A DNA stretch of 64,000 bases. Source: Rhodothalassiaceae bacterium (GTDB lineage: Bacteria > Pseudomonadota > Alphaproteobacteria > Sphingomonadales > Rhodothalassiaceae). The stretch covers positions 1,465,491 to 1,529,490 of the forward strand of contig BPKC01000001.1 of the NCBI GenBank assembly GCA_026004935.1, in the 5' to 3' direction. The translations under genes and the position numbers were made by a program. Under the pieces are notes generated by a model that ran no database searches, was not told the origin of the DNA, and saw nothing but the letters and a program-made list of their open reading frames with translations. Shown here piece by piece: positions 1 through 64,000 of this stretch (the stretch's first letter is position 1; each line of letters opens with the position of its first letter).

Positions 1-365
1 CAGTCGCCGTCGCCCGAGCCCGCGATCTCGCCGAGTTCTTCCGCCGCGTCCATGATCACGCTGGCCGCCTGTTCCGTGTGGCTGACCACCGCGTCGATCT
101 GCTCGCGCGCCCTGGGCAGCCGGGCGGCCGCCATGGTGCGCGGCTGCATCGAGACGATCTCGTTCTTCGCGCGCTCGATGAAGGCGACCAGCTCGCGGAT
201 CTCGCGGATGATGCGTTCGTGCTCGTCGTCGTCCTCGCGCTTGAGGCCCGCGAGCAGCTCGCCGACGAGGGTTCCGACCTGATCGAGCGGAAGTGTGTCC
301 CCATGGCGCTCGCGCAGGGCGCGCAGGCGCTCGTCAAGGGACGGGACGGGCTGGGACTGATGCAT
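1..365 (-). CDS. cheZ: CheZ protein phosphatase, N-terminal part (runs off window)
   Basis: Reading leftward from ATG at 365 the frame is open to the window edge for about 121 codons. The stretch that includes IERAKNEIVSMQPRTMAAAR, then LPRAREQIDAVVSHTEQAAS and IMDAAEELGEIA, is typical of the long helical hairpin of alphaproteobacterial CheZ, which dephosphorylates CheY-P at the flagellar motor. The catalytic Gln region lies beyond the window. It heads the leftward side of a flagellar cluster and is followed (upstream) by motE, DUF6468, fliM and fliL in the same orientation. The 174 bp gap to motE suggests its own promoter, but none is clear. Confidence 0.75.
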   Translation of the reverse strand, partial: MHQSQPVPSLDERLRALRERHGDTLPLDQVGTLVGELLAGLKREDDDEHERIIREIRELVAFIERAKNEIVSMQPRTMAAARLPRAREQIDAVVSHTEQAASVIMDAAEELGEIAGSGDGD

Positions 366-539
366 CGTCGTTCCCCGCGCTCTGCAGCAACCCGGGTCTC
401 CGCGCCCTGAAGTCAGGGTGGAAGGCCCCTTCGCAATTGCCTTTTTCTAGGCGCCGACCAGTAAACGGGCTGTTAATGCTCGAAGAATTTTTGCGGGAAA
501 TCCTTGAAAGGCGGGCGCATAGACGGCCACGGGATTCGC

Positions 540-1253
540 TCACGGCGCCTGCCGGGAGCCTTCGGCGAGAAGCGTGTCGACCTCGGGCAGCCGGCGGGCC
601 TTCGCCAGCCGTGCCGTCAGCGTCTTCGCCGCCTCGGGGCTCATGCTGGCCATGAGCGCCGCCACCTTCGCCGCCTTCATCTGGCGCGCGAGCCGCTCCT
701 GGATGTCGAGGTCGAGGCGCTCGAAGATCGGGGCGGCATCCTTCGGCTTCATGCTCTCGTAGACCTTGACGAGGGCGCCGAGCTTCTCGTCCTCGGCCGC
801 GTTGAAGCTGGCGACGAGCCGCTCGATCTCGGCCTTGATCGTCTCGAGTCGCTTGATCTCGCCCTGGATGCGCTGTTCGGTCGCGGCCAGCACCTGCTCC
901 TTGAGCCTGAGTTTGGCCTCGCGCTCCTCGAGGGCTTTCCGGCGTTCCTCGAGATCGGCGACGATGTCGCGCTCCGCGCGGCTGAGGCTGCGCGCGGGCA
1001 GGGCGTCGGGGCTGGAGGCCATCCCGGCTTCCCGGTCGGCCGCCCCGGCGGGCCGGTCTGCCGGCGCATCGGGTGTCGCCTGCGGCTCGTTCCCGGCCGG
1101 CCGGGCCGTCTCCTGCGCGCGCGCGGTGGCCGTGAGCTCGGCCGCATCGCCAAGGGTCGCGATCCGCCCCACGCGCTCGGCCGCCGCAAGGGCGATCAGC
1201 GCGACGGCGCCGCCGACGACCAGTGTCCGCATCCGACCGGCACGCATCCGCAT
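540..1253 (-). CDS. motE: MotE-like flagellar protein with MgtE-N-like domain
   Basis: 237 aa. Start ATG 1253 is chosen because a GGGACGGA Shine-Dalgarno lies just before it and the protein then begins with a short basic region and a hydrophobic segment (residues 9-25), a signal anchor or signal peptide. Residues 90-150 are a charged coiled coil rich in Glu, Lys and Arg. The C-terminal 80 residues (YESMKPKDAAPIFERLD, then MSPEAAKTLTARLA) are the MgtE intracellular-N-like fold seen in MotE. In rhizobia MotE is a periplasmic chaperone for MotC. It sits immediately downstream of fliL-fliM-DUF6468 in one leftward transcript, the standard alphaproteobacterial order. Confidence 0.75.
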   Translation of the reverse strand: MRMRAGRMRTLVVGGAVALIALAAAERVGRIATLGDAAELTATARAQETARPAGNEPQATPDAPADRPAGAADREAGMASSPDALPARSLSRAERDIVADLEERRKALEEREAKLRLKEQVLAATEQRIQGEIKRLETIKAEIERLVASFNAAEDEKLGALVKVYESMKPKDAAPIFERLDLDIQERLARQMKAAKVAALMASMSPEAAKTLTARLAKARRLPEVDTLLAEGSRQAP

Positions 1254-1300
1254 TCCGTCCCTTTCCCGCCCTGCGTCTTCCACGCGGCGCTGGCCGCGGG

Positions 1301-1738
1301 CTAGCGCAGGGATTTCAGCGATTCGAGCACCACCACCCGCCCGGATTCGGGCCGCCCGCCCGCCCTTTCGGGACCAGGCGCCTCCCGTGCGGCGGGCTCC
1401 GCCGGGCGCCGGGCACGCGCGGCCGATCCGGCAAGCGCGGCCAGCCGGTCGGCCAGCGCCTCGCCGGCTTCCGTGATGAGCTTGAGCTCGTCTTTGAGCG
1501 CCGCGGCGGCGCGCAGGCGCTCGTCGAGATCGGCAAGGCCCGCGGCCTCCTCCTTGAAGGCGGCGAGTGCGGAGCGGGTGCGCTCGCCCGCGGATTCGAG
1601 CCGGGCGACGAGCTCCGCGAACTGCCGCTGCTCCGCCCTGAGCTGCGCAAGCCGCCGGTGCAGCAGCACGAGCCCGACCGCGACGCCAGCCAGCAGCACC
1701 ACCAGCGCGCCGTCGATGACAAGCGGCCAGATCGCCAT
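1301..1738 (-). CDS. DUF6468 flagellar-cluster membrane protein
   Basis: 145 aa. One N-terminal transmembrane helix (residues 7-26, GALVVLLAGVAVGLVLLHRR) is followed by a long coiled coil (residues 28-105) and a low-complexity Pro/Ala/Arg tail. Small proteins of this build lie between fliM and motE in many Alphaproteobacteria and are classed as DUF6468. Their role in the flagellum is not established. The gene begins 46 bp after the fliM stop and ends 47 bp before motE, so it is very probably cotranscribed with them. Confidence 0.7.
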   Translation of the reverse strand: MAIWPLVIDGALVVLLAGVAVGLVLLHRRLAQLRAEQRQFAELVARLESAGERTRSALAAFKEEAAGLADLDERLRAAAALKDELKLITEAGEALADRLAALAGSAARARRPAEPAAREAPGPERAGGRPESGRVVVLESLKSLR

Positions 1739-1784
1739 TGCGCCTCTCTCCCTTCGAGCGTCTGCGCATCGCCGCGCCGCCGGC

Positions 1785-2948
1785 TCAGGCGGCAGCCTGC
1801 TTCGCCTTCGCCTTCTTGACCAGGGTTTCCTCCACCTGGACGGCCACGTGCTGACCCGAGCGGCCGAGCCGGCCCTTGATCATCGCCACGTCGCCCGCGC
1901 GCAGCTCCACCGGATCCTCCGCCTTGGTGTTGAAGACGATGGTCTGGCCCACCTCGAAATTCATCACCTCGCGCAGACTCATCATCTGCTCGCCGAGCAC
2001 GGCCTTGAGCTCGATGTCGGCATACCAGAGCTCGGTCGCAAGATGCGTCTCCCAGATCGTGTCGCGGCCGAACTTCTCGCCCATGAAGCGCTGGAGCAGG
2101 AGCTCGCGCACGGGCTCGAGCGTCGCGTAGGGGAACAGGAGCTCGAGGCGCCCGCCGCGGTCCTCCATGTCCACCCGGAGCTTGATCAGGATCGCCGCGT
2201 TCGGCGGCCGCGCGATGGTCGCAAAGCGCGGGTTGGTCTCCAGCCGGTCGAAGGTGAAGTTCACGGGAGACAGCGGCTCGAAGGCGGCCGACATGTCTTT
2301 CAACACCACCGCGATCATGCGCTCGACCAGCGTCTGCTCGATGGTCGTGTACGGCCGGCCCTCGATGCGCATCGGCGCCGTGCCGCGGCGCCCGCCCAGC
2401 AGCACGTCGACGATGGAGTAGATGAGCGAGGAATCGACGGTCAGCAGGCCGTAGTTGTCCCACTCCTCCGCCCGGAACACCGCCAGCATGGCGGGCAGGG
2501 GGATCGAGTTCAGATAGTCGCCGAAGCGCACGGAGGTGATGTTGTCGAGGCTGACCTCGATGTTGTCGGAGGTGAAGTTGCGCAGCGAGGTGGACATCAT
2601 CCGGACCATGCGGTCGAAGATGATGTCGAGCATCGGCAGGCGCTCGTAGGTGACGAGCCCGCTGTTGATGAGCGCCTGGATGCCCTGGACCTCGCCCTCG
2701 TCGCCGCCGGAGTCGAAGCCGAGCAGCGAGTCGATCTCCTCCTGGTCGAGGACGCGGCCGGGCACCCGGGCGCCGAACTCGCCGAGATCCTCGCCCTCCT
2801 CTTCCGCGGACGAGGAGGTCTCATCGGCGGCTTCCCCGCCGCCGTCCTCGTCGTCGAGATCCGCGCCGGCCATCGCCGCCCACTCGGCGGCCATGGCCTC
2901 CTCGTCGGTCATCTCTTTCTTTTCTTCGGGTTCGTCCGCCATCGGCAT
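1785..2948 (-). CDS. fliM: Flagellar motor switch protein FliM
   Basis: 387 aa. The CheY-P-binding peptide normally at the extreme N-terminus (LDQEEIDSLLGF) is at about residues 67-78, so this FliM carries an unusual acidic leader of some 65 residues (many Asp/Glu/Ser). The middle domain (INSGLVTYERLPMLDIIFDR, DNITSVRFGDYLNSIPLPAM, RIEGRPYTTIEQTLVERM) and the C-terminal SpoA domain (AVLGEQMMSLREVMNFEVGQ) are intact. FliM forms the C-ring with FliG and FliN and sets rotation direction. It is 28 bp downstream of fliL. The acidic leader could be a false upstream start, but no Met lies close to the motif, so the long form is kept. Confidence 0.95.
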   Translation of the reverse strand: MPMADEPEEKKEMTDEEAMAAEWAAMAGADLDDEDGGGEAADETSSSAEEEGEDLGEFGARVPGRVLDQEEIDSLLGFDSGGDEGEVQGIQALINSGLVTYERLPMLDIIFDRMVRMMSTSLRNFTSDNIEVSLDNITSVRFGDYLNSIPLPAMLAVFRAEEWDNYGLLTVDSSLIYSIVDVLLGGRRGTAPMRIEGRPYTTIEQTLVERMIAVVLKDMSAAFEPLSPVNFTFDRLETNPRFATIARPPNAAILIKLRVDMEDRGGRLELLFPYATLEPVRELLLQRFMGEKFGRDTIWETHLATELWYADIELKAVLGEQMMSLREVMNFEVGQTIVFNTKAEDPVELRAGDVAMIKGRLGRSGQHVAVQVEETLVKKAKAKQAAA

Positions 2949-2976
2949 CGTTCCCGTCTCGCGCGCCGGCCCCGGG

Positions 2977-3513
2977 CTACTGCACCAGCATCTCGCGGAA
3001 GAGCACGTCCTTGACCTCGACGGGTGCCAGCGTCGTGTTGAGCCGGCGCAGCAGCTCCTCCTTCAGGCGGTAGAGGCCCGCCGAGCCGTTGAGATCCTCG
3101 AGCCGCATCTCGCGCAGATAGACCTGAAAGTCGTCCATCACGCGCGGCAGCTGCTCCTCCACCGCCTTCTTCGCGCTCTGCCGGTCCACCTCGAGGCTGA
3201 TCTTGGCGCGCAGATAGCGCGGCTGGCGGTCGCCGGTGTTGAGATTGACCACCATGTCCGGCAGGTCGATGAAGATGACCTCGATCTTCTCCGCCTTCGC
3301 GCCCTCGCCATGGGCAGCGCCCTCGCCGTGGGCCTCCTCGCCTTCGGGTGCGTGGTCCCCGCCGCCCAGCAGCATCATGACCGCGGTGCCTCCGCCGCCC
3401 AGCACGAGCAGCGCCGCCACCGCCAGGATGACGATCTTCTTGCCGCTCCACTTCTTGCGCGGGGGCTCGCCGTCGAGCTCGCCGTCCAGCGCCTCCAGGT
3501 TTTCCTCGCTCAT
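2977..3513 (-). CDS. fliL: Flagellar basal body-associated protein FliL
   Basis: 178 aa. A cytoplasmic Lys-rich N-terminus (PPRKKWSGKKI) leads into one transmembrane helix (residues 28-48), then a His/Glu/Gly-rich linker and the periplasmic FliL domain ending in the family signature of a short hydrophobic C-terminus (VKDVLFREMLVQ). FliL supports stator function in the inner membrane. It heads the leftward fliL-fliM-DUF6468-motE transcript and is divergent from flgF. The linker repeats HGEG motifs, probably flexible. Confidence 0.92.
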   Translation of the reverse strand: MSEENLEALDGELDGEPPRKKWSGKKIVILAVAALLVLGGGGTAVMMLLGGGDHAPEGEEAHGEGAAHGEGAKAEKIEVIFIDLPDMVVNLNTGDRQPRYLRAKISLEVDRQSAKKAVEEQLPRVMDDFQVYLREMRLEDLNGSAGLYRLKEELLRRLNTTLAPVEVKDVLFREMLVQ

Positions 3514-3712
3514 CCTGCCCGAGTCTCCATCGCGACCGGCTGCCCGCTTCGGTAAACGGTAGCGTCAATAAGATTAACAAGTGGTAATCGGCCCGGCCCG
3601 GCCGGGGTGCCGGCAGACCTTGCCGGCCGATGCAGGAGAGATGCCACCGCGCCCCGCTTGCGCCCGGCGCAAGCTCGCGCCCGCGTCCCGGACGGTACCC
3701 TCCTCCCGCAGA

Positions 3713-3729
3713 TGGCACGGCGGTTGCTT
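3713..3729 (+). promoter_or_regulatory. Sigma-54 (-24/-12) promoter for flgFGAH
   Basis: TGGCACG, four bases, then TTGCTT: an essentially perfect RpoN consensus, 82 bp before the flgF start. Flagellar middle and late operons of Alphaproteobacteria such as Caulobacter use this promoter type with an FlbD/FleQ-like activator. No activator binding site could be assigned. Confidence 0.8.
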
Positions 3730-3810
3730 GTGGCATTCCTGCAGGCCCGTGCGGCCGCAGAAGAACCCGGTCCCGCACGGCCAGGGCGAGACGACGAGGG
3801 AGACGAGGCG

Positions 3811-4557
3811 ATGGAACTGATGAGGGCGGTGGGCCTTGCGCATCTGGAGACGCTGCGCACCCAGCTCGATGTCGTCGCCAACAATGTCGCGAACATGAAC
3901 TCGACCGCGTTCAAGGGCGAGCGCCCGCGCTTCAAGAGCTTCGTGTTCGACATGCCGCAGGCGCCCGTCGCCGGCCTGAAGCGCGTCACCTTCGTGGTGC
4001 CGGAAGGGGTCTTCCGGGACATGACCCAGGGCGGCATCGCCATGACGGGCAATCCCCTCGATCTGGCGATAGAGGGCGACGCCTTCTTCGTCGTCGAGGG
4101 GCCGGATGGCGAGCAGCTCTATACGCGCGCGGGCAACTTCGCGCTCAATGCCGATCGCGAACTGGTGACCGCGACCGGCGAGCGGGTGCTCGACGACGGC
4201 GGCGCGCCGGTCGCATTCGATCCGGCCGACCGGCGGATCACCATCGATCAGGACGGCCGCATCTTCACGGAGCGCGGAGAGATCGCGCGGCTCGGCCTCG
4301 TGCGCTTCGACCAGGTCCAGCGGCTCGAGCGCCGCGGCAACGGCCTGTTCGCGACCGCCGAGGCGCCGATCGCGGTCGAGCCGGGCGGCGCGCGGGTGGT
4401 CCAGGGTGCGCTCGAGCGCGCCAATGTCGAGCCGATCTTCGAGATGACGCGGATGATCAAGATCCTGCGCAGCTACCAGCAGATGCAGCAGGCGCTGGAG
4501 CGCGGTCGCGAGACCGAGGAGCGCGCGATCGACCGCCTGCCGCAGGTGCAGGCGTGA
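3811..4557 (+). CDS. flgF: Flagellar basal-body rod protein FlgF
   Basis: 248 aa. Start ATG 3811 gives the canonical N-terminus (MELMRAVGLAHLETLRTQLD) and the rod-protein motif VVANNVANMNSTAFK; a longer open frame upstream is spurious. The central NPLDLAIEGDAFFVVE block and a C-terminal amphipathic helix (MTRMIKILRSYQQMQQALER) complete the FlgBCFGE rod-family pattern. FlgF is a proximal rod subunit exported by the flagellar type III system. First gene of flgF-flgG-flgA-flgH, with the sigma-54 promoter just upstream. Confidence 0.95.
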   Translation: MELMRAVGLAHLETLRTQLDVVANNVANMNSTAFKGERPRFKSFVFDMPQAPVAGLKRVTFVVPEGVFRDMTQGGIAMTGNPLDLAIEGDAFFVVEGPDGEQLYTRAGNFALNADRELVTATGERVLDDGGAPVAFDPADRRITIDQDGRIFTERGEIARLGLVRFDQVQRLERRGNGLFATAEAPIAVEPGGARVVQGALERANVEPIFEMTRMIKILRSYQQMQQALERGRETEERAIDRLPQVQA

Positions 4558-4597
4558 GCAGGACGGACGGCGGTTCCAGTCGAGAGGAGACGACGAG

Positions 4598-5383
4598 ATG
4601 AAGGCACTCAGCATCGCGGCGACGGGCATGGCGGCCCAGCAGCTCAATGTCGAGGTGATCTCCAACAACCTCGCCAATCTCAACACGACGGCCTACAAGC
4701 GCCGCCGCGCGGAGTTCCAGGATCTGCTCTACCAGTCGCTTCAGCGGGTCGGTTCCAACTCCACGGCCCAGGGCACGGTGGTGCCCTCCGGCATCCAGGT
4801 GGGGGTCGGCGTGCGCGCGGCCGGGGTCTACCGCATCAACGCGCAGGGGACCCTGGAGCACACCGAGAACCCCCTCGATCTCGCCATCAACGGCCGCGGC
4901 TTTTTCCGGGTGCAGCTGCCCAACGGCGAGGAGGTCTACACCCGCGCCGGCTCCTTCCAGCTCGACCAGAATGGACAGATCGTCACCCCCGAGGGCTTTC
5001 TCGTGCTGCCCGGCATCACGATCCCGCAGGAGGCGGTGGACATCACCGTCAACCGCGAGGGAGAGGTGCAGGTCAAGCTCGACGGCCAGGTGGCTCCGCA
5101 GGTCGTCGGCCAGCTCGACATCGCCACCTTCCCGAACGAGGCGGGGCTCGAGGCGATCGGCGAGAATCTCTTCAAGGAGACCCAGGCCTCCGGCCAGGCG
5201 ACCGTCTCCACCCCCGGCACCCCCGGTTTCGGAACGATCGAGCAGGGCTTCCTCGAGCAGTCGAATGTCGATCCCGTGCGCGAGATCACCGCGCTGATCT
5301 CGGCCCAGCGGGCCTATGAGCTCAATTCGCGGGTGATCCGCTCGGCCGATGAGATGCTCAACACCGTCAACAACCTCCGCTAG
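4598..5383 (+). CDS. flgG: Flagellar distal rod protein FlgG
   Basis: 261 aa, the usual FlgG length. The N-terminus MKALSIAATGMAAQQLNVEV with ISNNLANLNTTAYKRRRAEF is diagnostic, as are the FlgG-specific YQSLQRVG segment, NPLDLAINGRGFF, and the C-terminus ending REITALISAQRAYELNSRVI. A GAGGAGACGACGAG ribosome-binding region precedes the ATG. Follows flgF by 40 bp and builds the distal rod through the P- and L-rings. Confidence 0.97.
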   Translation: MKALSIAATGMAAQQLNVEVISNNLANLNTTAYKRRRAEFQDLLYQSLQRVGSNSTAQGTVVPSGIQVGVGVRAAGVYRINAQGTLEHTENPLDLAINGRGFFRVQLPNGEEVYTRAGSFQLDQNGQIVTPEGFLVLPGITIPQEAVDITVNREGEVQVKLDGQVAPQVVGQLDIATFPNEAGLEAIGENLFKETQASGQATVSTPGTPGFGTIEQGFLEQSNVDPVREITALISAQRAYELNSRVIRSADEMLNTVNNLR

Positions 5384-5393
5384 GAGCGCGATC

Positions 5394-6410
5394 ATGTCGT
5401 CACCCATCATGAAGACCGTCGGTTTCCTCACCCGTCTTGCCGGGCTCGTGGCGGCGGCGGCCGTGTTCGGCGGGGCCGTCGCCGCACAGGCGGCCGCAGA
5501 GCGTCCCGCCCTCGCGCCGCGGCCGGTCGCCGAGGTGGCGGACCGCGTCGTGCGCCTTGCCGATGTCGTGCACGCCGCGCCGGCCGCGGCCGCCGGGATC
5601 GTCGTCGCCGACGCGCCGGCACCGGGCCAGGAGATGACGCTGCCGCTTTCCGCCGTCGCCAAGGCGGCGGCCCGGGCCGGGCTTACCGTCGCCGATGCCG
5701 GGCCCGCGCAGGCGATCCGCGTGCGCCGGGCGGGCCGGCCGGTCGCGCGCGAGGCCCTCGAGGGCCGCATCGCCGACCTGCTCGCGCGCGCGCTCGGCGA
5801 GGAGCGGCTGGCGGTGACGCTCGCCGGCATGCGCGAGATCGTTCTGCCCGCGGATGCCGCACCGGCGGCCCTTGCGCTCTCCCTCGTCGAGGTCGACCGC
5901 AGGAGCCGCCGCTTCGTCGCCCGTGCCCAATGGCCCGACGGCTTCGGCGGCAGCCGCGAGACGGAGCTTGCCGGCCGCTACGAGCCGCTGGCGCCGATCC
6001 CCGTGCTCGTGCGCGCGGTGGCGCGCGGCGAGGTCGTGCGCGCCGATGACGTGACGATCGACTGGCTGCCCGCCGGCCGCATCTCCCGCGGGCTGCTGGT
6101 CAGCATGGACGAGGTCGCGGGGCGGGAGGCCACCCGCAGCCTGCGCCCGGGCACGCCCTTGCGCCGCGGCGACCTGCGCCGGCCGGTGCTGGTGGAGAAG
6201 GGTGCGCCGGTGACCATGCGGCTTGCGACGGGGGCGATGATCCTGACCGCCCGGGGCCGGGCGATGGAGGACGGTGCGCGCGGCGACATCGTGCGGGTGC
6301 TGAATCCGAGCAGCCGGCGCATCGTCGAGGGCCGCGTCGTCGGCGCCGGCCTCGTCGCCGTCGAGATCGCGGGCGTGCGGGCCGGGGTGCCGGGTCTGGC
6401 GATGCGCTGA
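5394..6410 (+). CDS. flgA: FlgA, P-ring assembly chaperone
   Basis: 338 aa. Start ATG 5394 follows a TAGGAG ribosome-binding site that overlaps the flgG stop; ATG 5409 (MKTVGF) is an alternative. Residues 6-35 form a Sec signal peptide (hydrophobic core LAGLVAAAAVFGGAVAAQA). The C-terminal third is a SAF domain (PIPVLVRAVARGEVVRADDV through PVTMRLATGAMILTARGRAM). FlgA is periplasmic and helps FlgI polymerise. No flgI follows flgH here, so flgI must lie elsewhere or be displaced by the toxin array. Confidence 0.92.
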   Translation: MSSPIMKTVGFLTRLAGLVAAAAVFGGAVAAQAAAERPALAPRPVAEVADRVVRLADVVHAAPAAAAGIVVADAPAPGQEMTLPLSAVAKAAARAGLTVADAGPAQAIRVRRAGRPVAREALEGRIADLLARALGEERLAVTLAGMREIVLPADAAPAALALSLVEVDRRSRRFVARAQWPDGFGGSRETELAGRYEPLAPIPVLVRAVARGEVVRADDVTIDWLPAGRISRGLLVSMDEVAGREATRSLRPGTPLRRGDLRRPVLVEKGAPVTMRLATGAMILTARGRAMEDGARGDIVRVLNPSSRRIVEGRVVGAGLVAVEIAGVRAGVPGLAMR

Positions 6411-6432
6411 GACAGGGTAAGGAGGAAGGGCG

Positions 6433-7197
6433 ATGACCAGCAATGCGGGCATCACGACGGGCGGGCGGATCGCGGCGGCGGTGCTGGCGGCCGGGCTGCT
6501 CGGCGGCTGTGCGGTCGGCGACCGGCTGGCGCATATCGGCCGCGCGCCCGAGCTCAAGCCCATGCCGAAGGCGCCGGCGCCGCCGGTGGAGCGGTCGATC
6601 TCCGTGCCGATGCCGGATCCGGACCGCACCGAATCGCTTCCCGCCAGCCTCTGGCGCACCGGCGCGAAGGCCTTCTTCCGCGACCAGCGCGCAAGCCGCG
6701 TGGGCGACATCCTGACGGTGGAGATCGACATCTCGGATCGCGCCGCCATCGCCAACAAGACGACCCGCACGCGCGACAACAGCGACAAGGCCGACCTGTC
6801 CGCCTTTCTCGGTTATGAGAGCCAGCTGAAGACCTTCCTGCCGGATGCGGTGCAGCCGGACAATCTGACCTCCTTCGGCTCGGCGACGTCGAACACCGGC
6901 GAGGGCAAGGTGGACCGGACCGAGGTGATCCGGCTGACGGTGGCGGCGCTGGTGGTCGGCGTGCTGCCCAACGGCAATCTCGTGATCGAGGGGCGCCAGG
7001 AGGTGCGGGTGAACTTCGAGGTGCGCGATCTTTATGTCGCCGGCATCGTGCGCCCGCAGGACATTTCGGCGAACAACACGATCAAGCACACGCAGATTGC
7101 GGAGGCGCGGATCTCCTATGGCGGCCGCGGCCAGCTGACCGACGTCCAGCAGCCGCGCTACGGCCAACAGCTCTACGACATTTTGTTCCCGTTCTAG
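6433..7197 (+). CDS. flgH: Flagellar L-ring lipoprotein FlgH
   Basis: 254 aa. Lipoprotein signal with lipobox LLGGC (Cys26 becomes the lipidated residue). The body shows the FlgH blocks: SLWRTGAKAFFRDQRASRVG near residue 75, DILTVEIDISDRAAIANKTT, GVLPNGNLVIEGRQEVRVNF and the C-terminal RISYGGRGQLTDVQQPRYGQ. AAGGAGGAAGGGCG just before the ATG is a strong ribosome-binding site. Forms the outer-membrane L-ring. Last flagellar gene before the Rhs array; the usual flgI neighbour is absent. Confidence 0.96.
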   Translation: MTSNAGITTGGRIAAAVLAAGLLGGCAVGDRLAHIGRAPELKPMPKAPAPPVERSISVPMPDPDRTESLPASLWRTGAKAFFRDQRASRVGDILTVEIDISDRAAIANKTTRTRDNSDKADLSAFLGYESQLKTFLPDAVQPDNLTSFGSATSNTGEGKVDRTEVIRLTVAALVVGVLPNGNLVIEGRQEVRVNFEVRDLYVAGIVRPQDISANNTIKHTQIAEARISYGGRGQLTDVQQPRYGQQLYDILFPF

Positions 7198-7520
7198 GCC
7201 CGGCCCGGCCGATCGAGCGTTCGAGGCCCGGGCTCGGCCGGTTCGGCGCACGCCGCCTCCGGATCCCGCATCCGGAACCGGCCTGCGCATCCGACCCCGC
7301 CACCGGGGCGGGAGGCGCGACGGCCTCTTCGAGTCGCGCGCCGGCTGCAGGGGCGCCAGGGGCACGGCTGCGGCTGCCCGCGAAATTCCGTTGTGAACGA
7401 GTGCGTTGCCGCGACCGCTTGACGAAGCGATGGCGTGTGGTTCTCATCATGCGCGCAACGTGATTCGCCGGGGCAGCGGGCGCGTTGCGCGATGGGGCAT
7501 CCTGGGGCGAGGGGGTGCAC
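7198..7520. other. Intergenic stretch between flgH and the toxin array
   Basis: No convincing gene. GC-rich inverted repeats follow the flgH stop but lack a T-run. A weak candidate promoter is TTGACG (7419-7424), 16-17 bases, TTCTCAT (7441-7447). A GGGGCGAGGGGG ribosome-binding region (7504-7515) precedes the next start codon. Confidence 0.4.
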
Positions 7521-8095
7521 ATGCAACGGCAGGGAACCTTCGGTTGGGCGAGCCGGCGGGCGGGCCGGCGCATGCGGCCCCGTGGCGTGATCGCGGCCGC
7601 GGCCGGTCTTTCTCTGGCCGCGGCGGCGGCCGATGCGGGCACGACCTATTACCACTACGACGGGCTCGGGCGGCTGGTGAGCGTCTGCGATGCCGCGAGC
7701 GGCAAGCGCATCCGCTATTCCTACGACGCCAACGGCAACCGCACGAGCTGGACGGTGACCACCGCCTCCTGCAGCGCCAATGCGGCGCCCGTCGCGGTGA
7801 ATGATACTGTGAACGGCTATTTTCTGGTCGGTACAATCCCTCAGGGCGGAAACCCCGCATTCGTTACCCCCTTGGATAATGATACGGATCCCGATGGGGA
7901 CGAGATTCGCATCACCGGCGCCAGCTGCATGCAGCTCGGGGTGCACAGTTTCCGTCTTCGGCGGCTCGCATCCTGACGATCACGGCTCTGAGCGCGGGAA
8001 CCAAGCAGGTCCAGTACACGGTGACCGGACGGCCGCTCGGACGCGAAGCGGGGACGGTGACGGTAAATGCATTCTATGATCCGGCACCGTGGTGA
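7521..8095 (+). pseudogene. Frameshifted secreted YD-repeat / Ig-like protein
   Basis: ATG 7521 opens a protein with a signal peptide (RGVIAAAAGLSLAAAAADA) and two YD repeats (YYHYDGLGRLVSVCD and RYSYDANGNR), then the beginning of a bacterial Ig/cadherin-like domain (PLDNDTDPDGDEIRITG). The frame ends at 7976, but the domain evidently continues in other frames (CTVSVFGGS, then ILTITALSAGTKQVQYTV and GTVTVNAFYDPAP up to a TGA at 8095). At least two frameshifts between about 7930 and 7975 are needed to restore one protein of roughly 190 aa. It may be a decayed relative of the full Rhs gene just downstream, or two assembly errors. Confidence 0.6.
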
Positions 8096-8163
8096 TCCCT
8101 TCGTCTTCTGTTTCTGACGGGCCGGTGGAGGCAAAGACCGGGGAGGGGGTGGTTTCATGAGAA

Positions 8164-11100
8164 GTGTTCCTGGGGAGCACGGAAAGCCGGATTCTGCTTT
8201 TCGCGACGGCGGCCGCCATGACGATCGCCTTACCGGCCGCCGCGATGCCGCCGGAGCAGTACACGCTGGACAATCTGGGCGTCGATCTCGCAACCGGCGC
8301 GTTCACCACCTCCCGGACGGTGCTTGCCATCGGCCCGGCCGGCTCGCCGGACCAGCTCGTGCTTACCATCGAATACAACTCGCAGGAGACCCGCGACGGC
8401 CCATTCGGCAAGGGCTGGAGCCACTCGCTCGAGCTGTGGGCCGAGCGCCGGCCGAGCGGCAGCACGCGGGTCGTCGATGTCGTCGCCGGCATGGTGAGCG
8501 CAGGCTTCAAGCTCTCCGGTTCGACCTACGTCCCCGACCGGCGCAACGGCGCGGCGCTGATCCCGGCGTCGTCTTCGGCGCTCGCAAATCTGACCTTCTA
8601 CAGCCGCAACGGCGACGTCATCGTCTTCGAGCCCGACGACAACACCACCTGCGCCAGCTTCGCCAACACCTGCCGCTATCATGCGACCAGCTGGACGAAG
8701 CCGAACGGCGAGAAGCTCACCTTCGCCCATCCGAAGTCCTGGAGCGGGTCCAGCTACACGACCGGCCGCCTGTCCAGCGTGACCAGCACGCTCGGCTGGA
8801 ACATCTCCTTCGGCTACAATGGCGCCGGGCACATGACATGGGCGCAGGCGGTCAATCTGGCGGTGGACTACTGCGGCAACGTCAACGGCGCACCCTGGTG
8901 CAATCTCTCAAGCTGGCCGAAGGTGACCTTCGCCTACACCTCCGCCGGTCAGCTTGCGAGCCTCACGGATCTTTCGGGCCAGGTCTGGTCCTTCGGCTAT
9001 GATACCGCCGGCCGCATGACGTGGCTCAGGCGGCCGGGCGATTCCACGAATTTCCGCACGCTCACCTACGCCAGCTCCGGCAAGGTCACGAAGCAGACGG
9101 TGACCGGCATCGGCAGCTGGACCTACAGCTATACCAGCACCACCACCACCGCCACCGACCCGGCGGGGCACAAGACCACCGTCACCTTCTCGAACGGCCG
9201 GCCCGTCTCGGTGAAGGATCCCCTGAACCGCGTCACAAGCTTCGCCTACGACGGCTTCGGGCGGCTCATCCGCCAGACGCGGCCCGAGGGCGATTCGGTC
9301 GAGCTCACCTATGACAACCGCGGCAATGTGACCCAGACGAAGCGCAATCCCAAACCCAATTCGGGCCTTGCCGCCATCGTCACCACCGCCGGCTTCCGGG
9401 CGGACACGGATGCCGAATGCACGCCAGCCCCCACGCCGCTGTGCAACCAGCCGCTGTGGGTGCGCGATCCCTTGGGCAACCAGACGGACTTCACCTACAA
9501 CACCAGCGCCAAGGCGGTGGCGACCGTCACGCTGCCGGCGAACGGCTCCGGCATCCGCCCGCGTCAGCGCTTCAGCTATGCCCAGCTCTGGGCCTATGTG
9601 AAGACGGCCTCGGGCGGGGTTGCGGCGGCGGCGGCGCCCGTGTGGCGTCTCATCGAGACGGCGGGCTGCCCGACGGCGACGACCTGCGCGTCGTCCACGG
9701 AGGTGAAGACGGGCTTCGGCTACGGCGCGGCGGGCGTCGCCAACAACCGCGCGCTGGTCACGACGACGGTCGATCCGGGCGGTCTCAATCTGGTGACGAC
9801 GCTCACCTACGACCGCTGGGGGAATGTGACCCGGCAGGACGGCCCGCTTTCGGGCGCGGCGGACAGCGTGTATCTGCGCTACGACGCGCTGCGGCGCGTC
9901 GTGGGCAGCATTGCACCCGATCCGGACGGCTCGGGTCCGCTGCCGCGTCCGGCGGTGCGGGTGAGCTATGATGCGAAGGGTCTGGTGACGCGCCGGGAGA
10001 CGGGGACGGTGACGGGCACCTCGGATGCGGCGTGGTCGGCCTTCGTGGTGAAACAGGCGGAGGTTTTCGCCTATGATGGGGCGGGCCGGCCGGTCCGGCG
10101 CGAGGTTCAGGCGGGCGGCGCGGTGCAGCAGGTGGAGCAGACGAGCTATGATGCCGCCTCGCGTCCCGTGTGCCGGGCGGTGCGGATGAACCCGGCGGTG
10201 TATGGGGCGCTGCCGGATGCGTGCAATCTGTCGAGCCCGGGATCTTCGGGCTTCGACCGGGTGAGCCGGCTGGGCTATGATGCGGCCGGGCAGCTGGTAT
10301 CGGTGACGGCGGCGGTGGGTCTGTCGTCGGAGCAGGTGAGCGCGACGCTGACGTATACGGCGAACGGGCTGCTTCAGACGGTGAAGGACGCGAAGGGCAA
10401 CCTGACGACCTTCGAGTATGACGGCTTCGACCGTCTGATCCGGCGCCGGTATCCCGACAAATGGAGTCCGGGGATCTCGTCGGCGAGCGATGTGGAGACC
10501 TTCGCCTATGACGCGGCGGGGCGCATCACCTCCACGGTGAGGCGCGACGGTCAGGTGATCGCCTTCGTGCATGATGCGCTGGGGGAGGTGGTGAAGCGGG
10601 ATCTGCCGGGCACGGCGGCCGACGTGACGCTGTCTTATGACGCCCTGGGGCGTGTGACGGCGGTGAGCCGGAACGGGGCGGGCATCAGCTTCTCCTACGA
10701 CAGGGCCTCGCGGCTGGTTCAGACGGTTCAGGCGGGGCTGAGCGTGTCCTATCAGTATGACGCGGCGGGTCGGCGCACGCGGATGACCTGGCCGGACGGG
10801 TTCTATGTGACCTTCGGGTATGACGCGCTGGGGCGTGTGAGCGAGATGCGGGAGAACGGCTCCGCGCTGATCGCGAGCTTCGCCTATGACGATCAGGGCC
10901 GGCGGACGCAGCTGTCCCGGGGCAACGGGACGACGACGAGCTATGCTTACGATGCGCTGGGTCGGCTGACGCGGCTGACCCATGATCTGGCGGGGACGGC
11001 GGCGGACTATGATGCCGAGTTCACTTATGATCCGCTGGGCCGGATTGTTGCGCGCACGCAGGCGAACGGGCTCTATCACTGGCCGGTGGCGACGGCAAGC

Positions 11101-12330
11101 GGCACGGCGTCGGTGAACGGTCTGGACCAGCTCGCCTCCAGCGGCGGCACCAGCCTCACCCATGACGCCCGCGGCAATCTTGCGGGCCGGGGTGCGTGGG
11201 GCTACGCTCATGATGTGGAGAACCAGCTCACGCAGGTGACGGGCCCGGTGAACCTGACGCTTCGCTACGATGCGCTGGGGCGGCTGGAGCGGCTCATCGA
11301 GAGCGGGCAGGACACGCGCTTCGTCTGGGACGGCGCGCAGGTGATCGCGGAGCTGGATGCGGCGAGCGGGGCGGTCAAACGCCGCTATGTGCCGGGTCCG
11401 GGCACGAATGAGGTGATCGCCTGGTACGAGGGCGCGGGCGTGGGCGAGAGGCGCTTCATTCATCAGGACGAGCGGGGCTCGGTGGTGGCGGTGGCGAACG
11501 GTGCGGGCGCGGCGATCGCGACCTTCCGCTACGGGCCGTGGGGAGAAAGCTCCGACACGGCGTTTTCCCGCTTCGGCTACACGGGCGCGATCCGCCTGCC
11601 GGGCACGGATCTGCTGCACATGCGGGCCCGCGTCTACGCCACGGAGCTCGCCCGCTTCCTCGAGCCCGATCCCATCGGCTTTGCGAGCGGTCAGGTCAAT
11701 TTGTATGCTTATGTGGGCGGCGATCCGATCAACGGCGTGGATCCGAGTGGGTTGAGACGAAGATGTTTCCGAATTGTGGATCAGAATGGCAAGGTTCTCG
11801 TGGAAAAGATCTGTTTGGACATAGAGGACGTAGTTAAGGTTACAACGCGACGCCCGGGTCCCGTTCCTGGAAAGAGCAGCGAGTCTTTAACCGCAAACGA
11901 TGTCAACGACCTTTTGAGCCCAGCTCTACTTGACGGTTTTGGAGTTCCAACACCTTTTGCCGCAGATGTCTCCGGACTCACAGGAGAGGCTCCGCCGTCA
12001 AATGAGATTCCGACTGAAGATTGCGCGAAGGTGACGCACGTTGGATGTGCGTACCGCTATGACAAGGACGGAAAGCTCCAGTTGACACCAGAATATAGGC
12101 AAAAAGTGTGTGACGCCCAAAAGGCACTTCGGCAAGGTTCTGCGAAAACGATAGACGGGTTCTTTGTGACCGGAGTGGCGAGCATAGCTCTATCTTCTCC
12201 GGCCGGGCCAGCCCTTGCCATTTTTTCCTCCTTTGGTACTGCAGTTGCAAGTTTGACCACAGGCGCGGGGTTTCAGCCGTTTGGATTCACAGTTATACCT
12301 CCCATCCAGATTGTTGATTGCGGTGGGTAA
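8164..12330 (+). CDS. Full-length Sec-exported Rhs polymorphic toxin (C0)
   Basis: 1388 aa; the only complete rhs gene here. Start GTG 8164 follows GGGAGGGGG (8141-8149); ATG 8157 is in another frame. Residues 1-27 form a Sec signal peptide (LLFATAAAMTIALPAAA). The N-terminal domain (about 35-80) includes PFGKGWSHSLELWAE, typical of SpvB/DUF6531-like shells. About 20 YD repeats follow, then the RHS core (RRFIHQDERGSV, FGYTGAIRLPGTDLLHMRAR) ending in the self-cleavage motif DPSGL (residues 1193-1197). The 191-residue tail has a linker with IEDVVKVTT, junction Cys at 1287, a hydrophobic segment (FFVTGVASIALSSPAGPALA) and a Cys at 1386, four residues from the end. The tail resembles no family I can name; a membrane or pore-forming action is inferred. 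The 2-TM protein downstream is its probable immunity partner. The linker is identical to that of C8. Confidence 0.9.
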   Translation: MFLGSTESRILLFATAAAMTIALPAAAMPPEQYTLDNLGVDLATGAFTTSRTVLAIGPAGSPDQLVLTIEYNSQETRDGPFGKGWSHSLELWAERRPSGSTRVVDVVAGMVSAGFKLSGSTYVPDRRNGAALIPASSSALANLTFYSRNGDVIVFEPDDNTTCASFANTCRYHATSWTKPNGEKLTFAHPKSWSGSSYTTGRLSSVTSTLGWNISFGYNGAGHMTWAQAVNLAVDYCGNVNGAPWCNLSSWPKVTFAYTSAGQLASLTDLSGQVWSFGYDTAGRMTWLRRPGDSTNFRTLTYASSGKVTKQTVTGIGSWTYSYTSTTTTATDPAGHKTTVTFSNGRPVSVKDPLNRVTSFAYDGFGRLIRQTRPEGDSVELTYDNRGNVTQTKRNPKPNSGLAAIVTTAGFRADTDAECTPAPTPLCNQPLWVRDPLGNQTDFTYNTSAKAVATVTLPANGSGIRPRQRFSYAQLWAYVKTASGGVAAAAAPVWRLIETAGCPTATTCASSTEVKTGFGYGAAGVANNRALVTTTVDPGGLNLVTTLTYDRWGNVTRQDGPLSGAADSVYLRYDALRRVVGSIAPDPDGSGPLPRPAVRVSYDAKGLVTRRETGTVTGTSDAAWSAFVVKQAEVFAYDGAGRPVRREVQAGGAVQQVEQTSYDAASRPVCRAVRMNPAVYGALPDACNLSSPGSSGFDRVSRLGYDAAGQLVSVTAAVGLSSEQVSATLTYTANGLLQTVKDAKGNLTTFEYDGFDRLIRRRYPDKWSPGISSASDVETFAYDAAGRITSTVRRDGQVIAFVHDALGEVVKRDLPGTAADVTLSYDALGRVTAVSRNGAGISFSYDRASRLVQTVQAGLSVSYQYDAAGRRTRMTWPDGFYVTFGYDALGRVSEMRENGSALIASFAYDDQGRRTQLSRGNGTTTSYAYDALGRLTRLTHDLAGTAADYDAEFTYDPLGRIVARTQANGLYHWPVATASGTASVNGLDQLASSGGTSLTHDARGNLAGRGAWGYAHDVENQLTQVTGPVNLTLRYDALGRLERLIESGQDTRFVWDGAQVIAELDAASGAVKRRYVPGPGTNEVIAWYEGAGVGERRFIHQDERGSVVAVANGAGAAIATFRYGPWGESSDTAFSRFGYTGAIRLPGTDLLHMRARVYATELARFLEPDPIGFASGQVNLYAYVGGDPINGVDPSGLRRRCFRIVDQNGKVLVEKICLDIEDVVKVTTRRPGPVPGKSSESLTANDVNDLLSPALLDGFGVPTPFAADVSGLTGEAPPSNEIPTEDCAKVTHVGCAYRYDKDGKLQLTPEYRQKVCDAQKALRQGSAKTIDGFFVTGVASIALSSPAGPALAIFSSFGTAVASLTTGAGFQPFGFTVIPPIQIVDCGG
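11740..12087 (+). repeat. Linker shared with C8 (29467-29814)
   Basis: About 348 bp, from the DPSGL codons through DKDGKLQLT, read identical to 29467-29814 at a constant offset of 17727. The two genes diverge completely immediately afterwards, so this is a recombination-grade homology arm in front of different toxins. Confidence 0.85.
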
Positions 12331-12335
12331 TACGA

Positions 12336-12530
12336 ATGGCAAATTTGATGCGGAACACTATTAAATACATGACAATTACTGCGAAAGTGGTATTTTTCAT
12401 ATTTTTCGTGGGAAAATTTTTCTTTGACGTTTTTTCGTCCGACGATGTATTTTTAATATTATTGCTTGTGGTCGCATTAGAAATAATATATAGAAACATG
12501 TCACACAAAACGCGAGTTAGAAACGATTGA
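12336..12530 (+). CDS. Small 2-TM putative immunity protein for C0
   Basis: 64 aa from ATG 12336, 5 bp after the rhs stop. Two hydrophobic helices (TITAKVVFFIFFVGKFFF and VFLILLLVVALEIIY) with a basic C-terminus; no homolog recognised. Its place directly after the effector tail, strong A+T bias compared with the core, and the parallel 2-TM gene after the related C8 tail argue that it is an inner-membrane immunity protein against a membrane-active toxin. Function is inferred from position only. Confidence 0.6.
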   Translation: MANLMRNTIKYMTITAKVVFFIFFVGKFFFDVFSSDDVFLILLLVVALEIIYRNMSHKTRVRND

Positions 12531-12580
12531 CTTTATGGCTCTCAATATCTGTTCGTAACAACATTATCATATGGATTTGA

Positions 12581-14176
12581 AGCTTCGCCTATGACGATCA
12601 GGGCCGGCGGACGCAGCTGTCCCGGGGCAACGGGACGACGACGAGCTATGCTTACGATGCGCTGGGTCGGCTGACGCGGCTGACCCATGATCTGGCGGGG
12701 ACGGCGGCGGACTATGATGCCGAGTTCACTTATGATCCGCTGGGCCGGATCGTCTCGCGCACGCAGGCGAACGGGCTCTATCACTGGCCGGTGGCGACGG
12801 CAAGCGGCACGGCGTCGGTGAACGGTCTGGACCAGCTCGCCTCCAGCGGCGGCACCAGCCTCACCTACGACGGCCGCGGCAATCTTGCGGGCCGGGGTGC
12901 GTGGGGCTACGCTCATGATGTGGAGAACAATCTGACGCAGGTGACGGGCCCGGTGAACCTGACGCTCGCCTATGATGCGCTGGGGCGGCTGGAGCGGCTC
13001 ATCGAGAGCGGGCAGGACACGCGCTTCCTCTATGACGGCGCGCAGGTGATCGCGGAGCTGGATGCGGCGAGCGGGGCGGTCAAACGCCGTTACGTGCCGG
13101 GCCCGGGCACGAATGAGGTGGTGGCCTGGTACGAGGGCTCCGGCGTGGGCGAGAGGCGCTTCATTCATCAGGACGAGCGGGGCTCGGTGGTGGCGGTGGC
13201 GAACGGTGCGGGCGCGGCGATCGCGACCTTCCGCTATGGGCCGTGGGGGGAGAGCACGGATACGGCATTCAGCCGCTTCGGCTACACGGGCGCGATCCGC
13301 CTGCCGGGCACCGATCTGCTGCACATGCGGGCCCGCGTCTACGCCACGGAGCTCGCCCGCTTCCTCGAGCCCGATCCCATCGGCTTCGCGAGCGGTCAGC
13401 TCAATCTGTATGCCTATGTGGGCGGCGATCCGATCAACGGCGTGGATCCGAGCGGGTTGATGGAGGAGGATGACGATGACTCGGGGGACGATGACGGGGT
13501 GATTGAGAATATTGTGACGACAGGAAAGAGGATTGCACTAAGTCCGGAGTCGGTGCGGTTTGCGATCGCGTTGAGCAACTACATCCTTGACGATCTGATG
13601 CAAAGCCTCGCGATGCTCGGATTTTCCCCCGGCCAGATCGACGCCATATGCAATTCCGATCCCAAGGATCCGGACAAGGCCACGTTTCCGACCAGGGAAG
13701 AGGCCGCCGCGAATGTAATGAAATACGGTCTCAAGAAATATGGAAACCAAAAAGAATTCTCTGCCGCTATCGTAAGGACGATCGATGGTTTTAAAGCGAC
13801 CAAAATTACCCTAGGTGATTCCGGACGTGTAACCAATATATTTGGTAGCGGACTACCGCCTACAAACCTTGTTGCCATTGCGCATAACCATCCGTCTGTC
13901 GGCAATAGCATTGTAGATTCAGCAAATGAAATGTTATCAAGCCCACAGACCGCAAATAGATTGTTATTACTATATGGCATACCGGTCTCTCAGAATGGGC
14001 CATTCGACACAACGACACTCTCAAGTCTATATGTTGGCGGATTTACAGATCTTGTGGCATTTTTAGTGACGCCGAGCGGGCGATTTGTCCGCTTCGATCC
14101 TCCTTTTGCAGCCTTTGATAAAGGCGAAGAGTTACTTTCAGCAGGATGTCTGAATGCTTCATCAAGCGGCGGATAA
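12581..14176 (+). CDS. Silent Rhs cassette C1: core plus DUF4329/JAMM-like toxin
   Basis: Homology to the full rhs gene starts at SFAYDDQGRR (about residue 905 of C0), right after an in-frame TGA, so there is no start codon of its own (first internal GTG 12791). The RHS core and DPSGL are intact. The tail has an acidic linker, a TonB-box-like IENIVTTGKR, junction Cys in DAICNSDPKDP, then a DUF4329-like domain (TREEAAANVMKYGLKKYG, VAIAHNHPSVGNSIVDSANE) with a JAMM-like HxHP...S/D arrangement, ending AGCLNASSSGG. Exactly two Cys flank the domain. Predicted effector released at DPSGL after recombination into the expressed gene; the enzymatic activity of this family is uncertain. Confidence 0.8.
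   Translation, partial: SFAYDDQGRRTQLSRGNGTTTSYAYDALGRLTRLTHDLAGTAADYDAEFTYDPLGRIVSRTQANGLYHWPVATASGTASVNGLDQLASSGGTSLTYDGRGNLAGRGAWGYAHDVENNLTQVTGPVNLTLAYDALGRLERLIESGQDTRFLYDGAQVIAELDAASGAVKRRYVPGPGTNEVVAWYEGSGVGERRFIHQDERGSVVAVANGAGAAIATFRYGPWGESTDTAFSRFGYTGAIRLPGTDLLHMRARVYATELARFLEPDPIGFASGQLNLYAYVGGDPINGVDPSGLMEEDDDDSGDDDGVIENIVTTGKRIALSPESVRFAIALSNYILDDLMQSLAMLGFSPGQIDAICNSDPKDPDKATFPTREEAAANVMKYGLKKYGNQKEFSAAIVRTIDGFKATKITLGDSGRVTNIFGSGLPPTNLVAIAHNHPSVGNSIVDSANEMLSSPQTANRLLLLYGIPVSQNGPFDTTTLSSLYVGGFTDLVAFLVTPSGRFVRFDPPFAAFDKGEELLSAGCLNASSSGG
13445..13715 (+). repeat. Linker shared with C10 (33052-33322)
   Basis: About 271 bp from DPSGL through REEAAANA match 33052-33322 at a constant offset of 19607, with one visible substitution (Gly/Ser codon). 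Downstream the two DUF4329-like domains differ. Confidence 0.8.
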
Positions 14177-14182
14177 AGTTCA

Positions 14183-14701
14183 ATGAGGTGCAGATCCGTA
14201 ACATGGATAGAAATGTTTTTGATACTCGTCGCGGTCGCCTCATTGATGGCGCTAGAATCTACGAAAAGTAGTATAAAGTCAACAAGATTCTCGCGGACAG
14301 AGCTGATATACCGGACTTACGATAAGGAGAACGGACGTGTATTCGAAATGAAAGCAATATATGATCAGGGCGGTCGGATGTCTGAAGTTTGTATTGAAAA
14401 TTTATGTTGGATGGTTGAGGAGATTATGCCTGTTACCAAGAAAATAGAAGATCGCTTCCTGGGGCCGATTATGAGATTTAGTATAAATCGTAGAGTTGGT
14501 AACGGTCGTCTACAATTGATATATGGCTTATTTGTTGAGGAGGAGGTGCAGAAAGCTTATGCCCCACACGTATGCAAAAATGTTGTTGTGGGAGATCATG
14601 TAAGGTTTAGTTTTTCTGCTATGATATCACGAGATGGGAACGTTAAATCGGCTGTTATCTCATGTGATGGAGTGATAATATACCAAATTGAAAACGTATA
14701 A
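14183..14701 (+). CDS. Putative periplasmic immunity protein, VCI-x3-C family (C1, first copy)
   Basis: 172 aa beginning 6 bp after the C1 stop. N-terminal signal anchor (MFLILVAVASLMAL), then a periplasmic domain with the motif VCIENLC and, near the C-terminus, a Cys-strand-Cys pattern (HVCKNVVVGDHVRFSF, VISCDG). The same pattern recurs in the genes after 14778, 25032 and 33769, all next to DUF4329-like toxins, so this is probably the immunity family specific to that toxin class. No named family recognised. Confidence 0.65.
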   Translation: MRCRSVTWIEMFLILVAVASLMALESTKSSIKSTRFSRTELIYRTYDKENGRVFEMKAIYDQGGRMSEVCIENLCWMVEEIMPVTKKIEDRFLGPIMRFSINRRVGNGRLQLIYGLFVEEEVQKAYAPHVCKNVVVGDHVRFSFSAMISRDGNVKSAVISCDGVIIYQIENV

Positions 14702-14777
14702 GACTCATCGACGTTTGTGGGGCCGGTGTTTGGGTCAGACCAGTAACATCAAATCGTAGTCGCCAGAGGTAAGAAAA

Positions 14778-15416
14778 ATGGATATAAATATTATGGTGTA
14801 CAGCCGACTGCTGTTACTTGTCGCGTGTATAAATTTAGAGTGCCGTGAAGTAGCGGCGACAGAGTGGTGGCAGGCGCCGAAGGACTTTGGTGGTGGTCCT
14901 TTCGAGATTGTGGAGGTGCCCTCTGTTCTCCAACTGGATGGTAGTGCGCGGCTGAGGATAGCAGCGAGAAGTGCTGATCAAGTATATGACATAAGAATAG
15001 AGAAAACAAAAGACGGGAGATTGCAACAAATTTGTTTTGATAAGTCATGCACATATATTTCTAAATTATTTCCATATATAGCACAGATCCGTCTCCAAGA
15101 ACCATCTAACCCGAATGGAGCAATATTGAGAGTGAAAGGTGTCGGAGAGATTGTTGGCGTAGCTTTTTTGGCGCAACTTGCTCCAGCTGTTGCGCGAAAG
15201 TGCTTGGTGCCGATTGCGTGGGCGCAAGGTATGCCCTCGCGCGTCGTGATTTTCTGGCGGGAAGATGGACGGCTCGTGCAGGTCGCGGCAAAGCGGCCGT
15301 TCGAACTGGAGGGAGCTGTTCGAGGCGCTGGCGTAAAAAAGCTTGGATTGCCAAGGTTTCGGTGCGCCTCAGACAAAGTAGATTTTTTGTTTTTTGACGT
15401 TACTCCGGATGTCTAG
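14778..15416 (+). CDS. Putative immunity protein, VCI-x3-C family (second copy)
   Basis: 212 aa; GAGGTAAG ribosome-binding site before ATG 14778. Signal peptide (YSRLLLLVACINLECREVAA), then a domain with QICFDKSCTYISKLFPYIAQ, matching the motif of the preceding gene and of the C6 gene. It follows the C1 immunity gene with no toxin tail between them, so it is either a second antidote or the relic of a cassette whose toxin was lost. The C-terminal part (about 120-212) is richer in GC than the N-terminal part. Confidence 0.6.
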   Translation: MDINIMVYSRLLLLVACINLECREVAATEWWQAPKDFGGGPFEIVEVPSVLQLDGSARLRIAARSADQVYDIRIEKTKDGRLQQICFDKSCTYISKLFPYIAQIRLQEPSNPNGAILRVKGVGEIVGVAFLAQLAPAVARKCLVPIAWAQGMPSRVVIFWREDGRLVQVAAKRPFELEGAVRGAGVKKLGLPRFRCASDKVDFLFFDVTPDV

Positions 15417-15475
15417 GAAGATCGGTAGGATGCATTAAATTTTAGTCGTAGAATCATTATTTAGAAGGTTATGAA

Positions 15476-16735
15476 ATGATGATGGTCTGGCAGGAAAATT
15501 TTTGTTGCCATGATGTCGTCAGCTTGAATCACAATTTGACGCAGGTGACGGGCCCGGTGAACCTGACGCTCGCCTATGACGCGCTGGGGCGGCTGGAGCG
15601 GCTCATCGAGAGCGGGCAGGACACGCGCTTCCTCTATGACGGCGCGCAGGTGATCGCGGAGCTGGATGCGGCGAGCGGGGCGGTCAAACGCCGTTACGTG
15701 CCGGGCCCGGGCACGAATGAGGTGGTGGCCTGGTACGAGGGCGCGGGCGTGGGCGAGAGGCGCTTCATTCATCAGGACGAGCGGGGCTCGGTGGTGGCGG
15801 TGGCGAACGGTGCGGGCGCGGCGATCGCGACCTTCCGCTACGGGCCGTGGGGAGAAAGCTCCGACACGGCATTCACGCGCTTCGGCTACACGGGCGCGCT
15901 TCGCCTGCCGGGCACGGATCTGCTGCACATGCGCGCGCGGGTCTATGCGACCGCGCTCGCCCGCTTCCTCGAGCCCGACCCCATCGGCTTCGCGAGCGGC
16001 CAGCTCAACCTCTATTCTTACGTCGGCGGCGATCCGATCAACTTCACGGATCCGAGCGGGTTGAAGACGATATGCCAAGCCGGGGCACCAGATTGCACCC
16101 CGGGGCCAATGGTAGACCCGATTGATTGTTTTTATCGGGGCGCCAAGCTGGTCTGTCCATCCACGGGCGTGAGCGGATTCAGTGGAGGGATTAATAGCGT
16201 TCCGCGTCGCTTTTTCATTCCGGGGGTATCCGTGGGAAGCGGGAGCATTCCGGGCACCAACGGCAATCACGTTCAGCCCAGGCTGATCTCGCCAGACGGA
16301 GAAGGTGGGGACATGTCCCTTAGTCTCTTGGAGATGATGGGGGAACAGAAGGTCATCGCAGGCTGCAAGGTTGGTGGCCGCGTAAAGACACGGCAAGTTT
16401 CCTTTGATCTTTTTCTCGTTCTGGGCATAGGACTCAATGTCGGTCGATTCGAAAATATAGAAACAGGTCAAACTGGCCTTTTTGCATCCCTTGAATTTGG
16501 AGGTGGTTTAGATTTTTCACTTGGATATAGTATGGGCGAGGCTTCAAGCGCGGAAGCCCTAAACGGGGGGTCGGTATTCGTATCTGGGGGCTATGAGGTC
16601 GCCGAAGGGCAATTGGAATTCGCTTTTAATGACTTTCTGGAATCCAGTGGAATGTCCGGAACGGCGGGTGTCGCTTTGGGATTACCAGCAGGCGGAAGTG
16701 CCGGACTATCACTTGGTTTCATTGTCTGCCCATAG
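15476..16735 (+). CDS. Silent Rhs cassette C2: core plus glycine-rich tail
   Basis: 419 aa from ATG 15476; the first 20 residues are unrelated and homology to C0 begins at about residue 1020 (NLTQVTGPVNLTL). The RHS core, DPSGL and a linker with two extra Cys are followed by the junction motif LLEMMGEQKVIAGC and a glycine-rich domain of alternating hydrophobic strands (LFASLEFGGGLDFSLGY, GVALGLPAGGSAGLSLGF), ending IVCP. The first and last Cys bracket the domain. The tail is homologous to those of C4 and C11. A beta-rich membrane-inserting or binding effector is a guess. No signal peptide, so not exported as it stands. Confidence 0.75.
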   Translation: MMMVWQENFCCHDVVSLNHNLTQVTGPVNLTLAYDALGRLERLIESGQDTRFLYDGAQVIAELDAASGAVKRRYVPGPGTNEVVAWYEGAGVGERRFIHQDERGSVVAVANGAGAAIATFRYGPWGESSDTAFTRFGYTGALRLPGTDLLHMRARVYATALARFLEPDPIGFASGQLNLYSYVGGDPINFTDPSGLKTICQAGAPDCTPGPMVDPIDCFYRGAKLVCPSTGVSGFSGGINSVPRRFFIPGVSVGSGSIPGTNGNHVQPRLISPDGEGGDMSLSLLEMMGEQKVIAGCKVGGRVKTRQVSFDLFLVLGIGLNVGRFENIETGQTGLFASLEFGGGLDFSLGYSMGEASSAEALNGGSVFVSGGYEVAEGQLEFAFNDFLESSGMSGTAGVALGLPAGGSAGLSLGFIVCP

Positions 16736-16762
16736 GACTTGCTTCGTGATTATCTGTGGTCA

Positions 16763-17131
16763 ATGAGAGCTGATAGTGCAATGACTATAAGAAGATTCAC
16801 AATATTTGTATTCGTATTATCGATAACTCTGTTCATTATTAATTTCATATTACCTTTGATAGTATCAAACGAAAATATCATAATTACAAGTATTTTAGAT
16901 TATTCTCTTATGGTGACAATAGTCGTCATGATTATATCTGGGTTTCTGCTGCGGTGTCCGCGCTGCCGATTATCGGTCTTTCACCGGCCAAATCGGTCTT
17001 TCGGGCATGTTGTCGTACCGTGGGCAGGCAAAGGGTGTGCTCGATGCGGTTTGGATTTTACCAGGCAGCCACTTTTTTCTTACAGAAGTCCGCCAAATAC
17101 AAAAAGACGAAAAATTCGTAAAAAGATTTAA
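16763..17131 (+). CDS. 2-TM plus CPRC/CARC zinc-ribbon putative immunity protein (C2)
   Basis: 122 aa from ATG 16763 (ATG 16781 is possible). Two transmembrane helices (FTIFVFVLSITLFIINFILP and DYSLMVTIVVMIISGFLL) are followed at once by a treble-clef-like zinc ribbon, CPRC...CARCGLDF, with a conserved RSFGH between the Cys pairs, and a basic tail. Paralogs occur at 17270, 20404 and 36024; 16763, 20404 and 36024 lie after a glycine-rich effector tail and 17270 follows in tandem. Inferred inner-membrane immunity protein. Confidence 0.65.
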   Translation: MRADSAMTIRRFTIFVFVLSITLFIINFILPLIVSNENIIITSILDYSLMVTIVVMIISGFLLRCPRCRLSVFHRPNRSFGHVVVPWAGKGCARCGLDFTRQPLFSYRSPPNTKRRKIRKKI

Positions 17132-17269
17132 TAGTGGCAAAAAGGTACTTTAAAGAGATTTATATGTCTTAATGAGAGATTTCTCCCAACAATGTGCTGT
17201 TCTATCATGAAACTCTTGATATAAGCAAGGGTGACATCGTTTGAAGCAGAATCATTGAAGGCGCATGCA

Positions 17270-17578
17270 ATGAATAGACGGATTTTATGTTTTTTGATTA
17301 TTATCGCTCTCTCGCTTGGAGATGTTTGTGGTTTGATGTTGTGGTTGATTGATGGTATTTCAATAAGGTGGCTTATATTATGGATATTTGTATTGCATAT
17401 CGTTGCCTCAATCATCATCTTTTTGTCTTGTCGATGCCCTCGTTGTGGTTTGCTGCTTTTTGTGCGAAGAAATAGGCATTTTGGGTATATTGCTTTGCCT
17501 TGGCCAGCTCGGAAATGCGCACGATGTAATTTGGAGCTGGGCTCGGATTATGTGCAATCGGTTTCGGAAGCGCGATGA
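17270..17578 (+). CDS. Second 2-TM zinc-ribbon putative immunity protein
   Basis: 102 aa; ATG 17270 follows GAAGG. Two helices (ILCFLIIIALSLGDVCGLML and LILWIFVLHIVASIIIFLS) and a CPRCGLLLFVRRNRHFGY...CARCNLEL ribbon, clearly paralogous to the preceding gene. It has no toxin of its own upstream, so it may be an orphan immunity gene left by cassette loss. Its stop codon overlaps a decayed scrap of Rhs core DNA (MTWLDEFYVTF, 17576-17608) that leads into cassette C3. Confidence 0.6.
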   Translation: MNRRILCFLIIIALSLGDVCGLMLWLIDGISIRWLILWIFVLHIVASIIIFLSCRCPRCGLLLFVRRNRHFGYIALPWPARKCARCNLELGSDYVQSVSEAR

Positions 17579-17609
17579 CTTGGCTGGACGAGTTTTATGT
17601 GACCTTCGC

Positions 17610-18797
17610 TTTGACGCGCTGGGGCGGCTGGAGCGGCTCATCGAGAGCGGGCAGGACACGCGCTTCCTCTATGACGGCGCGCAGGTGATCGGGGAGCTGG
17701 ATGCGGCGAGCGGGGCGGTCAAACGCCGCTATGTGCCGGGGCCGGGCACGAATGAGGTGGTGGCCTGGTACGAGGGCGCGGGCGTGGGTGAGAGGCGCTT
17801 CATTCATCAGGACGAGCGGGGCTCGGTGGTGGCGGTGGCGAACGGTGCGGGCGCGGCGATCGCGATCTTCCGCTACGGGCCGTGGGGAGAAAGCTCCGAC
17901 ACGGCTCCCGGCTCGGGGGCCGGGACGGGCTTCTCGCGCTTCGGCTACACGGGCGCGATCCGCCTTCCGGGCACGGATCTGCTGCACATGCGCGCGCGGG
18001 TCTACGCCACGGAGCTCGCCCGCTTCCTCGAGCCCGATCCCGTCGGCTTCGCGAGCGGTCAGCTCGATCTGTATGCTTATGTGGGAGGCGATCCGATCAA
18101 CGGCGTGGATCCGAGCGGGTTGGTTCAGGAAAGTGGTCCGGAGCTGGAGGAGATTCTCATCACGGGAGATCCGATAAGGGTATGGGAGACGATGCAGAGG
18201 GAACTTTTTGAAAGCCTGCGGCGCGCGGCGCTTGCGCTCGGCTCCTATGCCCCCGGCGTTGATTTTGGCGCGGTTGGGGATATTCCGTCCGGCGAAGGGG
18301 AGATGATGGGGGAGGCCCAAAAGGGGCCGTGCGATATTGATCCTGAAATCCGCCGTGGATTGCCTGAAGCAGTGACGTTCGATCTGGCACGACAATTCGG
18401 GTTGGCTATTCGGCAAGAGCGCGATTCCTTGAATGCCTTTATTGGCCCCGGCGTAGGTTCCCGGCAGGCTGTCTTTCGGTTGAATCAATTACTGGGAGAA
18501 GGGCGGTTCGGCGACTTCAAAAGAGATTTTGCCGGCCCCTTTGATTTCCCAGGGACTTTCATCCGTAGAGCGCCAGCTGATCGCCTGGCAGCGGCTCGCG
18601 CGGGGAATTTCCATATTGGCGTTGTCGGATTCTTCGCCGGATTTAGCCTCAATGATCTTCTTTTCTTCAATGATGCAGTGGAGGCATTGAAAGGCAATCC
18701 CGGTGGGTTGCTATTTGGCCGGCCGATAGACGAAGATGATCGCATGGATATCAGGGCAGGGTTCCTTGCGGCTGCTGCTGGATGCTTCAGCAGGTAA
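17610..18797 (+). CDS. Silent Rhs cassette C3: core plus type-44-like toxin
   Basis: Homology to C0 starts at FDALGRLERLIE (about residue 1035); no start codon of its own. RHS core, DPSGL, a TonB-box-like LEEILITGDP, junction motif GEGEMMGEAQKGPC, then a domain of about 140 aa. Its FAGPFDFPGTF, ARAGNFHIGVVGFFAGFS and IDEDDRMDIRAGF blocks resemble bacterial polymorphic toxin type 44 (pattern GGPWDYK ... GNFxYGxxG ... DDPRDQxxIxxG in that family, from memory). It ends AAAAGCFSR; only two Cys, one at each end of the domain. Followed by two small membrane-anchored genes. Confidence 0.75.
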   Translation, partial: FDALGRLERLIESGQDTRFLYDGAQVIGELDAASGAVKRRYVPGPGTNEVVAWYEGAGVGERRFIHQDERGSVVAVANGAGAAIAIFRYGPWGESSDTAPGSGAGTGFSRFGYTGAIRLPGTDLLHMRARVYATELARFLEPDPVGFASGQLDLYAYVGGDPINGVDPSGLVQESGPELEEILITGDPIRVWETMQRELFESLRRAALALGSYAPGVDFGAVGDIPSGEGEMMGEAQKGPCDIDPEIRRGLPEAVTFDLARQFGLAIRQERDSLNAFIGPGVGSRQAVFRLNQLLGEGRFGDFKRDFAGPFDFPGTFIRRAPADRLAAARAGNFHIGVVGFFAGFSLNDLLFFNDAVEALKGNPGGLLFGRPIDEDDRMDIRAGFLAAAAGCFSR

Positions 18798-18848
18798 AGG
18801 CTGTTCATCACGGGTACGCGTGTCTTGGGGCATAAGGAATTATCGCTC

Positions 18849-19277
18849 ATGGTCGTGCGAGTCCTTCTTGGCATTCTCGTTCTGGAGGTTGTTATACTAG
18901 GCAGTCTTTGGGTTCCGCCCTGGCTGGCTGCCGAAAGATATGTTATCTCAACAGCTCGATTTGATCATAGAAAGGTTATAAAGGCCAACTATAACGAGAG
19001 TCTCATTCTATTATCAAATGGAGAATGCTTGGGTAAATGTGAGATAATGGTGGCATTTGCGAATCATATAGATAAGGATATGCCTTCTCGTGTGCAGGCC
19101 TCGTTAATACTTGAGAAGGCAAGCGGAGTTAATGTTAGAGCGAGCAATGACGATATGACCATTTCCTACTGCACGGGAAGGGTGGTTCATTACGAATATC
19201 CTTTCTTCCAGCGCAGGGGGGGCGGCAACAGCGTAAATGTCCGTCTTATGCAGGCTTGTCATGCGAAAATGGAGTGA
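18849..19277 (+). CDS. Putative membrane-anchored immunity protein for C3
   Basis: 142 aa from ATG 18849 with AAGGAATT upstream. One N-terminal helix (VVRVLLGILVLEVVILGSLW), then a probable periplasmic domain with paired Cys (GECLGKC, SYC, QAC). No family recognised. First gene after the type-44-like tail, hence the likely cognate immunity gene. Confidence 0.55.
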   Translation: MVVRVLLGILVLEVVILGSLWVPPWLAAERYVISTARFDHRKVIKANYNESLILLSNGECLGKCEIMVAFANHIDKDMPSRVQASLILEKASGVNVRASNDDMTISYCTGRVVHYEYPFFQRRGGGNSVNVRLMQACHAKME

Positions 19278-19287
19278 TTGGCGGCTG

Positions 19288-19812
19288 ATGGCAGCTTATC
19301 CGGGATATCGAAGGGCCGCTCTCCCCGTCATCCTCGCCATACTCTGCTGGGTTCTGGCAATAGCCGTGCTCGGTAGTGGAGTTCTTATTCTTCCTGCTGC
19401 AGGGGCACGAACCAATGGCCAGGTAATACAGAAGCTGCCCGATCCAACCGGAAAGGTCATCGCATATCTTGTTGAAGAAGGGGGGCTGGATGCGTCGGGC
19501 GACAAAGGTGAAGCGTTCTTATACTCTCTTTACATTGGAAGAAGTGGCGAGACTCCAAAATTCGATGGCTGGTATCAGTTTGCCAGATGGCTGGGCTTTG
19601 AGCCTGCGACCTTTGTTGCCCGCGGCAAATATTGGAGAATGGATTGTGGGTCGAGCAGGGGTTCAACCTTATTTTGGGAAAGTTCTACCCTTCTCATTTT
19701 TCGTTTTTGCGGAGGAATTATCCGACACTTTACAACACCGGTCAAGTTGAGTTTTGGAGAAGGAAAGACGCGTAATATCCATATCAAAGTCATTTTTGAT
19801 AACAAAGATTAA
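19288..19812 (+). CDS. Unrecognised membrane-anchored protein (second gene after C3)
   Basis: 174 aa from ATG 19288 (GGAG at 19271); an ATG at 19261 in the same frame would overlap the previous gene. One hydrophobic helix (LPVILAILCWVLAIAVLGSG) then a soluble domain that begins GQVIQKLPDPTGKVIAYLVE and holds two Cys (MDCGSSRG, FRFCGG). Such small exported proteins often resemble proteolysis-resistant lipoprotein-like immunity factors, but no match is claimed. It could be a second immunity gene or cargo of a lost cassette. Confidence 0.5.
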   Translation: MAAYPGYRRAALPVILAILCWVLAIAVLGSGVLILPAAGARTNGQVIQKLPDPTGKVIAYLVEEGGLDASGDKGEAFLYSLYIGRSGETPKFDGWYQFARWLGFEPATFVARGKYWRMDCGSSRGSTLFWESSTLLIFRFCGGIIRHFTTPVKLSFGEGKTRNIHIKVIFDNKD

Positions 19813-19848
19813 ATATGCGAATCTGTAAGGAAGAAGCCCCTGCGGGCA

Positions 19849-20348
19849 AATCCGGAGATTGCCCGTATCGCAAGGTCGGGTGGCTCTGGCGATGATGCCC
19901 CGTCCGGCGAGGGGGAGATGATGGGGGAGGCCGACAAGAAGGAGGATTTGATCAACGGCTGTTCGACCGAGGGTCGGGTGGTAAGTGCGACTGTGGCCGT
20001 TGATTCTTCGTGCCGGGTTATCCGGGGTTCGGCATAACCATTGGGGTATTCAGGAATTTACGGTCCGGGCAGATTGGGTTTGTTGCGGCGCTTGATTACG
20101 GGATTGGCGTCGATATTTCTGCTGGCTTCGATGTGGCGACGGCTGGCAGCGCCGCGTCACTTGAGGGGACCTCGATATTTGCGGCAGGTTCCGTCCTGGC
20201 TGTGGAAGGGCAGGTTTCGGTACCGATTTCTCAGGGTGGCGTCGCGAAGGACGTGGTGGTTGCAGGTGGTGTTGCCGCAAGTCCTCTGCCGGCTGGTGCG
20301 AGTGTCGGTTTCTCCAAGGGGGCGATCGTATGTCCGTTTGATAAATAG
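19849..20348 (+). pseudogene. Toxin-tail fragment C4 (glycine-rich), frameshifted
   Basis: A cassette without any RHS core: it starts in linker sequence (SGGSGDDAPSGEGEMMGEAD), has the junction Cys (LINGCSTEG) and the same glycine-rich domain as C11. One T is missing near 20003-20006 (GATTCTTCG here, GATTTCTTCG at 35621), which throws the N-terminal part into a stop; the rest is readable from 20010 to 20348 and ends GAIVCPFDK. It is a near-identical duplicate of 35533-35968, apart from that deletion. Confidence 0.75.
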
Positions 20349-20403
20349 GGGCATTTCCTGGTAGTCTTTGTGAATAGATAGGTTTCGAAAAACGGAGCTA
20401 AGA

Positions 20404-20733
20404 ATGAATATACGAAATGTGGCGATTGCTAGTGTATATATCATATTGGGCTTGTTTATTGCTGCAATATTCATATTGCAGAACGTGAATATCAGCGAAA
20501 CTATAAAGAATTATATCTTGCTTTCAATTCTGTTGTCAGTATTGTCAATAGAAGCAATTCTATTCTTAATAGTTCTCAAATGTCCAAGATGCGGATTGTC
20601 TGTCTACGCACGAAAGAGCAAGAAATTCGGATATTATTATGGTTTTATGCCTTCACGTTCCTGCGCCCGATGCGATCTGGATTTTACTGTTAAGAAGTTT
20701 CGTTTTTCGTTTTGTAAAAGTTCAACAGACTAG
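20404..20733 (+). CDS. 2-TM zinc-ribbon putative immunity protein (C4 copy)
   Basis: 109 aa; CGGAGCTAAGA ribosome-binding region before ATG 20404. Two helices (VAIASVYIILGLFIAAIFIL, LLSILLSVLSIEAILFLIVL) then CPRCGLSVYARKSKKFGYYY ... SRSCARCDLDF. Identical in sequence to the gene at 36024. Kept intact although its neighbouring toxin tail is frameshifted, as expected if immunity is still under selection. Confidence 0.65.
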   Translation: MNIRNVAIASVYIILGLFIAAIFILQNVNISETIKNYILLSILLSVLSIEAILFLIVLKCPRCGLSVYARKSKKFGYYYGFMPSRSCARCDLDFTVKKFRFSFCKSSTD

Positions 20734-20831
20734 TTAATTGAAGCTAAGTGGGTCCTATATATTGTGATCCGCGCACATAGTAGAAGATATTATTCCCCGA
20801 AGGAATGCATTTAATGTGATGCGGTGAAGCC

Positions 20832-20888
20832 AATAATGATCACCCATGATTTTTTGGCAGCGTCCCCTTTCTCTAGCGTATCTTAAAG
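20832..20888 (+). repeat. Conserved pre-cassette spacer, copy 1
   Basis: AATAATGATCACC..., an oligo-T run, GGCAGCGTCCCCTTT and CTCTAGCGTAT lead directly into the VKDAKGN codons of C5. Similar sequence precedes C8 (28026-28083) and C12 (36452-36508). A TAG in the rhs frame closes the reading frame a few codons before the core. Confidence 0.7.
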
Positions 20889-22961
20889 GTCAAGGACGCG
20901 AAGGGCAATCTGACGACCTTCGAGTACGACGGCTTCGACCGTCTGATCCGGCGCCGGTATCCCGACAAATGGAGCCCGGGGATCTCGTCGGCGAGCGATG
21001 TGGAGACCTTCGCCTATGACGCGGCGGGGCGGGTGACGTCTCAGATCCGCCGCGACGGTCAGGTGATCGCCTTCGTGTACGATGCGCTGGGGGAGGTGGT
21101 GAAGCGGGATCTGCCGGGCACGGCGAATGACGTGACGCTGTCTTATGACGCCCTGGGGCGTGTGACGGCGGTGAGCCGGAACGGGGCGGCCATCAGCTTC
21201 TCCTACGACAAGGCCTCGCGGCTGGTTCAGACGGTTCAGGCGGGGCTGAGCGTGTCCTATCAGTATGACGCGGCGGGGCGGCGGACGCGGATGACCTGGC
21301 CGGACGGGTTCTATGTGACCTTCGGCTATGACGCGCTGGGGCGCGTGAGCGAGATGCGGGAGAACGGCTCCGCGCTGATCGCGAGCTTCGCCTATGACGA
21401 TCAGGGCCGGCGGACGCGGATCTCCCGGGGCAACGGGACGACGACGAGCTATGCTTACGATGCGCTGGGTCGGCTGACGCGGCTGACCCATGATCTGGCG
21501 GGGACGGCGGCGGACTATGATGCCGAGTTCACTTATGATCCGCTGGGCCGGATTGTTGCGCGCACGCAGGCGAACGGGCTCTATCACTGGCCGGTGGCGA
21601 CGGCAAGCGGCACGGCGTCGGTGAACGGTCTGGACCAGCTCGCCTCCAGCGGCGGCACCAGCCTCACCTACGACGGCCGCGGCAATCTTGCGGGCCGGGG
21701 TGCGTGGGGCTACGCTCATGATGTGGAGAACAATCTGACGCAGGTGACGGGCCCGGTGAACCTGACGCTGCGTTATGACGCGCTGGGGCGGCTGGAGCGG
21801 CTCATCGAGAGCGGGCAGGACACGCGCTTCCTCTGGGACGGCGCGCAGGTGATCGGGGAGCTGGATGCGGCGAGCGGGGCGGTCAAACGCCGTTACGTGC
21901 CGGGCCCGGGCACGAATGAGGTGGTGGCCTGGTACGAGGGCGCGGGCGTGGGCGAGAGGCGCTTCATCCATCAGGACGAGCGGGGCTCGGTGGTGGCGGT
22001 GACGAACGGTGCGGGCGCGGCGATCGCGACCTTCCGCTACGGGCCGTGGGGGGAGAGCTCCGACACGGCTCCCGGCTCGGGGGCCGGGACGGGCTTCACG
22101 CGCTTCGGCTACACGGGCGCGATCCGCCTGCCGGGCACGGATCTGCTGCACATGCGCGCGCGGGTCTATGCGACCGCGCTCGCCCGCTTCCTCGAGCCCG
22201 ATCCCATCGGCTTCGCGAGCGGTCAGCTCAATCTGTATGCTTATGTGGGAGGCGATCCGATCAACGGCGTGGATCCGAGCGGGTTGCTGATGGTTTGCAC
22301 TTCCGTTTCCGACAAGTTCGGGACGGAGCGACGCTGCAGAAACATCCTCACGCGTCGGGAGTTGGCTCTCCAGCTTTTCTTGGAGACACAGCGAGAGACA
22401 CAGGAATTTCTTGGTGTTCTTGGGGAAGCGTTGCGAGCTGTGCTTTTGGGTGCGCTTCCTGGGCTGTTGGCGATGGACCCTCTGAAGAACGCCAAAGTTT
22501 GCGCTTCTCCCTCAGGAGGAGGTGTTCCTCGCCAAGATGCTGAAAGCCTGGATAAGCTGACCCGTGTCATCCTTGGGGAGGCTGCGCAATTGTATAAAAA
22601 TCCAACGATCTTTAAGGCAATTGGATCTGTTGTGATAAATCGTGTTCGTTCAGAGTTTTTTCCAAATAATGTTGTAGACGTGGTCTTTCAAGAAGGTCAG
22701 TTTAAGGCAGCTTCTCCCCAGGTTGTGCAAGGAAAATTTGGGACCGGGAATGCGCCGTTTCGCAATCCGGAAGCGGAACCCGGCTTCCTCTTGGCGCGAA
22801 CGATTGCGGAAGGGCTACTTTCCGGGGAGATCGGAGACGTAACAGGGGGTGCGCTCTTTTTCACTGCTGACGACACGCCTCCCGAACGGCTTTCGAGTCA
22901 ACCGCTCGGCGTGGTTGCGGTGATTGGTCCCTTCACATTTTTCTGCGTGGTGAAAAAGTGA
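20889..22961 (+). CDS. Silent Rhs cassette C5: core plus SleB-like cell-wall hydrolase
   Basis: About 690 codons; homology to C0 begins at VKDAKGNLTTFEYDG (about residue 740), with no start codon except an internal GTG at 21000. YD repeats, RHS core and DPSGL are complete. The tail has a helical linker, a junction Cys (NAKVCASPSGG) and a Hydrolase_2/SleB-type domain: LTRVILGEAAQL (family catalytic Glu), AIGSVVINRVRS, FFPNNVVDVVFQEGQFKAAS, ending FTFFCVVKK. SleB-family enzymes cleave peptidoglycan, so this effector should act in the periplasm. The following gene encodes a signal-peptide protein, consistent with periplasmic immunity. Confidence 0.85.
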   Translation, partial: VKDAKGNLTTFEYDGFDRLIRRRYPDKWSPGISSASDVETFAYDAAGRVTSQIRRDGQVIAFVYDALGEVVKRDLPGTANDVTLSYDALGRVTAVSRNGAAISFSYDKASRLVQTVQAGLSVSYQYDAAGRRTRMTWPDGFYVTFGYDALGRVSEMRENGSALIASFAYDDQGRRTRISRGNGTTTSYAYDALGRLTRLTHDLAGTAADYDAEFTYDPLGRIVARTQANGLYHWPVATASGTASVNGLDQLASSGGTSLTYDGRGNLAGRGAWGYAHDVENNLTQVTGPVNLTLRYDALGRLERLIESGQDTRFLWDGAQVIGELDAASGAVKRRYVPGPGTNEVVAWYEGAGVGERRFIHQDERGSVVAVTNGAGAAIATFRYGPWGESSDTAPGSGAGTGFTRFGYTGAIRLPGTDLLHMRARVYATALARFLEPDPIGFASGQLNLYAYVGGDPINGVDPSGLLMVCTSVSDKFGTERRCRNILTRRELALQLFLETQRETQEFLGVLGEALRAVLLGALPGLLAMDPLKNAKVCASPSGGGVPRQDAESLDKLTRVILGEAAQLYKNPTIFKAIGSVVINRVRSEFFPNNVVDVVFQEGQFKAASPQVVQGKFGTGNAPFRNPEAEPGFLLARTIAEGLLSGEIGDVTGGALFFTADDTPPERLSSQPLGVVAVIGPFTFFCVVKK

Positions 22962-23020
22962 GACCGTCATATGCCATCAGGACCGGTCGTATGCCTGTAT
23001 CCATGAGGGGAGTGGATGGA

Positions 23021-23794
23021 ATGGGTCGGCTTGCACTCCTGTGTTTATCGTTTTTGATGAGCATGCAAGGAGCTGCCTGGGGCTTCAGCCCAGACGTTCG
23101 AGACAGTGGAGATGCCGCCGCACCCTGTCTGTGCGGCGAGGAGTTTGGTGCCTCGCTATCTTATCTCGGAACTTTGGTATTTACCGCACCTGGCCGTCCT
23201 CCAGTTGGAAAGATCACGCAAATCGAGATTGTGCCGGATCTGCGAGGCAAGGAGTCGGAAGCAGAGTGGGCGTTTGAAACATACATTATACGCGTCACCA
23301 CAACAGAAGGGCGCACTGTCGATCATCCCATCACAGCGGCCTACGGCGATTTCTTGGTGGCCGTTCCCGAAAAACTCTTCGGTAAGAAGCGCGACTATAT
23401 TGTGCTCTTACGTGCGATAGGAAAGGGTACGGGGGTAAATACCCGTGTCCTCGAGGTCTGGCAGTTGAGAGAGGGAAAGCTGCACTTGGTGTACCAACGA
23501 ACGGTGGCTGATTATGTGAGAATATTTCCAACGGAACAATGGGCATACTGTGTCAAGATCGCCATCATCCCGAACGCCGATCCCGTTAAATCGGATGCCG
23601 GAATAGATTTGGTTTTGCGCCAAGACCCCTTCGGTCGCTCCTTCTATCCTAGGGACCGGAACGGGGAGCTTCTCCCGAAGTATTTGTGTATTGCCTTGGA
23701 CGCTGGTGCCATTAAAGAGTTTCCAGGTGAGACATGCTATACGGCATTTTGGAAGAGGAATAATCCATCTGAAAAGAACGCACAGCCCAAGTAA
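23021..23794 (+). CDS. Secreted putative immunity protein for the SleB-like toxin
   Basis: 257 aa. ATG 23021 is preferred: GAGGGGAGTGGATGGA precedes it and a clean signal peptide follows (MGRLALLCLSFLMSMQGAAW). The frame is open upstream to a GTG at 22958 that overlaps the toxin stop, an alternative start with translational coupling. The mature protein is of mixed strand and helix with several Cys (APCLCGEEF, CVKIAI, YLCIAL, ETCYTAF). No family recognised. Periplasmic location fits neutralisation of a peptidoglycan hydrolase. The next cassette begins at the codon after its stop. Confidence 0.65.
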   Translation: MGRLALLCLSFLMSMQGAAWGFSPDVRDSGDAAAPCLCGEEFGASLSYLGTLVFTAPGRPPVGKITQIEIVPDLRGKESEAEWAFETYIIRVTTTEGRTVDHPITAAYGDFLVAVPEKLFGKKRDYIVLLRAIGKGTGVNTRVLEVWQLREGKLHLVYQRTVADYVRIFPTEQWAYCVKIAIIPNADPVKSDAGIDLVLRQDPFGRSFYPRDRNGELLPKYLCIALDAGAIKEFPGETCYTAFWKRNNPSEKNAQPK

Positions 23795-25016
23795 GGGACG
23801 GGAACGACACGCTACAGCTATGACGCGCTGGGGCGGCTGGAGCGGCTCATCGAGAGCGGGCAGGACACGCGCTTCCTCTATGACGGCGCGCAGGTGATCG
23901 CGGAGCTGGATGCGGCGAGCGGGGCGGTCAAACGCCGTTACGTGCCGGGGCCGGGCACGAATGAGGTGGTGGCCTGGTACGAGGGCGCGGGCGTGGGTGA
24001 GAGGCGCTTCATTCATCAGGACGAGCGGGGCTCGGTGGTGGCGGTGGCGAACGATGCGGGCGCGGCGATCGCGACCTTCCGCTATGGGCCGTGGGGGGAG
24101 AGCGCGGATGCGGCTCCCGGCTCGGGGGCCGGGACAGGCTTCACGCGCTTCGGCTACACGGGCGCGCTTCGCCTGCCGGGCACGGATCTGCTGCACATGC
24201 GCGCGCGGGTCCATGCGACCGCGCTCGCCCGCTTCCTCGAGCCCGACCCCATCGGCTTCGCGAGCGGCCAGCTCAATCTGTATGCTTATGTGGGCGGCGA
24301 TCCGATCGATGCGATCGATCCGAGCGGGTTGGCCAAGGAGGAATTGCTGGAAGAGATCGTCGTGACGGCGCAGCGGCGTGCTGCGCAGGAGCACAGCGGT
24401 TTTTTTCGGGTTGTTCTTTCTGCCCCTGCAGGTTTCTGTGGGATTTGGCGACCTCGGCGCGGAGCTGCGCGACATCCTCGATGCGGAGAAGGACGGCAAA
24501 GATGACGATGATGCATCAGCCGCCTGCAAGCGCCCCCCCAAGGACCCCATGACGACCGTGTTTGCGACCCAAGAGGAGGCGGCGATCAACGCATTCAACT
24601 ACTTTGTTGCCACGGAAGGTGTGGCGAAGGAGCTTACGGGCAAGATCATCGCGGTTGATGGCGGTTTCACGGTCAGGGAGCTTCTGAAGGGCGATAAAAC
24701 CTCGGCCCCGATATCTACGGATGTTTCACCGGATCTCGTCGCCGTGCTGCATCGGCACGGTTTTGTGCAGGGCCGTGATGGGGGCGAAGAATTGTCATAT
24801 GTTGGTCATTCCGCGGCGGGTGACATGAATGCTGATACGAGAATATTTGGGGTGATGAATTTTGCCTTATCGCAGCTAACGGGTCGGAACCTTATCGTTT
24901 TTCTGAGTACCCCATCGGGTGCAGTTAAGAAATTTACCGGTCCTTTCTCTGGCCCCATCAAGCCTACGGGACAATTGATCGCGCCACCAGGTTGTATCAC
25001 TGGAGGAAAAAAGTAA
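23795..25016 (+). pseudogene. Silent Rhs cassette C6: DUF4329-like toxin, frameshift in a T7 run
   Basis: Core homology starts right after the previous stop codon (RYSYDALGRLERL, about C0 residue 1034). The frame runs through DPSGL and a TonB-box-like LEEIVVTAQRR, then breaks at a run of seven T (24400-24406). With six T the frame continues through FFGLFFLPLQVSVGFGDLG and a DUF4329-like domain: ATQEEAAINAFNYFVA, LVAVLHRHGF, SAAGDMNADTR. Flanking Cys are in ASAACKRPPKDP and IAPPGCITGGKK. The defect may be real decay, phase variation or an assembly slip. Confidence 0.75.
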
Positions 25017-25031
25017 TAGAAGGGAAAAGAT

Positions 25032-25544
25032 ATGAAACGTTTGATCATCGAGGTGATAGAAAACAGAATATCTATTATCTTATGTATCATTGTCATATTG
25101 AATCTCAGTTTTATGAATCTCTCATATGCCTCTGTAAATGTGTACGGACCTTCAATATTGCGTAGTTTAAGCATAACAGTTGAGGACAGGAGGAACAAGG
25201 GGAATTATACGAACATTTCCGTTGTGATGGATCGCACGGGTAGTTTGGAAAGAGTCTGTATTGATGATAAGTGCGAGGATATTGCAGTTCGGTTTCCGAT
25301 CGTTAGGAAGATAAAGGAGATAGAGACATCAAGGATTGGCGTTTTGAAGGGGATTATGGATGAAACATTTGGCCAGACGAGACTGTTGCTGCCATTCTTG
25401 GATTATCAAAGTGTTGGTTGTCGTGTTCGTGAGGAGTTCAAAAATGAGAATTTCATTATTTTGACATTTAATAAAACTGGTAATTTGTCTTCTTTAACGA
25501 TAATATGTGATCTTGAGGTTCCATTCAATTATGTGCAGAAATAG
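25032..25544 (+). CDS. Putative periplasmic immunity protein, VCI-x3-C family (C6)
   Basis: 170 aa; AGGGAAAAGAT before ATG 25032. Signal peptide or anchor (ISIILCIIVILNLSFMNLSY), then GSLERVCIDDKCEDIAVRFP and a C-terminal GCRVREEFKNENFIILTF ... IICD. This is the same pattern as 14183, 14778 and 33769. It directly follows a DUF4329-like tail. Confidence 0.65.
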   Translation: MKRLIIEVIENRISIILCIIVILNLSFMNLSYASVNVYGPSILRSLSITVEDRRNKGNYTNISVVMDRTGSLERVCIDDKCEDIAVRFPIVRKIKEIETSRIGVLKGIMDETFGQTRLLLPFLDYQSVGCRVREEFKNENFIILTFNKTGNLSSLTIICDLEVPFNYVQK

Positions 25545-25677
25545 ACGTTGCTGTGCTTGGGGGCTTATTGTCTTGAGTCTTTAAGTTCGGTGATGATCCA
25601 CGGCTTTGGAGCAAGGGGGGTGCTGGCCGCTGGTTTCGTGCTCGCCGTTTAGAATCCGAAGACAACGCAAGGGGGTG

Positions 25678-27474
25678 ATGGCGGCCTCGCGTCTGGTTCA
25701 GACGGTTCAGGCGGGGCTGAGCGTGTCCTATCAGTATGACGCGGCGGGTCGGCGCACGCGGATGACCTGGCCGGACGGGTTCTATGTGACCTTCGGCTAT
25801 GACGCGCTGGGGCGGGTGAGCGAGATGCGGGAGAACGGCTCCGCGCTGATCGCGAGCTTCGCCTATGACGATCAGGGCCGGCGGACGCAGCTGTCCCGGG
25901 GCAACGGGACGACGACGAGCTATGCTTACGATGCGCTGGGTCGGCTGACGCGGCTGACCCATGATCTGGCGGGGACGGCGGCGGACTATGATGCCGAGTT
26001 CACTTATGATCCGCTGGGCCGGATTGTTGCGCGCACGCAGGCGAACGGGCTCTATCACTGGCCGGTGACGACGGCAAGCGGCACGGCGTCGGTGAACGGT
26101 CTGGACCAGCTCGCCTCCAGCGGCGGGACGGCGCTGTCTTATGACGGCCGCGGCAATCTTGCGGGCCGGGGTGCGTGGGGCTACGCTCATGATGTGGAGA
26201 ACCAGCTCACGCAGGTGACGGGCCCGGTGAACCTGACGCTTCGCTATGATGCGCTGGGGCGGCTGGAGCGGCTCATCGAGAGCGGGCAGGACACGCGCTT
26301 CCTCTATGACGGCGCGCAGGTGATCGCGGAGCTGGATGCGGCGAGCGGGGCGGTCAAACGCCGTTACGTGCCGGGCCCGGGCACGAATGAGGTGGTGGCC
26401 TGGTACGAGGGCGCGGGCGTGGGCGAGAGGCGCTTCATTCATCAGGACGAGCGGGGCTCGGTGGTGGCGGTGGCGAACGGTGCGGGCGCGGCGATCGCGA
26501 CCTTCCGCTACGGGCCGTGGGGAGAAAGCTCCGACACGGCTCCCGGCTCGGGGGCCGGGACGGGCTTCTCGCGCTTCGGCTACACGGGCGCGATCCGCCT
26601 GCCGGGCACGGATCTGCTGCACATGCGCGCGCGGGTCCATGCGACCGCGCTCGCCCGCTTCCTCGAGCCCGATCCCGTCGGCTTCGCGAGCGGCCAGCTC
26701 AATCTGTATGCCTATGTGGGAGGCGATCCGATCAATGCGATCGATCCGAGCGGGTTGGCGAGTGAAGATTGCTCAAGCGTCAAGAGCCAGGGCTGCCAGG
26801 TTCCCAAGAGCGGGGATCCATTTGAGGCTGCCCGATCGCGTTGTGGGGGGTGTGAGGAGATTGAGTCGACACCCCGCTGGCCGTTCCTCTCTCTTGATGC
26901 CTTCTATGACTTTCTGGTCTCGACGATCCCGTTTGCGGGGCCGCAGGAAGGAGCGGGCTCTGGTGGCGGCACTCTCCCCGGCGAGGGGGAGGGCAAAAGG
27001 GACGGCAGAGATGCGAGTAAGGAAAAGGAGCGTCGTCGCTTGTGTGCTGTCGCAGAAGTAGAGGGCAGCTTTGGCTTTCAGGCCGGTTTGAATGCATCTG
27101 TTGGCATGAGGAATGGGGTAGGTATCGGTTTTTCTGCGCTGGGCGATGCTGCTACTTTTAGATTGGGAGGACGTATAACGGGAACAGGTAGGAGCTTCAT
27201 TGGTTCCACAGAGTTTGTTCTTACGCAAGGTGTGTCCGGCAGCCTCTCTATTGGCGCACCTCGGGCAAACGCAGGCATATCCGTGGGTGGGTCGATCAGC
27301 CGCGCTGTTTCGATTGGCGGCTTCACGGGGCGACCAGCTGCTTTGGCGCTCGCTGAAAAGCCGTTTATGGTCTCGGGTCCGGATCCTTTCGTTGGCTTCG
27401 AGGTAGGTGGAAGTTTGATCTTTGGATTCAACATCCGATTTGGTCTTTCTGATTGCAGTGGCGCTGGAGGCTAA
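25678..27474 (+). CDS. Silent Rhs cassette C7: core plus glycine-rich tail, distinct subtype
   Basis: 598 aa from ATG 25678, which has CAAGGGGG upstream, so this cassette could be translated, though without a signal peptide. Homology to C0 starts at ASRLVQTVQAGLSV (about residue 848). After DPSGL comes a linker with four Cys (EDCSSVKSQGC, SRCGGC) that is identical to the C9 linker. Then follow GTLPGEGEGKRDGRD, the junction Cys RRRLCAVAEVEG and a glycine-rich domain (FGFQAGLNASVGMRNGVGIG, VGFEVGGSLIFGFNIRFGL) ending SDCSGAGG. Related in style to the C2/C11 tails but followed by a different, polytopic immunity candidate. Confidence 0.75.
   Translation: MAASRLVQTVQAGLSVSYQYDAAGRRTRMTWPDGFYVTFGYDALGRVSEMRENGSALIASFAYDDQGRRTQLSRGNGTTTSYAYDALGRLTRLTHDLAGTAADYDAEFTYDPLGRIVARTQANGLYHWPVTTASGTASVNGLDQLASSGGTALSYDGRGNLAGRGAWGYAHDVENQLTQVTGPVNLTLRYDALGRLERLIESGQDTRFLYDGAQVIAELDAASGAVKRRYVPGPGTNEVVAWYEGAGVGERRFIHQDERGSVVAVANGAGAAIATFRYGPWGESSDTAPGSGAGTGFSRFGYTGAIRLPGTDLLHMRARVHATALARFLEPDPVGFASGQLNLYAYVGGDPINAIDPSGLASEDCSSVKSQGCQVPKSGDPFEAARSRCGGCEEIESTPRWPFLSLDAFYDFLVSTIPFAGPQEGAGSGGGTLPGEGEGKRDGRDASKEKERRRLCAVAEVEGSFGFQAGLNASVGMRNGVGIGFSALGDAATFRLGGRITGTGRSFIGSTEFVLTQGVSGSLSIGAPRANAGISVGGSISRAVSIGGFTGRPAALALAEKPFMVSGPDPFVGFEVGGSLIFGFNIRFGLSDCSGAGG
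26050..26991 (+). repeat. Segment shared with C9 (30325-31266)
   Basis: About 940 bp of core plus linker read identical to 30325-31266 (offset 4275), ending inside GEGE codons; the toxins differ completely beyond it. Confidence 0.85.
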
Positions 27475-27478
27475 GAGA

Positions 27479-28027
27479 ATGAAAAGAAAATCATTAAATA
27501 AATTGCTATACTTTATTTTGCATCCTGCTTCCGTATTGGTTGGTTACGTTTGTATATTCGGTCTGTCTTATAGAGTTGCCATAGGTATGAAAATAAAGAG
27601 TATATCAGATTTTTTCTTGCTTCTAGTTACACTAACATATACGTTGTATTATCCACCAATTGTATCCTGCTTATTAGGAGAAATTTTGAGCAATAGAGAA
27701 CAATACCCGCTCCGTAATATTTATATCGCAGTCGCCATAGAGACATTAGTATTATTATTTAATTTCGTCGTATTTAACGATTTGGTATTGTTCTACAATC
27801 TTAGAATATTACAAATAATATTTAACATTATTGGATTCATATGCTACGCATACGTTTTATGGTTGGTTGCGAAGTTGTTGGTTGCTGCGGAGGGGCATGG
27901 TTCGGATAGATATCGACAAGTTGGGTATGCGTTTCTGATGTATTTTAACATTGTTGGCGCGTATGTAATTTGGAAGAAGCTTCGTTTCATTAAAAATAAT
28001 AAAATGGATGCCATAAATATGAATTAA
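27479..28027 (+). CDS. Polytopic membrane putative immunity protein (C7)
   Basis: 182 aa from ATG 27479, GGAGG 8 bases upstream, 4 bp after the C7 stop. Five or so transmembrane helices (LLYFILHPASVLVGYVCIFG, FFLLLVTLTYTLYYP, IYIAVAIETLVLLFNFVVF, LQIIFNIIGFICYAYVLWLV, YAFLMYFNIVGAYVIW). Very A+T-rich compared with the core. No family recognised. Its position suggests immunity to a membrane-targeting toxin. Confidence 0.6.
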   Translation: MKRKSLNKLLYFILHPASVLVGYVCIFGLSYRVAIGMKIKSISDFFLLLVTLTYTLYYPPIVSCLLGEILSNREQYPLRNIYIAVAIETLVLLFNFVVFNDLVLFYNLRILQIIFNIIGFICYAYVLWLVAKLLVAAEGHGSDRYRQVGYAFLMYFNIVGAYVIWKKLRFIKNNKMDAINMN

Positions 28028-28083
28028 TAATGATCACCAATGATTTTTTTGGCTTCGTCCCCTTCCTCTAGCGTATATTAAAT
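28026..28083 (+). repeat. Conserved pre-cassette spacer, copy 2
   Basis: Same layout as 20832-20888 with small differences (CACCAATG, an extra T, GGCTTCGTCC). It overlaps the end of the C7 immunity gene and leads into the VKDAKGN codons of C8. Confidence 0.7.
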
Positions 28084-30060
28084 GTCAAGGACGCGAAGGG
28101 CAATCTGACGACCTTCGAGTACGACGGCTTCGACCGTCTGATCCGGCGCCGGTATCCCGACAAATGGAGCCCGGGGATCTCGTCGGCGAGCGATGCGGAG
28201 ACCTTCGCCTATGACGCGGCGGGGCGGGTGACGTCTCAGATCCGCCGCGACGGTCAGGTGATCGCCTTCGTGCATGATGCGCTGGGGGAGGTGGTGAAGC
28301 GGGATCTGCCGGGCACGGCGAATGACGTGACGCTGTCTTATGACGCCCTGGGGCGTGTGACGGCGGTGAGCCGGAACGGGGCGGGCATCAGCTTCTCCTA
28401 CGACAGGGCCTCGCGGCTGGTTCAGACGGTTCAGGCGGGGCTGAGCGTGTCCTATCAGTATGACGCGGCGGGCCGGCGCACGCGGATGACCTGGCCGGAC
28501 GGGTTCTATGTGACCTTCGGGTATGACGCGCTGGGGCGTGTGAGCGAGATGCGGGAGAACGGCTCCGCGCTGATCGCGAGCTTCGCCTATGACGATCAGG
28601 GCCGGCGGACGCAGCTGTCCCGGGGCAACGGGACGACGACGAGCTATGCTTACGATGCGCTGGGTCGGCTGACGCGGCTGACCCATGATCTGGCGGGGAC
28701 GGCGGCGGACTATGATGCCGAGTTCACTTATGATCCGCTGGGCCGGATTGTTGCGCGCACGCAGGCGAACGGGCTCTATCACTGGCCGGTGACGACGGCA
28801 AGCGGCACGGCGTCGGTGAACGGTCTGGACCAGCTCGCCTCCAGCGGCGGGACGGCGCTGTCTTATGACGGCCGCGGCAATCTTGCGGGCCGGGGTGCGT
28901 GGGGCTACGCTCATGATGTGGAGAACAATCTGACGCAGGTGACGGGCCCGGTGAACCTGACGCTCGCCTATGATGCACTGGGGCGGCTGGAGCGATTGAT
29001 CGAGAGCGGGCAGGACACGCGCTTCGTCTGGGACGGCGCGCAGGTGATCGGGGAGCTGGATGCGGCGAGCGGGGCGGTGAAACGCCGTTACGTGCCGGGC
29101 CCGGGCACGAATGAGGTGGTGGCCTGGTACGAGGGCGCGGGCGTGGGCGAGAGGCGCTTCATCCATCAGGACGAGCGGGGCTCGGTGGTGGCGGTGACGA
29201 ACGGTGCGGGCGCGGCGATCGCGACCTTCCGCTACGGGCCGTGGGGAGAGAGCTCCGACACGGCTCCCGGCTCGGGGGCCGGGACGGGCTTCTCGCGCTT
29301 CGGCTACACGGGCGCGATCCGCCTTCCGGGCACGGATCTGCTGCACATGCGCGCGCGGGTCTACGCCACGGAGCTCGCCCGCTTCCTCGAGCCCGATCCC
29401 GTCGGCTTCGCGAGCGGTCAGCTCGATCTGTATGCTTATGTGGGAGGCGATCCGATCAACTTCACGGATCCGAGTGGGTTGAGACGAAGATGTTTCCGAA
29501 TTGTGGATCAGAATGGCAAGGTTCTCGTGGAAAAGATCTGTTTGGACATAGAGGACGTAGTTAAGGTTACAACGCGACGCCCGGGTCCCGTTCCTGGAAA
29601 GAGCAGCGAGTCTTTAACCGCAAACGATGTCAACGACCTTTTGAGCCCAGCTCTACTTGACGGTTTTGGAGTTCCAACACCTTTTGCCGCAGATGTCTCC
29701 GGACTCACAGGAGAGGCTCCGCCGTCAAATGAGATTCCGACTGAAGATTGCGCGAAGGTGACGCACGTTGGATGTGCGTACCGCTATGACAAGGACGGAA
29801 AGCTCCAGTTGACACAAGAATATCAGCAAATCGTCTGTCAAAATTATAAGGCACTTCAAAGATCCTACCAGCAGATCGGTGCGGTGGGGGCAGCGCCAAG
29901 CATGGTGGGCGGCGCCAATGCACTTGCGGGAGGCGCAGTAAGAGCACTTTCACGTTTGTCTGCCGCTTTGGGGGGAGGGCCGCTGGCGTTTCTGACAGGG
30001 TTTACGTCCGCCATCGCAACTGTTTTGAGCGTCGGTGGTGCTCCTGCTGGTTGCTCGTGA
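28084..30060 (+). CDS. Silent Rhs cassette C8: core plus hydrophobic membrane-type tail
   Basis: About 658 codons; core homology begins at VKDAKGN, the same breakpoint as C5, preceded by an in-frame TAG and without a start codon (internal GTG 28228). After DPSGL the 116-residue linker is identical to that of C0. Beyond DKDGKLQLT the tail differs and is rich in Gly/Ala and hydrophobics (IGAVGAAPSMVGGANALAGG, GGPLAFLTGFTSAIATVL), ending GGAPAGCS. Membrane-active effector inferred. A 2-TM protein follows, as after C0. Confidence 0.75.
   Translation, partial: VKDAKGNLTTFEYDGFDRLIRRRYPDKWSPGISSASDAETFAYDAAGRVTSQIRRDGQVIAFVHDALGEVVKRDLPGTANDVTLSYDALGRVTAVSRNGAGISFSYDRASRLVQTVQAGLSVSYQYDAAGRRTRMTWPDGFYVTFGYDALGRVSEMRENGSALIASFAYDDQGRRTQLSRGNGTTTSYAYDALGRLTRLTHDLAGTAADYDAEFTYDPLGRIVARTQANGLYHWPVTTASGTASVNGLDQLASSGGTALSYDGRGNLAGRGAWGYAHDVENNLTQVTGPVNLTLAYDALGRLERLIESGQDTRFVWDGAQVIGELDAASGAVKRRYVPGPGTNEVVAWYEGAGVGERRFIHQDERGSVVAVTNGAGAAIATFRYGPWGESSDTAPGSGAGTGFSRFGYTGAIRLPGTDLLHMRARVYATELARFLEPDPVGFASGQLDLYAYVGGDPINFTDPSGLRRRCFRIVDQNGKVLVEKICLDIEDVVKVTTRRPGPVPGKSSESLTANDVNDLLSPALLDGFGVPTPFAADVSGLTGEAPPSNEIPTEDCAKVTHVGCAYRYDKDGKLQLTQEYQQIVCQNYKALQRSYQQIGAVGAAPSMVGGANALAGGAVRALSRLSAALGGGPLAFLTGFTSAIATVLSVGGAPAGCS
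29467..29814 (+). repeat. Linker shared with C0 (11740-12087)
   Basis: Second copy of the 348 bp linker; see 11740-12087. A convenient homology arm for moving the C8 toxin into the expressed C0 gene. Confidence 0.85.
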
Positions 30061-30073
30061 AGGGTAGGAAGAG

Positions 30074-30280
30074 ATGCGTCGACTTGTGCTAATATTGTTG
30101 TACGGGTGGCTTGCCGCATGGCTTGGAACCTATATAGTGTTTTTCTTGGGGTATATCTCTTTCGAGACCGCGTCGCATCTCGCTGCGTTGTGGGCATCGA
30201 TTGCCATCATTATTGCGATTTGTCGCGAAAGAGGTGCGCAAAGTCGCAAGCTGCCGCGAGACGAAAATAGAGCGGATTGA
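30074..30280 (+). CDS. Small 2-TM putative immunity protein for C8
   Basis: 68 aa; GGTAGGAAGAG before ATG 30074. Two helices (LVLILLYGWLAAWLGTYIVF, ASHLAALWASIAIIIAI) and a basic C-terminus, like the gene after C0 in size and topology though not obviously in sequence. Its stop overlaps the start of the next cassette's open frame. Confidence 0.6.
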   Translation: MRRLVLILLYGWLAAWLGTYIVFFLGYISFETASHLAALWASIAIIIAICRERGAQSRKLPRDENRAD

Positions 30281-31749
30281 TGGTCCGCGGTTCCAGCGGT
30301 GCGGGCTGCAGCAATCTGCCAAGTCTCTATCACTGGCCGGTGACGACGGCAAGCGGCACGGCGTCGGTGAACGGTCTGGACCAGCTCGCCTCCAGCGGCG
30401 GGACGGCGCTGTCTTATGACGGCCGCGGCAATCTTGCGGGCCGGGGTGCGTGGGGCTACGCTCATGATGTGGAGAACCAGCTCACGCAGGTGACGGGCCC
30501 GGTGAACCTGACGCTTCGCTATGATGCGCTGGGGCGGCTGGAGCGGCTCATCGAGAGCGGGCAGGACACGCGCTTCCTCTATGACGGCGCGCAGGTGATC
30601 GCGGAGCTGGATGCGGCGAGCGGGGCGGTCAAACGCCGTTACGTGCCGGGCCCGGGCACGAATGAGGTGGTGGCCTGGTACGAGGGCGCGGGCGTGGGCG
30701 AGAGGCGCTTCATTCATCAGGACGAGCGGGGCTCGGTGGTGGCGGTGGCGAACGGTGCGGGCGCGGCGATCGCGACCTTCCGCTACGGGCCGTGGGGAGA
30801 AAGCTCCGACACGGCTCCCGGCTCGGGGGCCGGGACGGGCTTCTCGCGCTTCGGCTACACGGGCGCGATCCGCCTGCCGGGCACGGATCTGCTGCACATG
30901 CGCGCGCGGGTCCATGCGACCGCGCTCGCCCGCTTCCTCGAGCCCGATCCCGTCGGCTTCGCGAGCGGCCAGCTCAATCTGTATGCCTATGTGGGAGGCG
31001 ATCCGATCAATGCGATCGATCCGAGCGGGTTGGCGAGTGAAGATTGCTCAAGCGTCAAGAGCCAGGGCTGCCAGGTTCCCAAGAGCGGGGATCCATTTGA
31101 GGCTGCCCGATCGCGTTGTGGGGGGTGTGAGGAGATTGAGTCGACACCCCGCTGGCCGTTCCTCTCTCTTGATGCCTTCTATGACTTTCTGGTCTCGACG
31201 ATCCCGTTTGCGGGGCCGCAGGAAGGAGCGGGCTCTGGTGGCGGCACTCTCCCCGGCGAGGGGGAGATGATGGGGGAGCAACCTCAGCGGTGTGTGATCC
31301 GCGCCTCCGATCTTCCGCACGCGGCCAACAGCGGCGATGATTTCTCAAGAGAGGTCTTTGGTGCGGCGCACGATATTCTCACGGTCCAGAATCTGGTTCG
31401 TTCAATGAGTGGGCAAGGCAACATACATTTCGATCAGGTGAATGCGTTCGGTGTTCTGATACGCAGGTCGATGTTCGGAGGCTTCAGGCGGACAGCCCCC
31501 ACCAAGGCGATTGCGGCGGGAAACTTTCCTGAAGACGGCGTGATGCGGTTGCTGTTCGGACCTGCTGCGGCCTTGGTCGTGGGGGTGCAGGCCGATACGC
31601 GTGCACCGTTGCTTGATCTCAATCACTTGGTGCTGCAAGGTGAAGCTATAGAAAGTGCGTTCGTTGTGCAACAGTTGGGGGATGATGTCGTGATATCGGG
31701 GGTAAGCGGGAATCGCCGCACAATCACATGTCCCAGGAGTGGAGCATAG
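30280..31749 (+). CDS. Silent Rhs cassette C9: core plus unknown toxin
   Basis: 489 aa from ATG 30280; homology to C0 begins at LYHWPVTTASG (about residue 970). Core and linker are identical to C7, then LPGEGEMMGEQPQRC marks the junction. The toxin domain of about 145 residues (FSREVFGAAHDILTVQNLVR, GNIHFDQVNAFGVLIRRSMF, GPAAALVVGVQADTRAPL) ends RRTITCPRSGA and has no Cys between the two flanking ones. I do not recognise the family. Conserved-looking polar residues are in GNIHFD and QADTRAP. Followed by a lipoprotein gene. Confidence 0.7.
   Translation: MVRGSSGAGCSNLPSLYHWPVTTASGTASVNGLDQLASSGGTALSYDGRGNLAGRGAWGYAHDVENQLTQVTGPVNLTLRYDALGRLERLIESGQDTRFLYDGAQVIAELDAASGAVKRRYVPGPGTNEVVAWYEGAGVGERRFIHQDERGSVVAVANGAGAAIATFRYGPWGESSDTAPGSGAGTGFSRFGYTGAIRLPGTDLLHMRARVHATALARFLEPDPVGFASGQLNLYAYVGGDPINAIDPSGLASEDCSSVKSQGCQVPKSGDPFEAARSRCGGCEEIESTPRWPFLSLDAFYDFLVSTIPFAGPQEGAGSGGGTLPGEGEMMGEQPQRCVIRASDLPHAANSGDDFSREVFGAAHDILTVQNLVRSMSGQGNIHFDQVNAFGVLIRRSMFGGFRRTAPTKAIAAGNFPEDGVMRLLFGPAAALVVGVQADTRAPLLDLNHLVLQGEAIESAFVVQQLGDDVVISGVSGNRRTITCPRSGA
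30325..31266 (+). repeat. Segment shared with C7 (26050-26991)
   Basis: Second copy of the about 940 bp core-plus-linker segment. Confidence 0.85.
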
Positions 31750-31821
31750 CTTGTCATGCAATACTCCAAGAGAAGCGGGGCTGTGGTGGCGGAGATGCGG
31801 CAGGATCCGGGTGCCGGGTCG

Positions 31822-32304
31822 ATGACGTTGCGGCGACGGATTGGTGGGGTTTTGATCCTGGCGCTGTCGGTGCTGCTGGCCTCGTGCGGATCGCCCGATC
31901 GTCGCGATCCGGTCACCATGGTCGAGCTTTTGGCTCACCCCTACATGTGGGACGGTCGGATGGTGGTCACGAGCGGCTTTCTGCTCTACAGCCCCTCGGC
32001 AGGGTTCGGGCGGCTCTACATGACGCATCTGGACGCTGAATACGAGCTTGATCGGTTCGTTCCAATAGATCTCAGGAGTTTTCTTCTCGCGCATCCAGAT
32101 ATAAAAGACATTCAGGGAAAGTATGTTTTTCTAAGAGGGCGCTTTCGCAAGGGATACCCGATCGGTTGGATTGAAGACGTGCAGCGTGTCACTCCCTTGC
32201 GTGCCCGGACTCTGGATGATTGTCGGTTCAAGTATCAAACGAGTATGGGAGACAAATATCCGTGTTGGGCAAAAAATGGTAGTAACAGTGATGAAACACC
32301 TTAA
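31822..32304 (+). CDS. Lipoprotein putative immunity protein for C9
   Basis: 160 aa from ATG 31822, which gives a classic lipoprotein signal (MTLRRRIGGVLILALSVLLA then lipobox Cys, SCGSPD). An in-frame ATG at 31756 would add 22 residues and spoil the n-region. The body (MVELLAHPYMWDGRMVVTSG ... GKYVFLRGRFRKGYPIGWIE) looks like an OB-like or NTF2-like small domain; not assigned. Asp after the lipidated Cys is absent (Gly-Ser follows), so outer-membrane sorting is likely. Immunity role is inferred from position. Confidence 0.6.
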   Translation: MTLRRRIGGVLILALSVLLASCGSPDRRDPVTMVELLAHPYMWDGRMVVTSGFLLYSPSAGFGRLYMTHLDAEYELDRFVPIDLRSFLLAHPDIKDIQGKYVFLRGRFRKGYPIGWIEDVQRVTPLRARTLDDCRFKYQTSMGDKYPCWAKNGSNSDETP

Positions 32305-32379
32305 ATTTGGCCATGTGATTGTTGTGACTGATTTATAGTTTGCACGGATAACGCTGAGCAAATATGACAGCCGTTCGCC

Positions 32380-33747
32380 GTGGCATCGGCCACGGCGGGG
32401 GTGAACGGTCTGGACCAGCTCGCCTCCAGCGGCGGGACGGCGCTGTCTTATGACGGCCGCGGCAATCTTGCGGGCCGGGGTGCGTGGGGCTACGCTCATG
32501 ATGTGGAGAACAATCTGACGCAGGTGACGGGCCCGGTGAACCTGACGCTCGCCTATGACGCGCTGGGGCGGCTGGAGCGGCTCATCGAGAGCGGGCAGGA
32601 CACGCGCTTCCTCTATGACGGCGCGCAGGTGATCGCGGAGCTGGATGCGGCGAGCGGGGCGGTCAAACGCCGCTATGTGCCGGGGCCGGGCACGAATGAG
32701 GTGGTGGCCTGGTACGAGGGCGCGGGCGTGGGTGAGAGGCGCTTCATCCATCAGGACGAGCGGGGCTCGGTGGTGGCGGTGACGAACGGTGCGGGCGCGG
32801 CGATCGCGACCTTCCGCTACGGGCCGTGGGGAGAAAGCTCCGACACGGCTCCCGGCTCGGGGGCCGGGACAGGCTTCTCGCGCTTCGGCTACACCGGCGC
32901 CATCCGCCTGCCGGGCACGGATCTGCTGCACATGCGCGCGCGGGTCCATGCGACCGCGCTCGCCCGCCTCCTCGAGCCCGACCCCATCGGCTTCGCCTCC
33001 GGCCAGCTCAACCTGTATGCCTATGTGGGCAATGATCCCATCAACGGCGTGGATCCGAGCGGGTTGATGGAGGAGGATGACGATGACTCGGGGGACGATG
33101 ACGGGGTGATTGAGAATATTGTGACGACAGGAAAGAGGATTGCACTAAGTCCGGAGTCGGTGCGGTTTGCGATCGCGTTGAGCAACTACATCCTTGACGA
33201 TCTGATGCAAAGCCTCGCGATGCTCGGATTTTCCCCCAGCCAGATCGACGCCATATGCAATTCCGATCCCAAGGATCCGGACAAGGCCACGTTTCCGACC
33301 AGGGAAGAGGCCGCCGCGAATGCGATTAAGTGGGCTGTCAAGATGCGTGGGAATGCCCGCGAAAGCGGTGGTCTTCTCTACCAGACAGCCAATGGACGGT
33401 TTCGGGCCACTGTTGCGCCTGTAGGGACAGAACAGAATGTAGAAATTGATATTCCACAGCAAATTCCATCAAATTTAGTTGGCATTTATCATATTCATCC
33501 ACCTGGCGGCGGCTCAGATTTATCGACTATTTTCAATGCGCCTTATAACTCTGCGGATACAAGAGTCCTTGGAATTCTCGACAAGGCGATATTCTCGCGG
33601 ACTGGTCAACTTTTGATAGTATATCTTGGAACGCCCGATGGCGGAATGAAAAAGTACATCGGCCCTTTCTTGGGAACCGCAGTGCCACCCAGCGAGCAAG
33701 TTCTTCCCGAAGGATGCCTTTACGGTGAGGGGGGTCGGCGAAGATAG
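32380..33747 (+). CDS. Silent Rhs cassette C10: core plus DUF4329/JAMM-like toxin
   Basis: 455 aa from GTG 32380; homology to C0 begins at VNGLDQLASSGG (about residue 985). RHS core and DPSGL are complete. The linker is shared with C1 (IENIVTTGKR, DAICNSDPKDP). The domain (ESGGLLYQTANGRFRATV, LVGIYHIHPPGGGSDLSTIF, LLIVYLGTPDGGMKKYIGPF) has the fullest JAMM-like set in the array: an upstream Glu in ESGG, HIHP and a downstream Ser/Asp cluster. Ends LPEGCLYGEGGRRR. Only the two flanking Cys are present. Catalysis is unproven for the family. Confidence 0.8.
   Translation: MASATAGVNGLDQLASSGGTALSYDGRGNLAGRGAWGYAHDVENNLTQVTGPVNLTLAYDALGRLERLIESGQDTRFLYDGAQVIAELDAASGAVKRRYVPGPGTNEVVAWYEGAGVGERRFIHQDERGSVVAVTNGAGAAIATFRYGPWGESSDTAPGSGAGTGFSRFGYTGAIRLPGTDLLHMRARVHATALARLLEPDPIGFASGQLNLYAYVGNDPINGVDPSGLMEEDDDDSGDDDGVIENIVTTGKRIALSPESVRFAIALSNYILDDLMQSLAMLGFSPSQIDAICNSDPKDPDKATFPTREEAAANAIKWAVKMRGNARESGGLLYQTANGRFRATVAPVGTEQNVEIDIPQQIPSNLVGIYHIHPPGGGSDLSTIFNAPYNSADTRVLGILDKAIFSRTGQLLIVYLGTPDGGMKKYIGPFLGTAVPPSEQVLPEGCLYGEGGRRR
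33052..33322 (+). repeat. Linker shared with C1 (13445-13715)
   Basis: Second copy of the 271 bp linker described at 13445. Confidence 0.8.
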
Positions 33748-33768
33748 ATGACATGAAAAGGGGATAGT

Positions 33769-34332
33769 ATGATGATAAGAAAGGGGATGAACGATAGACT
33801 GGCAAATCTCATTTACGTAATAATTGCTGCTTTAGTGCTCACGTTTTATCATGTGTTAGGCATAGTTAAATCGGAGAATTGGGATGTACAGAACAAAGTT
33901 GGAGGGAACGAAACGCCTCTTGAATTAAGGTTGGACGGGGGAATTAGATTCCATCCTTTGGATGTCGATCAGATCATAATTTCCTCTCATAAAAACGGTA
34001 GAGAGCATATTTTAGAAATAAAGCCCGGTAAAAGCGTCAATAATGATTTTAGTGTTTGTATAAATGGAAGCTGCACAAAAATGGATAAAATAGTAGGTCG
34101 AAAGGTTGACATTGACTTGGTTACACAAAATATAGGGTTTAAGATAGGAACTGGATATGACCTAAAAAAGGAGTTCTGTTATAAAGTTATATTAGGGATT
34201 CGTATGAGGAAAAAGGACATAGCCATATGCGACGAGTATCTGCAAGAAGAATATGGTGTTTTGGTATTGGATTTTAACTTGAATGGCGACCTAAAAGGAA
34301 GATATGTTGCGTGTCCTCAATCGATAAGATGA
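33769..34332 (+). CDS. Putative immunity protein, VCI-x3-C family (C10)
   Basis: 187 aa; AAAAGGGGATAGT before ATG 33769. N-terminal helix (LIYVIIAALVLTFYHVLGIV), then a periplasmic domain with SVCINGSCTKMDKI and FCYKVIL ... VLDFNLNGDLKGRYVAC. It fits the motif set of 14183, 14778 and 25032 with lower overall similarity. A+T-rich. Directly follows a DUF4329-like tail. Confidence 0.62.
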   Translation: MMIRKGMNDRLANLIYVIIAALVLTFYHVLGIVKSENWDVQNKVGGNETPLELRLDGGIRFHPLDVDQIIISSHKNGREHILEIKPGKSVNNDFSVCINGSCTKMDKIVGRKVDIDLVTQNIGFKIGTGYDLKKEFCYKVILGIRMRKKDIAICDEYLQEEYGVLVLDFNLNGDLKGRYVACPQSIR

Positions 34333-34399
34333 TCGAGAATGTATAATCTTTTTGCTTTAATGTTCACATCCGGGTGGCTCCATCGGGCGATAGAAGAGA

Positions 34400-35968
34400 A
34401 TGGACGACCGGATCACCGAGATGCGGGAGAACGGCTCCGCGCTGATCGCGAGCTTCGCCTATGACGATCAGGGCCGGCGGACGCAGCTGTCCCGGGGCAA
34501 CGGGACGACGACGAGCTATGCTTACGATGCGCTGGGTCGGCTGACGCGGCTGACCCATGATCTGGCGGGGACGGCGGCGGACTATGATGCCGAGTTCACT
34601 TATGATCCGCTGGGCCGGATTGTTGCGCGCACGCAGGCGAACGGGCTCTATCACTGGCCGGTGACGACGGCAAGCGGCACGGCGTCGGTGAACGGTCTGG
34701 ACCAGCTCGCCTCCAGCGGCGGCACCAGCCTCACCCATGACGGCCGCGGCAATCTTGCGGGCCGGGGTGCGTGGGGCTACGCTCATGATGTGGAGAACAA
34801 TCTGACGCAGGTGACGGGCCCGGTGAACCTGACGCTCGCCTATGATGCGCTGGGGCGGCTGGAGCGGCTCATCGAGAGCGGGCAGGACACGCGCTTCCTC
34901 TAGGACGGCGCGCAGGTGATCGCGGAGCTGGATGCGGCGAGCGGGGCGGTCAAACGCCGTTACGTGCCGGGCCCGGGCACAAATGAGGTGGTGGCCTGGT
35001 ACGAGGGCTCCGGCGTGGGCGAGAGGCGCTTCATTCATCAGGACGAGCGGGGCTCGGTGGTGGCGGTGGCGAACGGTGCGGGCGCGGCGATCGCGACCTT
35101 CCGCTATGGGCCGTGGGGGGAGAGCACGGATACGGCATTCAGCCGCTTCGGCTACACGGGCGCGATCCGCCTGCCGGGCACCGATCTGCTGCACATGCGG
35201 GCCCGCGTCTACGCCACGGAGCTCGCCCGCTTCCTCGAGCCCGATCCCATCGGCTTCGCGAGCGGTCAGCTCAATCTGTATGCCTATGTGGGCGGCGATC
35301 CGGTCAATGCGATCGATCCGTTCGGGCTGAAGACGGTGAGGTGGTGCTATGCGTACCACGATCCGTTTTCCGCCAAGACCGTGACGCGTTGCACGAATGT
35401 CGAGGTCAAGGAGCCGATGCAGCCGCCGGAGATGCCGCCGCCGCTGCTCAATGGCAGCGACAAGCCGCAGGATACGGGCGGCAGCAATCCCGGGGAACAG
35501 GCGATGGCCTCCGAACCCGACGGCATGATGATGGAGATGATGGGGGAGGCCGACAAGAAGGAGGATTTGATCAACGGCTGTTCGACCGAGGGTCGGGTGG
35601 TAAGTGCGACTGTGGCCGTTGATTTCTTCGTGCCGGGTTATCCGGGGTTCGGCATAACCATTGGGGTATTCAGGAATTTACGGTCCGGGCAGATTGGGTT
35701 TGTTGCGGCGCTTGATTACGGGATTGGCGTCGATATTTCTGCTGGCTTCGATGTGGCGACGGCTGGCAGCGCCGCGTCACTTGAGGGGACCTCGATATTT
35801 GCGGCAGGTTCCGTCCTGGCTGTGGAAGGGCAGGTTTCGGTACCGATTTCTCAGGGTGGCGTCGCGAAGGACGTGGTGGTTGCAGGTGGTGTTGCCGCAA
35901 GTCCTCTGCCGGCTGGTGCGAGTGTCGGTTTCTCCAAGGGGGCGATCGTATGTCCGTTTGATAAATAG
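34400..35968 (+). pseudogene. Silent Rhs cassette C11: nonsense mutation, glycine-rich tail
   Basis: Homology to C0 starts at EMRENGSALIASFAYDD (about residue 896). A TAT codon of the core (FLYDGAQ in the other cassettes) is TAG at 34901-34903, so the frame is split; the rest is open to 35968. After DPFGL (Ser replaced by Phe) come a Pro-rich linker, MMMEMMGEADKKEDLINGC and the glycine-rich domain (GFGITIGVFRNLRSGQIGFV, GIGVDISAGFDVATAGSAAS) ending GAIVCPFDK. The toxin part stays usable if recombined downstream of the stop. Confidence 0.8.
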
Positions 35969-36023
35969 GGGCATTTCCTGGTAGTCTTTGTGAATAGATA
36001 GGTTTCGAAAAACGGAGCTAAGA

Positions 36024-36353
36024 ATGAATATACGAAATGTGGCGATTGCTAGTGTATATATCATATTGGGCTTGTTTATTGCTGCAATATTCATATTGCA
36101 GAACGTGAATATCAGCGAAACTATAAAGAATTATATCTTGCTTTCAATTCTGTTGTCAGTATTGTCAATAGAAGCAATTCTATTCTTAATAGTTCTCAAA
36201 TGTCCAAGATGCGGATTGTCTGTCTACGCACGAAAGAGCAAGAAATTCGGATATTATTATGGTTTTATGCCTTCACGTTCCTGCGCCCGATGCGATCTGG
36301 ATTTTACTGTTAAGAAGTTTCGTTTTTCGTTTTGTAAAAGTTCAACAGACTAG
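36024..36353 (+). CDS. 2-TM zinc-ribbon putative immunity protein (C11 copy)
   Basis: 109 aa, the same protein as the gene at 20404: two helices followed by CPRCGLSVYARKS ... CARCDLDF. CGGAGCTAAGA precedes the ATG. It sits 55 bp after the C11 effector stop and would protect against the glycine-rich toxin. Confidence 0.65.
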   Translation: MNIRNVAIASVYIILGLFIAAIFILQNVNISETIKNYILLSILLSVLSIEAILFLIVLKCPRCGLSVYARKSKKFGYYYGFMPSRSCARCDLDFTVKKFRFSFCKSSTD

Positions 36354-36451
36354 TTAATTGAAGCTAAGTTGGTCCTATATATTGTGATCCGCGCACATAG
36401 TAGAAGATATTATTCCCCGAAGGAATGCATTTAATGTGATGCGGTGAAGCC

Positions 36452-36508
36452 AATAATGATCACCCATGATTTTTTGGCAGCGTCCCCTTTCTCTAGCGTG
36501 TCTTAAAG
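36452..36508 (+). repeat. Conserved pre-cassette spacer, copy 3
   Basis: Same as 20832-20888 except for a GTG in place of GTA before TCTTAAAG. Leads into the C12 core fragment. Confidence 0.7.
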
Positions 36509-36790
36509 GTCAAGGACGCGAAGGGCAATCTGACGACCTTCGAGTACGACGGCTTCGACCGTCTGATCCGGCGCCGGTATCCCGACAAATGGAGCCCGGG
36601 GATCTCGTCGGCGAGCGATGTGGAGAGCTTCGCGTATGACGCGGCGGGGCGCATCACCTCCACGGTGAGGCGCGACGGTCAGGTGATCGCCTTCGTGTAC
36701 GATGCGCTGGGGGAGGTGGTGAAGCGGGATCTGCCGGGCACGGCGAATGACGTGACGCTGTCTTATGACGCCCTGGGACGGGTGACGGCC
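36509..36790 (+). pseudogene. Terminal Rhs core fragment C12
   Basis: Begins at the same VKDAKGN breakpoint as C5 and C8 and runs through about 94 codons of YD repeats (VESFAYDAAGRITSTVRRDG, LSYDALGRVTA). At about 36790 homology stops inside a YD repeat and unrelated DNA begins, 33 bp before the 3' end of the convergent typA gene. No toxin, no immunity gene. It marks the right end of the array. Confidence 0.8.
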
Positions 36791-36822
36791 CTTCTGCTTT
36801 CTTCACGCCCTTTCCGCTTCCG

Positions 36823-38676
36823 TCACGCCTCCTCGGCCGCCTTGCGGCGGTCGGCGCGCTTGCGTTCGTGGGGGTCGAGGATGCGCTTTCTCAGCCGGAT
36901 GGCCGACGGCGTCACCTCCACCAGCTCGTCGTCGGCGATGTAGCTGAGCGCATCCTCGAGGCCGAAGCGCAGCGGCGGCGTGAGCAGGACATTGTCGTCC
37001 TTCATCGCCGCGCGGATGTTGGTCAGCTTCTTCGTCTTGAGCGGGTTGACCTCGAGATCCTGCGGGCGGCTGTGTTCGCCGATGATCATGCCGGGATACA
37101 CCTCCTCGCCGGGGCCGATGAACAGCCGCCCGCGGTCCTCCAGATTCCACAGCGCATAGGCGACGGCGCGCCCGGCCGCATTGCTGATCAGCGCCCCGCG
37201 CGGCCGTGACGCGATCGGGCCCGCATGCGGCGCATATTCGAGGAAGACCCGGTGCATGATGGCGCTGCCGCGGGTCGCCTGCACCAGCTCGCCGTATAGC
37301 CCGATGAGCCCGCGTGCGGGGGCCCGAAAGACCATCCGCAGCCTGCCCGCCTCCTGCTGGCCGACCTCAAGAAGCTCCGCACGCCGGCCGCTCAGCATCT
37401 CCATCACCGTGCCCTGCTGCGCTCCGTCCACCAGGATCACCACCTGCTCGAAGGGCTCGAGCAGCCGGCCCGTGCCGGGCTCGCGGCGCATCAGCACGCG
37501 CGGACGCGAGACCGTGAGCTCGAAGCCTTCTCGCCGCAGCGTCTCGATCAGCACGCCGAGCTGCAGCTCGCCGCGGCCCTCGACGATGAAGGCGCGCTCG
37601 TCCTCCGTCTCGCGCACGCGGATGGCGATGTTGCCTTCGGCCTCGCGCAGAAGGCGTTCGCGCAGCACCCGGCCCGTGAGCTTGTCGCCGTCGCGCCCGG
37701 CAAGCGGCCCGTCGTTGATGGCGAAGGTCATCGCCACCGTCGGCGGATCGATGGGCGGGGCGGGAAGCGCCGCCGAGACGGCGGGGGCGGCGAGCGTGTC
37801 GGCCACCGTGGCGCGCTCGAGCCCCGCGATCGCGACGATCTCGCCGGCCTGCGCCTCCTCCACCGGCACCCGTTCCAGCCCCGCAAAGGAAAAGAGCTTG
37901 GTGACCCGCGCCTCCTCGACGACGCGCGCGTCGTCCCCATCCGCCCGCAGCGCCCGGATCGCATCCCCCACGCGCACGCGGCCCGACTCGATGCGGCCCG
38001 TCAGCACCCGGCCGACGAAGGCATCCCGCTCCAGCAGCCGGGCGAGCATCCGGAAGGGCTCGCGGTCACGGCCCTCGCGCACCGGCGCAGGCTCCGGCAC
38101 ATGGGCGAGGATGGTCTCGAGCAGCGGTGAGAGATCCCGGCCCGGGGCCTCTTCCGGCTCGCGCACCGCCCAGCCCGCGCGGCCTGCCGCATAGAGCACG
38201 GGAAAATCGAGCTGCTCGTCGCTGGCCCCCAACGCGACGAAGAGGTCGAAGACCGCATCCAGCACGGCATCCGGCCGGGCATCGGCCCGGTCCATCTTGT
38301 TGATGACGACGATGGGCTTCAGCCCCAGCGCGAGCGCCTTTTCCGTCACGAACTTCGTCTGCGGCATCGGGCCTTCGGCCGCGTCCACGAGCAGCAGCAC
38401 GCCGTCGACCATCGCCAGTACGCGCTCCACCTCGCCGCCGAAGTCCTTGTGGCCGGGGGTGTCCACGATCTGGATGCGGGTGCCGCGCCAGGTGACCGCC
38501 GTGCATTTGGCGAGAATCGTGATGCCGCGCTCGCGCTCGAGAGCATTGCTGTCGAGCGCCCGTTCGGCGAGCGCGCGATGGGCCGCCACCGCGCCGGTCT
38601 GGCGCAGGAGCTGGTCGATCAGCGTCGTCTTGCCGTGATCGACATGGGCGATGATCGCGATGTTGCGCAGCCGCAT
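36823..38676 (-). CDS. typA: Ribosome-associated GTPase TypA/BipA
   Basis: 617 aa from ATG 38676. G1 AHVDHGKTT, switch region ERERGITI, G3 DTPGHKDF and G4 NKMD are intact; EF-Tu-like domain II ([20 protein letters not shown]), EF-G-like III ([20 protein letters not shown]) and the BipA-specific C-terminal domain ([39 protein letters not shown]) follow. BipA acts on ribosomes under stress and in 50S assembly. The 3' end is convergent with the Rhs array, 33 bp from the last core fragment. Confidence 0.97.
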
Positions 38677-38878
38677 CACTGCCTTCCATCTTCACGCACG
38701 AGCCGTGCCCGGCGCATGTGCCAGCGCCGGTGCGCCGAGGCAAGAGCATGCGAAGCCGCGGCCGGCGACGGGGTCACCGGAGCCGCCGTCCGAGCGTGCC
38801 GCCGCGCGTGCCGCCTGTCCGTTCACGGCGTCGTGAAACATCGTGAACGGGTGCGAACGAAAGTTGAACCGGGGTGTC

Positions 38879-38906
38879 TTGAAGATGCCGCAATTCGTCC
38901 TATTTC
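38879..38906 (+). promoter_or_regulatory. Candidate sigma-70-type promoter of the sRNA
   Basis: TTGAAG (38879-38884), 16 bases, TATTTC (38901-38906). It lies in a 340 bp gene-free stretch and places a start site near 38913. Confidence 0.5.
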
Positions 38907-38912
38907 TATGCG

Positions 38913-39006
38913 TGTGGCAGGCGGTTCGTCCCCTGTCATGCCCTCCGTGGGCGTTTCCTCCCTGAACTTGGGTCGTGGCGGGCGCCGCCCCCACGACCCT
39001 TTTTTT
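38913..39006 (+). ncRNA. Candidate trans-acting sRNA, MmgR (alpha-r8)-like
   Basis: A rightward unit with no reading frame lies between the leftward typA and mgtE genes. It has the promoter at 38879, the motif GGGCGTTTCCTCCCTGAAC (38949-38967), and a perfect intrinsic terminator. An exposed UUCCUCCC sequence is a typical anti-Shine-Dalgarno loop of alphaproteobacterial sRNAs such as the MmgR/suhB Rfam family; assignment to that family is from memory of its motif. About 94 nt is predicted. The 3' end is better supported than the 5' end. Confidence 0.6.
38970..39006 (+). terminator. Intrinsic terminator of the sRNA
   Basis: GGGTCGTGG (38970-38978) pairs perfectly with CCACGACCC (38991-38999), with a further GGGC/GCCC pairing in the loop, followed by seven T. 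Confidence 0.85.
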
Positions 39007-39017
39007 GGGATCCGGGC

Positions 39018-40433
39018 CTAGAGCAGGATCGCGCCGCCGAGCGCCAGAAAGGCGAAGAAGCCGACGACATCGGTCACCGTGGTGACGAAGACGGAGGAGG
39101 CGACGGCCGGGTCGATGCCGAGGCGGTCGAGGGCGAGCGGCACGAAGATGCCGGCCAGTCCCGCCGCCACGAGATTGACGACCATGGCAAGGCCGATGAC
39201 CAGCGCCAGCATCGGGTTCCAGAACCAGACATAGGTGACCGCACCCGTCACCAGCGCGAGCAGGCAGCCGTTGAGGAAGGCGACGAGCAGCTCCCGGCGC
39301 GCGACCTTGAGCGCATTGAGCGCGGTCAGCTCCCGGGTCGCGAGCGCGCGCACCGTCACCGTCATCGTCTGGGTGCCGGCATTGCCGCCCATGGAGGCGA
39401 CGATGGGCATCAGCACGGCGAGCGCCACCATCTGCTGGATCGTCGCCTCGAACAGCCCGATCACGAGGGAGGCGAGGATCGCGGTCCCCAGATTGATCAC
39501 GAGCCAGATGAAGCGCTCGCGCGTGACCTCGCGGATCGGCTGATTGAGGTCGCTCTCGCTGACGCCGGCGAGCGCCAGGATGTCCTCTTCCGCCTCCTCG
39601 CCGATGACCTCGACGACGTCGTCGGCGGTGATGCGGCCGATGAGGCGGCCGTTGTCGTCCACGACGCCCGCCGAGATCAGGTGGTATTTGGTGAACGCCA
39701 GCGCCACCTCCTCCTGGTCGGTGGTGACCGGAAACAGCGGCGGATCGGGCGTCATGATCTCCTTCAAGGGAGTCGGGCGCGGGCTGCGCAGCAGCCTCCA
39801 CAGCGGCACCGTGCCCACGGGCCGGAACTGCGGGTTGACGACGAAGATCTCGTAGAACTCCTCGGGGCCTTCTTCCGCATCCAGCCCGCGCAGAAAGTCG
39901 ATGGCCTGGCCGACGTTCCAGAACTCCGGCATCGCGACGAGGTCGCGGCGCATGAGCCGGCCGGCCGAATCCTCCGGAAAGCTCAGGCCGCTTTCGATCT
40001 CTGCGCGGGTGCGCCGGGCGGTGCGCGCGAGGATCCGACGCTGCTCGTCCTCGTCCAGCTCTTCGAGGAACTGGATCGCGTCGTCCGTGTCCATCTCGGC
40101 GAGCGCGCGGGCGACCACGCGCTCGGGCAGCACGGCGACCAGCTCTTCGAGCGTCGTGCCGTCGAGCTCGGCCAGGATCTCCGGGGCGATCCGCCCGCCC
40201 ATCAGCCGCGCGAGATGCCGGCGCTCGTCCCCGTCGAGCAGCTCGATGAGTTCAGCCGCATCCGCCGGATGAAGCGCGGCGAAGAGGGCCTCGATGGCGG
40301 CCCGGTCATCGGCCTCCAGCGCCTCGCGCAGGCGCGCGAGCTGCTCGCGGCGCAGATCCTCCTCGCCGGAATCGCGCGCCGGCGGGGCGGGGGGCCGGTC
40401 GGTGCTCGCCACCTCTTCGTTCATGCGTTCCAT
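39018..40433 (-). CDS. mgtE: Magnesium transporter MgtE
   Basis: 471 aa. The N domain (HPADAAELIELLDGDERRHL), two CBS domains (about residues 150-275: EFYEIFVVNPQFRPVGTVPL, LISAGVVDDNGRLIGRITAD) and five transmembrane helices from about residue 310 with the pore signature MPIVASMGGNAGTQT. MgtE is an inner-membrane Mg2+ channel closed by Mg2+ binding to the N and CBS domains. Start ATG 40433 or the near ATG 40424. Preceded by tRNA-Leu on the same strand but separated from it by a terminator. Confidence 0.96.
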   Translation of the reverse strand: MERMNEEVASTDRPPAPPARDSGEEDLRREQLARLREALEADDRAAIEALFAALHPADAAELIELLDGDERRHLARLMGGRIAPEILAELDGTTLEELVAVLPERVVARALAEMDTDDAIQFLEELDEDEQRRILARTARRTRAEIESGLSFPEDSAGRLMRRDLVAMPEFWNVGQAIDFLRGLDAEEGPEEFYEIFVVNPQFRPVGTVPLWRLLRSPRPTPLKEIMTPDPPLFPVTTDQEEVALAFTKYHLISAGVVDDNGRLIGRITADDVVEVIGEEAEEDILALAGVSESDLNQPIREVTRERFIWLVINLGTAILASLVIGLFEATIQQMVALAVLMPIVASMGGNAGTQTMTVTVRALATRELTALNALKVARRELLVAFLNGCLLALVTGAVTYVWFWNPMLALVIGLAMVVNLVAAGLAGIFVPLALDRLGIDPAVASSVFVTTVTDVVGFFAFLALGGAILL

Positions 40434-40510
40434 CCCCGGTTCCGAAGGCCGCCGGCCGGCGCGGCAAAAGCGCCGGGCACTCTAGGCGAGTCCGGCGCAA
40501 AAGAGAAGAA

Positions 40511-40538
40511 AGCCCGCAGGTTTCGCCTGCGGGCTTTC
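40511..40538 (-). terminator. Intrinsic terminator after tRNA-Leu
   Basis: AAAGCCCGCAGG, loop CGAAA, CCTGCGGGCTTT on the minus strand, then a pyrimidine-rich TTCTTCTCTT run. It lies 2 bases beyond the encoded CCA. Confidence 0.8.
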
Positions 40539-40539
40539 A

Positions 40540-40626
40540 TGGTGCGGACGAGAAGATTCGAACTTCCACGGGCTTTCGCCCACAGCGACCTCAACGCTGC
40601 GCGTCTACCAGTTCCGCCACGTCCGC
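40540..40626 (-). tRNA. tRNA-Leu (anticodon GAG)
   Basis: 87 nt including an encoded CCA. Acceptor GCGGACG pairs with CGTCCGC; the anticodon stem CAGCG/CGCTG encloses loop TTGAGGT, giving GAG; a long variable arm (GGGCGAAAGCCC) marks it as class II; the T-arm GAAG-TTCGAAT-CTTC is standard. Reads leftward toward mgtE and has its own terminator. Confidence 0.95.
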
Positions 40627-40725
40627 ATGACGTCCGCCCATCGGACCCGTCGGCCCCGGGCGGGCAGCCCTCATATGGAAAAACCCGCCGCCCGCGTCAA
40701 GACCCCGGCCCCGGGGGCGTCCGGC

Positions 40726-40962
40726 CTAGAGGCTTTCCTCGCTCACCATGCGCGTAATGGAGACTCCGATCCGGTCGCCGACGATCATGATCTCGCCGAG
40801 CGCGACGAGCTCGCCGTTCGCGTAGATCCTGACCTCGTCGTCATGCCCGGCATCGAGATCGATCACGGCCCCGCGCCCCATCTTGAGCAGCTGGCGCACC
40901 GGCATCTCGGTGGCGCCCAGCACCACCGTCATCTCCACGCGGACCTTGGAGATCGCGTTCAT
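40726..40962 (-). CDS. fliN: FliN-type SpoA-domain flagellar switch protein
   Basis: 78 aa from ATG 40962; the open frame extends upstream but without homology. Almost the whole protein is one SpoA domain (KVRVEMTVVLGATEMPVRQL, GRGAVIDLDAGHDDEVRIYA, NGELVALGEIMIVGDRIGVS), the C-ring fold of FliN. It lacks the N-terminal extension of enteric FliN. It is separated from fliM by about 38 kb and is not in an operon with other flagellar genes. It is divergent from lipB. Confidence 0.85.
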   Translation of the reverse strand: MNAISKVRVEMTVVLGATEMPVRQLLKMGRGAVIDLDAGHDDEVRIYANGELVALGEIMIVGDRIGVSITRMVSEESL

Positions 40963-41111
40963 GCCGCACTCCCTCGGCTGGCCCGGCCATCGGCCGTGCC
41001 GCATCCTCGGCCCGCAAGGGTTAGGATGGGGTTAACGACCGCCCGCGCGCCTGTCCGGGCGGTGGGCGGCGGGACTTGCCCCGATCGGCCCGGACCGCTA
41101 GGCGGAGGCCC

Positions 41112-41819
41112 ATGCAGGACGGCGATCTCGCGATCGAGAGAGAATGGCGGGCCCATGGCGTGCTCTGGCGCCTGAGCGGCGGGCTCGTGCCCTACGAGCG
41201 CGCGCTGGCCGCGATGGAGGAGCGGGTCGCCGCGATCCGCGCCGGGCGGGCCGAGGAGCTCGTCTGGCTGCTCGAGCATCCGCCGCTCTACACCGCGGGC
41301 ACGAGCGCGCGGCCCGAGGAGGAGGTGACCGGGCGGCTGCCCTTCCCGCTCTACCGGACGGGACGCGGCGGCAGGATCACCTGGCACGGGCCGGGCCAGC
41401 GCGTCGCCTACGTGATGATCGATCTCAGGCGCCGGGGGCTTGACGTGCGGGCCTTCGTGCGCGGACTCGAGGCCTGGGTGATCGCGGCCCTCGCCGCCTT
41501 CGGCGTCCGTGGCGTGCGCCGCGAGGGACGGGTGGGCATCTGGGTGCCGCGCGACGAGGCGCGCGACGACAAGATCGCGGCGATCGGGATCCGCGTGCGC
41601 CAGGGCGTGAGCTTTCACGGGATCGCGATCAACGTGGATCCGGATCTCGCGCACTATGCGCCCATCGTGCCCTGCGGCATCCGCGAGCACGGCGTCACCT
41701 CGCTCGCGGCGCTCGGTGTCGCCGCCGACATGGAGGCCCTCGATGCGGCGCTCGAGGCCCGCTTTCCGGTGGTGCTGGGCGAAGGTGCCGGCACGGCGGC
41801 GCCGGTCACGCGGGCCTGA
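41112..41819 (+). CDS. lipB: Lipoyl(octanoyl) transferase LipB
   Basis: 235 aa; GGCGGAGG (41101-41108) fixes ATG 41112. Catalytic dyad Cys188 ([15 protein letters not shown]) and Lys154 ([20 protein letters not shown]) with the substrate motif [20 protein letters not shown] are all present. LipB moves octanoyl groups from acyl carrier protein to lipoate-dependent enzymes in the cytoplasm. Its last 14 bp overlap the 3' end of the convergent histidine kinase gene. Confidence 0.96.
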
Positions 41820-43893
41820 GAAAGATCCGCACGGTCGTTCCCTTCGCGCGTGCGGATTCGATCAGGAAGACGCCGCCTTGGCGCTCCACCAGCATCTTGG
41901 AGAGCGGCAGGCCGAGGCCGGCGCCCTCGTTCTGGCGGCTCAGCACCGATTCGACCTGCTCGAAGGGCCGCAGCGCCTTCTGCAGCTCCTCCTGCGTCAT
42001 GCCGACGCCGGTATCGGCCACCGCGATCTGGACGGCGCCCTGCGGCCAGTCCTCCGGGTCTGCGCCGGGCGGCGGGCCGGCCCGCCGCTCGCACCACAGC
42101 CGGACGCTGCCGCCCGCGGGCGTGAACTTGATGGCGTTGGTCAGGATGTTGATCAGCACCTGGCGCAGCCGCAGCCGGTCCGCCGTCGCCCGCAGATCCG
42201 GCGGCGGGACCTCGTAGTGGAAGAGCACGCCGCGTTCCTCTGCGCGCTGGTGGCTCAGCCGCACCGCGGGCAGCACGACCTCGACCAGCGGCACGGGCCC
42301 CGGATCGATCGGCAGATGCCCGCTTTCCATACGCGCCAGGTCCAGGATGTCGTTGATGAGCTGCAGCAGATGCGTGCCCGCCGCGCGGATGTCGCCGATG
42401 TATTCCTTGTAGCGGGGGTGGCCGAGGGGGCCGAACAGCTCGCCTCCCAGCACCTCCGCGAAACCGATGATGGCGTTCAAGGGCGTGCGCAGCTCGTGGG
42501 AGATGTTGGCCAGGAATTCGGATTTCGCGCGGTTCGCAAGTTCGGCCGCCTCCTTGGCGCGGATGAGCTCCTGCTCCTGGCGCTTGCGCTCGGTGATGTC
42601 GCGGCCGATCATCAGCAGATGGGGACGGCCCCGGTAGGGGATAACCTTGGCGGACAGGGACAGGACCCTGGTTTCGCCCGAGCGCGCGCGCACGACGAAT
42701 TCCCGGTCCCGCACCTCGCCCTGTTCCTTGAGCTCCGCGAGGAGATCGGCGCGCTCGCGCGCATCTTCCCAGATCCCGAGCTCGAGGCTCGTGCGGCCGA
42801 TGACCTCGGCTTCCTCGAACCCCCACACCCGCAGGAAGGCGTCGTTCACGTGAACGAAGCGACCGGTGTCGAGTTCGTTCAGGGTCATGACGTCGGGCGA
42901 GAGCGCGAAGATGTTGTGGAAGATCTCTTCCGAGTCGCGCAACGCTTCCGTGGCGGCGTGGCGCTCGGTCACGTCGAACAGCGCGGCCACCACGGCCGGC
43001 GCCCCGCGCCAGTCGAGCACGCCGGCCCGGCAGTTCACCCACAGCGCCCGGCCGTCGCGCCTGAGCACCCGGAATTCGTAGTCGCGCGGAGCCCCCTCGC
43101 CCTTGAGGCGGCGCGCGATGTTCGCAAGAACCAGCTCGCGATCATCGGGATGGATGAAGGCGGCCACGCCCGGGGCGTGCGCGAGCAGCTCCTCGCGCGA
43201 GGGGTAGCCGAGCATCTCGGCGATGCGGTGATTGGCGTAGAGCAGCTCGTCGCCGCGGTGGACGAGAATGCCTTCCACCGCCTCGTCCGCGATTTCGCGA
43301 AAGGTCTGCTCGGCCGCGCTTTCCTCGCGGATGCGCGCGATCAACACCGCATAGTTGTCGCAGGGCTCCGGGGGATGTCGGACCCAGCCTGACAGCAGCA
43401 CATGCGGTCGGCTGCGGTCCGGGCGGCGGAGCAGAAGATCGACGGGAAAGCGCAACGGCCGCGCCTCCATCGGCGCGATCGCCAGCTCGTGCAGATTGCG
43501 GTTGAGAGCGAGCCGGCTGTCCGGACACAGGCGCTCCAAGAGCTCCTGCGGTGCCGCGAGTCCCTCCTCTTCCAGGAGCCGGCGGGTGCGCGCATTGATC
43601 CACACCGGTTCCGGTTCACCCCCGGCCGGATCGAGACGCAGCGCGATCACCACATGCTCGGCAAGCCAGGGCTCGATCTGGCGCAGCGCCTGCAGAAGCC
43701 TGGCAAGTCCGGGCTCCGGCACCTCCGTCGGCCCGCCCGAAGCGACCGGGCGCGGTGAGCCGGGGAGGACCTCCCGCCCGCCCGCGGCACGCGCCGCCGT
43801 CCGCTCCGCCGCCTTGCCCTTCGCCATGCCGGCTCCGTTGCCGCGTCGCACGCGGACCGCCTCCAGCTCGTCCATGCCAGCGTGTCCCGCCAT
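41806..43893 (-). CDS. PAS-domain hybrid-type sensor histidine kinase (no receiver)
   Basis: 695 aa from ATG 43893 with GGTGGA upstream; the frame stays open another 200 codons without homology. N-terminal 220 residues contain no membrane helix, so the kinase is cytoplasmic. Two PAS/PAC units follow (about 225-340, [20 protein letters not shown]; 355-460, [20 protein letters not shown]). HisKA has the H-box [20 protein letters not shown]; the ATPase domain has N-box [14 protein letters not shown]1 VADTGVGM and G2 [12 protein letters not shown]. No receiver domain and no adjacent response regulator, so the partner and signal are unknown. Convergent overlap with lipB. Confidence 0.9.
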
Positions 43894-44142
43894 GGATCCA
43901 CCGACGGCATGGTAGCAGACATGCCGCCGCCTTGCACGAGCATAGCCCGCGGTGTCTTGGCGAATGGTTAAGGGGCCGGTCATCGGCGTGCCGTCCATCC
44001 GGTCGCGGACGCCGGGCTCCTTCGTCAAGACGCCGTCGGGATTGAAACGCCCACCCGTTTGCGGCAGGATGGGAGCGGGATGCGGAGCCGTCCGGTCAGA
44101 AGAAGGCCCCATCCCGGAATCTGGGAAGGGAGGAGAACCACC

Positions 44143-44559
44143 ATGTCCAACTTCAACCGCACGGGGCTGCTTGTCGCCCGCATTCTGCTGGTGCTGGTGT
44201 TTCTGCTGGCGGGGCTCAACAAGCTCATGAACTATGGGGCCACCGCCGACGACATCGCCGCCCACGGCGTGCCGCTGGCGGCGGTCGCGACGCCGCTTGC
44301 GATCCTGTTCGAACTCGGCGGCGCCATCCTCGTTGTGATCGGCTACCGCACGCGCGAGGCGGCGCTGGCGCTCATCCTGTTCACCGTGCTCGCCACGCTC
44401 TTCTATCACCGCTTCTGGGAGATGAGCGGGCAGGAACAGGTGATCAACATGATCATGTTCCTCAAGAACCTCGGGCTGATCGGCGGACTGATGATGCTGT
44501 GGCATCTGGGGCCCGGCGAATTGTCGCTGGATGCGAAGAAGGCCGCCGCATCGGCCTGA
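44143..44559 (+). CDS. DoxX family membrane protein
   Basis: 138 aa; GGGAGGAGAACC before ATG 44143. Four transmembrane helices in DoxX order (LLVARILLVLVFLLAGLNKL, PLAILFELGGAILVVIGYR, AALALILFTVLATLFYHRFW, FLKNLGLIGGLMMLWHLGPG). DoxX proteins are linked to quinone or thiosulfate redox and oxidative-stress membrane complexes in some bacteria; the substrate here is unknown. Monocistronic: an intrinsic terminator follows at 44594. Confidence 0.9.
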   Translation: MSNFNRTGLLVARILLVLVFLLAGLNKLMNYGATADDIAAHGVPLAAVATPLAILFELGGAILVVIGYRTREAALALILFTVLATLFYHRFWEMSGQEQVINMIMFLKNLGLIGGLMMLWHLGPGELSLDAKKAAASA

Positions 44560-44593
44560 GGCGCACGACTTCCGATCCGAGGGAATGGAACCG

Positions 44594-44629
44594 GGCGGCC
44601 CTTCCCCGCGGGGATGGGCCGCCTTTTTT
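44594..44629 (+). terminator. Intrinsic terminator of the doxX-like gene
   Basis: GGCGGCCC (44594-44601) pairs with GGGCCGCC (44616-44623), followed by six T. Confidence 0.85.
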
Positions 44630-44815
44630 GGCGCCTCGACTGTGGCAGATATGACACAGTTTCCGGAAATTTCGCACCGTCGCTGCTGCCATTTTCACGA
44701 ATTTCGTTGAGGCCCGTCCCGCCATCCTACTAAACTGACGGCAGAACCGCGATGACGGTCACGGTTCATGCAACCCATCACGACCTTGCAGGAGAGCAGG
44801 ACGGGAGGATCACAG

Positions 44816-47272
44816 ATGCGTGCATTCGCGATGCGGAAGAGGTTCGCAGGTCTGGCGGCGGGCGGCAGCGTGCTGGCGTTCGCCATCGTCCTCGGCGTGC
44901 CGGCGGCCATGGCCCAGCAGCAGGGCGCCCAGTCCGAACAGGCGGAGGTCGGGACCCTCGAGGAGATCGTGGTGACCGCCCGCAAGCGCTCCGAGACGCT
45001 GCAGAACGTGCCGTTCTCGATCAATGCGCTGACCGAATCGATGATGCGCGACCGCGGCGCCCAGAGTCTCGAGGACATCGCGGCGAACGTCGCGGGTTTC
45101 ACGATCCAGAATCTGGGCCCGGGCCAGAGCCAGGTGGCGATGCGCGGGGTGTCCGCCGGCCAGATCGTACGCGACCAGCCGGGCGTGAAGGAGCAGGTCG
45201 GCATCTATCTCGACGAGTCGCCGATCTCGCTGTCGCTGTTCACGCCCGACCTCGACTTCTTCGACACCAACCGCGTCGAGGTGCTGCGCGGGCCGCAGGG
45301 CACGCTCTTCGGCTCCGGCTCGCTGTCGGGCACCGTGCGCTACATCACGAACAAGCCGAATTTCGACGACTATGAGGTGATTGCCGAGGCGACCGGCAAC
45401 GTCATCGACCACGGCGACGTCGGCGGCGAGATCAAGGCGGCTTTCAACGTGCCCGTGAACGACGTGATCGCCATCCGCGCCGTGGGCTATGCGACGCGCT
45501 TTGGCGGCTTCATCAACGCCGTGCAGCCCGGCGGCGACACCTTCGCGCGGCCCAATGTCAACAAGGACGTGAACGACGGCGTGCGCTACGGCGGGCGGCT
45601 GGCGGCCGAGATCCGGGTCAACGATCGGATCACGCTGCGCCCACGCGTCGTCTACCAGAAGGTCGAGATCGACGGCTTCAACCGTGTCGATCTCTACAAC
45701 ATCCTCGCCAATCCGTTCACGACGACGCGCCCGCGGGTGACGCTGGGCCGGCTCGATCAGTTCACCCAGCTGGAAGAGACCTTCCGCGACGAGTTCCTGC
45801 TGGCGGATGCGGAGGTCACCTGGGAGGGTGACGTCTTCGGCTTCAAGTCCATCAGCTCGTTCACGAACCGCGAAATCCTGCAGGTGCGCGACGCGACGCA
45901 GCTGACGGGCTCGATCACCTTCCAGGTCTTCGGTGCGCCGGAGCCGATCGTGACGCTGGATGCGCCGCTCTTCGACCGCACGAATGTCGACATGTTCACC
46001 GAAGAGGCGCGCTTCTACTCGACGGACGAGGCGGCGCGGCTGCAGTGGGTGCTCGGCGTCTTCTACAGCAACATCAACCGCCGCTACGGCCAGACGCTGT
46101 TCGTGGACGGCTTCGAGGACCTGATGGGGGATCTCGACGTGCTCGACATCGACACGCGCGGGGTTCTGGCGCCGAAGGACGTGCTGTTCTTCTCCGACAT
46201 CCCCTACGACTTCGAGCAGATCGCGATCTTCGGCGAGGCCACCTACCGCATCACCGACAACTTCGACGTCACGGCCGGCGGCCGCTGGTACAATTTCGAC
46301 GAGCGCCGCGTGCTCAACTTCGACGGCATCTTCGCCGACCAGACCATCGGTCAGCCCGGCAAGACCTCGACTGACGGCTTCTCGCCGCGCGTCATCGTCA
46401 GCTACAAGCCGGATGACGACGTGCAGCTGAACGCCCAGGTGTCCAAGGGCTTCCGGCTGGGCGGCATCAACGACCCGCTCAACGTTCCGCTGTGTTCGCC
46501 GCAGGACCTGCAGACCTTCGGCAACCGGCCGAGCTTCAAGGACGAGGAGCTGTGGAACTACGAGATCGGCGCCAAGACGGAGCTGTTCGCCGGCCGGGTG
46601 ATCTTCAACATCGCCGCCTTCTACGAGGACATCAAGAACCTCCAGGCGACGGTGGATGCCGGCACCTGCTCGTCGCGCATCATCTTCAACGTGCCGGATG
46701 CGCGCTCGATCGGCACCGAGATCGAGCTCAACATCCGCCCCGACGAGCACTGGGCGCTGGCGGTGAGCGCCTCCTACACCGATCCGGAGCTGCGCTCGAC
46801 CATCACCTCGGTCGATGCGGACGGCAATGTCTCGGTGGTGGCCGGCCTGCAGAAGGGCAACCGCCTGCCGACGGTGCCGCGCTTCCAGATGGCGGCGTCC
46901 CTGAGCTACACGGCCCCCGTCTCGAACGACTTCGACGGCTTCGTGATCGCGACCGTCCAGCACGTCGGCTCGCGCTTCACCCAGACGGGTGACCAGGCGC
47001 CGGGCTTCGGTGTCGTCGATCTGACGCGCATTCCCTTCGGCGATCCGGACCGGGCGACCTTCGTCTTCGATCCGAAGCTCGACGCCTACCAGATCGGCAA
47101 TCTGCGCATCGGCGTGCGCAACGACCGCTGGGAGCTGTCGTTCTGGATCAACAACATCTGGGACGAGCGGGCGCAGCTGGCGCTGGACCGCGAGCGCGGC
47201 ACGCTGGCGCGCGTGGGCTTCCTGACCAATCAGCCGCGCACCTTCGGCTTTACGGTCCGCGCCCAGTACTGA
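44816..47272 (+). CDS. TonB-dependent outer-membrane receptor
   Basis: 818 aa; GGGAGGAT fixes ATG 44816 within a longer frame. Signal peptide (GGSVLAFAIVLGVPAAMAQQ), TonB-box-containing LEEIVVTARKRSE at about residue 44, a plug domain (VPFSINALTESMMRDRGAQS, RVEVLRGPQGTLFGSGSLSG) and a beta-barrel ending in a C-terminal aromatic strand (RTFGFTVRAQY). It is of the sphingomonad/Caulobacter-like type with a long barrel. The ligand cannot be read from sequence; the neighbour encodes a Tat-exported amine-oxidising flavoenzyme, which may act on the imported compound. A possible promoter TTGAGG/TACTAA lies at 44707-44733. Confidence 0.94.
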   Translation: MRAFAMRKRFAGLAAGGSVLAFAIVLGVPAAMAQQQGAQSEQAEVGTLEEIVVTARKRSETLQNVPFSINALTESMMRDRGAQSLEDIAANVAGFTIQNLGPGQSQVAMRGVSAGQIVRDQPGVKEQVGIYLDESPISLSLFTPDLDFFDTNRVEVLRGPQGTLFGSGSLSGTVRYITNKPNFDDYEVIAEATGNVIDHGDVGGEIKAAFNVPVNDVIAIRAVGYATRFGGFINAVQPGGDTFARPNVNKDVNDGVRYGGRLAAEIRVNDRITLRPRVVYQKVEIDGFNRVDLYNILANPFTTTRPRVTLGRLDQFTQLEETFRDEFLLADAEVTWEGDVFGFKSISSFTNREILQVRDATQLTGSITFQVFGAPEPIVTLDAPLFDRTNVDMFTEEARFYSTDEAARLQWVLGVFYSNINRRYGQTLFVDGFEDLMGDLDVLDIDTRGVLAPKDVLFFSDIPYDFEQIAIFGEATYRITDNFDVTAGGRWYNFDERRVLNFDGIFADQTIGQPGKTSTDGFSPRVIVSYKPDDDVQLNAQVSKGFRLGGINDPLNVPLCSPQDLQTFGNRPSFKDEELWNYEIGAKTELFAGRVIFNIAAFYEDIKNLQATVDAGTCSSRIIFNVPDARSIGTEIELNIRPDEHWALAVSASYTDPELRSTITSVDADGNVSVVAGLQKGNRLPTVPRFQMAASLSYTAPVSNDFDGFVIATVQHVGSRFTQTGDQAPGFGVVDLTRIPFGDPDRATFVFDPKLDAYQIGNLRIGVRNDRWELSFWINNIWDERAQLALDRERGTLARVGFLTNQPRTFGFTVRAQY

Positions 47273-47315
47273 TCGCAGCCGGGCGTCCCGCGCGCCGGGA
47301 TGCCGGAAAAACGGA

Positions 47316-47353
47316 GCCGGTGTGGCGGGTGGCCGCCGCACCGGCTTTTTTTT
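47316..47353 (+). terminator. Intrinsic terminator of the TonB receptor gene
   Basis: GCCGGTG (47316-47322) pairs with CACCGGC (47339-47345), then eight T. Confidence 0.82.
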
Positions 47354-47411
47354 GGCCCGCCGCTGCGGCAGGATCACGGACCGGGTCGGACGGGAATCAG
47401 GAGCGGTACGC

Positions 47412-48647
47412 ATGACGGGCTGGACGCGCAGGCGGCTGCTGCAGCGGATGGCCGAGACCGGGATCGCGGCCGGCGCGGGGACGCTTCTTGCGCCGCGGGC
47501 GCGTGCGGCGCGGAGCAGGGGGCATGTCTTCGACGTCGTCGTGGTGGGTGCCGGCGTCTTCGGCATCTGGACGGCCTGGCACCTGCTCCAGCGCGGCAGG
47601 CGGGTCTCGGTGGTGGACGCCCATGGGCCCGCCAATGCGCGCGCCAGCTCGGGCGGCGAGTCGCGGGTGCTGCGGATCGCCTACGGCGCGGCCCGGCATT
47701 ATGCCGAATGGGCGCATGAGGGGCTCGCGGGCTGGCGCGCGCTCGCCGCGCGCCACGAGGGGCCGCTGTTCTTTCCGGCCGGCGTGCTCTGGCTCACCCA
47801 TGAGCGCGACGAGTATGTGGAAGCGAGCCTTGCAAGCCTTGCGGATCTCGGCGTGCCGCACCGCGTGCTCGATCGCGCGGAGCTGGCGCGCCGCTGTCCC
47901 CAGATCGCGCTCGACGGCGTCGCCCTCGGCTTCCTGGAGGAGGACTCGGGCGCCATGCTGGCCCGCCGTGCAGTTCAGGCGGTGGCGCGCGAGGTGGAGG
48001 CCATGGGCGGCACGATCATCCGCGCCGGGGCCGGTCCGTTCGCGCGCCGGGGCGGGGCCGTGGTCGTCCCGCTCTCCGATGGCCGCGCGCTGGAGGCGGG
48101 CGCCGCCGTCTACGCCTGCGGGCCCTGGCTGCCGAAGCTGTTCCCGGACGTCATCGGCAACGGCATCCTGGTGACGCGCCAGGAGGTGTATTTCATCGGC
48201 CCGCCGGCGGGCTCGGCGGACTACGGACCGGCGCGCCTGCCGGTGTGGGCGGATTTCAACGCCGGCGACATCTTCTACGGCATCCCGGACCTCGAGGGCC
48301 GGGGCATGAAGCTCGCGCACCACGCCTTCGGAGAGGCCGTGGATCCCGAGACGCTGGACCGGCGGCTCACGCCGTCCCTCCTCGCCGAGGCCCGCGCCTT
48401 CCTCGCCCGGCGCTTTCCGGCGCTGGCGGACCAGCCGCTCCTCGGCGGGCGGGTGTGCCAGTACTCCGTGCGCGCGGGCGAGGACTTCCTCATCGACCGC
48501 CACCCCGACGAGCCGCAGGTGCTGCTGGTGGGCGGCGGCTCCGGCCACGGTTTCAAGCACGGGCCGCGGCTCGGGCGTTTCGTCGCCGACCTCCTCACCG
48601 GCCGCGAGAGCGCGGTGCCTGCGCGCTTCCGCCTGAAGCGGGCGTGA
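47412..48647 (+). CDS. Tat-signal FAD-dependent amino-acid/sarcosine oxidase-like protein
   Basis: 411 aa; CAGGAGCG before ATG 47412. The N-terminus TRRRLLQRM followed by a hydrophobic Ala/Gly stretch and ARA is a twin-arginine signal. The FAD-binding VVVGAGVFGIWTAWHLLQRG starts near residue 42. The C-terminal block RVCQYSVRAGEDFLIDRHP and GGGSGHGFKHGPRLG matches monomeric sarcosine oxidase / N-methyltryptophan oxidase, including Cys349 at the position of the covalent flavin link. It should oxidise a secondary or N-methyl amine. A Tat signal is unusual for this family, so a periplasmic catabolic role next to the TonB receptor is proposed. Confidence 0.85.
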   Translation: MTGWTRRRLLQRMAETGIAAGAGTLLAPRARAARSRGHVFDVVVVGAGVFGIWTAWHLLQRGRRVSVVDAHGPANARASSGGESRVLRIAYGAARHYAEWAHEGLAGWRALAARHEGPLFFPAGVLWLTHERDEYVEASLASLADLGVPHRVLDRAELARRCPQIALDGVALGFLEEDSGAMLARRAVQAVAREVEAMGGTIIRAGAGPFARRGGAVVVPLSDGRALEAGAAVYACGPWLPKLFPDVIGNGILVTRQEVYFIGPPAGSADYGPARLPVWADFNAGDIFYGIPDLEGRGMKLAHHAFGEAVDPETLDRRLTPSLLAEARAFLARRFPALADQPLLGGRVCQYSVRAGEDFLIDRHPDEPQVLLVGGGSGHGFKHGPRLGRFVADLLTGRESAVPARFRLKRA

Positions 48648-48650
48648 ACA

Positions 48651-49169
48651 TCAGCCCGGCGCGCGCTCCACATTGGTGATGCGGCTGTGGAGCAGCCGGT
48701 CGGATCCGACGACCTCGCGCGCGATGGCGTCCAGCCGCCGGGCCACGAGATCGATGTCGAGCGCGCCCGGCCGGTCCCTGCGGGTGGTCTGGCGGTCGTT
48801 GAGATCGCGCAGCAGCGCATCCCGGATCTCGGGCACGCGGGCGGCGACATAGGACTGGTTCTGCGGCCCGTCGACCTCGAAGACGAAGTCCACCCACATG
48901 TAGCCCAGCACGCGCTTGTTCTCGTTGATCAGCGGCACCGCGAAGCGGCGCACGGGCACCGTCAGCAGGTCGACCTTCTTAGCGGGCGCGGCCGACTCGG
49001 CCGGGGTCTCTTCGGCGGTGGCGGCCTCCTCGCCCTTCTTCCCGAACCCGCCGGTCAGAAACCAGACGACGGCGCCGCCCAGCAGGATGCCGCCGACGAT
49101 GCCGAGGATCATGATCAGCATCATGCCCCTGCCGGAGCGGCCCTCGCCCTCGATCGCCTCGTCGTTCAT
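48651..49169 (-). CDS. FliL-like membrane protein
   Basis: 172 aa from ATG 49169. One N-terminal transmembrane helix (MMLIMILGIVGGILLGGAVV), a Glu/Ala/Pro linker and a C-terminal periplasmic domain (VPVRRFAVPLINENKRVLGY, RVPEIRDALLRDLN) with the topology and length of FliL, although similarity to the FliL at 2977 is low. It is the last gene of the rpiB-to-thiL operon, 54 bp after thiL. Its 3' end is 3 bp from that of the convergent flavoenzyme gene. A flagellar role is not assured. Confidence 0.7.
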   Translation of the reverse strand: MNDEAIEGEGRSGRGMMLIMILGIVGGILLGGAVVWFLTGGFGKKGEEAATAEETPAESAAPAKKVDLLTVPVRRFAVPLINENKRVLGYMWVDFVFEVDGPQNQSYVAARVPEIRDALLRDLNDRQTTRRDRPGALDIDLVARRLDAIAREVVGSDRLLHSRITNVERAPG

Positions 49170-49222
49170 CTCCGCATCTCCCCTGCATCCGTCTGCCACG
49201 CGATTCTGGAGCGCAAATCCTG

Positions 49223-50194
49223 TCAATGGGTAAAGCCCGCCGCATCGAGGTCGAGCCCGCGCTCCGCCAGCCCCGCGAAGGCGACGCCGGTACCCTCTTC
49301 GACGTGACCGACCGCGGCAAGCGGGGTGTCCGTGCGCTCGGCAATGGCGACCAGCGCGGCCTCGGCCCCGGCCGGTGCGGCGATCAGCAGCTCGTAGTCG
49401 TCGCCGCCGGTGAGCACCGTCTTGAGGTACCGCGGCTCGCGGGCGACAAGCGCCCGCGTCGGCTGCGAGAGCGGCAGGGCATCGACGGCGATGACGAGCC
49501 GGCAGCCGCTCGCCTCGGCCATGTGGCCGGCATCCGCCGCGAGCCCGTCCGAGATGTCGACCGCGGCGTGGATCAGATCCCGGGCCGCGGCCGCGAAGGC
49601 GAGCCGCGGCTGCGGCAGGGCGAGGCGCTCCTCCCAGAGGGGATGCCCCGCGACACCGCCCTGCCGGGCGAGCAGCCCGAGCGCCGCATCGCCGACGCAT
49701 CCCGTAAGATAGAGCCCGTCGCCGGGCCGCGCCCCGGCGCGCGAGAGCGCCCGGCCCGCCGGCGCATGGCCGATGGCGGTGAGGCTGAAGACCTCCGCGC
49801 CCGTGCGCGAGATCGTATCGCCGCCGATGAGCGGGCAGGCGAAGCGGACGGCATCCTCCCTCAGACCCTCGGCGAAGCGGGCGAGGCGGCTGCGCGGCAG
49901 CGGGCCTGCGGCGGCGATGCCGAGCAGAAAGCCCAGGGGCTCGGCGCCGGCCGCTGCAAGATCCGAGAGATTGACCCTGAGCAGCTTGCGCGCGACGAGC
50001 GCGGGGTCGTCGTCCGGGTGATAGTGGCGGCCGGCCGCCATCAGGTCCTTGGTCAGCACGAGCTCGGCGCCTGCGGGCGGCGTCAGCACGGCGGTGTCGG
50101 CCGCAAGTCCCCGCGCGGCCGGCGAGGTGGCGAGGGGGCGCAGGATCTCGGCGATGAAACCGAACTCGTCGATGCGGTCATCCGCTGCGGTCAC
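49223..50194 (-). CDS. thiL: Thiamine-monophosphate kinase ThiL
   Basis: 323 aa. N-terminal GFIAEILRPLA and the AIR-synthase-like ATP and Mg sites: DTAVLTPPAGAELVLTKDLM, HYHPDDDPALVARKLLRVNL, DLAAAGAEPLGFLLGIAA, GGDTISRTG, AVDISDGLAADAGH and TGGDDYELL are all seen. It phosphorylates thiamine monophosphate to the diphosphate cofactor. Starts 23 bp after nusB, the common nusB-thiL pair. Confidence 0.96.
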   Translation of the reverse strand: MTAADDRIDEFGFIAEILRPLATSPAARGLAADTAVLTPPAGAELVLTKDLMAAGRHYHPDDDPALVARKLLRVNLSDLAAAGAEPLGFLLGIAAAGPLPRSRLARFAEGLREDAVRFACPLIGGDTISRTGAEVFSLTAIGHAPAGRALSRAGARPGDGLYLTGCVGDAALGLLARQGGVAGHPLWEERLALPQPRLAFAAAARDLIHAAVDISDGLAADAGHMAEASGCRLVIAVDALPLSQPTRALVAREPRYLKTVLTGGDDYELLIAAPAGAEAALVAIAERTDTPLAAVGHVEEGTGVAFAGLAERGLDLDAAGFTH

Positions 50195-50217
50195 GGCCGG
50201 GGCCCTTGCCGGCAGTC

Positions 50218-50715
50218 TCAGGCGCCCGCGCGCAGGGACTGCGCCACGCCGTCCAGGACGCCGTTGATGAAGGCGCGCTCGCGCTCGTCGAAGAACAGCG
50301 CCGTGACGAGCAGATAGTCGTTGATGAGCGCGGCCGTGGGAATGTCCGGGCGCGCCATCAGCTCGTAGCTTCCCGCGCGCAGGATCGCGAGCAGCACGGG
50401 ATCGAGCCGGTGGATCGGCCAGGAGTCCGGCAGATGCCGGCCGATCACCGCATCGATCTCCTCAACCCGCGCGCCGACACCTGTCACGACGTCCCGGAAG
50501 AAGGCGCGGTCGGGGGCGAGCGGTGGCAGGCCCTCCGCCGGCGGCTCGCCCAGGCGGTGGGCGTCGAACTCGGCGACGACGGAGGCGGGCTCGGCGTCCT
50601 GCTGCGCCAACTGGTAGAGCGCCTGCACGGCGTAGAGCCGGGCGGCGGTCCGGGGGCGGGCGAAGGGCGCATCGCCGCCTGAGCGCGCGCGGGTGCGGGA
50701 GGAGGGCGCGGTCAT
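50218..50715 (-). CDS. nusB: Transcription antitermination factor NusB
   Basis: 165 aa from ATG 50715, whose ATGA overlaps the ribH stop. NusB helices are visible: ARLYAVQALYQLAQQD, FRDVVTGVGARVEEIDAVIG, DPVLLAILRAGSYELMARPD and INDYLLVTALFFDERERAFI. NusB with NusE/S10 binds boxA of rRNA transcripts. About 25 N-terminal residues rich in Arg/Ser precede the domain. Confidence 0.95.
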   Translation of the reverse strand: MTAPSSRTRARSGGDAPFARPRTAARLYAVQALYQLAQQDAEPASVVAEFDAHRLGEPPAEGLPPLAPDRAFFRDVVTGVGARVEEIDAVIGRHLPDSWPIHRLDPVLLAILRAGSYELMARPDIPTAALINDYLLVTALFFDERERAFINGVLDGVAQSLRAGA

Positions 50716-51172
50716 GCCCACGCCTCCAGCCGCCGGCGGTTGGCGATCTGCTGCAGGCAGGCGCGGGCCGCATCCGCTCCCTTGTTCTTCTGCGCGGGAT
50801 CGGCGCGCACCCATGCCTGGTCGCGATTCTCCGTCGTCAGAATCCCGTAGCCGATCGCAAGCCCCTCGCGCACGGCGAGATCCATGAGGCCGCGGGCGCT
50901 TTCGCCGGCGACATAGTCGTAATGGGTCGTCTCCCCGCGGATGACGCAACCGAGCGCAATGTAGCCGTCATAGCGCGGCCCGCGCCCGGCCGTCGCCGCC
51001 CGCTCGGCCATCGCGATCACCGCCGGGATCTCGAAGGCGCCGGGTACGCTGATCCGGTCGAAGCGGGCGCCATGGGCTTCGAGCTCCGCGCGCGCGCCGG
51101 CGAACAGCGCCTCGGCGATGTCCTCGTAGAAGCGGGCCTCGACGACGAGGATGCGCAGGCTGCCGGCGGCGC

Positions 51173-51176
<4 letters not shown>
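50712..51176 (-). CDS. ribH: 6,7-dimethyl-8-ribityllumazine synthase RibH
   Basis: 154 aa; start ATG 51176 overlaps the ribB stop by 4 bp. Lumazine synthase blocks are intact: RILVVEARFYEDIAEALFAG, VPGAFEIPAVIAMA, ALGCVIRGETTHYDYVAGES with the catalytic His, and YGILTTENRDQAWVRA. Condenses the RibB product with the pyrimidine from the RibD branch. Translationally coupled on both sides in the riboflavin operon. Confidence 0.97.
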
Positions 51177-52342
<1,166 letters not shown>

Positions 52343-52448
52343 GAATGCGGTCTCGCTGCTGGCCCGCCGGCGCAAGCGGGCATCCATCTCGTGCGGCCGC
52401 GATGCCGCTGCGGCCTTGCGTCCGCCCCGCGCCGAGAAAGCGAAAGGC

Positions 52449-53075
52449 CTATGCGCCCTGCTGCAGGGCCTGCCAGCGCGCGATATAGCGTGCGAGCGGG
52501 TCGATTTCCAGATTGACCGCGCGCCCGGGTGCGGCATCGCCCAGGGTCGTCACCTTGCGCGTGTAGGGCACGAGGTTGACGGCGAAGACCACCCGGTCCG
52601 GCTCGTCGCGCACGGTGTTGACCGTCAGCGACACGCCGTCCACCGCGATCGATCCCTTCTCGGCGATGAGCGGGGCGAGCGCCACGGGCGCCGCAATCTC
52701 CACCCGATGGGCGTTCGGGCCGGGAGTCACGGCGAGAATCGTGCCCGTGGCGTCCACATGGCCGGTGACGATGTGGCCGCCCAGCTCGTCGCCGATCCTG
52801 AGCGCGCGCTCCAGATTGACGCGCCGGCCCGCGGTCCAGGACACGGCGGTCGTGCGCGCCAGCGTCTCGGCGGATGCATCGACCGCGAACCAGGCCGCGA
52901 ACGGCGCCCCGGCCGCATCCTTGTCGACGACCGTCAGGCACACGCCGTCCACCGCGATCGAGGCGCCGAGGGCGATGGTCTGCGGCGCGTAATGCGTGGC
53001 GATCCGGAGCCGGCGCGGGTCGTCTCCCGCGGCCTCCATGATCTCGCCGACGTCGGTGACGATTCCCGTGAACAT
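52449..53075 (-). CDS. ribE: Riboflavin synthase alpha chain RibE
   Basis: 208 aa from ATG 53075 ([12 protein letters not shown], the universal N-terminus). Two lumazine-binding repeats: first [14 protein letters not shown] with [15 protein letters not shown], second [15 protein letters not shown] with [14 protein letters not shown]. The trimeric enzyme dismutates two lumazines to riboflavin. 19 bp downstream of ribD. Confidence 0.97.
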
Positions 53076-53094
53076 CCGCGCCCGCCAATCCGCC

Positions 53095-54297
53095 TCACGC
53101 CGTGGCCGCCTCCGGCTCATAGACGCTGAGCACGGTTTCCTCAAGCGCGCGCGTCTCGACGAGGCGCAGGCGCGGCGCGTCGGCCATCGCCGCAAGGCCG
53201 AGTGCGGGCAGCGCCGGCACCCCGTCCGCGCCGATGACGCAGTTGCCGGTGAAGTGGTAGAGCCGGTCGAACAGGCCGGCCTTGACGAACAGGCCCGCGA
53301 CCTCGCCGCCGCCTTCGACGAGAAGCCGCGTGATGCCCGCGCCCGCCAGCGCGGCAAGGATCGCGCGCGCCGTCTCGGCCGCGTCGGCGTCCGGGGGGCT
53401 CGCGAAGGTCACGGCGTGAAGGCCGGGCCGGCCGGGCTCGTCCGGATAGGGGGCGGGCAGGCCGGGCGCCCCGGCCCCCTCCGGCAGCAGCAGCCAGACC
53501 GGCACGCGGTGCGCGCCGGCGGCGAGCCGGGATCCCGCCTCGAGCGCGCGACGGCGCGTGAGTACGACGCGCACGGGCGAGGCCTGCTCCAGCCCCGGCA
53601 GCCGGCAGGTGAGCTCCGGATCGTCGATCCGCGCGGTGCGCCCGCCGATCAGGATCGCGTCGTGGCGCGCGCGCAGAAGATGCGCGTGGCGGCGGGCCGC
53701 CTCGCCCGTGATCCAGCGGGCGTCCCCGCCGGCCGCGGCGATCCGCCCGTCCAGAGAGGTCGCGAGCTTGACCGCCACCAGCGGCCGGTTCTGCGTGACC
53801 TTGAGGACGAATCCGCGGTTGAGCGCGCGCGCCTCATCGGCGAGCAGGCCCACGTCGACGGCGATCCCGGCTTCCCGCAGCCGCGCGATGCCGCGGCCCG
53901 CGGTGCGGGGATCCGGATCCGTCATCGCCACCACGACGCGGGCGACACCAGCAGCCGCCAGCGCATCCGCACAGGGCGGGGTGCGACCGTGGTGGGCGCA
54001 GGGCTCGAGCGTGACATGGGCGGTGGCACCGCGGGCCGCCTCTCCTGCGCGCTGGAGCGCGAGGGTTTCCGCATGCGGCCGCCCGCCGGGCGCCGTCGAG
54101 CCGCGGGCGATGACGACCCCGTCCTTCACCAGCACGCAGCCCACAGCCGGATTCGGCGCGACGCGGCCCAGCATGCGCCCCGCAAGGCGCAAGGCGATCT
54201 CCATGAAGCGGGCATCCTCCGCGGCGGCGGATCGGACCGCCGGACCGGGCGCGGGATCGGAGAAATCCTCCGGTGTCGGCACGGGCGGGGCCGCCAT
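53095..54297 (-). CDS. ribD: Bifunctional deaminase/reductase RibD
   Basis: 400 aa from ATG 54297, 4 bp after nrdR. The deaminase domain has the zinc ligands His75 (HAETLAL, with Glu77 catalytic), Cys100 and Cys109 ([15 protein letters not shown]). The reductase domain starts near residue 180 ([53 protein letters not shown]). It carries out the second and third steps of riboflavin synthesis. Confidence 0.96.
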
Positions 54298-54301
54298 GGC
54301 G

Positions 54302-54808
54302 CTATTCGGCCGCGGCGTCGTCGGCGTCGATGCGGCGGCGCGCGGCGGTCCTGCCGCCCTCCTTCTGGAGCGAGGAGACGAATTCCTCGAAGTCCTGCGC
54401 CTCGCGGAAGTTCCGGTAGACGCTGGCGTAGCGGACATAGGCCACCTGGTCGAGCTGGGAGAGGGCGTCCATCACCATCTCGCCGATGACCTCGGAGGGG
54501 ATTTCGGGCTCGCCCATGGATTCGAGGCGCCGCACCAGCCCGTTCACCATGCGCTCGACCCGCTCGGGCTCGACGGGCCGCTTGCGCAGGGCGATGTCGA
54601 TCGAGCGCTGGAGCTTGTCGCGGTCGAAGGGCACGCGCCGGCCGTTGCGCTTGATGACGGTGAGCGCGCGCAGCTGCACCCGCTCGAAGGTGGTAAACCG
54701 CGCGCCGCAGCCTAGACAGTGCCGGCGGCGGCGGATGGCGGCGCCGTCCTCGCTGGGCCGCGAATCCTTGACCTGGGTTTCCTCGTAGCCGCAGAAGGGG
54801 CAGCGCAT
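54302..54808 (-). CDS. nrdR: Transcriptional repressor NrdR
   Basis: 168 aa. N-terminal zinc ribbon (Cys3, Cys6, Cys31, Cys34 in [10 protein letters not shown] ... [13 protein letters not shown]) and an ATP-cone ([20 protein letters not shown]). NrdR senses ATP/dATP and represses ribonucleotide reductase genes. The glyA-nrdR-ribD order is typical of Alphaproteobacteria. No NrdR box is apparent in this window. Confidence 0.97.
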
Positions 54809-54850
54809 TTCGCCTCCTCGGATTCCTCCCCGCCGGCGCGTCCGGCCCCT

Positions 54851-56170
54851 CTAGATCTCCAGATCCGGGTAGATCGGAAAGCGGGCGCACAGCTCGCGCA
54901 CCCGGGCGCGCACCGCCTGCTCGATCGCGCCGTTGTTCTCGGCGCCGTTGGCCTTGAGGCCGTCGAGCACCTCGGTGATCCAGTCCGCCACCAGGCGGAA
55001 CTCCGCCCGGCCGAAGCCGCGGGTGGTGGCCGCCGGCGAGCCGAGGCGGATGCCGGATGTGATGAACGGCTTTTCCGGATCGCCCGGCACGCCGTTCTTG
55101 TTGCATGTGATCCCGGCCCGCTCCAGAGCCTCGTCCGCGGCCTTGCCCGTCAGCCCCTTCGGCCTGAGGTCGACGAGGATGAGATGGGTGTCCGTGCCGC
55201 CGGAGACGATCGCAAAGCCGTGTTCCTTCAGCCTTTCGGCGAGCGTGCGCGCGTTCTCGACCACGGCGGCCGCGTAGGCCCGGAAGGACGGGTCCAGCGC
55301 CTCCTTGAAGGCCACCGCCTTGGCCGCGATGATGTGCATCAGCGGTCCGCCCTGCAGCCCCGGGAAGACGGCGGAGTTGATCTTCTTTGCGATGTCGGGG
55401 TCGTTGGTGAGGATCATGCCGCCGCGCGGGCCGCGCAGGGTCTTGTGGGTGGTCGTCGTCACGACATGGGCATGGGGCAGGGGATTGGGGTGCACGCCGC
55501 CCGCCACCAGCCCGGCGAAATGCGCCATGTCCACCATCAGATAGGCGCCGACACCGTCCGCGATCTCGCGAAAGCGCGCAAAGTCGATCACCCGCGGATA
55601 GGCGGAGCCGCCCGCGATGATGAGCTTCGGCCGCTCGCGCGCGGCGATGGCGGCGACCTCGTCATAGTCGATCAGCCCGTCCTCGGTGCGCACGCCGTAA
55701 TGGACCGCGCGGAACCATTTGCCGGAGATGTTGACCTTCGCGCCATGGGTCAGATGGCCGCCGGCATCGAGGCTCATGCCGAGAATCTTGTCCCCCGGCT
55801 CGAGCAGGGCGAGATAGACGGCGCCGTTGGCCTGGGCGCCCGAATGGGGCTGGACATTGACGAAATCCGCCCCGAAGAGGGCCTTCGCGCGCGCGATCGC
55901 AAGACTCTCGGCGACATCCACATGCGCGCAGCCCTGATAGTAGCGCCGGCCCGGGTAGCCCTCGGCATACTTGTTGGTGAGCACCGAGCCCATGGCCTCG
56001 AGCACGGCGCGCGAGACGATGTTCTCGGAAGCGATCAGCTCGATCTGCGTCTGCTGACGCTTCAGCTCGGCCGCAATCGCATCCGCGATCTCCGGATCCA
56101 CCGCCCGCAGCCGTGCGGTGAAAAACCCTTCGCGCAGGCCTGAGCCGGCCAGTGCCACGGCGTCCGCCAT
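54851..56170 (-). CDS. glyA: Serine hydroxymethyltransferase GlyA
   Basis: 439 aa from ATG 56170 (GTG 56173 lies just before). Diagnostic blocks: [59 protein letters not shown] and the PLP-lysine motif [16 protein letters not shown]. It interconverts serine and glycine with tetrahydrofolate. Second gene of the rpiB operon. Confidence 0.98.
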
Positions 56171-56206
56171 CACTCGTCGTTCCTTTCCTGTCGGCCCGTG
56201 CCGCCC

Positions 56207-56680
56207 TCAGCCCGCCGTTTCAAGCACGGGTCGGGACAGCTTGTCCACGCGTCGCTGGTGCCGGCCGCCCTCGAAGGCGGTGTCGAGAAACGCATCGACG
56301 ATCTCGCGCGCGAGCTCGGGGCCGATCAGCCGCGCACCGAGCGCCAGGAGATTGGCGTCGTTGTGGCGTCGGGCGAGCCGCGCGCTGGTGACGTCGTGGC
56401 AGAGCGCCGCGCGTGCGGCCGGATGCCGGTTGGCCGCGATCGAGATCCCGATGCCCGAGCCGCAGATGATGACCCCCCGACTCGCGCGCCCGGCGGCGAT
56501 CGCGGCGGCCGCCCGGTAGCCGAAGTCGGGATAGTCCACCGACTCCTCGCCGTCGGTGCCGAGGTCCAGCACCGCAAAACCCCGCGCCTCGAGATGCGCC
56601 CTGACCAGCTCCTTCAACGCGAATCCCGCGTGATCACAGGCCACGACGAGCCGCTCGCCGGGTCCATTCGTCGCACCCAT
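56207..56680 (-). CDS. rpiB: Ribose-5-phosphate isomerase B
   Basis: 157 aa from ATG 56680. RpiB/LacAB signature: LVVACDHAGFALKELVRAHL, VDYPDFGYRAAAAIAAG, GVIICGSGIGISIAANRHPA and ALCHDVTSARLARRHNDANL. It isomerises ribose 5-phosphate and ribulose 5-phosphate, which feeds RibB in the same operon. First gene of the leftward operon, divergent from mucR; the 267 bp between them holds no clear promoter match. Confidence 0.95.
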   Translation of the reverse strand: MGATNGPGERLVVACDHAGFALKELVRAHLEARGFAVLDLGTDGEESVDYPDFGYRAAAAIAAGRASRGVIICGSGIGISIAANRHPAARAALCHDVTSARLARRHNDANLLALGARLIGPELAREIVDAFLDTAFEGGRHQRRVDKLSRPVLETAG

Positions 56681-56947
56681 CTGCCCTGTCTTTTCCTGTC
56701 GCCGCCGGTTCCGGATCCTGCGATCCTCGGCCCGATCCTTACCACATGTCGTGGAAGCGCGGCAATGTCCCCCAACGCTTCGTGGTGGAGGAGCGGCAAA
56801 ATGCAGTGTTGAAATGTCCGCTTCCGCTTGATATGTGGAAAGACGCGTCTCCCGGACTATTAGATCCGGCAGGACACGGCCTTTACTTGCCTTTGTGAGA
56901 TGGTAGAATGACGTGCGATTTGGCCAATTGGGAAGGGCACCGGGCAC

Positions 56948-57385
56948 ATGAGTGACGAGCAGGGACGGGCGTTCGATCAGGGGGTCCAGCTTCAGATGGT
57001 GGCGGACATCGTCACCGCCTATGTGAGCAACAATCCGGTGCCCGTGGAGAATGTGCCGGATCTCATCCGCTCGGTGCATGACACGCTCGCCGGGCTTGCG
57101 GGCGAGGGCAAGGCGCCCGCCCAGAAGCCCGCGGTGCCGATCAGGAAATCGGTCACCGACGACTACATCATCTGCCTCGAGGACGGGCGCAAGCTCAAGG
57201 TGCTCAAGCGCTACCTGCGCAGCCGCTACAACATGACGCCCGAAGAATACCGGGCGAAGTGGAACCTGCCGGCGGACTATCCGATGGTGGCCCCCGCCTA
57301 TGCGCGCAAGCGGGCGGAGTTCGCGAAGAAGATCGGGCTCGGCCGGCGCGGCGGCCGCCGGCGCAGCGCGGGCGAGAAGAAGTAG
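56948..57385 (+). CDS. mucR: MucR/Ros family transcriptional regulator
   Basis: 145 aa. N-terminal oligomerisation region (MVADIVTAYVSNNPVPVENV PDLI at about 17-40, the MucR hallmark) and the Ros-type domain DYIICLEDGRKLKVLKRYL followed by NMTPEEYRAKWNLPADYPMV. Of the usual zinc ligands only Cys76 remains; Asp79 replaces the second Cys, and the two His are Tyr89 and Arg93, so the finger is probably zinc-free as in some Mesorhizobium homologs. MucR proteins are H-NS-like silencers of AT-rich DNA and regulate motility and cell cycle; the AT-rich toxin genes of this window are plausible targets. Confidence 0.93.
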   Translation: MSDEQGRAFDQGVQLQMVADIVTAYVSNNPVPVENVPDLIRSVHDTLAGLAGEGKAPAQKPAVPIRKSVTDDYIICLEDGRKLKVLKRYLRSRYNMTPEEYRAKWNLPADYPMVAPAYARKRAEFAKKIGLGRRGGRRRSAGEKK

Positions 57386-57960
57386 GCGCCCGCAGTCGCG
57401 CGTCGCGGGGGCGGAAGGGCGGTGCGTTCCGGCTGGCCATGGGGTTGGACGCGTGCTCCGGCTCCCTCTCTTTTGCGCGACCTGCCGACGTTCTCTCGTT
57501 TTCACCGGCCGACACTCTCTTTTCGTCACCCGCCGGCTCGACCGGCGGGTCCAGCCGCCGGCGGGGCCGCTTACCGCCGTCGGAGCTGCCGTCCCTGCCC
57601 GGTGGGTTCGCCGATCAAGTCGGCGAACGACGCGAGTGGAGCATCCACCGGTCCGCACTTCCAGTCACCACGCCTGATGGGCGGGTCCATCGTCACCCGC
57701 CCGCACCCTCTCTCTTCGTCACCCGCCGACTTGATCGGCGGGTCCAGCGAAAGGCGGGGACGGCATCATGCGCCCGGATCGTGACGTCCGGCGGCTGGAT
57801 TCGCCGCTTTCGCGGCGAATGACGAAAAAAGCGAGCGTCACCCGTCGGTCACCGCGACCGGGGACGCACAGGATGGTCGGCGGGCGCGCCCGCTCCTGCT
57901 TGCCGCGGGCCCCTGCGGCCGCTAAGGAAGGCGCGGCGGGGCCAGGGCTTCGCCGGGCCC
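57386..57960. repeat. Palindromic intergenic repeats
   Basis: No convincing gene in nearly 600 bp. Copies of a 23-bp palindrome, ACCCGCCGGCTCGACCGGCG plus GGT, lie at 57528-57550 and, as a variant, 57721-57743. They are embedded in TTCGTC...GTCCAG flanks that recur at 60.1-61.1 kb. Overlapping reading frames here are low-complexity artefacts. Confidence 0.75.
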
Positions 57961-57984
57961 GGGACCATGCGCCGGAGGACCGTC

Positions 57985-58179
57985 ATGGCCGCCAAGGATC
58001 CCGCACGCATGGAGCGCCTCAAGGCGGCGCTGAGAGCCAATCTGCGCCGACGCAAGGCGCAGATGCGCGCCCGCGCCGGCACGCCCGATGCCGCCCACGG
58101 TGCGGCACCCGCCGGGTCGCGGCCCGGGCGGCCGGCCGATGAGGCACAGGACAGGGAGGAAGCCGACCGATGCCCGTGA
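57985..58179 (+). CDS. Small conserved basic hypothetical protein
   Basis: 64 aa; GGAGGACC fixes ATG 57985. The N-terminal half ([32 protein letters not shown]) resembles a short basic helical protein found in many Alphaproteobacteria; the rest is low complexity. It overlaps the dcd start by 10 bp, suggesting coupled translation. Function unknown. Confidence 0.65.
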
Positions 58180-58724
58180 TGTCCGACCGCTGGATCCGCC
58201 GCATGGCGAAGGAATGCGGCATGATCGAGCCCTTCGAGGACCGCCAGCGGCGCGAGGGCATGATCTCCTACGGGCTGTCCTCCTACGGCTACGACGCCCG
58301 GGTTGCCGACGAGTTCAAGATCTTCACCAATGTCAACAACGCGCTGGTGGACCCGAAGAACTTCGCCCAGGAGAGCTTCGTGGACAAGAAGGCGGAGGTG
58401 TGCATCATCCCGCCCAATTCCTTCGCGCTGGCCCGCACGGTGGAATACTTCCGCATCCCGCGCGACGTGATCGTCATCTGCCTCGGCAAGAGCACCTATG
58501 CGCGCTGCGGGATCATCGTGAACGTGACGCCGCTCGAGCCCGGCTGGGAGGGGCATGTGACGATCGAGATCTCGAACACGACGCCGCTGCCCTGCAAGAT
58601 CTACGCGAACGAGGGGATCGCCCAGTTCCTGTTCCTGCAGGGCAACGAGCCCTGCGAGGTCTCCTACGCGGATCGGGGCGGCAAGTATCAGGGCCAGCGC
58701 GGGGTCACCCTGCCGCGGCTCTAG
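58170..58724 (+). CDS. dcd: dCTP deaminase
   Basis: 184 aa. Full match to the trimeric dCTP deaminase pattern: [80 protein letters not shown] and the C-terminal [14 protein letters not shown]. It makes dUTP for thymidylate synthesis. The ATG at 58170 lies within the previous gene; ATG 58179 (MSDRW) is also possible. Confidence 0.96.
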
Positions 58725-58817
58725 CGTCGCCGCCGCGTTCGCGCCCCGCAGCCGCCATCATCCGGCCCCGATGAGGGGCCATTGCGGGCGCGGCGGGTTC
58801 ACCGGACGGAAGAGACC

Positions 58818-60089
58818 ATGGACCGGCTCGAGATCATCGGTGGCGTTGCGCTGCGCGGCCGCATCCCGATCGCGGGCGCGAAGAACGCCGCGCTGCCGCT
58901 GATGGCGGCCGCGCTGCTGACGGACGAGCCGCTGCATCTTTCCAACGTCCCGGCGCTCGCCGACATCCGCTCGATGGCGGGACTTCTCGCGGCGCTGGGG
59001 GTGGAGGTGGAGCGTGACGAGGCCGCGGGCCGCCTCGCGCTCGCCGCCCGCGAGATCACGGCGCGGCATGCGCCCTACGACCTCGTGCGGCGGATGCGGG
59101 CCTCGATCCTGGTGCTCGGCCCGCTTCTCGCCCGCACGGGCGAGGCGCGGGTGGCGCTGCCCGGGGGCTGCGCCATCGGCCCGCGGCCGATCGACCTGCA
59201 TCTGAAGGGTCTCGAGGCCCTCGGCGCCGAAATCCGGCTGGAGGAGGGCGACGTCATCGCGCGTGCGCCCCGCGGTCTCGTCGGCGCACGGATCGTCCTG
59301 CCCAGGGTCTCGGTGGGCGCCACCGAGAACCTGCTGATGGCCGCGGCGCTCGCGCGCGGCACGACGGTGATCGAGAATGCGGCCCGCGAGCCGGAGGTGG
59401 CGGATCTCGGCCGCGCGCTGGTCGCCATGGGCGCCCGCATCACGGGACTCGGCAGCGACCGCATCGAGGTGGAGGGTGTCGCCCGCCTCGGCGGCGCCCG
59501 ACATGCGGTCCTGCCGGACCGGATCGAGGCCGGATCCTATGCCGTCGCCGCGGCGATCACCGGCGGCGACCTGCTGCTCGAGGGCGCCGTGCCCGCCGAC
59601 ATGGACGCCGTCATCGCCTTCCTGCGTGCCGCTGGGACCGAGGTGGAGGAGCGGGCCGGGGGCATCCGCGTCGCCCGCGATCCCGCGACTGCGATTCGGC
59701 CGGTCAATGTCGTCACGCAGCCCTTTCCCGGCTTTCCCACCGACATGCAGGCCCAGGCCATGGCGCTGATGACGCTGGCGGACGGCGCCTGCGTGATCAC
59801 GGAGGCGATCTTCGAGAACCGCTTCATGCATGTGCTCGAGCTCGTGCGGCTGGGTGCGGACATCACGGTCACGGGGGCGAGCGCGGTCGTGCGCGGAGTC
59901 GGCCGGCTCGTGGGCGCGCCGGTGATGGCGACCGACCTGCGCGCGAGCATGTCTCTGGTGCTGGCCGGGCTCGCGGCCGAGGGGCGGACCGTCGTCAACC
60001 GCGTCTATCATCTCGATCGCGGCTATGAGCGGATCGAGGAAAAGCTCGCCGCCGTCGGCGCCCGCATCCGCCGCCTCCGGGACGCATGA
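58818..60089 (+). CDS. murA: UDP-N-acetylglucosamine 1-carboxyvinyltransferase MurA
   Basis: 423 aa from ATG 58818. N-terminal [13 protein letters not shown], the active-site loop [19 protein letters not shown] with Cys118 (the fosfomycin target), [23 protein letters not shown], and the C-terminal [20 protein letters not shown] and [14 protein letters not shown]. It commits UDP-GlcNAc to peptidoglycan synthesis. Start is preceded by GGACGGAAGAG. Followed by 1 kb of repeats. Confidence 0.97.
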
Positions 60090-61105
60090 TGGAACACCCC
60101 CCGGGCGGGGGCGGGCGCGGCATGACGCAATTTCGAACGCGTAGTTCACCGGCTCGACCGGCGAACCCATGGGGCCGTGATGGCATACCCGGCGCCGGGA
60201 ATTGGCCCCCTTTTGGCTGGACCCGCCGGTCGAGCCGGCGGGTGACGAGGAGAGAGGGTGCCGGCGGGTCACGAAGGACCCGCCCATCAGGCGTGGTGAC
60301 TGGAAGTGCGCACCGGCGGTGACGACCTCCCCGCCGCGTCGTTCGCCAGCTTGACCGGCGAACCCATGGGGCCGTGATGGCATACCCGGCGCCGGGAATT
60401 GGCCCCCTTTTGGCTGGACCCGCCGGTCAAGCCGGCGGGTGACGAGGAGAGAGGGTGCCGGCGGGTCACGAAGGACCCGCCCATCAGGCGTGGTGACTGG
60501 AAGTGCGCACCGGCGGTGACGACCTCCCCGCCGCGTCGTTCGCCGGCTTGACCGGCGAACCCACCCCACAGTGGTGACGGCATCCGGCTCTGGAGATCGG
60601 CACCGCTTCCGGCTGGACCCGCCGGTCGGGCCGGCGGGTGACGAGGAGAGAGTGCGCACCGGCGGTGACGACCTCCCCACCGCGTCGTTCGCCGGCTTGA
60701 CCGGCGAACCCAGCCCACAGTGGTGACGGCATCCGGCTCTGGAGATCGGCACCGCTTCCGGCTGGACCCGCCGGTCGAGCCGGCGGGTGACGAGGAGAGA
60801 GTGCGCACCGGCGGTGACGACCTCCCCGCCGCGTCGTTCGCCGGCTTGACCGGCGAACCCAGCCCACAGTGGTGACGGCATCCGGCTCTGGAGATCGGCA
60901 CCGCTTCCGGCTGGACCCGCCGGTCAAGCCGGCGGGTGACGAGGAAAGGGGGCTGGATCCGCCGATCAAGTCGGCGGATGACGAAAAAAGAAGGTGGATC
61001 CGCCGGTCAAGTCGGCGGATGACGAGAAGAGGGCGGCGGATGACGAGCAAGGGAGTTGTCCCCGCCGGTCGAGCCCGCAGGCGACCGGCCCGGCCCGCCA
61101 CGCAT
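60090..61105. repeat. Tandem long repeats with embedded palindromes
   Basis: No gene. Five copies of a GCTTGACCGGCGAACCCA-type element occur at 60153, 60350, 60547, 60696 and 60845, giving unit lengths of 197, 197, 149 and 149 bp. Each unit also holds the palindrome CCCGCCGGTCAAGCCGGCGGG and GCGCACCGGCGGTGACGACC. The last 150 bp carry shorter, GATCCGCCGATCAAGTCGGC-type palindromes. The same elements occur at 57.5-57.8 kb. Confidence 0.85.
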
Positions 61106-61912
61106 TCAGCCCGCAGCCGCGTCGGCCTCGGCCAGCGCCTCCTTGACGGCGTTCTTCAGCCGCTCGTAGCCGCCCGCGCCTTCGAGCAGCCGGCGGTTGA
61201 CGACGTAGGTCGGCGTGCCGGCGACACCGAGCGCATGGGCGGTCGCGAGCGTCTTTTGAATGTATTCCTCGATCGCGGGATCGCCCATGTCCCGCTTCAG
61301 CCGGTCGAGATCGCAGCCGGCCTCCTGCGCGAGGCGCAGGATCCGCTCCTCGCTCAGTCCCCCGCTCGCGGTCATGACGGCGTCGTGGTAGGCGGGAAAG
61401 CAGCCCTGCCGGAAGGCCGCCACCGCCGCGCGCGCGGCGGTCGCCGAGACCGGGGGATCACCCGGCCGGTCCAGCACCGGGAACTGCTTGAAGACATAGC
61501 GGATGCGCCCCTCGAACTCCTTGAGCAGCCGGGCCGTGTCCGCGTGCGCGCGGCGGCAGTAGGGGCAGCGGTAGTCGTAGAACTCGATCACTGTCACCGG
61601 TGCATCCTGCGGCCCGATCACGGGCGAGAAGCCGTCATGGGCGAGCTCGCGCCAGGCGGCGCCGATGCGCCGGCTCTGCTCGCGCTCCACATCCGCCATC
61701 TGGCTGCGCTGCCAGCGCTCGATCGCCTCCAGCACCACGTCCGGGTGGGCGAGGAGATAGCTGCGGATCTCGTCTCCCTTCTCGCGCGGCTCGGCGGGCG
61801 TGCCGCGCGCGCCGGCGAGCGCGAGCAGGATCCCGCCGCCGAGCAGGAGCAGGAAGACGACGAGCGCCGGCACGAGACCGCGCCGGCCGCCGGTGTCACT
61901 TGCCGATGACAT
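61106..61912 (-). CDS. DsbA-family thiol:disulfide oxidoreductase
   Basis: 268 aa. Membrane anchor at residues 13-33 (LVPALVVFLLLLGGGILLAL), a helical N-terminal region (YLLAHPDVVLEAIERWQRSQ) as in ScsC/BdbD-type proteins, then a thioredoxin fold with CPYC (Cys116, Cys119) and the cis-Pro loop GTPTYVV (Pro234). Two further Cys (171, 200) sit in the helical insert. It should form or shuffle disulfides in the periplasm. Adjacent to an M48 peptidase on the same strand, a frequent alphaproteobacterial pair. Confidence 0.92.
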   Translation of the reverse strand: MSSASDTGGRRGLVPALVVFLLLLGGGILLALAGARGTPAEPREKGDEIRSYLLAHPDVVLEAIERWQRSQMADVEREQSRRIGAAWRELAHDGFSPVIGPQDAPVTVIEFYDYRCPYCRRAHADTARLLKEFEGRIRYVFKQFPVLDRPGDPPVSATAARAAVAAFRQGCFPAYHDAVMTASGGLSEERILRLAQEAGCDLDRLKRDMGDPAIEEYIQKTLATAHALGVAGTPTYVVNRRLLEGAGGYERLKNAVKEALAEADAAAG

Positions 61913-62037
61913 CCGCGATACCCTCCTTCACGCGGGCGCACACCCGCGACCTGCCCGCGACCGCCCCGGCCCGTCCTTATCCGCGCCGCGCGGGCGATGC
62001 AAGGGCGCGTCCGAAGCGCATGCCGCGACCGCCTTTC

Positions 62038-63411
62038 TCACTGCGGCCGCCGCCGGCCCTTCTCGTTCTTCGCCAGCTCCTCGGCGGCAAGGGAGATGTC
62101 CTGGGCGCGCAGCCAGGCCGGCGAGCCCTCGGGCAGCTTCTCCATGGCCTTCTTCGCCATGGCGGCCGCCCGCGCCCCCTGGCCCAGCAGCATGAACCGC
62201 TCGGCGCCGGCCAGGGCCGCCTGTCCCTCCTCGCCGAGGCGGGTGTAGACCTCGGCAAGCTGGAACCAGGCGAAGGGATCATGGCGATCCAGCGCCACCG
62301 AGCGCGAGAGCACCTCGACGGCCTTGCGGTCGGTTTCCGGTGTCTCCATCGCCACCAGCGCCCGGCCGTAAAGCGCCAGGATGAGGGGCTGATCCGGCGC
62401 GAGCTCTGCCGCCCGCGCAAGATCGGCGAGCGATTCCGCCACCCGTCCGTTCTCGAACAGCATCTGGCCGCGGATCTCGTGAAAATACGGATTGTCGGGT
62501 TCTGCGGCGATGAGCGCCTCGGCCTCCTCGAGAGATTTCCGCCATTCCAGCATCTTGTTGTAGGCGTAGACGCGCGCATAGCGCGCGGGGATGCTGGTAT
62601 CGGAGGGCGGATACTTGCCGAGCGTGGATCGCGCCGGCCAGACATAGCCTTCCAGCTTGGCCTTGATGCGGCGGAACCACTCCTCGAGCTTCGGGTCCGT
62701 CGGGGCGTCCCAGAAGGGCGAGGCCTTCAGCTTCGTCTCCAGATTGCTGATGCGCTCGCTCGAAAGGGGGTGGGTGAGCACGTAGGGGTCGAGGCGGTTG
62801 CCGTAGCCGACCAGCTCCTGATAGCGGAACTTCTCGAAGATCTCGAGCAGCCCCCGGCCCGACTGGTGCGTCCGGAGCAGAAGATCGGCCGCGGCCTGGT
62901 CGGCCGAGGCCTCCTGCACGCGCAGGAAGCGCAGCACCGTGCGCTGGGCCATGCTCTGGCCGCCCATGATGATGCCGGCCCCGGCGTCCGGCGCACCGGC
63001 CGCGATCGCCGCCGCCCCGAGCAGCAGGGACAGGATCGTCATGCTGGTCGCCGGGGTCAGGGCCTCGTCGATGCGCTGGACGTGGCCGCCCAGCATGTGG
63101 CCGGTTTCATGGGCGATCACGCCGACGAGCTGGGAGACGTTGTCCGCCTGGAGCAGGAGACCGGAATGGATGAAAATCGCCTGGCCGCCCGCATAGAAGG
63201 CGTTGAGGGAGGTGTCGTCGACGATGACGATCGTGACGTTGCGCGGATTGAGGCCGCCGGCCGCGAACAGCGGATCGGAGATCCGGTGCAGGAACGCCTC
63301 GGTCTCCGCATCACGCAGGATGCGGATGTTCTGGGCCGAGGCCGTGCCCGCCGCCTGCCACAGCAGGGCGGTCAGCACGATCACCGCCAGATGGCGCAGA
63401 AGCCGCCGCAC
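62038..63411 (-). CDS. Periplasmic BepA-like M48 metalloprotease with TPR domain
   Basis: 457 aa. GTG 63411 is chosen because GGAGG lies 9 bases upstream; GTG 63420 would leave no spacing. Signal peptide (LAVIVLTALLWQAAGTASAQ). Zinc motif HETGH (His101, His105) with the third ligand Glu167 in EASAD. From about residue 280 a set of TPR helices (RYARVYAYNKMLEWRKSLEE, NPYFHEIRGQMLFENGRVAE, DPFAWFQLAEVYTRLGEEGQ). Similar proteins (BepA/YfgC) assist outer-membrane protein assembly and degrade stalled substrates. Confidence 0.93.
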   Translation of the reverse strand: MRRLLRHLAVIVLTALLWQAAGTASAQNIRILRDAETEAFLHRISDPLFAAGGLNPRNVTIVIVDDTSLNAFYAGGQAIFIHSGLLLQADNVSQLVGVIAHETGHMLGGHVQRIDEALTPATSMTILSLLLGAAAIAAGAPDAGAGIIMGGQSMAQRTVLRFLRVQEASADQAAADLLLRTHQSGRGLLEIFEKFRYQELVGYGNRLDPYVLTHPLSSERISNLETKLKASPFWDAPTDPKLEEWFRRIKAKLEGYVWPARSTLGKYPPSDTSIPARYARVYAYNKMLEWRKSLEEAEALIAAEPDNPYFHEIRGQMLFENGRVAESLADLARAAELAPDQPLILALYGRALVAMETPETDRKAVEVLSRSVALDRHDPFAWFQLAEVYTRLGEEGQAALAGAERFMLLGQGARAAAMAKKAMEKLPEGSPAWLRAQDISLAAEELAKNEKGRRRPQ

Positions 63412-63550
63412 GTCGCTCACCCTCCGCTGGCCGCAAGGACCCCGCTCTGCCCGGGCAATCCGGCCAGAACATGGCAAGCCCCCGCCTTGCACACAAGGGG
63501 CGGGCGGCCGCGATGCGCCGAAACGTCCGGCGCAGGCGGCCGGCGGCGCG

Positions 63551-64000
63551 TCAGATCCCGAGCGCCTTCTGCCACCAGCCCCGCCTGCGCCGGCGGGATT
63601 CGGCCACGCCTTCGGCCTCGCCCCCGGAGGTTTCGGCGGGCTTTCCGGACGCCGCAGCTTCGACATGAGCCTCCACGCCGGTCTCGGCCGCGGTTGCGGC
63701 CGCAACGGCCGCCCGCTCTTCCTCGGCCCCACCGGCATCGGCATCGGCTGCCGCGGCGTCGGGAGGGGCGGGCTGTGCGGGGGCCGGCGCGAGCGCGGCG
63801 TCCTCGGCCTCGTCCGCCACCGCCTGCTTCTTCGTGCTGCGCCGACGGCGGGTCGTGCGCGACCGCTTCGCCGCCGCTTTTGCGGGCGCGGCCTCGTCCT
63901 CGGAGGCCGGCCGTGCCGGCGGGTTCATGTCGGCGGGCGCCTCGCCCTCTGGCGTCTGCGCCGCAGCAGTCTCTTCAGTCGCGCCACGAAAGGAGCGTGA
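63551..64000 (-). CDS. rne: Ribonuclease E, C-terminal end (runs off window)
   Basis: The open frame continues to the right edge, so only the last 149 codons are present. The region is Ala/Glu/Pro-rich with a basic patch (KRSRTTRRRRSTKKQ) and ends in RRRRGWWQKALGI, a tail typical of alphaproteobacterial RNase E/G. This is the disordered degradosome-scaffold part; the catalytic S1 and DNase I-like domains lie outside. An internal ATG at 63928 is not the start. Confidence 0.7.
   Translation of the reverse strand, partial: SRSFRGATEETAAAQTPEGEAPADMNPPARPASEDEAAPAKAAAKRSRTTRRRRSTKKQAVADEAEDAALAPAPAQPAPPDAAAADADAGGAEEERAAVAAATAAETGVEAHVEAAASGKPAETSGGEAEGVAESRRRRRGWWQKALGI

Follow-up and report, generated by a model that had tools for sequence, protein, structure and literature searches.

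What is encoded in the short gap between two leftward genes, typA and mgtE, in a member of the Rhodothalassiaceae, and what might its product control? Read from the sequence, the stretch 38879-39006 on the + strand of the window (the whole 64 kb of DNA that was analysed) is a complete small RNA (sRNA) gene lying between the two, whose parts and neighbours, the latter identified by NCBIfam equivalog models, are as follows:

36823-38679, - strand: typA/bipA, flanking gene (TIGR01394, 852.7 bits, cut-off 757.3)
38879-38909, + strand: probable promoter, with TTGAAG at 38879-38884, 16 nt, and TATTTC(TAT) at 38901
38901-38909, + strand: TATTTCTAT, read directly
38912-39006, + strand: sRNA gene, about 95 nt if it starts near 38912, as predicted; the RF00519 match covers 38933-39014
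38914-38939, + strand: 5' stem-loop SL1, from a local fold
38940-38952, + strand: stem-loop SL2, GCCC-UCCGU-GGGC (helix 1 of the covariation analysis)
38954-38963, + strand: anti-Shine-Dalgarno 10-mer UUUCCUCCCU, the pairing core, the same as the alpha-r8 10-mer in PMC12559287
38954-38969, + strand: UUUCCUCCCUGAACUU, the core and the stretch downstream of it, read directly
38970-39006, + strand: Rho-independent terminator, with a 9-bp GC-rich stem (38970-38978 / 38991-38999) and U7 at 39000-39006
39018-40433, - strand: mgtE, flanking gene, tail-to-tail with the sRNA (TIGR00400, 292.3 bits, cut-off 232.75)

A tRNA gene (RF00005, 52 bits) lies just upstream of mgtE, at 40543-40626 on the - strand. 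The first-pass annotation had noticed a rightward promoter, an anti-Shine-Dalgarno motif and a strong terminator between two leftward genes, all of which are present in the sequence, the promoter as a probable one, and had proposed a covariance search as a check of an MmgR-like identity. That search (cmscan, Rfam 15) returned RF00519 (suhB, 'Makes More Granules Regulator RNA (mmgR)', alpha-r8) with 50 bits, above the gathering score of 41, at E = 2.7e-7 for the whole window and with model positions 1-77 of 77 aligned. The family is defined in PMC12559287 by a single-stranded 10-mer downstream of a weak hairpin, and here UUUCCUCCCU follows SL2; the Rho-independent terminator typical of alpha-r8 is likewise present, and its stem covaries. 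SorY (RF02651), the next-best Rfam match in 38700-39100 and also endowed with CCUCCC and a terminator in its consensus, was rejected, as it scored 19.3 bits where the gathering score is 111. By these marks the window sRNA is a further copy of an sRNA already known from alphaproteobacteria, and an hfq gene was found in the source genome. Family membership by itself is routine annotation.

It might be argued that there is no sRNA here at all, and that the element merely serves mgtE, as its terminator or part of its 3'-UTR, or belongs to the leader of typA: both neighbours point leftward, and about 12 nt separate the U tract from the stop codon of mgtE. We consider this exceedingly improbable, since the + strand, opposite to both genes, is the one that carries the U tract, the covariance match and the conserved promoter. 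Concerning the promoter, a mechanical consensus scan of 38300-39700 listed no sigma-70-like promoter, so the call rests on a -35-like TTGAA located 75-76 nt ahead of the core in five of six family-level copies (75 nt in the window copy), namely the best copies from six genomes belonging to one family; in the remaining copy (L007) the element is TTGAC, at 69 nt. The same scan left the sRNA terminator unlisted, its loop limit being 8 nt and the terminator loop 12 nt. Stable folding is predicted for 38920-39009, at -45 kcal/mol versus an average of -31.8 in shuffles (sd 3.0, z = -4.35). In this fold the CCC of the core is weakly paired with GGG at 39007-39009, past the U tract, a pairing that would be lost if transcription stops at 39006.

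The architecture is widely conserved. RF00519 was matched (E <= 0.001) in 57 of the 60 genomes searched, the source genome included, and exceeded the cut-off in 53. For the alignment, 16 copies were picked from 34 rows (33 of them distinct); copies having a stem-loop just upstream were preferred, a choice that is not neutral for SL1. The core 10-mer is unchanged in all 16. Across SL2 and the terminator, 99.1% of cells are paired and 8 of 14 pairs are changed on both sides, giving a covariation score of 0.379 compared with 0.196 in shuffles (reached by 0/500) and at most 0.134 in slid versions; a less clear-cut measure, the number of further pair types, was reached by 12/500 shuffles. Most of this variation falls in the terminator stem, helix 2 (7 of 9 pairs changed on both sides; 98.6% of cells paired), whereas SL2 is paired in 100% of cells with three of its five pairs invariant and one G-C replaced by A-U, on both sides, in one sequence. 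A stem-loop just upstream of SL2 is predicted in 13 of the 16 copies, with differing letters and folds judged by eye, and is weak or displaced in L031, L019 and L028. Between families the 5' stem-loop differs widely, with C-rich loops in some and UUGGUGUA-like stretches in others (compare, for instance, L003, L005 and L008 with L004, L009 and L016). The 5' part of alpha-r8 RNAs may therefore hold a second, lineage-specific pairing site.

The window copy is not alone in its genome. A second alpha-r8 copy (L002) at C1:2120357-2120438 on the - strand, scoring 30.4 bits and hence below the cut-off of 41, sits between glyQ and a sirtuin gene, and a sirtuin gene also stands beside alpha-r8 copies in G001, which belongs to the same genus, and in G002. 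Furthermore, a third alpha-r8-like core at C1:2330782 on the - strand (L134, about 570-605) agrees with the window copy in 22 of 23 letters, compared by eye, and is accompanied by an SL2-like hairpin in a gap between genes named by eye as flagellin-like and LolC/E-like. No U-tract terminator is visible there and RF00519 gave no match at E up to 10; this core appears relic-like.

With regards to neighbourhood, at least 37 of the 60 genomes have RF00519 and FGase matches no more than 2 kb apart. This figure is a lower bound, based on all 91 RF00519 rows and on 46 FGase rows picked by eye for a shared contig, and it is in line with PMC12559287, where such linkage is described. The window sRNA is without this linkage, its own FGase gene lying 297 kb off at C1:1206734, and the linkage is usual for the main copy but not defining, as three of the four Caulobacter siblings lack it (PMC12559287). 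No RF00519 match was found in 5 kb around the own FGase locus; a TTCCTCCC occurring there was rejected as an alpha-r8 copy on this ground. As for the position beside mgtE, TypA was absent from 17 MgtE loci of the named genomes (tblastn; flanks of up to 4 kb, clipped at contig ends), and among the 60 genomes, compared by eye, the source genome is the only one in which an MgtE match has an alpha-r8 match no more than 2 kb away. TTCCTCCC also occurs near MgtE, at a distance of a few kb at most, on two contigs of the named genomes (L034 position 590 and L043 position 5722). In five genomes of another family of the order (f6; L083-L087) an alpha-r8 copy is located about 3 kb upstream of mgtE and not at its tail.

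Another reading is that the window copy, duplicated or moved from the FGase locus, is silent or decaying, and that the functional sRNA is the sirtuin-side sibling. Apart from the existence of this sibling, the sole match in G001 is the sirtuin-side copy, the third core looks decayed, and the typA-mgtE position was seen nowhere else among the genomes and loci examined. Yet the window copy outscores the sibling by 50 to 30.4 bits and keeps the promoter position, both hairpins and the terminator, while in G001, an 89% complete genome that gave no match to MgtE, absence carries little weight. We regard a silent window copy as quite improbable. A clear copy, a sibling below the cut-off and a relic-like core in one genome, together with the position of the window copy away from FGase, provide a modest example of an sRNA that was duplicated and moved while its promoter spacing was kept.

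What, then, would such an RNA do? Two relatives suggest different answers. In Sinorhizobium meliloti, MmgR limits polyhydroxybutyrate (PHB) granules (PMC7143759, PMC8401924) and affects the phasins PhaP1/PhaP2, in a direction that the two papers word differently; PMC12559287 states that a transcript pairing directly with MmgR has yet to be identified. NtrC and AniA control the MmgR promoter. In Caulobacter crescentus, SisA uses the identical 10-mer to pair with the start region of the mRNA for a TonB-dependent receptor (TBDR), which it represses, and matching mutations restored repression of a TBDR reporter; TBDRs are strongly represented among its targets, which include other genes too. There, carbon starvation induces a sponge, CrfA, by which the abundant SisA is removed and repression relieved. 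This target class was shown in one species, in 2025 (all PMC12559287).

We favour, at a probability of roughly three in four, the reading that the window gene encodes a trans-acting alpha-r8 sRNA with its own promoter, whose core would pair with Hfq's aid and block translation, above all that of TBDR genes. Rightward transcription would begin at the promoter around 38879-38909 and end at the terminator at 39006, and the two hairpins and the terminator would leave UUUCCUCCCUGAACUU exposed. With Hfq, presumably bound, the core would then pair with ribosome-binding sites of the type (UC)AGGGAGGA(AA), which would repress translation of TBDR genes above all and of some other transport and metabolic genes. 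The sRNA itself may be under carbon-linked control, and the growth- or carbon-linked role assumed by the first-pass annotation is in keeping with the family, as judged by S. meliloti MmgR and Caulobacter SisA.

If TBDRs are targets, their start sites should complement the core. Starting from 27 PF07715 plug matches, two of which were merged as one gene, we obtained 26 loci and kept 24, dropping L162 (no usable start) and L163, which has a weak plug match, a chosen start that pairs poorly (-4.9) and an upstream GGGAGGA out of frame with the plug match; dropping L163 favours the targeting reading, the TBDR mean core energy being -16.7 with it and -17.2 without it. The background comprised 329 genes from a 464 kb sample (333 called, 74% coverage, four TBDRs removed), based on a second gene calling (333 genes) that replaced a first one (238 genes). 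Gene starts were script-called by rules that are similar but not identical for TBDRs and background, which is a weakness of the comparison.

The Shine-Dalgarno zone contains AGGGAG in 14/24 TBDRs versus 33/329 background genes, and the extended CAGGGAG in 6/24 versus 7/329, whereas the canonical AAGGAG occurs in 3/24 versus 24/329. GGAG is found in all 24 TBDRs and in 164/329 background genes, and 16S pairing is stronger in TBDRs (p 6e-5); TBDRs therefore have stronger Shine-Dalgarno sequences in general, and part of the raw complementarity signal is Shine-Dalgarno strength. When the comparison is confined to genes that pair strongly with 16S, core duplexes average -17.9 for 21 TBDRs versus -14.9 for 156 genes (p 1.6e-4). 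When CCUCC was held fixed and the flanks of the core were permuted, the separation of the 24 TBDRs from the 156 strong-Shine-Dalgarno genes achieved by the real core was matched by 1/400 permuted cores, and the 16S anti-Shine-Dalgarno itself gave no difference between the two sets (0.03). Mean energy alone is a weaker test, with 7/300 permuted cores doing as well on the own TBDRs, 83/300 on the strong-Shine-Dalgarno background and 103/300 on all background. In this test and in that on relatives, two GTG starts were entered as ATG. By computed pairing, the TBDR start sites of the source genome are complementary to the sRNA core beyond Shine-Dalgarno strength.

A comparable pattern emerged in relatives, for which 30 TBDR loci with the best plug scores were taken from four genomes, three belonging to the same family and the fourth to the same order; 28 were kept, L194 (-8.0) and L188 (-3.8) being dropped as doubtful starts, which again favours the targeting reading. 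AGGGAG occurred in 5/28 TBDRs versus 8/317 background genes, GGGAG in 8/28 versus 19/317 and AGGAG in 3/28 versus 30/317, with the TBDR filter having removed no gene from this background, so that TBDRs may remain in it. The extended CAGGGAG was found in 0/30 of the relatives' TBDRs. Core energy corrected for 16S pairing was lower in TBDRs (p 1.3e-6, 28 vs 317), a difference reached by 0/200 permuted cores; 16S pairing alone also differs (p 0.003). TBDR targeting may leave a signature in receptor start sites, both in the source genome and in four others, and such a signature in five genomes renders the generality of the SisA regulon testable from sequence.

Two candidate targets lie in the window itself:

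44803-47272, + strand: TBDR gene starting at 44816, with GGGAGGA (44803-44809) as Shine-Dalgarno
58153-58724, + strand: dCTP deaminase gene starting at 58170, with ACAGGGAGGAAG upstream (TIGR02274)

The core duplex of the TBDR gene (44816-47272), at -14.8 kcal/mol, is among the weaker candidates. That of the dCTP deaminase gene (-24.7) is the best of the 329 sampled background genes, and the next four duplexes belong to one other gene (-23.4) and to three genes with a Pfam match, which encode a protein of the metallo-beta-lactamase fold (-23.3), a symporter for sodium:dicarboxylate (-23.2) and a protein of the MAPEG type (-22.8). Because the window copy and its sibling share the core, targets are not assignable to the window copy.

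Could the RNA act mainly on phasins instead, setting granule number under nitrogen or carbon imbalance as in S. meliloti? It shares family and 10-mer with MmgR, which in that species limits PHB and affects PhaP1/PhaP2, and the genome encodes a PHA synthase, phaC (PF07167, E 1.3e-75). The most upstream candidate phaC start, on the other hand, forms a core duplex of -14.8 kcal/mol and pairs no better than the strong-Shine-Dalgarno background (mean -14.9), and for MmgR itself a direct pairing partner is missing in the account of PMC12559287. PHB regulation is thus an unlikely main function here. The MmgR-like label of the first-pass annotation stands as to RF00519 membership, but its emphasis had to be corrected, as the evidence points rather to TBDR repression of the SisA kind than to the phasin and PHB control that the MmgR name suggests.

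Following the Caulobacter example, we also looked for a CrfA-like sponge. The genome has 36 AGGGAGGAA sites, and 13 loci, namely the sites without evident gene start plus six later ones, were inspected; none had a T run within 150 nt, a crude test by which no terminated GA-rich RNA was recognised. One of the inspected loci (L134) is the reverse complement of the third alpha-r8 core, and a sponge RNA may be encoded on its + strand. Read on this strand, the third core is a 16-nt perfect antisense to the core of the window copy. Repeated GCCGGCGGGTGACGA-type elements adjoin AGGGAGGAA at L067 and L076 (C1:1093203, 1870589).

In terms of sequence, family membership, architecture, conservation, copies, the presence of hfq and a targeting signature on TBDR start sites are established. 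The probable effect of the sRNA is to shut down translation of receptors for nutrient uptake by masking the ribosome-binding sites of their genes. More tentatively, and with somewhat less than even odds, we propose that TBDR repression via (UC)AGGGAGG-type sites is an old job of alpha-r8 beyond Caulobacter, for whose control GGGAG Shine-Dalgarno sequences would have been kept, and that this job is shared here by the relocated typA-mgtE copy and the sirtuin-side sibling, which possibly respond to different signals.

Among known systems, MmgR of S. meliloti resembles the window sRNA in its RF00519/alpha-r8 membership and anti-Shine-Dalgarno core (PMC7143759, PMC8401924), but it is 77 nt long versus the roughly 95 nt predicted here, and its phasin and PHB role finds no support from the little tested. 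SisA (with SisB-D) of Caulobacter differs in that it adjoins the FGase gene, whereas the window copy lies between typA and mgtE, and in that Caulobacter possesses the sponge CrfA, of which no equivalent was recognised in the source genome. In other respects SisA is similar: it shares the family, the identical UUUCCUCCCU after a weak hairpin, the terminator and the occurrence of more than one sibling per genome, and its target class (PMC12559287), TBDR start sites, is the candidate class to which complementarity with the core points here.
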